DNA from: a virus | Length of the DNA stretch: 30,635 bases | Reading direction: 5' to 3' (one strand) | IMG/VR virus record: IMGVR_UViG_3300022169_000015 | Span: 1 to 30,635 of that record | Part shown: piece after piece, positions 1 to 30,635 of the stretch | Position numbering within the stretch: position 1 is the stretch's first letter | Layout of the letters: every line of letters starts with the position of its first letter | Made by a program: the position numbers and the translations under genes | The notes under the pieces: model-generated | Databases searched by the model: none | What the model was told of the DNA's origin: nothing | What the model saw: the letters and a program-made list of their open reading frames with translations, nothing else

Positions 1-452
1 CTGCTAATGTATTTACTGAGCAATCAGCTAAAGGTACATTTATTAGAAAAAACCCTACGCTAGTTAAATTATTAAGAAAACATAAACTAAACAATGAAGA
101 GATTTGGAATAAGATCTTGGCTGACGGCGGTTCGGTTCAGGATATTAACGAGCTTAGTAATATTACTATGGGGCATGATATACCAGCTAAAGAAGTTTTT
201 AAAACTTTTAAAGAAATAAATCAACTAGAGTTGGTTAATCAAGCTGGACTGAGACAGCAATATGTAGATCAGTCAGTTAGTTTAAATTTAGCTTTTCCTA
301 GTGAAGCAACACCTAAGTGGCTTAATAAAGTTCACTTTGAAGCTTGGAAGAAAGGTGTTAAAACCTTGTACTACACTCGAACAGAGAGTGTTCTGCGAGG
401 TGATATTGCAGCCACAGCAATGAATGAAGATTGTTTGGCTTGTGATGGGTAA
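1..452 (+). CDS. nrdA: Ribonucleoside-diphosphate reductase alpha subunit, class I, C-terminal part
   Basis: This is the 3' end of a gene that starts before the window; the open frame runs from base 3 to the TAA at 450-452 and gives about 149 residues. The visible part matches the end of class I NrdA: KGTFIRKNP, then KEVFKTFKEINQLELVNQA, then VDQSVSLNL, then the KTLYY segment. The two adjacent tyrosines (369-374) correspond to the radical-transfer pair Y730/Y731 of E. coli NrdA. The protein ends in a CLAC pair (Cys codons at 432-434 and 441-443), the swinging-tail cysteines that re-reduce the active site. The enzyme makes deoxynucleotides for phage DNA synthesis in the host cytoplasm. It points toward the late block and is separated from it by terminators. 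An internal TTG at 117 is not its start, because the upstream frame codes conserved NrdA sequence. Confidence 0.95.
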   Translation, partial: ANVFTEQSAKGTFIRKNPTLVKLLRKHKLNNEEIWNKILADGGSVQDINELSNITMGHDIPAKEVFKTFKEINQLELVNQAGLRQQYVDQSVSLNLAFPSEATPKWLNKVHFEAWKKGVKTLYYTRTESVLRGDIAATAMNEDCLACDG

Positions 453-459
453 AATCAAA

Positions 460-486
460 AAAGGGCTCTCGTTATGAGGGCCCTTT
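460..486. terminator. Bidirectional intrinsic terminator between nrdA and the late block
   Basis: The hairpin begins 8 bases after the nrdA stop. Stem bases 460-470 pair with 476-486 (11 pairs, including one G-T at 467/479) around a 5-base loop. Read on the minus strand, the stem is followed directly by a run of T (complement of the A run 457-462), so it is a good end for the minus-strand virion operon. On the plus strand the U tract is short (TTTCT), so termination there is probably weaker and may need the next hairpin. Confidence 0.75.
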
Positions 487-494
487 CTGGTTAC

Positions 495-542
495 AGGAAC
501 TATTAGGTATGGTACGCCTATTTATCTTGTTCCTTTTTTTTT
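495..542 (+). terminator. Second, tandem terminator-like hairpin after nrdA
   Basis: AGGAAC at 495-500 pairs with GTTCCT at 529-534. Inside it TAGG (504-507) can pair with CCTA (517-520). The outer stem is followed by an uninterrupted T run to about 542. It looks like a plus-strand intrinsic terminator with an interrupted stem, placed 9 bases after the first hairpin and just before the small gene at 561. Confidence 0.5.
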
Positions 543-560
543 AATTTTAAATTTAATAAT

Positions 561-743
561 ATGGATTATAATAACTTATTTAATGATTGCGTAGAGCTAT
601 TAGTGTGGCTAGCTACTAAATTCAACTTAACATATAAAGAAATAAATGTTTGGATATTTATAATTATAGAGCCAATTGTGTTCTTTGCAATGCTATTTTA
701 TATTTTATATCTTAATAGTAAACTCTACCGTAAAGCTCAGTAG
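561..743 (+). CDS. Small single-pass membrane protein
   Basis: This 60-residue reading frame starts at an ATG behind a T/A-rich leader of the same kind that precedes the other genes in the window. Residues 1-27 are polar to amphipathic. Residues 29-52 (INVWIFIIIEPIVFFAMLFY and onward) form one long hydrophobic membrane segment, followed by a short basic tail ending in KLYRKAQ. Small proteins with an IWIFIII-type segment are common in marine phages, but I know of no assigned function. It lies downstream of two terminators, so it needs its own promoter or read-through. Its last 32 bases overlap the convergent gene ending at 712. It could be a second lysis or envelope protein; that is a guess. 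Confidence 0.55.
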   Translation: MDYNNLFNDCVELLVWLATKFNLTYKEINVWIFIIIEPIVFFAMLFYILYLNSKLYRKAQ

Positions 744-1467
744 GAGTTATTCCAGCTAGTTCTTGAGCCTTGTTAGAAATATTATTAAGAGTTTTATTGC
801 TGCCCTTATAAGGCTCTAAATCCCACTTATCATAATAAGATACATATTTACCTTTATCATCTTCGCCTTGATTTAAAGTGTACTTGCCAAGCACGTTATC
901 TCCTGATCCTCTTTGAACATCACTAAAATAATCCTGTAAACTCATTATTCCTTTGCTATTTGGCTTAAAGGATTTTAAAAACTCAGGGTCTTTAAGCTTT
1001 TCTTTAATTGTTTCTTCAGAAGTTGGCGAGCTGTAATAAACAGCTTCTTGATCTTTACTGCTACTAGGTCTATATTCTGATACAGGAATACTATTATATT
1101 CTGGTTTTTGACCTAACATCATGCTTAAAAGATCTTTTCTTTCTCTAGTCGCTTGTCCTTTCCAAGATCCCATTTGGTCTTCTTTACTAACTAAAGCCCT
1201 TAAGACCCTCTCTCCTGGGCCTTGTTCTCTAGATTCGCGGCCGCCATCGCTGTACACTGTATTTTCGTATTCGTAAGGATTTAAGTTTTTAGCCAACTGA
1301 CTTTTTACTAAATTTAAACCTGCTTTTCCTACTGTAGAAGCTATAGTATACCCAGGTATAAGATTTTTTGCACTTTCAGTAGCTATGTTTCTTATTTTAT
1401 CAAGAATCCCTGGCTTTTCTTCGCTTCCAGGTGGATCTGTCTTTCTAAATGGTGAATTTGATTTCAT
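712..1467 (-). CDS. Hypothetical late protein, last gene of the minus-strand block
   Basis: This 251-residue protein has no recognised domain. It opens with a basic, proline-rich stretch (MKSNSPFRKTDPPG), then a mildly hydrophobic section near residues 36-56 (LIPGYTIASTVGKAGLNLV). A polar middle follows, and then a tyrosine-rich end containing GKYVSYYDKWDLEPY and finishing ELYGRVYY. The YVSYYDKWDL segment feels familiar from other flavobacterial phage proteins of unknown role. Its ATG at 1467 lies 5 bases after the previous gene's stop, behind an A-rich leader, so it belongs to the same transcript. It could be a minor virion or host-takeover protein; the sequence does not decide. Confidence 0.7.
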   Translation of the reverse strand: MKSNSPFRKTDPPGSEEKPGILDKIRNIATESAKNLIPGYTIASTVGKAGLNLVKSQLAKNLNPYEYENTVYSDGGRESREQGPGERVLRALVSKEDQMGSWKGQATRERKDLLSMMLGQKPEYNSIPVSEYRPSSSKDQEAVYYSSPTSEETIKEKLKDPEFLKSFKPNSKGIMSLQDYFSDVQRGSGDNVLGKYTLNQGEDDKGKYVSYYDKWDLEPYKGSNKTLNNISNKAQELAGITPTELYGRVYY

Positions 1468-1472
1468 GTTTC

Positions 1473-1712
1473 TTATTTTTTTTCACAATCGTTTACTGTC
1501 TCTCCTGTACCACTAGGTGAAGGCTTGGTACCTACTTTTTTATATCCTTTCCAGCACTTAGAGTTTGAAGAGTTAGCACCTTTAAAGTCTAAAGGCGATT
1601 CCATATCATCAATATGACTGTCAATTTCTTTTGATTGCTTTAAATGCATTTTAGAAGCGCCTTGCAGTTCTTTAACTATCTCAGCTAATCTTCCTTTTTT
1701 TAATTTTGCCAT
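1473..1712 (-). CDS. Small basic protein with a C-terminal Cys motif
   Basis: This is a 79-residue protein if started at the ATG at 1712. I prefer that start because it forms a TAATG junction with the amidase stop, the same coupling seen at 2907; an ATG three codons upstream (1721) is the alternative. An N-terminal helix (residues 8-37, charged, amphipathic) is followed by a compact end with CWKGYKKVGTK at residues 53-63 and a second Cys at 76 (VNDCEKK). The same C-W-x-G-Y-K-x-x-G-(T/M)-K ... N-x-C pattern recurs at the end of assorted cyanophage and marine phage proteins. Its role is unknown. The two cysteines might form a disulfide or, as a pair of such tails, bind a metal. Confidence 0.7.
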   Translation of the reverse strand: MAKLKKGRLAEIVKELQGASKMHLKQSKEIDSHIDDMESPLDFKGANSSNSKCWKGYKKVGTKPSPSGTGETVNDCEKK

Positions 1713-2137
1713 TATTTCCACATGTTAGTTATGTTATCGTATTCTTTTTTAGCGTCAAAACTAGGACACGCTTTACTAGCGAAGTCTCTATGACCGTATA
1801 TCACAGCTTCTGGATGCGCTATTTTAAAAAACTCTAGCATATCTACCAAAGCTTCTTTTTGCTCTTCGGTTCTTGTGTCTTTAGGTTTAAAATTAACCTT
1901 ATCGATACCGCCTACATAAGCAATACCGATAGAGTTTTTATTTTGACCTCTACAATGAGCGCCTTGCACGTCTAAAGATCTTCCCTCATGCACTGTACCA
2001 TCTAAATAAACTAGGTAGTGATATCCAATATCAGACCAACCTCTATCTAAATGCCATCTTCTTACATCTTCTACGGTGGTATGTCTACCTTCAGGAGTTG
2101 CTGTACAATGCACTATGATCTTGTCAATTTCTCTCAA
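1712..2137 (-). CDS. N-acetylmuramoyl-L-alanine amidase (T7 lysozyme-like endolysin)
   Basis: This 141-residue single-domain amidase of the Amidase_2/PGRP fold is about the size of T7 lysozyme (151). The zinc ligands are visible as H10 (IIVHCTA), H116 (YGHRDF) and C124 (KACPSF), with catalytic Y39 and K122. The spacings equal those of T7 lysozyme (H17, Y46, H122, K128, C130). It should cut the amide bond between muramic acid and L-alanine in the host wall at lysis. There is no signal peptide, so it needs a holin; a candidate lies three genes upstream. The start is a TTG at 2137 behind an A-rich leader, since no ATG occurs before H10. T7 lysozyme also inhibits T7 RNA polymerase, but nothing here shows that. 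Confidence 0.93.
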   Translation of the reverse strand: MREIDKIIVHCTATPEGRHTTVEDVRRWHLDRGWSDIGYHYLVYLDGTVHEGRSLDVQGAHCRGQNKNSIGIAYVGGIDKVNFKPKDTRTEEQKEALVDMLEFFKIAHPEAVIYGHRDFASKACPSFDAKKEYDNITNMWK

Positions 2138-2140
2138 CTT

Positions 2141-2461
2141 TTATTTTTTTGACTTATACTTAGGAACCCTTTGTTTATCTCCCTCTATAACTACAGTTTC
2201 AAACTCCCAATCTCTCCCCCCAAACTTTTGAGGTTCTGGTTTATGTCCTAAAATTTTCTTAGAACTTTCTCCTCTATAAAGTTTTTCCTTAGTTGTTCCA
2301 TAGTTTTCTTGATCAATTTGCATTTGTCTTTCACCGCTAATACCTCTTTTTTTAGCTCTCATTGCTAAGCTAGCAGCGTCAGCCATCATATTAGCTGTTT
2401 TTGGATCAATTTCTTGCTTGCAAGGAGATCCTATGTATTTTTTGTAAAGTCCTGATTCCAT
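2141..2461 (-). CDS. Hypothetical small basic protein
   Basis: This is a 106-residue protein from the ATG at 2461 (MESGLYKKYIGSPCKQ). The open frame reaches further up, but the extra 20 residues would lie inside the preceding gene and have no leader, while 2461 sits behind AAAAATAAAAAT. It is rich in Lys, Arg and Gln with no membrane segment. The central part (residues 18-55) looks helical, and the end is strongly basic (VPKYKSKK). It lies 3 bases before the amidase start and 4 bases after the previous stop, so it is in the lysis cluster. I recognise no family. A DNA-binding or virion-associated role is possible from charge only. Confidence 0.65.
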   Translation of the reverse strand: MESGLYKKYIGSPCKQEIDPKTANMMADAASLAMRAKKRGISGERQMQIDQENYGTTKEKLYRGESSKKILGHKPEPQKFGGRDWEFETVVIEGDKQRVPKYKSKK

Positions 2462-2465
2462 ATTT

Positions 2466-2753
2466 TTATTTTTTAGATTTATTTTTACTACAAAAGCTTT
2501 TAGCAGCTGCAACGCTACCAAAACCCCATTTTTTTAAAGCCATAGCTTTCTTTGTTGGTTCTCCTTTAGCATCTTTCATAGCGCCTGCCATACCGGCAAA
2601 TCTACATGCAAATGAAACTCTACGTTTTCCTGTGCCTGAGGTTTGTCTTGATCCTAATGTTTTACCTGTTTCAGATGTATAATCTTTACGCATCTTTCTG
2701 TTTTGCTTTTCGTAAGCTGCTTCTTTGATTTGAAACGGTGATTGTCTATTCAT
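2466..2753 (-). CDS. Small conserved phage protein with GKRRxSFxxRFxGM motif
   Basis: This 95-residue, very basic protein has a distinctive core: TSGTGKRRVSFACRFAGM at residues 38-55, then MKDAKGEPTKKAMALKKWGF at 59-78, and a Cys/Lys-rich end (SFCSKNKSKK). I recognise this pattern (GKRR-x-SF-x-x-RF-x-GM-x-G-x-MK-x-x-x-G-x-PT) as a small conserved family found in many marine and environmental phages, without a demonstrated function that I can name. Its ATG at 2753 overlaps the end of the candidate holin gene by 8 bases, so the two are probably translationally coupled. The charge and compact size suggest nucleic-acid contact or packaging in the virion, but this is inference. Confidence 0.75.
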   Translation of the reverse strand: MNRQSPFQIKEAAYEKQNRKMRKDYTSETGKTLGSRQTSGTGKRRVSFACRFAGMAGAMKDAKGEPTKKAMALKKWGFGSVAAAKSFCSKNKSKK

Positions 2754-2907
2754 CTTTTTCTTTTTTAAGATTTATCCACTTGTGAAGCGTGTATCCAATG
2801 GTTACAAAAAGCAAGGTAATTTTTAACCAAGTTTCTATATGTGCGAATGTTGTAAACCCGACAACCCCAAAGCTCATTGCGTACATTTTAATATCTGATA
2901 TACTCAT
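2746..2907 (-). CDS. 53-residue membrane protein, candidate holin
   Basis: This short gene begins at the ATG 2907-2905, which shares its first base with the TAA of the giant gene (TAATG), and ends at TAG 2748-2746, overlapping the next start by 8 bases. The protein is MSISDIKMYAMSFGVVGF..., with a first weakly hydrophobic stretch (residues 8-23), a clear membrane segment around residues 28-44 (WLKITLLFVTIGYTLHKW) and a charged basic/acidic end (NLKKEKDE). Its size, hydrophobic segments, charged C-terminus and place just ahead of the endolysin cluster fit a holin that releases or triggers the amidase. It could instead be another small inner-membrane protein. The tight couplings on both sides argue that it is real. 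Confidence 0.7.
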   Translation of the reverse strand: MSISDIKMYAMSFGVVGFTTFAHIETWLKITLLFVTIGYTLHKWINLKKEKDE

Positions 2908-5900
2908 TATTTATTTTTTGGCATTAGTTCTAATATTTTTTCAACTCTGTTTTTTTCGTATTTTAAAGCTCGTATTTCTTTTTTAGATAGTCCAAACTTA
3001 AGTAATGTTTTTACTTGATCAGGTTTGTTTTCATCTTTAATAGAATCAAACTGTCTTCTAAGTCTAGCTTCTGCACTTACGGTTTTTACTTTAGGCTTTG
3101 GAGTTGGTTTAGGTTTTGCAACTGGTGTGGGTTTAGTTTCTTCTTTTATCTCTTCTTTAACTTCAGCTTCTTTTTTAGGTTCTGCTTCTGCGTTTTGTAA
3201 TTCTATTATCTTTTCAACTCTAGCTTGTTCTTTGCCTAAAGCTTTTATTTCTTTTTTGGACAAACCTAAATCTAATAGCATATCAACTTGCTCTTTAGTT
3301 TTAGTTAATTTTTTCATGTCATCAATTTCTTTGACTTTCTCTTCTTCAGCAGTTAAAACTTTAGCTGCATCAAAACCTCCGTAATAACCAAGACCTAGAT
3401 CCCAAGTAGACCAACCAAGACCTAAAGCAACTTTCTGCCAAAGTGCAGACTGCTCGTTGACCATGCCTCTTACGTTGTTTATTTTCTTTGCTACTCTATC
3501 AAGAGGTACATTAGTAAGACCAGTTGTTATCTGAGCACCTGCTAAATAAGCTGGGTTGTCTAAGCTAAAACCTTTCTCTTTCATATCTTCCATATTCCAG
3601 CTAAAGCTTCTAAGACCACCTCTTATTTTGTTAATCTTAGATCCAAGCGGTGGAGAGAAGTTTAATAAGTCAAACACAGCTTCTTCATATTCAGGGCCTT
3701 TCTTAGCGTATTGCTCGCCTAACTCCATTAAAGCACTTTTAAGTGCTAAAACAGCTGCGCCGCCAATACCTAATCCTTTAAGCTGCGAATCAATCATACC
3801 GTTTGCTACTCTAGAGATCTTTTCATTTTTCTTATCATCTTTCTCTTCGTCGTCTTCACCAAACCCTAAAGCAAACACTGCTTGCTGCAAAGAGTTAAAT
3901 ATTAAATTCTGAATAGCACCGTAGTAAACTATCTTAGATACGTTTGTTCTCCAGTCTCCACGACCATTTATAAGATCTTGAGCAGCTCTTTTTTGTATAC
4001 GAGCATATTGCATCGGCGTATTTGCCCAAGCTAATATAACACGACCAGCAGCTGACGCTTGCTGCATGCTAATTCTATTTGGATTACTAGATTGTTGACT
4101 TTCTTCTGCTATCTGTCTAAAATCTTCAAAAGCTTGTGCTTCTGCCGCTTTTTGATCCATGCCTTTAGCTACTAAAGATTTTACTCTGTTTCTATAAAAA
4201 GTAGAACCACCAGCGGCAATAGCAAAGCTATCCGCAAATCTAGTCATTACAAAACCTTTACTAAGTAAAAACGCTATAGCTGCTTTTACCTTATTACCTG
4301 AATCTCTTACGGCATCTGCAATTTCAGATTCACTTACGTTAATCTTAAGACCGTTTCTACGTTCAACTAAGTAGTCGGAATTCATAAGGGTCATAAAGTC
4401 AGACCAGAATTGTTTTTGATTTGCAAAAGCTGCACCTGCTTTCGCTATATTATTATCACCCCAGTTTATGAAGTTTACCATAGAGAGAGTCTGTAATAAC
4501 GCAGAACGTGTATTAAGGAACATTACAGCACCAACAGAGTTGTTTAACCAATCTAGTATGCCGTCTGTGGCTCTATTACCTCCTGGTGGTCTGTTACTAC
4601 CTGACTTCATTCTACGAAGAGAATCTTCCATAGCTTCACGCCATCTAGTTCCGTACGCAGCCTCCATTTTGTTCATGTTGTCTTCAGAGAATATAATGTC
4701 TACATTCTCTCTCCACTCTTGCTGGTATTCAGCTCGGTTAACTTTATTAATATCATTTATGATATCACTAGTGATATTACCACCTAGCCAGTCTTTACCT
4801 GGTTTTGGATAAGGTTTACCTTTTTGTATTTTAATCAACTCATTAGCGAACACTCTAAGCTCAGGATCGTTCTGTACAAAGTCATTTAACTCTTTAATAT
4901 CTTTCTTAGAAAGTCCTGGAATTTCCATGCCTTGAGCTGTCCATATAGCTGTTCGTACAGCGTGAGAATATGTAAATCCTCCGATACCTGTTGGTACGCT
5001 TAAGCTCGTAGGTAGAGTTTTTAATTCCGTCTTTAAAGCTTTAAAATCATTAGCTGCAGATATCTTAGCTTGTGTTACAGCTGACTCAGCTCTGTCATAA
5101 GGATCTAGCAAGTTAGCTTTTAGAAATGCCATTTGAGCATCACCTTTCTTACCTTTACCTAGCATCTTATATAGTAGACCTGTAAAATCTTCAGCAGAAG
5201 GTGGAATAAAGAAATTAAACCTACCTTTATTAGCACCAACTGTTTTAGCTCTAGCCGCAGAATATTGTTTATAAGTTTCAATACCAGACGAATCTTCAAT
5301 CATATCATTCACGACAGTATCAAAAGTTGTTCTCTTACTAGCTTTTGCTAATTGAACTTTAGACTTAACATCGATTTGACTAAGCACGTCTTTAACTGCT
5401 TTAACGTTACCTGTGTGATCGTCGGCAAAATAAAAGTCATTATAACCTTCAGCTGCTTTACCCATAATCCACCCAGCTTTAGCCTGTGGAGTACCATCGC
5501 CTAATCCAGTAATATTAGCGAGTGGAATATCAAGTCCCATGCTAGCTAAAAATTCTTTAATTGGTCCAGCTGCGTTAGCGGGTCTTGCCGTTAAAACAAA
5601 TACGTCTTTAGTTCCACGTTTATCCGCTATGATTTTAGCTACATCTAACAGTGGTCCTTTACTTCCTTGCATTACTTTACTAAACTCAGAGAAATCCCAT
5701 TGAGCTCCTTCAGCCTCCATGTTACCTGCTTCTTTAGCAAATGTAGCAGCATCGATAGCTCCAGTAGTTCCATCAGGCATTGTGTATAACACATTACTTT
5801 TAGTTCTAGCCAATGTGTCATCAAAATCAAACACTCTAATCTTCTTGACAGGTTGATCTAGTTTTCTACCATTTGCTAAAGCTTTGTCAGTTTTTTCTAA

Positions 5901-8900
5901 AGCGTTTATAGCTTTTTGCACAGTTATAGGCTCGCTATACTCTATAGCATCAGGAATTAAATCGCTGTCACGTTTTGAAGCCATTGACTTTCCTGGTACC
6001 AAAGGTAGAGATGCTTTTATTTCACTCGCAACATCTAAGTCTGGATTTTTTAAACCCTCTAATATAGCCTCGTTTTGAATACTAGAAGCTTGTACCTTTT
6101 CATTAACATTATACTTATTGTATACTTTTAGATCAATACCAAATCCGCTTTCTTCAGCTATAGTTTTACCTGTTAAGGGGTTTACTAAGGTTTGTAGATC
6201 TATCCCAGCCGCAGCTAGTCTAGATATTGGATTGTCAAAAACACTTTGACCTTCAACTAATGTTGAATCTAACTTAGCCATGTCTAACTGATCGTCATTC
6301 TTTTTAGACAACTGCGTTTGATAATAGTTTTCTTTTATAGCGCTCATCACAGTGGAAGCAGCGTTATTTTTAATAGCTAACATTATACTAGCGCCTACTA
6401 CAGAAGCTGGAGGATTGTGCTCTTCTCTATATTTATTACCTTCTTTTTGGGTTTTCTTTGCTCCTTCTCTTGTAGCGTATTCCATCAACGTAGACTTATA
6501 CTTAAAAGGTGCTGCTATTTTTATTAGTCCTTCGGTGGCTTGGTAGCTTTGTATTATTATAGCACCTGCTATGTCTAAAGACATACCTCTTGCAACAGCG
6601 TCTGTTAGGTTTTTTACAACATGATCAAGTACTTCCATGTTTATTTTAGACTGAGCAATCCCTTCTGCTGTAAAACCTTTTTTAACAGTGTTTCTTTTAG
6701 CAGGTTTTCCTTCATATTTAGAAGCAGATTCTATTAGCGTTACATAAGCGGGATCTGTTTTTCCATAATATAACCTAGAAGGTTTAGCAACCCAGTTTTT
6801 TATTTTACCGCCAAGCTTGCCTTGATCACTTTTTGTTTCGTAAAACTTACCATCAGTGGTTTTAACGAATTGAATTGGATTTTTTAATCCAGCTCTTTTA
6901 GAGTCAGCAACAGTGTTATACATTTTTCCATTAGCTGAGTTGCTGTAGAAGGTTTGTCTACCTCCACTACCCATCATACCAGCTTCTATAGAAGCAGTAT
7001 CTAGACCGAATTCCGTAACAGCTTTTTGCATGTCGTCTTGCAACGATTTTCTAGTTTTTTCATTTATAGGTGGAGAAGAAAAACCTAGCTCTCTAGCTAA
7101 TTGAGTCTTACTTCTTAAACTAGCGACTTCTTTAAATGCGTTTTTAAGCTTAGAAGACATTTCAGCTTCCGTAGTTATACGTTTGCTAGCCATAGATTTA
7201 TTCTTGCCGGCCGCAACATCTTGCTTTACTTCTAAACTTAGATCAGTATCAGATCTTACAATTTCATTTGTAACTAATTTACCGTACAAGCTAGCAATAC
7301 CTTTTAAAGCCTGAGCTTGTGGTGATCTAGCGTCAAATCCTTCAGCTTTTTTGCCTTCAACAATACCAAACGCTTCTAAGAAATCAGCTTTACTAATTCC
7401 CTTGTTTAATTTAAACGGAGCAAGTCCAGCGCCTTTGCCTAATCTAGCTTGTTTAGTATAAAAAGCATTAAGTAGTCCTTTTGGAACTCCAGTAGATGTA
7501 CCTAAGAGCTTCTCTGTCGCAGCTTCTACTACTGCCCCTTCTGGTAATATCTTTAATAATTTATCTGCGTTCTTGTTGACAAACTGCTGAATAGCAGTTG
7601 CGTCACCTTTTGATAGGTTAGCTGTAGCTACTGTAAGTTTTTTAACTGGTATACCAATTTCAGCTGCAATAATTTCAGGAGCTAAGTCGCCAAGTTTTTT
7701 AAATGTTAGATTTTTAGGATCGATGCCTTCAATCTTAGCTTGTACTTGTTCTTTGATTTTACCTACAGCGTCGTTGGATATTAGTGAGCTAGGCTTTATT
7801 TTTCTAGTAGTAGGTTTTGCAGCAACTTCAGTTTCAACCTCCTCAGCCATTACACCTGTAGCTTCTGTAACGTCTACAGTAAACTCTTCACCTAAAATTC
7901 TTTGAGAAGCTTCAATAGCTCTAGCTGGTAAAAACTTGTTTATATAAGCAGCTAGTGGCACGCCTGATTCTGGCTTGTATTCTTTTATTAAATCAAATAT
8001 ACCACGTTTACCTGTTTCAATTTCGTCTGTTAAAAGTTGACGATCAAAGTTAGGTGCTTCACTTCTTTTTTCTACTATTCTACTTACTATAGGCTTAAAT
8101 TGTTCTATAATGTCAAAAGCACCATCCACACCTTGAGCTTCGAATATTTCTTGAACTTTGGTAGAAGCTTCAGCGCCTGTATCTCTCTTGCTAGCTTTAG
8201 CTGAGCCATCTGAGTCTTTATTTTCAGTTTGTTTGTTTAACTCTAAGTCTATATTACTAACAAGATTTTTTTCTGCTGAAATAATCAATTCAGTTCCCGC
8301 CTCTAGGTCTTGACCTCCTGTCTTGTTTAACTGCTTAAGCTGCTTTAGCGTTATGTCTGGGAATTTTTCAGCTACATCTTCTATAGTTTCTCCCTCTTGA
8401 ACTACGTAGGTGTTATTGACTTCTAAATCATCATCAACAAGCGCTCCCTTAGCTCCTTCTAATCTTACCTTGTTTTCAGCTGCTGACCAGCCTTTACCAG
8501 CGTCAGTAGACTTATTGTAAGCTACTATAAAATCAAAAACATCTTTTCCAGTGTCAAATCTTAAATTTAAAGGTTGTTTGTTTGTTGGGTTTTTTAAGAA
8601 GTTCGATATTTTTTTACCTATGTTTTTATACCAAGCCTCTTGCTTTGGGTTGTATTGAATATCGCCGCTAGAAAGGTATTCACTCATTAAAGGTATAACT
8701 TCAGACCAAGTGTCTTCTGCTGAATACTTTGAGTCATTAACGTATGACTGAAATTTGCTTAAAAACTTAGCTCCTCCGCTTATTTCTTTGTTGTTAAGAA
8801 ACTCTAGCATTAAAGATTTACCAAACTTAATAGCAAGTTCTGGATTTCCTTTAAGAGCTTGCTCCCAAAAAGGATGCAATGTTTCATGTTTACCAGTCGT

Positions 8901-11882
8901 ATAAACGTTGTCTTCTGCAGACACTTGATCGTTTATCAATATAACTTTCTTTGTCACGCCATCTTCTTCAAATTCTAAAGATTGACCATAACCTACGTCT
9001 TCAATAACTTTTCCTCCTTTAGCTATAATTTCTGCTTTTTTAGCGTCTATTTCTTCTTGACTACCAAAAGGAAGGAACTCAACGTCCATATCGGCAGCTT
9101 TAGCTTTTGATCCTTTTCTGGAAATAGATTTTTCAAGTTCTGGTTTTACTATTTCAGCCAGAGCCTCTCTTTTGTTTTCTATTTTTATATCAATATTTTC
9201 ATGGAAAGCTTCATCTATAGTTTTTTTCCTGTTTTGAAGATCTGCAATTTCTTGAAGTATTATAGCTGATTCAAGTTGAGTTTCTGAACTAACGCTTGAA
9301 GGTATGCCGGACATTTGATTGTTTACAGCTTTAATTTGAAACATAACATCTGAAACCTGCTCAGTGGTAGCCTCTCCATCTATAACCATCTTGTTTAATA
9401 AGTCTTTTGTTCCAGCTACATCTTTACTTAGTATGTATAAGTTTTGTAATTGCTGCTGTGCATTAGGTTTAAAACCTGGTAAGTTTAAATTAGAAAATGC
9501 AGCACCCGCTCCAAAAGAAAGTATGCCAGTGCTAATAAAGTCCTGTCTAGTAAATGTTTCGTCTAATATATTAGCGCCTGCTTTTTTGTTTATAAAAGCG
9601 TTTAAGCCTAAAGTCTCAAGCCCTGTTTGCAATTCTTCTTGAACAAACTCTTGACCGCCAGCTCCTGCTGTTTTAATAGCACCCTGTTTAGTGGGTTTTA
9701 ATTTTTTAAAATTATCTATAATTATTTTAGTAAATTCAGATTTACCTCCTTTTTTATAACCACGAACAGCTTGGTTTACAGCGTTATTAACGTTAGCAGC
9801 TTTGTTAAAAGCTTTCATGTATTGAGATGTAGGAGCAAACAAACTAGTTGTACCGTAAAGAATCCCACCTAATCTACCAGCTGTTTCAGACAATTCTGAA
9901 GCTTCGTCAACATTTACTCCAGCATTTATTAGCTGGCTATACGTGTCTTTTTTTGTGGAAACATAACCGCTCGCTGTGTAGTAAGTTAAAGCGTCAAATG
10001 AAGTTTTTGGCATTTTTAAAGCCGTTGCTAATTTACCTACTTTGCTTACTTTTGTAAATTTACCTAAACCATAAACAGAAGCTATATCAAACATCATAGT
10101 GCCACCCGTTGCAGCAAACTGCTCAGTAGTTCCTGCGCTGCTAAAAGAAGTTCCTCTTTTTTTACTAGTATTTAAAGCTTTGCTTATATCAGCATACTCT
10201 TCTTCTGTTACGCTACCTAGTGTTGTTTGATTAGTGGTGTCGTATATATTTCCATCTTCATCTTTTATGTATGTAATACCATCAACCTCAGCTTCAACCC
10301 CTTCTACGTAACCATATCTTACGTCTGTAGCCGATCTTAATAAATCTCTTTCTGAATTTAAATTTCTAGCTACACCTATATCATAACCTAATAAAGACCT
10401 CAACTCTAAGGCTTGATCTTCAGCTTGACCTATAAGTCCTTGAAAACCTTTTCTAGTACTATCAAAAAGCAAGCCTTCAGCAGTTCCTTGCGCTTTTATA
10501 GCAGCTCTTTTTTCGTCTCCAGCTGCAATTGCTTGTTTTTCAGCTGTAACTAGTTCTGGAAAAAGATTATCTCTGTAACCTTTGAATTTTTTTAAATCAA
10601 AAGGAGCAAAAGTAGATTGACCATATTCTTTTTTAAAATACTTTTTAGCTTTCAATATAGCTTCGTCTAAACTTTTAACGTCTTTAAATTTAGTTTTATT
10701 TTTGCTTATATAGCTTAAGTAAAGCTTATTATTGTATCTGTCAGTTTGATCAGCTACATATAAATTTAAGTAATTGTCTAAATCTCTTTGTCTGTTAATT
10801 TCTAGTCTAGAGTAGTCTTCAGGACTTAGATCATACGTACCTAGACTACCGTAAGAATCTTTAAAGTAATTATTTGTATAATCTCTTGTATAGCCTTTTT
10901 CGTTCATAAAGCCTAAGAAGTCATCAACATTAAACCCTGTATTTAATTTTTTTAAATCAGATAGCAAATAGTCTTCTTCAACACGTCTAACGCCTTGTCC
11001 TGGCTCATTTATTTCTAATTCACCTTCATACTCTAAACCTTTAAACTCTTCGTAGTTGTTTTCGACGTTATAAGCCTCTTTTATAACAATGTTTTTGATT
11101 TTTCTATTAATATCTAAATCAGAAACACCTATAGCTATTATAAACTCTTCGTTTTGTTTATTTTTTTTAGACTCTTCTATGGTTTTAAAAGGCTTTGAAG
11201 GGTCTTCTTCTAAAGACCTAGGAGATAAAGCCTTGTCTTCTTCTGTTATATCTAAAGAATTACCTATAGTAAAGTCTTTTTCTTTTCTTCTGGCTTCTTC
11301 TATTAAAACTTTTTGCTCTTCATTTAAATGATTAAAAACGTCTGCAACGTAAAATTTTTGAGTTTCGTTTTTTAAAGGAATAAACTTTTCGTCATTTTTC
11401 TTTTTAGTGAAATAATTTATACTTCCAGTTTTATTATCAAAGTCAAACTTGTAATCCCATCCATCTCCCGGAGAGTAAATTTCTTTAGGTTTTGAGACTT
11501 CAGAATATTTTTCTGGCAACTTGTAAGTAGGAGATAATCCCACTTGTTGAAAAAAAGTTTTATCTGGATCAGCTAGCAAAGAAGGTGATGACTCGTTTCT
11601 AGTTGCGTTAGAAAGTGTTGTTTTTCTTATATCAGAAAAATCGAACTTCAGCTTTGAATCTTCCAATTTTGATTCTATAGACTTTTCCGTGGACACTCGC
11701 TCTTCTGTCGGTGCTACAGCCGCATCTGTTTCCGCAGCACCGTTTGTCTTTACTTCTTCAACAGGAGTTTCAACTACTTCTTGCTGACCCCATTTGTTTT
11801 CTATTTTCCATTGTCTAATAAGCTCGGCTTTATTAGGATTTGAATCTGGAATAGATGCTGTGTATTCTTGTAATTCGTTCAT
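2907..11882 (-). CDS. Giant multidomain (polyvalent-type) virion/ejection protein, 2991 aa
   Basis: One unbroken gene of 9 kb. Domains seen by eye, by residue: 1-110 acidic and proline-rich. 570-800 Gly/Ala-rich, with hydrophobic patches. 999-1003 HETLH, a zinc-peptidase motif, with E1061 or E1068 as possible third ligand. About 1158-1205 LysM (YVVQEGETIEDVA). About 1256-1330 resembling sigma-70 region 2 (DLIKEYKPESGVPLAAYINK). 2017-2180 a HAD phosphatase-type domain with D2019/D2021, T2098, K2135 and D2154/D2155. About 2215-2800 a large conserved end (FFIPPSAEDF, then SVGAVMFLNTRSALLQT). Last, two copies of a 37-residue repeat. ASKR occurs at 1230, 1565, 1968 and 2181. The layout fits the large polyvalent proteins of phages, thought to enter the host with the DNA. 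The order of domains and its place after the tail genes support an ejected virion protein; presence in particles is inferred. Confidence 0.85.
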   Translation of the reverse strand: MNELQEYTASIPDSNPNKAELIRQWKIENKWGQQEVVETPVEEVKTNGAAETDAAVAPTEERVSTEKSIESKLEDSKLKFDFSDIRKTTLSNATRNESSPSLLADPDKTFFQQVGLSPTYKLPEKYSEVSKPKEIYSPGDGWDYKFDFDNKTGSINYFTKKKNDEKFIPLKNETQKFYVADVFNHLNEEQKVLIEEARRKEKDFTIGNSLDITEEDKALSPRSLEEDPSKPFKTIEESKKNKQNEEFIIAIGVSDLDINRKIKNIVIKEAYNVENNYEEFKGLEYEGELEINEPGQGVRRVEEDYLLSDLKKLNTGFNVDDFLGFMNEKGYTRDYTNNYFKDSYGSLGTYDLSPEDYSRLEINRQRDLDNYLNLYVADQTDRYNNKLYLSYISKNKTKFKDVKSLDEAILKAKKYFKKEYGQSTFAPFDLKKFKGYRDNLFPELVTAEKQAIAAGDEKRAAIKAQGTAEGLLFDSTRKGFQGLIGQAEDQALELRSLLGYDIGVARNLNSERDLLRSATDVRYGYVEGVEAEVDGITYIKDEDGNIYDTTNQTTLGSVTEEEYADISKALNTSKKRGTSFSSAGTTEQFAATGGTMMFDIASVYGLGKFTKVSKVGKLATALKMPKTSFDALTYYTASGYVSTKKDTYSQLINAGVNVDEASELSETAGRLGGILYGTTSLFAPTSQYMKAFNKAANVNNAVNQAVRGYKKGGKSEFTKIIIDNFKKLKPTKQGAIKTAGAGGQEFVQEELQTGLETLGLNAFINKKAGANILDETFTRQDFISTGILSFGAGAAFSNLNLPGFKPNAQQQLQNLYILSKDVAGTKDLLNKMVIDGEATTEQVSDVMFQIKAVNNQMSGIPSSVSSETQLESAIILQEIADLQNRKKTIDEAFHENIDIKIENKREALAEIVKPELEKSISRKGSKAKAADMDVEFLPFGSQEEIDAKKAEIIAKGGKVIEDVGYGQSLEFEEDGVTKKVILINDQVSAEDNVYTTGKHETLHPFWEQALKGNPELAIKFGKSLMLEFLNNKEISGGAKFLSKFQSYVNDSKYSAEDTWSEVIPLMSEYLSSGDIQYNPKQEAWYKNIGKKISNFLKNPTNKQPLNLRFDTGKDVFDFIVAYNKSTDAGKGWSAAENKVRLEGAKGALVDDDLEVNNTYVVQEGETIEDVAEKFPDITLKQLKQLNKTGGQDLEAGTELIISAEKNLVSNIDLELNKQTENKDSDGSAKASKRDTGAEASTKVQEIFEAQGVDGAFDIIEQFKPIVSRIVEKRSEAPNFDRQLLTDEIETGKRGIFDLIKEYKPESGVPLAAYINKFLPARAIEASQRILGEEFTVDVTEATGVMAEEVETEVAAKPTTRKIKPSSLISNDAVGKIKEQVQAKIEGIDPKNLTFKKLGDLAPEIIAAEIGIPVKKLTVATANLSKGDATAIQQFVNKNADKLLKILPEGAVVEAATEKLLGTSTGVPKGLLNAFYTKQARLGKGAGLAPFKLNKGISKADFLEAFGIVEGKKAEGFDARSPQAQALKGIASLYGKLVTNEIVRSDTDLSLEVKQDVAAGKNKSMASKRITTEAEMSSKLKNAFKEVASLRSKTQLARELGFSSPPINEKTRKSLQDDMQKAVTEFGLDTASIEAGMMGSGGRQTFYSNSANGKMYNTVADSKRAGLKNPIQFVKTTDGKFYETKSDQGKLGGKIKNWVAKPSRLYYGKTDPAYVTLIESASKYEGKPAKRNTVKKGFTAEGIAQSKINMEVLDHVVKNLTDAVARGMSLDIAGAIIIQSYQATEGLIKIAAPFKYKSTLMEYATREGAKKTQKEGNKYREEHNPPASVVGASIMLAIKNNAASTVMSAIKENYYQTQLSKKNDDQLDMAKLDSTLVEGQSVFDNPISRLAAAGIDLQTLVNPLTGKTIAEESGFGIDLKVYNKYNVNEKVQASSIQNEAILEGLKNPDLDVASEIKASLPLVPGKSMASKRDSDLIPDAIEYSEPITVQKAINALEKTDKALANGRKLDQPVKKIRVFDFDDTLARTKSNVLYTMPDGTTGAIDAATFAKEAGNMEAEGAQWDFSEFSKVMQGSKGPLLDVAKIIADKRGTKDVFVLTARPANAAGPIKEFLASMGLDIPLANITGLGDGTPQAKAGWIMGKAAEGYNDFYFADDHTGNVKAVKDVLSQIDVKSKVQLAKASKRTTFDTVVNDMIEDSSGIETYKQYSAARAKTVGANKGRFNFFIPPSAEDFTGLLYKMLGKGKKGDAQMAFLKANLLDPYDRAESAVTQAKISAANDFKALKTELKTLPTSLSVPTGIGGFTYSHAVRTAIWTAQGMEIPGLSKKDIKELNDFVQNDPELRVFANELIKIQKGKPYPKPGKDWLGGNITSDIINDINKVNRAEYQQEWRENVDIIFSEDNMNKMEAAYGTRWREAMEDSLRRMKSGSNRPPGGNRATDGILDWLNNSVGAVMFLNTRSALLQTLSMVNFINWGDNNIAKAGAAFANQKQFWSDFMTLMNSDYLVERRNGLKINVSESEIADAVRDSGNKVKAAIAFLLSKGFVMTRFADSFAIAAGGSTFYRNRVKSLVAKGMDQKAAEAQAFEDFRQIAEESQQSSNPNRISMQQASAAGRVILAWANTPMQYARIQKRAAQDLINGRGDWRTNVSKIVYYGAIQNLIFNSLQQAVFALGFGEDDEEKDDKKNEKISRVANGMIDSQLKGLGIGGAAVLALKSALMELGEQYAKKGPEYEEAVFDLLNFSPPLGSKINKIRGGLRSFSWNMEDMKEKGFSLDNPAYLAGAQITTGLTNVPLDRVAKKINNVRGMVNEQSALWQKVALGLGWSTWDLGLGYYGGFDAAKVLTAEEEKVKEIDDMKKLTKTKEQVDMLLDLGLSKKEIKALGKEQARVEKIIELQNAEAEPKKEAEVKEEIKEETKPTPVAKPKPTPKPKVKTVSAEARLRRQFDSIKDENKPDQVKTLLKFGLSKKEIRALKYEKNRVEKILELMPKNK
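2922..3032 (-). repeat. Copy 2 of 37-residue C-terminal repeat (giant protein residues 2951-2987)
   Basis: This is the second copy of a protein-level repeat with core FGLSKKEIRAL and RVEKILEL. It matches copy 1 at 21 of 37 positions without gaps and ends four residues before the protein terminus. The bases have diverged more than the residues, so the duplication is old or the repeat is selected at the protein level. Confidence 0.85.
3195..3305 (-). repeat. Copy 1 of 37-residue C-terminal repeat (giant protein residues 2860-2896)
   Basis: This is the first copy, core LGLSKKEIKAL and RVEKIIEL, predicted helical (helix-turn-helix-like hairpin). It is separated from copy 2 by a charged linker rich in Lys, Glu and Pro (KPTPVAKPKPTPKPKV), which would let the two units move independently. 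Confidence 0.85.
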
Positions 11883-11887
11883 TTAAT

Positions 11888-12988
11888 TTAATTTAAGTCG
11901 TTATCATCTAAAAATTTCTGAGCCTTTGCTTTTTTAGCTTCCGCTAAATCAAACACTGCTGCGTCTTCCTTAACCGTTGGTAATTGGTTAGTTGTAAATT
12001 GTTTTAGATAATTATTCATAAAGTATTCTTTGTATTTTATTTCAAATAAAACTTTTTTGTCTTGTTGTAATGGTAAGTCTAGTTCGTAGATCCAACTAGT
12101 ATCACCAGCGTTAGCGTTCTGAGCCATCTGAGCGTCCTCTTCAACACTTGTGTCTTTAGATATATAAACGTTCCAAGCTGCGATTACGTCTTGCTCAGAG
12201 CTCATTAAACCAGCAACCTCAGCGTTTATGAACGGAGCTACTTTCTTTTCTATTTTTTCTAGGTCGTACTTAAGTACATTTCTACCTTTGCCATTACCTA
12301 AGTCAATAATTTCATAATCAAACGAGCCGTCTGTATTCATCATTACATATTCTTCGGTAATTTTAGCGGCAGCGGTTAATTCTCCGTTCTCACCTATCAT
12401 ATCCTGAGCAAATAAACCAACTTCTGTTAACAATCTTAACATGTCTTTATTTATGTCTGGAGTTGACACAACTAATGCAGTATCTGATTCAAGCAAAGCA
12501 TTTAAAGCAGCGCTATTAATAATTAATGGTGTTTCAAAAACAGGTCCTAAAAAAACTATCTGCTGAGAGCCATCAGGTAACAAATCTAAATAAGCTTGAT
12601 ATCCATCAGTTTTAGAAAACCCAGGTCTACCATTCATTAAACTATTAGCAGCTGTATATTTGTAATTATTGTTAGGATCAAAACTAGATTCTTCTGTAAC
12701 ACTAAGCTCTGCTATTAGTGATGCTAAAAAATCTAAAGAAGCTTGTGGAGATTCTTCTAAGTTTTTTATTCCTGTCAACTCTAAAGCACAATCTTCTGAT
12801 ATACAATTATTTGTTTCTATAGCTATTTTTAATTTAGCATACGTTCTACCAGCGTTTCTATACGCGTTGTCAAGCAACTGAAAATTGTAATCGCTAGAGC
12901 CAGAAACAAATCTTTCATTATATGCAATAGCGTTACTTTCATTAAATTGCTTTAAATAAAGATTTTGAAATAAGTTTTTGTTTTCCAT
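11888..12988 (-). CDS. Hypothetical virion-associated protein, 366 aa
   Basis: This is a soluble, acidic protein with no signal peptide, membrane segment or recognised domain. It opens MENKNLFQNLYLKQFNESNA. It is mixed helical and strand-rich, has an Ala/Leu-rich middle (INSAALNALLESDTALV), and ends in a charged helix (FDLAEAKKAKAQKFLDDNDLN). It sits between the small internal virion protein and the giant protein, 12 bases after the former and 5 before the latter, behind an A-rich leader. That position usually holds internal head or ejection proteins in podovirus-like genomes, so a virion or ejectosome role is plausible. No residue-level evidence supports a specific function. Confidence 0.75.
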   Translation of the reverse strand: MENKNLFQNLYLKQFNESNAIAYNERFVSGSSDYNFQLLDNAYRNAGRTYAKLKIAIETNNCISEDCALELTGIKNLEESPQASLDFLASLIAELSVTEESSFDPNNNYKYTAANSLMNGRPGFSKTDGYQAYLDLLPDGSQQIVFLGPVFETPLIINSAALNALLESDTALVVSTPDINKDMLRLLTEVGLFAQDMIGENGELTAAAKITEEYVMMNTDGSFDYEIIDLGNGKGRNVLKYDLEKIEKKVAPFINAEVAGLMSSEQDVIAAWNVYISKDTSVEEDAQMAQNANAGDTSWIYELDLPLQQDKKVLFEIKYKEYFMNNYLKQFTTNQLPTVKEDAAVFDLAEAKKAKAQKFLDDNDLN

Positions 12989-13000
12989 TTTTAATTTTTA

Positions 13001-13663
13001 TTATTTGCCATTTGCAAGAAGTGCTCCGCCTATCCCAGCTAATGACCCAAACATTCCAGTCATTGCACCTGTTTTGTCTGATCCAGCCTGCGCTTCTGCT
13101 TGCCTAGACGCTCCAAGCATAGCTGCAGTTCTATCTAGTTGTTGCATTTCCCTGTTTTCTCTTTGACCAAAAACAAACTGTTTACCAGCTACGTCTGCCT
13201 GTTGAAGTCTTTGTTGTTCAGACATCTGCCTTTGCTCCATTGTTTGCTGCCCTTGAGCTCGCTTGTCTTCATTTTGCTTCTCTTGCATTTCAATACTAGC
13301 AGCAACACCTTTTTTAGATCTTAAAGCCGCATTGGCTAAAGCAGTTGCTCCGCCGGCGCTTGCGCCTGTTGCTCTCATAGTGTCTAAGGTGTTAGCTAGA
13401 GATATATCAGCCTCTTCAATCTTCATCTCAGCGGCGCCTGTAGCTACTGAAAGTTGAGCAAAAGGATTACTTATAAAAGTGCTTAAATCTTGAATACCTG
13501 CAAAAGGATCTATAATATCTTGCCTATCCTCTTCTAACTTGTTTAGCTTTTTTTGCAGTCTTTTTCTTTCCCTCGCTGCTGCTCTTTCTCTTGACCTAGC
13601 GGCGCTAGCCCCTATCAAACCTCCAGCTACAGATGCTACGCCTCCTATTATTGCTCCTATCAT
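13001..13663 (-). CDS. Small internal virion protein (ejection-type)
   Basis: The 220 residues open with a glycine/alanine hydrophobic helix (IIGAIIGG-like, residues 2-22) that could insert in a membrane. Next comes a highly basic helix (RSRERAAARERKRLQKKLNK, about 23-42). A long Gln/Glu-rich coiled-coil segment covers about residues 118-165, and a second Gly/Ala hydrophobic stretch lies at the end (AMTGMFGSLAGIGGALLA). This build resembles internal core proteins such as T7 gp14 and P22 gp7, which leave the head at infection and help form a channel across the envelope. The resemblance is one of composition and position, next to the giant protein, not of sequence. The start is an ATG behind AAAAATAAAAAAAC. 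Confidence 0.75.
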   Translation of the reverse strand: MIGAIIGGVASVAGGLIGASAARSRERAAARERKRLQKKLNKLEEDRQDIIDPFAGIQDLSTFISNPFAQLSVATGAAEMKIEEADISLANTLDTMRATGASAGGATALANAALRSKKGVAASIEMQEKQNEDKRAQGQQTMEQRQMSEQQRLQQADVAGKQFVFGQRENREMQQLDRTAAMLGASRQAEAQAGSDKTGAMTGMFGSLAGIGGALLANGK

Positions 13664-13675
13664 GTTTTTTTATTT

Positions 13676-15646
13676 TTAATATCCATTGTTTGCTGTGTAA
13701 TCTGTGCTCACGCTGAAAAGTTGTTTTTCTCCGCCAGGATTTGTTAAACTATCTGTTGAAATTTTAACCGCAGCGTAATACCCTTTTATTCCAGCTATTT
13801 GATTGCCAAAGTTAACCTCGCCTTCAGACACTCTAGAGTCGTTTACTATTGCCGCTACATATTTGTTTTCTTTTCTATTAAAACCTTGGTAGTAGTTGTT
13901 TATAAAACCTGGATTAGAGGTTCCAAAAACAGTATTGTAATCCGCTCTATTTACGGTTAAGCTAAATCTAAGTAATGTAGCCGCTGCTGTGTTTAAATTT
14001 TGACTAACAGTTAACACTCTTGTTGAGGCTACGTAACTAACTATTGTTGTTCCAAGCGGCACACCTTTACCATAAATAGCAGCTCCAACTGGTACTATTA
14101 CTTGCCCTTGAGTAAGGCCAAATACTCCAGTTAAATTATTTATTGAAATGCTAGTTGTGCCAATTGCCGCTGTTGTAGATACCGCTGTACCTTCTACTAC
14201 TGTGAATTGACCTTCGTAATAACTTTTTATATCAAAGCTTTGATCAAAAACGTCTATCCAAGACTGGGAAGTAGTAGAAAAATTAGTACCAGTATTATCT
14301 GAGGAAATTCCAGCCGTATCTATTTGCCACCCGTTGCTTCCTTCGTATCCTATAGTAAAAAAAGATTTAGATTTAACTGGATTGTCATTAACAACAAAAC
14401 TAACAGAACTAGGATATCCTACTCCATAAAAATCACCTCTACCAACACTTTTTGAATAGTGCTTATACAAACCAGTAGAAGACCCAAAAAATAACTTTGA
14501 ATTATCGTTTAATGTTATAGGTGAAACACTAGTGAGGATGTTTGTGGTTGAATCAAAAGAAGCAACAACGCCAATCAAGGTGTATGGGTACACACATGGA
14601 ACAGCTAAACATGCGCGAATAGATGAACCTGCAATTATGTCACCTACAACAGTACCTGGGGCTAATTGAAATACGGTTTGTGGTCCGCAGCCGCCAGCAC
14701 AACCACTAACTTGTCCAAAAGCAGTTCCACCTGATGTTTTTACTGAATAAAATTCATTTCTTAAACTAAACATTTGATCTGGTTCGTAGTCATAGAAACT
14801 AACCCATCCGTTATACTTGCTATCGTAAGCTAGTGTATAGTAATTATTATTGCTAGAGTTTAAAGTAGGATTTCCTTGCAAAGAAGTTACATACTGTTTA
14901 TTATGAATGTCAAAACCACCTATAACATAACCTTCGCTTATTGAATTATCTATAAGCTCTAAGCTTGTTCTAAAGAAGTTTTTCATTCCATAAGAAGATA
15001 TTTCATTTATACCGCTTCTACTCAACTCAAGTATTGCATTGTTGTTTTTATCAGAAAAGTATTGATTGTAACCGTATTGAGCGAAACTCTCAGGATTCTT
15101 GCTTATACCATATTCACCAGCGAAGGGTTGTAGTACGCCAATCACTAAATTACTAGAAGTAACAGATCCACCGCCTTCTGCTGAATATATAGCATCTTTA
15201 TCAATTAAAGCTCTACTTACTTTTAATTCTTGAAATACATTTAAATTAGAATCAGAAGCATATAGTTTTTGTATAGACCCATTGGCTGGATCTGCTGATT
15301 TAGTTATGTCTTCTCCAATAGAAAAAACATTAGTTTTATTTATACCAGTTCTAGAATTAAAAGGGCCAGAATATATTAATGAATTTCCTAAAAACGAAGC
15401 ATCAGTGTCTTCTTCAACTATATATGCTTTAGCTCCAAAGTCCACAGATGTATTATTATAACCTCCTCTAATCCTAGACTCTTCAATAACCCAATTGTTT
15501 GCGTCATTAGTGTTTGGAATCACTTCATAACCACCTAAATCCTCAGGTATACCTCTAGAACCATTCCATATTGGCATCTCTGAATCATTGTTAGTTTTAT
15601 TCAGGATATATGAGTTAAAATATTTTACTTCTATTACAGCTCCCAT
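13676..15646 (-). CDS. Tail hub/stabilisation-like protein, 656 aa
   Basis: It begins MGAVIEVKYFNSYILNK and contains segments I recognise from flavobacterial podovirus tail proteins. These are WVIEESRIRGGYNNTSVDFG, SLIYSGPFNSRTGIN, ITKSADPANGSIQKLYA, FQELKVSRALIDKDAIYSAE and LELSRSGINEISSYGMKNFF. The repeated strand pattern suggests a beta-propeller-like fold. Two apparent insertions break the family pattern: a Cys-bearing stretch near residues 312-385 (C316, C320 and a later ACLAVPC) and a beta-rich module near 495-562 containing GKGVPLGTTIVSYV. It lies 25 bases downstream of the 1637-residue tail gene, so the two probably act in the same tail complex. It could include receptor-contacting surface in the insertions. 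Confidence 0.8.
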   Translation of the reverse strand: MGAVIEVKYFNSYILNKTNNDSEMPIWNGSRGIPEDLGGYEVIPNTNDANNWVIEESRIRGGYNNTSVDFGAKAYIVEEDTDASFLGNSLIYSGPFNSRTGINKTNVFSIGEDITKSADPANGSIQKLYASDSNLNVFQELKVSRALIDKDAIYSAEGGGSVTSSNLVIGVLQPFAGEYGISKNPESFAQYGYNQYFSDKNNNAILELSRSGINEISSYGMKNFFRTSLELIDNSISEGYVIGGFDIHNKQYVTSLQGNPTLNSSNNNYYTLAYDSKYNGWVSFYDYEPDQMFSLRNEFYSVKTSGGTAFGQVSGCAGGCGPQTVFQLAPGTVVGDIIAGSSIRACLAVPCVYPYTLIGVVASFDSTTNILTSVSPITLNDNSKLFFGSSTGLYKHYSKSVGRGDFYGVGYPSSVSFVVNDNPVKSKSFFTIGYEGSNGWQIDTAGISSDNTGTNFSTTSQSWIDVFDQSFDIKSYYEGQFTVVEGTAVSTTAAIGTTSISINNLTGVFGLTQGQVIVPVGAAIYGKGVPLGTTIVSYVASTRVLTVSQNLNTAAATLLRFSLTVNRADYNTVFGTSNPGFINNYYQGFNRKENKYVAAIVNDSRVSEGEVNFGNQIAGIKGYYAAVKISTDSLTNPGGEKQLFSVSTDYTANNGY

Positions 15647-15671
15647 GTTGTTATTATTACTTATTTTTCTA

Positions 15672-18600
15672 TTAAGTTACTACAGCCCAAGTGTATTGAT
15701 CTAACCCCCACAGTTCTGGGTCTTCTGATATACCCAACGCTTTCCCTTGGCCACTTGGTATGGTGTAATCAGGAACTGTTATATTCATGCCAATACCATT
15801 GCAATCTATTGAAAGGCTTGGAGGCGAATTGTATGCTTGGCATTCAGCGGGTAGCGCATCCGCGATATAAGTGAAAACCGTTGATGCACCGGTAAAAGGC
15901 CATACTTGACTATACTTACAACTGTCACCTGAAATCCCACCTTCCAGCCATTCTTCAAGGACAGCATTTTCGGTTCCTGCAAATTTTAACTGATATATAT
16001 CTGTGTTTCTTTCAACAAAACGTATCTGTATTACATTGTTTGCGTCGGCAAGTACATCCACTAACGTGCTGGTATTGCCTCCCGCTACGTTAAGGTGTGG
16101 TCCCCAGGAATTGTAAACCCCAATATAACTATATCCAATAGATCCTCCTTGACTTGGAGTTTTGAAAAAATCACGGGTAGCCCTACTAAAGGCACCATTA
16201 AATATATACCAGCCTCTAGACTCTGGCGCGCCATCTAGCACTTCAAAATATGTAATGTATTGATAACATACACTAGGGTTTAAACCGCTGTTTGATTGTG
16301 TGTAAGTTATATAACCTGGTGCCCCAAATGGAGGATAGTCTTCTGGAGGAGGTAAAAGACCTGCTCTAGTATATCTAATTCTTTGATAAACCTTGCCTAT
16401 TGTAACACCAAAGTTTAATATTATATCTACTGTGTCTGCAAAGCTCCCACCACCCGCGTCTTGAACCTGTATTGTTAAATAGTAAGTTTCTATTGGCACG
16501 GTGTTAATAGCTAGATTTACTAAATTCCAAGTGGCTGTAATATTGTTAGTAGTTAGATATTGTATTCCAAAGTAATCAACAACTGGCCCATCCACAGAGC
16601 CTGATCTTTGAGATATTATAGTACAATCACCAGGATTGAAAATTCCAGAAAGCGCAGGAAGCGGTGCTGAGTTATTAGCGCTGCCATTTTGGGCCATTAT
16701 AGGGGTTATAATTTCCGTAGCTTGAGTTATTGGAAATGTTTGACCTTGAGCTGGCATTGAAATAGTGGGAGATACATTTTGTAAACTTATTTCTTCTGTA
16801 AAAAATGTTTCTAATCCATTTATAACTGCTCTAAATGTAAAAATAAAAACCCTAGATGCTGGAGAGTAATTAAAAAATATAGCGTCAAAATAAGCAGTAG
16901 TTGTTTCTATGTTGAATAAATTACTTGTTCCAACTTGCGTTAAAGTAAAATATTGATCTACGTTAACAGCGGGAGTGAGTCCGTTGGTTACACCAACAAT
17001 CTCTAAAGTTTCGTTAATTTCAGATGAAGGTACTATTTGCCCAAAATTATCTAACATGCTAAACGGTGCTGAAAATATTTCACCGCCCTCTTCTAATCCT
17101 TCCGTAAAAGGAGAAGGGTTTAAATCACTAAAGCTAGCTGCTCCAGAAGAACCGTTTATTATAGAGTTATTTAAATCTGAAATCAGACCTGTTGTTGATG
17201 TTTCCCAAAATATATCAAGTAAACTCTCTACGGGTTCTGTTTCATAAACAGCTAAGTATTGAAGTCCAGGGGTTGCATCGTTAACTATTGTTACTGTTTG
17301 ATCAAAACTAACGCTTACAGGTTTATTTACTTTTATTCTTGCAGGGGTTGATATTGCTATTGTAATACCGTTTGCTATACTAACAACATTACTAACTGTA
17401 ATTTTTGGGTTAGCCAATGGAGTTGATGTACCTTCTTCTATAGAAACTATGACAGTCCCTTCTGGTATATCGTCTGTACCTATACTGTCAACTAAATCAC
17501 CAACCGCCACGATAGAGGTGTTAGCAATACCTCCTAAAGTGTTTAGTTCAATTACATCACTTATTGATGCGCCGGCAGTTACAAATGTTCCTGGAGATAT
17601 TTCCTGCGCTGGTGTGAAACCTGGTGTTTCAATTATTAAATCTTCTGGAAACCCAGAGCCTAAAACTTTGTCGCCTGGGTTTATTGTGCCCGGGTCTCCA
17701 GCTATACTAGCTAATCTTATTATATCAGTTGTAGTGGTTCTAGCGGACTGAGCATTAACAGTGTCATAGTTAGTTTTTGAATCTTGACCTATTTTTTTAT
17801 GTGTAGTAATTCTAGCTATTAAAGGATTTGATTCTAAGGAATAAAACTGAGGAAAATAATCTGGTCTTGGAGCCTCATCGCTTAAAGGATTATAGTCAAA
17901 CAAATCTCTAACGGTTGATATAGTAGAAACAATATCCGTAAATCTTTCAGGATAATATTGTTTATTGCTACTACCGAAATCAGTGCTAGGTATAACCGGG
18001 TTGACTGTGTTTTCTACTCTACCATAAAGTTGTACAGAGCTTCTAAACTGTCTTTGCTCTGGACCAACTTCTGACAAATCTCTAGGGACTTTGTTGATAT
18101 TGTCGTTTATTAAAACAACATGAGAAGTTTTACCTCTTTCTAAAGTTTGATTAGATGGATATGAAGCCATTATGCCAGGTAGATAGACATTATAATACTC
18201 TTGTTCTGTTTGCTTGACAACTATTTTATAAGAATACCATCCTAAAGGATTATAGCTTGAGCTTGTACTATCTCCATTATACAAACCAGGTGTTCCAGTT
18301 TGTGTGTTTTTTGTTGAAAATAACGCTTGATTGAAAAGAAGTTTAATTGAGTTACCTGGCCACTGAGAAGGTACAACCGCTGGGCTTATGTACGGCGAGT
18401 ATATAGTAGATCCAGAGTAGCTAATTCCATTAATTATTATAGTGTCTTTATTGTTAGATAGAATAACAGTAGAAGTTCTACCGTATCTGTCTGACAAAAC
18501 AACCCCTACTTGGTAGTTTCTATTAGACTTTACGCTATGATTAGGGTATTCTATAATACTGGTTGTTTGAGAAGTATCCGATCCAGGTTCAAATAAAACT

Positions 18601-20585
18601 ATATTAGATGCGACTAGATTAGTAACTGCATTAGTTAGCACAACTAAGTAATTACCAGAACCAACTGGGTTTTCTGTTACAGAAACTACCTCTGTCTCTT
18701 CTGGAATACTACCGGTACCTACAACTATAGATATAAAATCTCCAACATTTGGAACAACTCCTGTTTTTTTGGGTGTTATTTCTATAGTAGTGCCATTGTA
18801 TGGTCCTCCAATGATTGTTCCTTCTTCTTTTTTTAAATCAAAATCTGCTTTCTTAGAAACAGAAACGTTAAAGTTTAAAAACTCAGGTGGAGTGTGTTTA
18901 TTTTGAAAATTACCATATATTACTCTATTACCCGATACTTCTTGAGCTAATGCTTTTACAGGAACTTTATCATAAACTCTTACAAGATCCGCTTCAGGTA
19001 AAGTTTTAAAAGGTTTTTTAGATTGATAATTAAAAACAAAGTAATCAGGGTTATTTATATTTAAAACTACATTATCAATTAGTGTTTGAGCTACGTCTAA
19101 AGTTATTTCTCCTCCGGCTGATGGGTTGTTTAAATTGTCTGGAACAAAATTTGTGATTTTAGGCTTACCTACTATACCAAAACCAGTCACTAAACCGCCT
19201 ATTGGAACACCTCCTAATACACTATCTATGTTAAAAGTAAAAGAACCAGTAACAGGTCCTATTACGCTGAAAGTACCTGCGGCTTGTTCGATATCACTCA
19301 CCGGTACCGTATCTATAACCTTAACGGCAATAGCGTCTGACTCTTTATATAATATATCTACTTCTTTAAGCTTTAAACTATTTTTTATATTATAGTTTTT
19401 AAAAGGTAAAGGTATTCTTAATTTTATGTCATTTACTTTATTTTGCATAAAAGAAACAGTGGTACTTCTATAAGTGTCACTTTGATCTTCTACATCTGCT
19501 AAATTTGGTTTTTTTACATATAAAAAATAACCGTCTTGTTCTGGTATAAAAGCGGCTTGTGTGAAAGGAGCAAATATAGAGTATTCGTTGTCTTCGTACT
19601 TAAACCTGTAGCTAAATCTAGAAAATTTATCTTCTAAAAAATCTGGATCACCAGCAAATCCAGCGTCATAATAAGGATTTGGATTTAATACAATATCACT
19701 CAACACTGTTAACTCAGGAAAAACACCACCCGCAATTACAAATGTCCAAACATCGCTAGGCTCATCGTATGTTGCTGAAAGTAGCGTTGCTCCTGGTATA
19801 ATTGTTATTTGTCCAGTATCAAAAGATGTATAACCTATAGTTGCAGCAGTTGAGTACTCACCACCTGCTAAAACAATATCTCCAGTAAAAGAATTTACAT
19901 CCACACTGGTAGCACCTGCCACTATAGCGCTGTCTAAGTTTCCAAAACCACCATTTGGATAGTTCTTTGAAACAACATCTTTAAGAGTACACTCATTAAC
20001 CCCATCTTGAGAAGATAAATAGCTTTCTTCGTAAAGCTCTATACAGTCATAAGGATTGTATTTAGATACAGATATTTGATCTTCTGTGGTATAGTAGTTT
20101 ATATTTGCTTCAGCCTGCTCTAGATTTACAACTCTTGGTTGATTTCTATCGTCTGTCCAAAACAATAAGTTTTCTAAAACATTAGAACCGTGTATGGGGT
20201 TTTGTCTTGAAAAGTTTAAGAATGCTCCACGAACTAAAACATTAGATGTTTGAGTTTGAGAGTCATATCGTGTTATAAAATTAGCAGCACCTGGAGAGTA
20301 ACTGTTATTTGGAGTGTCAAACCAATTTGTCCAAAATAAATAAACACTACTTGTTTCGTTGTTAACACAATAACCTATACAATGCAAATCAGAAACGCCT
20401 GTTAAGTTTTCAATATCTAAGACGTTAACATTGCCTAATATATTTTCAACAGAACCTGCGCTTTGTGACTCAGAAGCACTTACTTGAATGTTTTTAGCCG
20501 TTCTATATTCTCCTTTTGGAATAATACGAGCATCCAAATCTTGATTCATTTTGGATTTTAAAAACGTGTTTGTAGATTTCCCCAT
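15672..20585 (-). CDS. Large tail stabilisation-type protein, 1637 aa
   Basis: The N-terminus (MGKSTNTFLKSKMNQDLDAR, then PKGEYRTAKNIQVSASES, then LLFWTDDRNQPRVVNL near residue 140-160) is the signature of the tail stabilisation family of flavobacterial and crAss-like podoviruses. The core continues with YRFKYEDNEYSIFAPF, VDILYKESDA and NRNYQVGVVLSDRYGRTST. Into this core are set several beta-rich modules (near residues 217-285, 436-512, 597-662 and 960-1080), and an Ig-like stretch follows near 1270-1370. The last 230 residues carry several Cys and aromatic residues and finish ELWGLDQYTWAVVT. They are encoded by noticeably higher-GC DNA and look like a separate, possibly receptor-facing, domain. 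It is far longer than a minimal family member because of the modules. Confidence 0.82.
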   Translation of the reverse strand: MGKSTNTFLKSKMNQDLDARIIPKGEYRTAKNIQVSASESQSAGSVENILGNVNVLDIENLTGVSDLHCIGYCVNNETSSVYLFWTNWFDTPNNSYSPGAANFITRYDSQTQTSNVLVRGAFLNFSRQNPIHGSNVLENLLFWTDDRNQPRVVNLEQAEANINYYTTEDQISVSKYNPYDCIELYEESYLSSQDGVNECTLKDVVSKNYPNGGFGNLDSAIVAGATSVDVNSFTGDIVLAGGEYSTAATIGYTSFDTGQITIIPGATLLSATYDEPSDVWTFVIAGGVFPELTVLSDIVLNPNPYYDAGFAGDPDFLEDKFSRFSYRFKYEDNEYSIFAPFTQAAFIPEQDGYFLYVKKPNLADVEDQSDTYRSTTVSFMQNKVNDIKLRIPLPFKNYNIKNSLKLKEVDILYKESDAIAVKVIDTVPVSDIEQAAGTFSVIGPVTGSFTFNIDSVLGGVPIGGLVTGFGIVGKPKITNFVPDNLNNPSAGGEITLDVAQTLIDNVVLNINNPDYFVFNYQSKKPFKTLPEADLVRVYDKVPVKALAQEVSGNRVIYGNFQNKHTPPEFLNFNVSVSKKADFDLKKEEGTIIGGPYNGTTIEITPKKTGVVPNVGDFISIVVGTGSIPEETEVVSVTENPVGSGNYLVVLTNAVTNLVASNIVLFEPGSDTSQTTSIIEYPNHSVKSNRNYQVGVVLSDRYGRTSTVILSNNKDTIIINGISYSGSTIYSPYISPAVVPSQWPGNSIKLLFNQALFSTKNTQTGTPGLYNGDSTSSSYNPLGWYSYKIVVKQTEQEYYNVYLPGIMASYPSNQTLERGKTSHVVLINDNINKVPRDLSEVGPEQRQFRSSVQLYGRVENTVNPVIPSTDFGSSNKQYYPERFTDIVSTISTVRDLFDYNPLSDEAPRPDYFPQFYSLESNPLIARITTHKKIGQDSKTNYDTVNAQSARTTTTDIIRLASIAGDPGTINPGDKVLGSGFPEDLIIETPGFTPAQEISPGTFVTAGASISDVIELNTLGGIANTSIVAVGDLVDSIGTDDIPEGTVIVSIEEGTSTPLANPKITVSNVVSIANGITIAISTPARIKVNKPVSVSFDQTVTIVNDATPGLQYLAVYETEPVESLLDIFWETSTTGLISDLNNSIINGSSGAASFSDLNPSPFTEGLEEGGEIFSAPFSMLDNFGQIVPSSEINETLEIVGVTNGLTPAVNVDQYFTLTQVGTSNLFNIETTTAYFDAIFFNYSPASRVFIFTFRAVINGLETFFTEEISLQNVSPTISMPAQGQTFPITQATEIITPIMAQNGSANNSAPLPALSGIFNPGDCTIISQRSGSVDGPVVDYFGIQYLTTNNITATWNLVNLAINTVPIETYYLTIQVQDAGGGSFADTVDIILNFGVTIGKVYQRIRYTRAGLLPPPEDYPPFGAPGYITYTQSNSGLNPSVCYQYITYFEVLDGAPESRGWYIFNGAFSRATRDFFKTPSQGGSIGYSYIGVYNSWGPHLNVAGGNTSTLVDVLADANNVIQIRFVERNTDIYQLKFAGTENAVLEEWLEGGISGDSCKYSQVWPFTGASTVFTYIADALPAECQAYNSPPSLSIDCNGIGMNITVPDYTIPSGQGKALGISEDPELWGLDQYTWAVVT

Positions 20586-20591
20586 TTAATT

Positions 20592-21818
20592 CTAGTGTTT
20601 AATCCATTTAGATTTACCTCTCATTACCTGAACAATTTCATCAAGCTTAATGTTAGATAACCTTATTTTTGCGTTTCTTAATTTAGCTCTTCTGTCTTTT
20701 TGAAGTCTTTGAACTAAATACTCTTGTTGACCTGATCTTGTAGATACTATAGAATGTAATATAGACGCGTATAGAGCGTCTTCAGCTAGCTTAGGAACTT
20801 TAGTGTCTACATCATGCGCTAAACCATCAGAGATGTACTCTAGTACTATTAATCTATTTGCTAAATTACTAGAGAAAGACATTTTGCCCTCTCTTTCGTT
20901 TAACGTGAACCAACCATTCGATTGAGCAAGCTGCGGATCAAGACCATATTGTCTTCCCCAGTTCCAGCTACCCTCAAATCCGTAAGCATTTTGAAAATCG
21001 ATAGCCTCGTTTATATTATTAGCAAACTGACCGTTTAATAAGTTATCATTTGCTCCAGCCCATCGCTCTTCAGTTATCGATGTACCTTCTAAGTTTTCTC
21101 CAAAGTTATCCTGAGTAGGAACTCCTTGAGCGTCTTGAATAGGATTTTCGTATGGATTTATAGTTAAATTGTTCGCAGGGTATATAATTCTTTTTACACC
21201 AAGTTGGTCTATAAAAGAAACCCTTACGTAGTTAACATAGCCTTGAGGTAATACCACGCTTAAGCTAGGTGGTATTGTGAGCTCTTGAGAGTGTACACTT
21301 TTTAGAGTGTCATAGCTAAATTCTTGCAAACTTCTTTTAGCAAAGAATAGTACGTCTGATTTTTTAGTATTTTGTAATATCTTACCATCTCCTACGTACC
21401 CAACCATGAAGTTGTCTATAGCGTCTGAGAGTTTAATATACTCATAGCTTCCGTAGTTATCTTCAACAGTTGTACCAAAAGCATCACCGTTTCCATAGTT
21501 ACCACCATCTAAAGATTTAAGTTGAACTACAAAATAAGTTCCAATAGTTGGTATAACAGGGACTAATACTGTGCCTAAGACTATAGTGTTATTTAAAACT
21601 AAGTAAGAGGTGTTATACTCTATAAAACTTCCAGGTAAACCCGTAGCTGAAGTAAATAACTTAAAGTTATTTAAAGCATAATCTACATCTGTTGGGTTAA
21701 AAGACCCAAGTATTAAATTAGTGTCGAAGGTTGTAATAAAAGAACCTGAGGCGCCGTCAGCTATAAACTGCTGGGCTCCTTGATAATATTGTTGGTTTGT
21801 TTCAGTTATTAAACCCAT
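20592..21818 (-). CDS. Head-tail connector / ring-like structural protein, 408 aa
   Basis: The protein is a mix of beta-rich N-terminal half and helical C-terminal half. Recognisable features are SYEYIKLSDAIDNFMVGYVG near residue 128-147, KSDVLFFAKRSLQEFSYDTL, a GYVNYVRVSFIDQLGVKRIIYP strand pair, and a very basic end (KDRRAKLRNAKIRLSNIKLD). Proteins of this kind between the capsid and the stabilisation protein act as adaptor or ring proteins joining portal to tail in related phages. That assignment is by position and general resemblance. The basic C-terminal helix could contact DNA or the portal. It starts 2 bases after the upstream gene's stop and is followed 6 bases later by the 1637-residue gene. 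Confidence 0.72.
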   Translation of the reverse strand: MGLITETNQQYYQGAQQFIADGASGSFITTFDTNLILGSFNPTDVDYALNNFKLFTSATGLPGSFIEYNTSYLVLNNTIVLGTVLVPVIPTIGTYFVVQLKSLDGGNYGNGDAFGTTVEDNYGSYEYIKLSDAIDNFMVGYVGDGKILQNTKKSDVLFFAKRSLQEFSYDTLKSVHSQELTIPPSLSVVLPQGYVNYVRVSFIDQLGVKRIIYPANNLTINPYENPIQDAQGVPTQDNFGENLEGTSITEERWAGANDNLLNGQFANNINEAIDFQNAYGFEGSWNWGRQYGLDPQLAQSNGWFTLNEREGKMSFSSNLANRLIVLEYISDGLAHDVDTKVPKLAEDALYASILHSIVSTRSGQQEYLVQRLQKDRRAKLRNAKIRLSNIKLDEIVQVMRGKSKWIKH

Positions 21819-21820
21819 TG

Positions 21821-22645
21821 TTATGATTTTTCGTTGATTGAAGTTTGTTGAGCTTCTTGCTCAGCTACTTGTATAATTGTAGGATCGTTTATAACAACAC
21901 CAAGATATTTTAATATACCAATAACTAAGTTTGTTTGCTCAGATACATCTAACATGAAGTTAATGGAAGATTGAAAGCTATTTATATACTGTCCACCCGC
22001 GCCTCCTGTAAAACCCCAAATTGGGTCAGTAGGTACCATTATAGCGCTTGCTGTAACTAAGTCAGGAAGAGGAGATGGTATTACTACGTAGCTATTTTTA
22101 CCTTGATTAGAAACTGTATAACCTCCGTAGTTGTAATATATAGGAAATTGCTTTGTTGGTTTAGTTAATTTAGAGTTTTTTATTCTAGTGTATTCTTTTT
22201 TACTAGTTCGTTGAGCTACAGATGTGTAAGTAGGGTTTCCATTATATGTACATGAAACTTCTCCTAAAATATACACCTGAGGGTTTATGCTAAGACTAAC
22301 GGGATTTATACTAGAGTAAACAAACCCAATATTGTCAACGTAAGTAAGCGGAAGAGGAGGTTGTATAAGAGGGTTTGGTGTTATAAAGTCAAATGTAATT
22401 TCTTTTATAAAAGGAGTTACCTTGTATGATAAGTTGTCAAAAACATTAAAATACTCAGTATCGTTTTGTGTGTTATTTTGATTTTGACGATTTACTTGAT
22501 TTCCATCGGGAAAATAAGAATTAAATATTTCAAGTTGAACTTGGGCAGCTATACTATTAAATTCATCTGGAGGCACATAACCTCTCTGTTCTTTGTTTAA
22601 TATATACAAGACTGTTTGATATACTGTGTTTACACTTACCGCCAT
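21821..22645 (-). CDS. Structural protein, connector/ring type, 274 aa
   Basis: It opens with a helical section (VNTVYQTVLYILNKEQRGYV, then PPDEFNSIAAQVQLEIFNSYF) that I recognise from small structural proteins at this place in flavobacterial podoviruses. A beta-rich middle, rich in Asn, Tyr and Pro, follows, and then a helical end (DVSEQTNLVIGILKYLGVVI) with an acidic/Gln tail. There is no enzyme motif. The likely role is a head-tail completion or ring protein, from its position and its partner gene directly downstream. Its ATG lies only 20 bases after a terminator hairpin, so it depends on read-through or a very close promoter. Confidence 0.7.
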   Translation of the reverse strand: MAVSVNTVYQTVLYILNKEQRGYVPPDEFNSIAAQVQLEIFNSYFPDGNQVNRQNQNNTQNDTEYFNVFDNLSYKVTPFIKEITFDFITPNPLIQPPLPLTYVDNIGFVYSSINPVSLSINPQVYILGEVSCTYNGNPTYTSVAQRTSKKEYTRIKNSKLTKPTKQFPIYYNYGGYTVSNQGKNSYVVIPSPLPDLVTASAIMVPTDPIWGFTGGAGGQYINSFQSSINFMLDVSEQTNLVIGILKYLGVVINDPTIIQVAEQEAQQTSINEKS

Positions 22646-22664
22646 TTTTTATTTTTATTATAAT

Positions 22665-22686
22665 AAAAGGCCCGAGTTAACGAGCC
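22665..22686 (-). terminator. Intrinsic terminator after the 22708-23532 gene
   Basis: On the minus strand GGCTCG (86-81) pairs with CGGGCC (74-69) around a 6-base loop, followed by TTTTATT. The stem is complete only on the minus strand, because one pair is G-U there but C-A on the other strand, which shows the direction. It stands directly upstream of the next structural genes and probably lowers, rather than stops, their expression. Confidence 0.75.
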
Positions 22687-22707
22687 CTGTATTAGTATTA
22701 CATGTTA

Positions 22708-23532
22708 TTATAGTTTTTTATCTATAGACTTATAGATTTCTACTCCTTCATCTGTTTTTAAGAAAGCCGCAAACGCTGAGTAAGGGTTTTCATCAAAAGG
22801 AACGTTCATTAATTTTCGACCAGTTGACACCCAAGTGAATGTTCGTTGATCTTGTGATAGACTTATAATGCCAACCTCTTGTGCTCTAATAGCAAAGTTT
22901 CTAAGCTGTACATTTTCGTCATTTGCCAAGTTAATAAACAATGCAGGATTGCTTCTAGCAAATAACATTAAGTCTCTTTTAAGTTCTTTAGAACTCATTT
23001 CATTTACTTTAGAACCTAGTTCAACTCTTAATATTGCCTCCGCTTGATCTACATCTATACTTCTAGCTGCATTCATTGCGTCTATTTGAAGATCTAATAC
23101 TTCTAACTGATCAACAGCCTCTTCGCTAGCGCTAAACTCTTCATATAATTTTCCTTTCAAAGGATGGTATATAGATAATAGTTTTTGTAAGTTTTGTTGT
23201 TCTTTCTTTACAGTTAAAGTTCCGTTGTGAAATCTTATATGCCCCATTGTAACCTCCCCTTTTTGTTCGTCTACTAAAGGTGAATCTTGATTTGTTGCGT
23301 ATCTTATTTCTTTTTGTTTTCCAGTTTTTAAATCAAAATATAATAAAGCATGTTTTCTAGTATGCCTACCAGGTATTGTTAAGGTTAAAGGGCTTTTGTT
23401 GCCTTTTAAATAATAAACTCTATCCTTGATTTCCCATTCAGGTTTTGAAGGTTTTACTGGAGCAGCCATTATTGTTTGTACTGCTTCTTGAGGTGCAACC
23501 TCAACTTGCTTTGCTTTAGCTTGTTTAGCCAT
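22708..23532 (-). CDS. Conserved phage protein of unknown role, follows the capsid gene
   Basis: This 274-residue protein begins with a basic, Ala/Gln-rich leader (MAKQAKAKQVEVAPQ). It has a strand-rich N-terminal half (DRVYYLKGNKSPLTLTIPGR, HALLYFDLKTGKQKEIRYA) and a helical C-terminal half (LMLFARSNPALFINLANDEN, QLRNFAIRAQEVGI). It ends with DENPYSAFAAFLKTDEGVE. The stretch from about residue 195 to 240 could be a winged-helix-like unit (helices followed by a ISLSQDQRTFTW strand). I recognise it as a recurrent neighbour of the capsid gene in this phage type but not its function. It is flanked on both sides by terminators, so it forms its own expression unit. Decoration, head completion and regulatory roles are all open. 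Confidence 0.72.
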   Translation of the reverse strand: MAKQAKAKQVEVAPQEAVQTIMAAPVKPSKPEWEIKDRVYYLKGNKSPLTLTIPGRHTRKHALLYFDLKTGKQKEIRYATNQDSPLVDEQKGEVTMGHIRFHNGTLTVKKEQQNLQKLLSIYHPLKGKLYEEFSASEEAVDQLEVLDLQIDAMNAARSIDVDQAEAILRVELGSKVNEMSSKELKRDLMLFARSNPALFINLANDENVQLRNFAIRAQEVGIISLSQDQRTFTWVSTGRKLMNVPFDENPYSAFAAFLKTDEGVEIYKSIDKKL

Positions 23533-23607
23533 AATATAATAAAATTAAATAGTTTAAAAATGTGACAATAGCCTTAGTATATAAGTAGTAAGGGGCTAAT
23601 GTCATAT

Positions 23608-23631
23608 AAAAACCCCCGCCCGAAGGCAGGG
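23608..23631 (-). terminator. Strong intrinsic terminator after the major capsid gene
   Basis: On the minus strand CCCTGCC (631-625) pairs with GGCGGGG (620-614), closed by a TTCG tetraloop. One further G (complement of C613) is followed by five T (complement of 608-612). It lies 22 bases after the capsid stop codon. It is the strongest terminator in the window and would give a short, stable transcript end for the most abundant virion protein. Confidence 0.92.
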
Positions 23632-23652
23632 ATTGTTATTAATATTGAATCA

Positions 23653-25119
23653 TTAGATTCCTTTGAAAAGTACAAAGTTGTTAGCAGCTTGAGTTACTAA
23701 ACATCTTTCAGATAGGAAGTTTACTTCCATAGCGTCAAGAGTTGAAGTAAATGCTCCACCTGCAGAACCAGTTAACCAAGACTTCATACGTCTGTCATCG
23801 CTTTGTGAAGCTCTGTAACGTACATGTAGGAATGGTCGACGGATATTAGTTCCTAAGATCTGATCGTAAACCGTAGAAGTTCCAGCTGGTACTAATACAC
23901 CTTCAATTGAGCTGATACCATCAACACCACCACGAGTAGAAGCGTCATTTAAGTATTTCCAGTCAGTCTTATAGAAATCGTAAGATCCTCTACGGAATCC
24001 GCTAAATCCTAAGTTCAAAGCCATTTCTTCTGAGTTTTCAAATAAACCAAAAGCAGTTCCACCGGCGAATCCACCAGAAATAGAAGCTAACATATCGTCA
24101 AAATCAAGAGATGTTTGTCTCTGTAAGAATAACATGTTTTCTTCAATTGCTCCTTGAGTATCTAAATTCTTAAGGATAGCATCAAATTCGTCAAGTCCAG
24201 CAGCAGCAGTAAATCCTACTTCTACATTTCCACGAGTTTGAATAGCAGCAAACAAACCTTCAGTTCCTGGTAATCCAGCAGCAGCGCTAGTTCCAGCTGC
24301 GATTTGATTAAGCTCACCTTCAATCATTGACATTTCTAGGTAATCTTCAAAACGCAAACGAGTTTCAGATTCAGCTTTTAAATACCACAAGAATCCAGAT
24401 GTTCCGTCTTCAGTTGCAACTTCAACCCACCCAATTTGAGCCATATCAGAGCCAGATACAGTATATTGATCTCTAATAATGATTGGTGTGTTAGAATATT
24501 GAGTTAATTGAGGTTCAACACTTGTTCTAGCGGCAGAATTTCCAGCGCCAGCTCCAATTGTAGTTCCTTTTGTATAAGCAGAACCATACACAAATACTTT
24601 AAGTGAAGGAATTGCTCCTACAGCTCCTGCAGCAGCGAATCCGCTAGCAACAAGTCCAACCCCACTAAAAGGAGTTACTGTAAAGTTTCCACCAACACCT
24701 AATGCGCCGACTGCTGTTACTAAAGCTTTTACTTCTTGTCCGTTTACAGGATTTAAAAGTACAACAGTATCATTTATAGATACTACGTTTTGAACGTCAC
24801 CAGCCAAAGTAATAACGTTAGCAGCAGCTGCATCAGCCCCAATACCGTATCCTAAATAACTAATGTGTAATCTATTTTGTTCAGACCAAATTACTTGATC
24901 GGATGTCATTGGCATTTCAGCGCCAACCATTCTTAAGAATCCAGATAACGTACGGTTTCCGTAACGCTCTACTTCTTGTTCGTAAATTTCTGGTAAGTAC
25001 TGCTGAGCAAACGTGTTAGTGTTTCCAGCTGCATTACTGTTAAATTGTAGGTAGTTAGTACTTAGCAATTGTTGTTGCTGAGAAGGGATTAAACTACCAA
25101 ATTGAGGAGTTAAACTCAT
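23653..25119 (-). CDS. Major capsid protein (HK97-fold type expected)
   Basis: The 488 residues begin MSLTPQFGSLIPSQQQQ and contain YLPEIYEQEVERYGNRTLSG (41-60) and GFLRMVGAEMPMTSDQVIW (60-78), a signature I associate with the capsid protein of crAss-like and flavobacterial podoviruses. Residues about 100-190 are a Gly/Ala/Val-rich beta region that looks like an insertion. The rest carries VSGSDMAQIGWVEV, FEDYLEMSMIEGELNQIAAG, DFDDMLASISGGFAGGTAFG and ends CLVTQAANNFVLFKGI. It follows the scaffold-like gene by 14 bases and is followed by a strong terminator, as expected for the most highly expressed gene. The HK97 fold is expected from the family, not seen directly. No cleavage site or maturation protease is evident nearby. 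Confidence 0.9.
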   Translation of the reverse strand: MSLTPQFGSLIPSQQQQLLSTNYLQFNSNAAGNTNTFAQQYLPEIYEQEVERYGNRTLSGFLRMVGAEMPMTSDQVIWSEQNRLHISYLGYGIGADAAAANVITLAGDVQNVVSINDTVVLLNPVNGQEVKALVTAVGALGVGGNFTVTPFSGVGLVASGFAAAGAVGAIPSLKVFVYGSAYTKGTTIGAGAGNSAARTSVEPQLTQYSNTPIIIRDQYTVSGSDMAQIGWVEVATEDGTSGFLWYLKAESETRLRFEDYLEMSMIEGELNQIAAGTSAAAGLPGTEGLFAAIQTRGNVEVGFTAAAGLDEFDAILKNLDTQGAIEENMLFLQRQTSLDFDDMLASISGGFAGGTAFGLFENSEEMALNLGFSGFRRGSYDFYKTDWKYLNDASTRGGVDGISSIEGVLVPAGTSTVYDQILGTNIRRPFLHVRYRASQSDDRRMKSWLTGSAGGAFTSTLDAMEVNFLSERCLVTQAANNFVLFKGI

Positions 25120-25133
25120 AATTGTTTGTTTTT

Positions 25134-26324
25134 TTAGTTAAATTTTTTTGTTTTAATTCTTAGTTTTGAAGAGTCATAACCGCTTATTGCTTTAACCTTG
25201 AGTCCGTTGACAAACACATCACCTTGAGTAGACCTAGCTTTGGTACTACTTAAATTCTTTGAACTGTTTACAACTTCTTTTACGGCATCCGCTTTTCCTT
25301 GCTCATAGAAATGAGCTGCGATCTTATCTACGTTGTCAGCAGCATACATAGCTTTGTGATAACCTTTCGTGTCTTTAACATTACCATCTGAGTCTAGGAA
25401 CTTCCCGACAAGGTTGTTAATATTCGATTGGCTCTCTGCAACTTTATCACGATTCTGAATATTGTACTTATAGCTTTTTTCACCGACTTTAATATCGAAA
25501 CCTTCGAAGTTGTCGTTGAAAAGCTCTTTAGTACTTTCCTTGAATTGCGCATGTTGTTGCTGAGCTGTTTCCTGCTGCTTATTATATCGGTTGAAAAAGT
25601 CCATAGCTTTTTGTTGGTCTTGAGTAACACCCGGTCTCAACTTGATCTCGTCGTAATACTTACTCTTCGTCTCTTCCAAATAGCTTTTGGCTTTTGCAAC
25701 TTCTTCCTTAAACGCAATTTTCTTTTTGCGCATATCTCTTTCTTCATCAAGGTCTTCATCTACGATAAAATCCTCTAGAAGCATATCAATGTCTTCACCT
25801 TCTAAATAAGGCTTTTCTTTTTTATAATACTCTTTAAGTAACGTAATTTCGTCAACTTGAGAGTAGTCGGCGTTAAGCCTAGTATAATCCTCTATTGTCC
25901 CACCTGTATCTTCCATAAAAGAAACTAGCTTTTCGATGTTCTCAGGTAAAGCTTTACCAAGAATTCTTTCATCTTGTATTGCTTTTTCTACTTGAGCTTC
26001 AACTTTTTCAGTCTCTGTTACTTCTTTGATTGCAGAAAACCCTTCAGCATCCGTGTTGGACTCTTGTACAGATTCTCCCACCTTTGTGCTATCTCCGGAT
26101 GGTTCTTCCACAGATACTTCCTTTGTTTCTCCGATTTGAATGGCATCTTCTTCTTGTTTAGGTATTACTACTTTTGTAACATCTGGCGGTAATTCAACCA
26201 AAGGCTCTTTAATATTAACTTTAATAGGCTCATCGCTTACCGGTGTTAATTTTTTTGGAGTTTTCTTTTTGATTTTAAACTCACCTTCCTGCTTAACAGG
26301 TTCATTTGTTTTTTCTTCTGACAT
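25134..26324 (-). CDS. Capsid scaffold-like protein
   Basis: This is a 396-residue, highly charged protein between portal and capsid genes, the usual place of a scaffold. The first 110 residues are disordered and rich in Glu, Lys, Pro and Val. The middle is helical and charged (DIDMLLEDFIVDEDLDEERD, KKKIAFKEEVAKAKSYLEET, then FNRYNKQQETAQQQHAQFKE), consistent with coiled coil. The end is basic (GYDSSKLRIKTKKFN), like the capsid-binding tails of scaffolds. The protein would guide procapsid assembly and leave before or during packaging. Sequence divergence of scaffolds is normal, so position, charge and helix content carry the call. Confidence 0.75.
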   Translation of the reverse strand: MSEEKTNEPVKQEGEFKIKKKTPKKLTPVSDEPIKVNIKEPLVELPPDVTKVVIPKQEEDAIQIGETKEVSVEEPSGDSTKVGESVQESNTDAEGFSAIKEVTETEKVEAQVEKAIQDERILGKALPENIEKLVSFMEDTGGTIEDYTRLNADYSQVDEITLLKEYYKKEKPYLEGEDIDMLLEDFIVDEDLDEERDMRKKKIAFKEEVAKAKSYLEETKSKYYDEIKLRPGVTQDQQKAMDFFNRYNKQQETAQQQHAQFKESTKELFNDNFEGFDIKVGEKSYKYNIQNRDKVAESQSNINNLVGKFLDSDGNVKDTKGYHKAMYAADNVDKIAAHFYEQGKADAVKEVVNSSKNLSSTKARSTQGDVFVNGLKVKAISGYDSSKLRIKTKKFN

Positions 26325-26355
26325 AATAAAATATAATTAAATAATTGTTTACTTT

Positions 26356-28743
26356 CTACATGAAAGCTTGCATACCCTGATCGGGTTGGTTTTCAAAGTC
26401 TATAGGTAAACTGTCGTTTTGCCTTTGACTTATAAGCTCACTTTGCTGTGAAGCTTCCATTTTACTACGAGTATCTTTACGATCTTCAATAGCGGTTTCT
26501 TTTTGTTGCATGTTCTGAACCTCAAGTTGCTTTAGCTGCATATCAAACTGAAACTTAGTTTGCATTTCTTGAGCTTTTAATTGAGCTGCAATTTCCATTC
26601 GTTGAATCTCCATTTGATTCTTAGATTGTTCAAACTGAACATTTGCACCCATTATAGCCTCTTGCTTTTGTACCTCAGCCATAGCTGTCTTCTCTGCAGT
26701 GTCTGCCTGGGATTGTCCTTGAGCTGCAATATTAGCTTGTTGATTAGCTTGATCTTGCTTAGCTTTAGCTTTACGTTTTATCTTAAGCATTTGATTTGCT
26801 AGCTTAAGATTTTTAATTTGTCTTAAGTCAATAGCGTCTTCAAGATCAATACCGCCTTGTTGTAATGCAACTTGTATGTTTGCTTCTAATTGAGCTTGCT
26901 CTTCATCATCTGGTTCTAGTTCTAAGAATATACCAAAATCATGAAGATTTAAGTTTATAATCTCATCTAAAGTTTTTATGTTATATGTAGATATAGAATT
27001 TTGTAGAGCACTTCTAGTTAGTGGAAATTCTAATGCGTCAGCTATTTTAAGCGCAACGTTCTCGGCTAGTTTAAGGGTTATATAAAGACCAGACTGATTG
27101 ATATGTCTAGTTGCTACATTAGATGCGTTAGCGGCCATCTTTTGAAGCCCTACTAATGAGTTCTTCTCCATAGCTGAACCGTCTCTAGCTTCGTTAAGCC
27201 CGGTTACATCGCGAATCATTTGTAAATAATATTGATACGTTTGAATCAACGAACCAATTTTAGCTTGACCACTTGAGCTGTTAAGTTCTTGAATAGGTAC
27301 TTTGCCTGGATTCATATCGCCATCTTGAGTGAGTGATCTACCAACAATAGAACCTGTTTGAAAATACATATTCAATGCTTCAGCTGGGTTGTAATTAGTT
27401 CCATTACCAAGATCAACTTCTGCAAGCCCGTCCATATCTAAGTAAACACCATCTGGCACCATTCTAGATAATACCTGTTGCAGCTTTAAATGCGTTAGCT
27501 GAATCATATCAGCAAAACCAATACATTTACTTACTAGAGACTCAATGCGCCCTTTATACATTCTAGGTGCACATAAAGCGTAGTTCATTTCTACTTTAGT
27601 TGTATCAGCTGTAGGTCTAGACATATTCTCTGCTAGTTCCCACTTTATCATTTCATTTGAGCCTAACACCTTAGCTCCGTTATATAAAACCTCAATAGAT
27701 CTTGACACTCTTTCAAAGTTATCATTTTCTGGCGGATTAAATGAATCTGGCTTTTCTAAAGCTTTCATCAATCCTTGTGGCGTTTCTTTTATTTTAAATA
27801 CTTGATTGTGGTATGTCTTATAATCAAAGTATAAAACTTGAACTGTGTTTTCGTCGTAATTACCCCAACCAGTTACATACTGGCTGTTGCCTGGCATTTT
27901 CTGAATTCTCTCAAGCTCTTCTTCTGAGATGTTTGGAAATTCTTTTTTAAGCTCAGGTATTGTTATAGACTTTACCTCTCCTACATAATATACATCGTCA
28001 AAATTAGGATCTTCAGTGTAAGAGTAAACCACGTAGGCTGGATCTACATAATCAACTGTAATTCCTTCAGCTGTATTAAACCCAGTCTTAGCACATGCAA
28101 TACCTAAAACAGTTAAATCCATATTTAACCTTTTTCTAGTAAGGTCATATTTATTCTGCGCAAGCACAGATGCAATAGCTTCTTCTTCTGCTATTTCAAT
28201 TGACTGCTTATAGCTTAGTTGCATATGAAGCTCAAGCTCATCTTTAGACTCAGGTACAGTATCAATATTTGGTGTTTGATATAAATTAATACCAAGCGTT
28301 TGCTGTAAGCTATCCAAATACTCTTTAGAGACCATATCTTCATAAAGCATAGAAGCATAATCAGTTCTTTTCTTTATTGATGATGGATCTTGAGCGTAAG
28401 CTTTAATATCATAAGACTTTCCAGATATACCATTTACTACGATGTCTACAAATTTAGACAAAATAGGCACAGGCTTCCAGTCTAAGTTTAAATAAGATAA
28501 ATCACCGTTTATAGATAATTCGTCTTTGTATTTTTGTATTGACTGCTCGCCTCGAGCATACAATCTTAATTGGTGAAATTGATTCCAACTAGTTAAGTAT
28601 CTATTACCATTAGTACGCCCTTGTCCAAACCATTCGTATTCGATAGCTTGACCAACTTGCGTCCCGTATTCCCAGCTCGCTTTCTCTGCATCGCTCACTA
28701 CTTGACTAGGAAAAGCGCTATTGGTGTTAGTATATATACCCAT
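26356..28743 (-). CDS. Portal protein
   Basis: The 795-residue protein directly follows the terminase (TAA then ATG with no gap). It contains segments typical of portals of this phage group: LRLYARGEQSIQKYKDELSI near 53-72, PILSKFVDIVVNGISGKSYD near 92-112, LDMDLTV-like CAKTGF, AYVVYSYTEDPNFDDVYYVG, and a stem-like QYYLQMIRDVTGLNEARDGS. Residues about 620-770 are an almost unbroken Gln/Glu/Lys/Met-rich helix (QMEIQRMEIAAQLKAQEMQT), then a short Pro/Asn tail. It would form the dodecameric DNA channel at one capsid vertex, dock the terminase and hold the tail. The long C-terminal helix could form a barrel reaching into the head, as in P22; that is inference. Confidence 0.88.
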   Translation of the reverse strand: MGIYTNTNSAFPSQVVSDAEKASWEYGTQVGQAIEYEWFGQGRTNGNRYLTSWNQFHQLRLYARGEQSIQKYKDELSINGDLSYLNLDWKPVPILSKFVDIVVNGISGKSYDIKAYAQDPSSIKKRTDYASMLYEDMVSKEYLDSLQQTLGINLYQTPNIDTVPESKDELELHMQLSYKQSIEIAEEEAIASVLAQNKYDLTRKRLNMDLTVLGIACAKTGFNTAEGITVDYVDPAYVVYSYTEDPNFDDVYYVGEVKSITIPELKKEFPNISEEELERIQKMPGNSQYVTGWGNYDENTVQVLYFDYKTYHNQVFKIKETPQGLMKALEKPDSFNPPENDNFERVSRSIEVLYNGAKVLGSNEMIKWELAENMSRPTADTTKVEMNYALCAPRMYKGRIESLVSKCIGFADMIQLTHLKLQQVLSRMVPDGVYLDMDGLAEVDLGNGTNYNPAEALNMYFQTGSIVGRSLTQDGDMNPGKVPIQELNSSSGQAKIGSLIQTYQYYLQMIRDVTGLNEARDGSAMEKNSLVGLQKMAANASNVATRHINQSGLYITLKLAENVALKIADALEFPLTRSALQNSISTYNIKTLDEIINLNLHDFGIFLELEPDDEEQAQLEANIQVALQQGGIDLEDAIDLRQIKNLKLANQMLKIKRKAKAKQDQANQQANIAAQGQSQADTAEKTAMAEVQKQEAIMGANVQFEQSKNQMEIQRMEIAAQLKAQEMQTKFQFDMQLKQLEVQNMQQKETAIEDRKDTRSKMEASQQSELISQRQNDSLPIDFENQPDQGMQAFM

Positions 28744-30635
28744 TTAACTTATTATTTTTGATGTTGAACCTTTATTGTCGTACTTTTTAAAACCTAAATC
28801 TACCGCTTGTGGTTTTTGTCTAGGAGCATTTGGTGCGTATCTATGTTTGTTACAAGCCATTAAAGCTAAACCTGAACTAATAGATGCATCATGCTTTGTT
28901 CTATTATTAATATCAAACTTAGCCCAATCCTCTAATGTTCTTTGGAAATACGTATCTCCATAACCTGTTTCTTTTAAACCTACAAAATCATTGATGTAAG
29001 TTTCTATAGCTGCGGCGTGTGCTTGTTTTATATCTTCACTTGAGTTAGGTATTCCGCCTAGCTCTCTCTCTGTTACAGACAGTTTGTTATATTTTCTATC
29101 AGGCCTGTTAATTGAATAACCCCTATAGCCTCTTCTTTTAAAATGATACAATAGTCTAGGCTTATTGTTCTCAGCTAATATAGGCATCCCGTAAAACACA
29201 CAAGCCATTAGAACGTCTTCAAAGAATATCTCAGCAGTTTGAGGCCGAGCTATATATTCTAAAAAAAACATATTTGGAGGTACATCCTCCATTGAAAACT
29301 TTGTTAAACCGTGAAGAGATCCTTTAGATCCTCTGCCGTCCACGGTACCTGATATGTCGTATGGATCACAGCCAAATGCTCCGCAATGCTCATTGCCAGG
29401 ATAATTAGTACCATTTTTTATATATCTTTTATTTTGAAGATGCGCAGGTGGAACCCAAGTTACTAGAAATCTACCATCTTTATTTGGTACAAATATTACT
29501 TTAGTATCTTGCTTAGCGTTCTCCCATTGAAAACTTCCTTTTGTTACTTTAATTGAGTTTTTAAGATCTTCGTTAAAATCTATTTGCTCGTATATCTTTG
29601 TCAAGTTAAATAGAGATTGTTTTGATTCATCTCTAAATGCGTGTTTAGTTGTACGTGGAAACTGTCTGTAAAATTCATTTAAACTGTCTTGATCAGACTT
29701 TAAACCCTCTACTTCATTGTCCCAATACTCTATTACACCTTGTGTTATTTTTGTTCCGTGTGGATCTTCAACCCCTTCTTTTGGTGTGTTGAATACAGGA
29801 AAGCCATAAGAATCAATGTATCCTTCGTAGTTCCATTCCATAGGTATGAACAAAGAATAGAGTCCTGAGCGTGTCTGTCCATTGGCGTTTCTTTGTGTAA
29901 CATCTGAATCATTGTAAAGTTTTTTAAAGTTTGCACCACCTTTATCTAAAGCATTTGAGGTACTACCCATCATACACTTACCAATAACTCTAGAACCTAA
30001 TCTTAAACAAGTTCTGGTTACTCGCCAGTTGTTTAATATATTTGTAGGTCTCTCCCACTTTCCACTTTCGTCGTGTACTAGTAGTTTTAGTTTCTCTCCA
30101 TCGTAGGAGTTGTCGCCCGTGTTCTTCCAGTCGATCGTTGTGTCAAGACCGGTGATTTCCTGGAGCTTCTCGTTCGAGTCAAGTTTACGCCTGGTAAACT
30201 TCGAGGCGGGGACACGATAGGCAAGTTCGGTTTTTGGCCTATCCATACCGTCCTGGATCGGCTTGAAGAAGAACGGGTAGTTGACCGAAATCGGTACGAC
30301 CTTATCTGTGAACATCTTCTTTGCATCTGGACCAGATTTGGACAGTATCCCAAACCGTGAATCCGTTGATATTGTCGCAAGGTTAACTGATTCAGCTGAG
30401 GACATAAACGAGAATCCGCTACGACGGTTCTTAAGATAACACATTCCATAAGACCGCTTGTCGGCCTTACAAGCTTCCCAGAATATATAGAATAATCTGT
30501 TTGACTCGCGAAAGTCTGGTTGCCCGACATCAATCTTACTCCACTGCAAGTACATGTAGTTAGTACCAGTAATATAAGTAGGCTTGCCTTTGTTAATAAA
30601 CCAAAAACCTTCTTCGCGCCGCGTAAATTCTTTAT
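28744..30635 (-). CDS. terL: Terminase large subunit, 5' end beyond the window
   Basis: The frame is open through the right edge: upstream of the ATG at 30555 it reads EEGFWFINKGKPTYITGTNY, which fits the family, so that ATG is internal. Counting from it: a Walker A position KNRRSGFS at 42-49 without the usual GK(S/T), Walker B LKLLVHDE (156-163, D162/E163), a motif III coupling segment GSTSN near 197-201, and a nuclease half with acidic residues D397 and D400 (GCDPYDISG) and D556 (KHDASIS). The protein pumps DNA into the procapsid through the portal and cuts the concatemer. Bases about 30065-30480 have higher GC and C-ending codons unlike the rest of the gene. No small terminase gene is in view; it may lie beyond the right edge. 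Confidence 0.93.
   Translation of the reverse strand, partial: KEFTRREEGFWFINKGKPTYITGTNYMYLQWSKIDVGQPDFRESNRLFYIFWEACKADKRSYGMCYLKNRRSGFSFMSSAESVNLATISTDSRFGILSKSGPDAKKMFTDKVVPISVNYPFFFKPIQDGMDRPKTELAYRVPASKFTRRKLDSNEKLQEITGLDTTIDWKNTGDNSYDGEKLKLLVHDESGKWERPTNILNNWRVTRTCLRLGSRVIGKCMMGSTSNALDKGGANFKKLYNDSDVTQRNANGQTRSGLYSLFIPMEWNYEGYIDSYGFPVFNTPKEGVEDPHGTKITQGVIEYWDNEVEGLKSDQDSLNEFYRQFPRTTKHAFRDESKQSLFNLTKIYEQIDFNEDLKNSIKVTKGSFQWENAKQDTKVIFVPNKDGRFLVTWVPPAHLQNKRYIKNGTNYPGNEHCGAFGCDPYDISGTVDGRGSKGSLHGLTKFSMEDVPPNMFFLEYIARPQTAEIFFEDVLMACVFYGMPILAENNKPRLLYHFKRRGYRGYSINRPDRKYNKLSVTERELGGIPNSSEDIKQAHAAAIETYINDFVGLKETGYGDTYFQRTLEDWAKFDINNRTKHDASISSGLALMACNKHRYAPNAPRQKPQAVDLGFKKYDNKGSTSKIIS

Follow-up and report, generated by a model that had tools for sequence, protein, structure and literature searches.

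The giant protein and its neighbours

The window, the whole stretch of 30,635 nt that was analysed (IMG/VR record IMGVR_UViG_3300022169_000015), is a fragment of a genome. It comes from a marine bacterial virus. Its portal is related to that of Cellulophaga phi38:1 (Pervagoviridae, 33% identity) and a match to the muzzle C-terminal domain crAss_MUZ_C was found (E 3e-8), as expected of the crAss-type virion module (portal, capsid and muzzle) of Crassvirales. By terminase, the closest cultured phages are those of Elemovirus (46%). A gene encoding a giant protein sits among the virion genes. Neither the whole protein nor its core had a tblastn match among 50,697 named phages, so this search gave no cultured relative for which proteomics is published. 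One search matched 216 relatives; the comparisons below use 77 distinct giants from IMG/VR, which together with the window protein make 78. The features are as follows.

2907..11882, minus strand: ORF of 2991 aa, roughly 330 kDa if intact, giant virion-module protein, candidate cargo polyprotein
9219..11882, minus strand: N-terminal part, residues 1-888, variable, without border words
8436..9218, minus strand: zincin-like metallopeptidase domain, residues 889-1149, assigned by AlphaFold2 model, invariant residues and fold matches
8874..8888, minus strand: HETLH, predicted active-site motif, residues 999-1003
8700..8702, minus strand: Glu1061, predicted third zinc ligand, fourth invariant column of alignment A3
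8280..8408, minus strand: LysM domain, residues 1159-1201 (Pfam PF01476, E 1.2e-8)
8184..8195, minus strand: border word 1, AKASKR, residues 1230-1233; KESKK, KESKL or KESKD in relatives
7191..8183, minus strand: module 2, residues 1234-1564, swappable unit with a word at its end, N-terminus weakly sigma-like
7179..7190, minus strand: border word 2, KSMASKR, residues 1565-1568, low-confidence linker in the structure model
5982..7178, minus strand: module 3, residues 1569-1967, with invariant REEHNPPAS
5970..5981, minus strand: border word 3, KSMASKR, residues 1968-1971, serine codon TCN
5343..5969, minus strand: HAD/polynucleotide-kinase-phosphatase-like module, residues 1972-2180 (PHROG 415, E 5e-5)
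5331..5342, minus strand: border word 4, AKASKR, residues 2181-2184; word of the A/F/E-S-K kind or a variant in 76/78 relatives
2910..5330, minus strand: constant C-terminal core, residues 2185-2991, presumed ejection or packaging part

Several unrelated domains are joined in one chain: LysM, the HAD/PNKP-like module, the HExxH domain and two more swappable modules. The LysM domain and the HAD-like region had been noticed from the sequence before; the latter is covered by the PHROG 415 match over residues 2010-2183, and its DFDDTLA motif is invariant in alignment A1. The model of module 3 with the HAD module gave nothing significant against the PDB, the top-ranked structures being HAD-type phosphatases at E 0.3. 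The label "sigma-like", given earlier to module 2, corresponds to a weak match to RpoS/FliA chains (E 0.04-0.3). No polymerase was recognised in the giant protein of the window. The C-terminal core is 60-90% identical to its relatives over most of its length and contains no further border words.

Border words in the window protein and its relatives

The word ASKR occurs at residues 1230, 1565, 1968 and 2181 (window positions 8195-8184, 7190-7179, 5981-5970 and 5342-5331), preceded by AK, KSM, KSM and AK, respectively, and no further copy exists in any of the six frames across the window. The positions of the four copies, the letters before them and their codons, which differ between the copies, are exactly as given in the original prediction. 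ASKR is expected 0.066 times from composition, and at least three copies were seen in 0/3000 shuffles. However, some 4-mer reaches at least four copies in 235/3000 shuffles (7.8%) and LSKK is also present four times in the protein, thus the repeat in a single protein is not significant after the fact. It is the comparison with the 77 relatives that makes it significant.

Among the 78 giants, ASKR is the 4-mer most often repeated within one protein (10 proteins), KFSK being the second. The word types are ASKR, SKL(E/D), ASKG, ASKK, FSKT and FSLS; ASKL is also listed. The window protein is of the R type, L013 of the L type, L032 of the K type and L067 of the F type. As had been supposed, the words stand at module borders: the homologues vary the modules and keep a border word. 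The original prediction held that homologues lacking the motif at these borders would speak against it. This objection applies only superficially: ASKR is indeed absent from every border in several relatives, where another word stands at all or most borders. For example, the four borders of L003, L013 and L025 read SKLES, SKLES, SKLDS and SK(I/L)ET. Such a replacement throughout most or all of the borders argues for one common reader more strongly than simple conservation would.

The concerted change was tested by permutation across the giants. The border-4 word of a protein was found elsewhere in the same protein 59 times, compared with a permutation mean of 12.4 and a maximum of 28 (5000 permutations), and in the non-redundant set 14 times compared with 2.9 (p 1e-4); the statistical tests take related proteins as exchangeable. 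Extra copies of a protein's own word number 59 between the metallopeptidase and border 4, two upstream and one downstream. Upstream of or within the peptidase core, the own border word occurs twice in 76,537 aa.

Maintenance of the word at the protein level, claimed earlier for the window protein, holds in the relatives as well. In nearly all ASK-type relatives examined, the serine of border 3 has a TCN codon and the serines of borders 1, 2 and 4 have AGY codons, and the switch from R to L uses different codons at different borders. Since the serine codons differ between borders, it is the protein word that is kept.

Breakpoints of module swaps cluster at the words: 61/253 lie at most 15 aa from a word, compared with 16.0 expected, and words with permuted letters catch 14 compared with 6 expected, the motif patterns of this test having been picked after the data had been seen. 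Module 2 of L067 is 76% identical to that of the window, yet the border has MFSRQ in L067 and MASKR in the window. Against reading the words as cut sites, border 3 is predicted to lie within a helix of moderate confidence, with no clear loop, and the giant protein of a cultured elemo phage has the peptidase (E 3.7e-16) and no clear repeated word. In the cultured elemo phages this domain is found in gp18.

The HExxH domain and its link to the word

The HETLH motif at residue 999, proposed from the start as a candidate protease, lies in a domain that is conserved as HExxH among relatives. Across 73 proteins, nothing in this domain is invariant except H, E, H and the E downstream of them. The AlphaFold2 model (residues 889-1149, pLDDT 85) predicts, in domain numbering, a helix at 54-66, strands at 70-74, 78-85 and 88-96, and the HExxH helix at 108-121; Glu173 adjoins a helix at 174-183. 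This matches the arrangement of zincin-like MPTase domains, in which a three-stranded sheet precedes the HExxH helix and a second helix holds the downstream Glu. The BFVD fold matches are phage structural, polyvalent and vRNAP proteins (best E 1.9e-3, probability 1.0), with an N4-like virion RNA polymerase entry among the weaker ones. On the sequence level the domain is very divergent: it has no Pfam match in the window protein or in 16 diverse relatives, its profile found nothing among solved structures, and Foldseek against the PDB gave no match at E <=0.001. VIA-align gave weak partial matches only; one was to anthrax lethal factor, which has the zincin fold, with a Z of 5.8 across 172 residues, too low to rely on.

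The HExxH domain, some 1,200 residues distant, is a better predictor of the border-4 word than are the HAD module and the core that flank it. The partial Mantel correlation of word type with the HExxH domain is 0.26 (p 0.001); with the C-terminal core it is 0.13, and with HAD and module 2 it is close to 0. Of the pairs whose C-terminal cores are closest, 58% of those with similar peptidases (n=78) share the word, compared with 6% of those with dissimilar ones (n=176). Exceptions exist. L034 has ASKR words, and its peptidase reaches a relative bit score of 0.75 to those of the FSKT phages L046-L048. In L014, L054, L055 and L090, EExxH replaces HExxH and the words are kept, thus either the enzyme tolerates EExxH or another protease acts.

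Possible roles of the words

The concerted change of the word and its tracking of a protease-like domain suggest that the virus may cut one long chain into separate cargo proteins. We consider it somewhat more probable than an even chance that the giant is a cargo polyprotein of a crAss-related Bacteroidota podovirus and that the words are sites of one reader, likely cut, and likely by the protein's own HExxH domain. Such a protein would be packaged, with an N-terminal part bearing the zincin-like peptidase and LysM, at least two exchangeable cargo modules, the HAD module and the constant core. One shared reader would recognise the border words (ASKR here), which would most likely be sites of cleavage by a protease, and the best candidate for this protease is the HExxH domain. 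Cutting at the words, in the head or after ejection, would yield pieces of about 1230, 335, 403, 213 and 809 residues and release the modules for action in the host. Packaging, cleavage, the exact scissile bond, the timing and the module functions are what we infer; the evidence for cleavage is comparative throughout. The chances seem evenly balanced for a private cleavage code, under which tailed phages would carry swappable cargo as a true polyprotein, its embedded metallopeptidase drifting jointly with every border word, one code per lineage, and incoming modules would be adapted to it.

In the polyproteins of RNA viruses, one chain carries an embedded protease and repeated cleavage sites that co-evolve with it. 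Here too the repeated candidate sites co-vary with each other and with the protease-like domain, the exceptions being L034 and the EExxH group. The protease type and the virus are different, and for the window protein cutting itself is deduced.

A rather unlikely possibility is that the words are docking motifs and stay uncut, every border binding the same partner, by which the chain is ordered inside the head or threaded through the tail. The partner could, at similarly low probability, be a packaging protein, the portal or core proteins, or the peptidase-like domain acting as a non-catalytic receptor. With one partner common to all borders, the concerted change and the tie to the HExxH domain are explained just as well, and the EExxH variants keep their words. 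In crAss001, whose virion architecture is related and whose giant cargo proteins gp45-gp50 are packed in head and tail, short segments hold gp45 at the portal and barrel, and ejection is described as partial unfolding with no mention of cleavage (PMC10172136). Its gp47 carries HEAFH; unlike in the window protein, no border word recurs in gp47, gp49 or gp50. The N4-type virion RNA polymerase gp50 is, at about 3500 aa, a giant podovirus protein that is ejected and bears HExxH (PMC12633501); it has the same kind of domain, is packaged uncut and remains intact (PMC5512222, PMC12633501). However, in N4 gp50 the HExxH lies in the C-terminal domain, and the available text describes no repeated border word (PMC12633501). 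Against docking, H, E, H and the downstream E being the sole invariants of so divergent a domain fits catalysis better than binding, and the words occur exactly at module-swap sites and nowhere in the constant parts.

It is still less probable that a separate phage or host protease cuts the words, with the HExxH domain serving as an effector in its own right. A simple one-enzyme code does not fit L034 or the EExxH proteins, and the dibasic pair of ASKR is of the kind cut by trypsin-like or omptin-like enzymes. However, this pair is absent from the L-, G- and F-type words; as most word types have no KR, cutting there by an omptin-like host enzyme was discarded as an explanation for the words in general. 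Moreover, the HExxH domain predicts the word type, and the other window proteins that were scanned include no recognisable protease, lysis amidase apart. Trypsin cuts at K and R, as in ASKR, so tryptic ends at the words would be ambiguous.

Conserved hinges, that is, mere joints for module recombination read by nothing, are already disfavoured and very improbable. The breakpoints do cluster at the words and the serine codon class is the same at orthologous borders, but passive joints would neither change in step at all borders with different codons nor track a domain some 1,200 residues distant. Repeats arising by chance in a protein rich in lysine and serine, such as the four-copy 4-mers of some shuffles, are already refuted by the own-word permutation test and by the copy positions, with the same borders and the same behaviour across 78 proteins.

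Polyvalent proteins with zincin-like MPTase domains were described by Iyer et al. in 2017, who proposed autoproteolytic release in the head or after injection (PMC5512222). They resemble the window protein as large multidomain phage proteins with a zincin-type HExxH domain among others; of the named polyvalent domains, only LysM and the HAD-like part were matched in it (PMC5512222). The available text of that work names no repeated recognition word or site, concerted change or peptidase-linker link (PMC5512222). Thus self-processing was proposed earlier, and the co-evolving border word appears to be new. With candidate sites readable from sequence and natural enzyme-word pairs (ASKR, ASKL, ASKG, ASKK, FSKT, FSLS), the proposal becomes directly testable. 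As the words mark domain borders, many unannotated giant phage proteins could be split into real units, which could help to find injected host-takeover proteins.

The packaged anti-restriction proteins DdrB and DarA of P1 are reported in the same source to be proteolytically processed (PMC5512222). DdrB has HELGH; no recurring word was found in DdrB, DarA or DarB. An FSR word, suggested to recur in polyvalent proteins, was not seen in these three proteins, nor as a repeat in the crAss001 cargo. In the giant phage SPN3US, several packaged head proteins, ejection proteins among them, share a short repeated motif at which a single enzyme of the phage cuts them; this enzyme, gp245, is a separate prohead protease that cuts after AXE and mainly removes propeptides (PMC10052503). 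Processing by a protease of the gp245/T4 gp21 type, which requires AXE or (L/I)XE, was rejected for the window protein, since its border words are of the (A/F/E)SK type with no AXE; no prohead protease was recognised among the window proteins scanned. Unlike the SPN3US proteins, the window protein carries its candidate enzyme within its own chain, and its word stands between modules.

Border words in the giant protein and its relatives

The giant protein contains four copies of the word ASKR, one at each module border (borders 1 to 4).

2907..11882, minus strand: open reading frame of the giant protein, 2991 residues
Residues 1230, 1565, 1968 and 2181 of the giant protein: ASKR copies
Residues 2873 and 2964 of the giant protein: GLSKKEI of a ~40-residue repeat

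The positions, neighbouring residues and codons of the copies are all as originally predicted, and no further ASKR occurs in any frame of the window. The composition of the giant predicts 0.066 copies. Judged from this one protein, the repeat is suggestive at best, as some 4-mer has at least four copies in 7.8% of shuffles of the giant, and LSKK likewise occurs four times. Near the C-terminus there are two copies of a ~40-residue repeat, GLSKKEI(K/R)AL..E..RVEKI.EL (window 2907-3290).

Two scans of viral contigs yielded 95 related loci (designated L) with 78 distinct giants, including the window's own. Close relatives mostly have ASKR at the borders. A border word recurs while modules differ, but ASKR itself is absent in L003, L013 and L025, where borders 1-4 are SKLES, SKLES, SKLDS and SK(I/L)ET. 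Borders 2, 3 and 4 of L014 read ASRG, ASKG and ASKG; three ASKK occur in L032, and every site of L036 reads SKK. More distant relatives carry FSK-type words (KFSK three times in L054 and four times in L090), and FSLS stands at two borders in L069, L071 and L072, L095 being of the same type. The border word is not fixed; it changes in concert within a protein. A protein's own border-4 word was found elsewhere in its middle region 59 times, compared with a mean of 12.4 and a maximum of 28 in 5000 random dealings of these words; this and the other tests are comparative, and the proteins share ancestry, so that pairs are non-independent. The excess persists among 25-36 dissimilar proteins (14 vs 2.9, p 1e-4). 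By region, there are 59 own-word copies in the middle, 2 upstream and 1 in the C-core. When the motif is not preset, the 4-mers repeating most often within single proteins of the 78-protein set are ASKR and KFSK.

The claim that the word is maintained at the protein level is borne out by the codons. Nearly all of the examined ASK-type relatives encode the border 3 serine by TCN (L032 is one exception) and the serines at borders 1, 2 and 4 by AGY. These codon families are more than one substitution apart, so the borders did not arise by recent copying of one another's DNA. The change from R to L uses different codons across borders (CTA, TTA/CTG, CTT, ATA/CTA). Module 2 of L067 is 76% identical to that of the window, yet its border is MFSRQ rather than MASKR, in agreement with L067's own FSK-type border 4. 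The word thus goes with the protein rather than with the module.

Identity of the C-core to the window protein is 60-90% across most of its length; in the middle region it leaps between ~15% and ~90%, and the switches coincide with ASKR sites. The window's module 2 (7191-8183) occurs in ten relatives at ~75-93% identity, its last residue directly preceding the border word. In local alignments of 24 ASK-type proteins, 61 of 253 breakpoints lie at most 15 residues from a word (16 expected), the motif pattern having been picked after looking at the data; control words with the same letters reordered gave 14 breakpoints (6 expected).

The N-terminal part of module 2 weakly matches the sigma factors RpoS and FliA (E 0.04-0.3), a weak sigma region 2-like lead; an injected sigma-like domain, if real, would be of interest. 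The HAD module gives a weak HAD/PNKP-like lead. REEHNPPAS of module 3 (residues 1819-1827, window 6402-6428) is invariant in all 15 aligned relatives, and a search for a family or fold match to this module gave none. L035 and L043-L048 have a ~200-aa insertion adjoining the HAD module between borders 3 and 4, perhaps an extra cargo unit. In alignment A2, two of the 16 relatives have a kinase domain of the AAA_33/Zeta-toxin type (best E 2.8e-15), which is presumably one more cargo module.

The peptidase-like domain

Across 73 proteins, the domain that precedes the first word is invariant only at H, E, H and a glutamate 58 residues on. Its AlphaFold2 model (pLDDT 85) shows the elements expected of a zincin: a helix, three strands and the HExxH helix. 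Among predicted viral structures, those that match it best are phage structural proteins, polyvalent-type proteins and N4-like virion polymerases.

How similar this domain is between two proteins predicts which word they have in common. The exact word is common to 58% of closest-C-core pairs with a similar domain vs 6% of those with a dissimilar one. In partial Mantel tests on seven regions, r was 0.26 for the domain and 0.13 for the core (p 0.001 for both), and near zero for module 2 and HAD. The physical neighbours of border 4 are HAD and the core; the peptidase-like domain is ~1,200 residues off. There are exceptions. L034 combines ASKR words with a domain resembling that of FSKT phages, and in four proteins the first histidine is replaced by glutamate (EExxH).

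Residue ~1086 of L014 and equivalent sites in L054, L055 and L090: EE(I/L)FH helix

These sequences (PIEEIFH, PIEELFH, PLEELFH) keep the second histidine and the downstream glutamate region; the metal site may be unusual, or the enzyme dead.

Possible processing and known systems

Several short words stand at module borders, change together and track a putative protease located in the same chain; this is most simply explained by a polyprotein with cleavage sites that co-evolve. Cutting at the words would release pieces of ~1230, 335, 403, 213 and 809 residues. Alternatively, the words could be docking motifs, which would explain the same statistics equally well but leaves the invariant catalytic residues unexplained. 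Hence the original reading of the words as linker cleavage sites gains from their covariation with the peptidase-like domain and is tempered by docking; we give cleavage by the embedded domain a little better than an even chance. A structure model of residues 1543-2255 places border 2 within a stretch of low confidence, border 4 at the margin of such a stretch, and border 3 in a helix predicted with moderate confidence. Tryptic mass spectrometry could not settle whether cleavage occurs, because the K and R of the word are also cut sites of trypsin.

According to a proposal by Iyer and colleagues, polyvalent proteins are processed by their zincin domains; the proposal, as excerpted, gives no recognition word (PMC5512222). 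The N4 virion polymerase bears such a domain and is packaged intact (PMC5512222, PMC12633501). This is a warning that the giant may be cut only after ejection, or never. Prohead proteases of giant phages cut packaged proteins at AXE (PMC10052503), but both enzyme and motif are different. Phage crAss001 has giant cargo proteins, with cleavage not mentioned (PMC10172136), and no repeated word was found in them. Given these precedents, the kind of system is already anticipated; what appears to be new is a border code that can be read from the sequence, is specific to a lineage and changes in concert, as well as its link to the peptidase domain.

The RNA-polymerase-associated cargo protein gp47 of crAss001 (L102) contains HEAFH near its C-terminus. 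Still larger giants occur in related podoviruses: gp18 of an elemo phage, 3694 aa (L099:18719-29803), and a protein of 3859 aa (L098:741-12320). In gp18, whose phage is in culture, the same peptidase domain is present (E 3.7e-16), but there is no clear repeated word.

Genomic setting

The window belongs to a crAss-related podovirus of Bacteroidota. Among named phages, its terminase is closest to those of an uncultured spring-water podovirus (67%) and of Flavobacterium elemo phages (46%); in the portal comparison, Cellulophaga crAss-like phages come next (~33%). The window, an IMG/VR fragment of 30.6 kb, spans a virion module with terminase, portal, presumed scaffold, capsid and tail proteins, and then further genes.

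13676-15646: muzzle-like protein (Pfam crAss_MUZ_C, E 3e-8)

This protein links the marine group to the Crassvirales virion architecture. Between it and the giant are a small T7 gp14-like protein (weak match) and a 366-aa protein. The giant is followed by small genes, one of which encodes an amidase.
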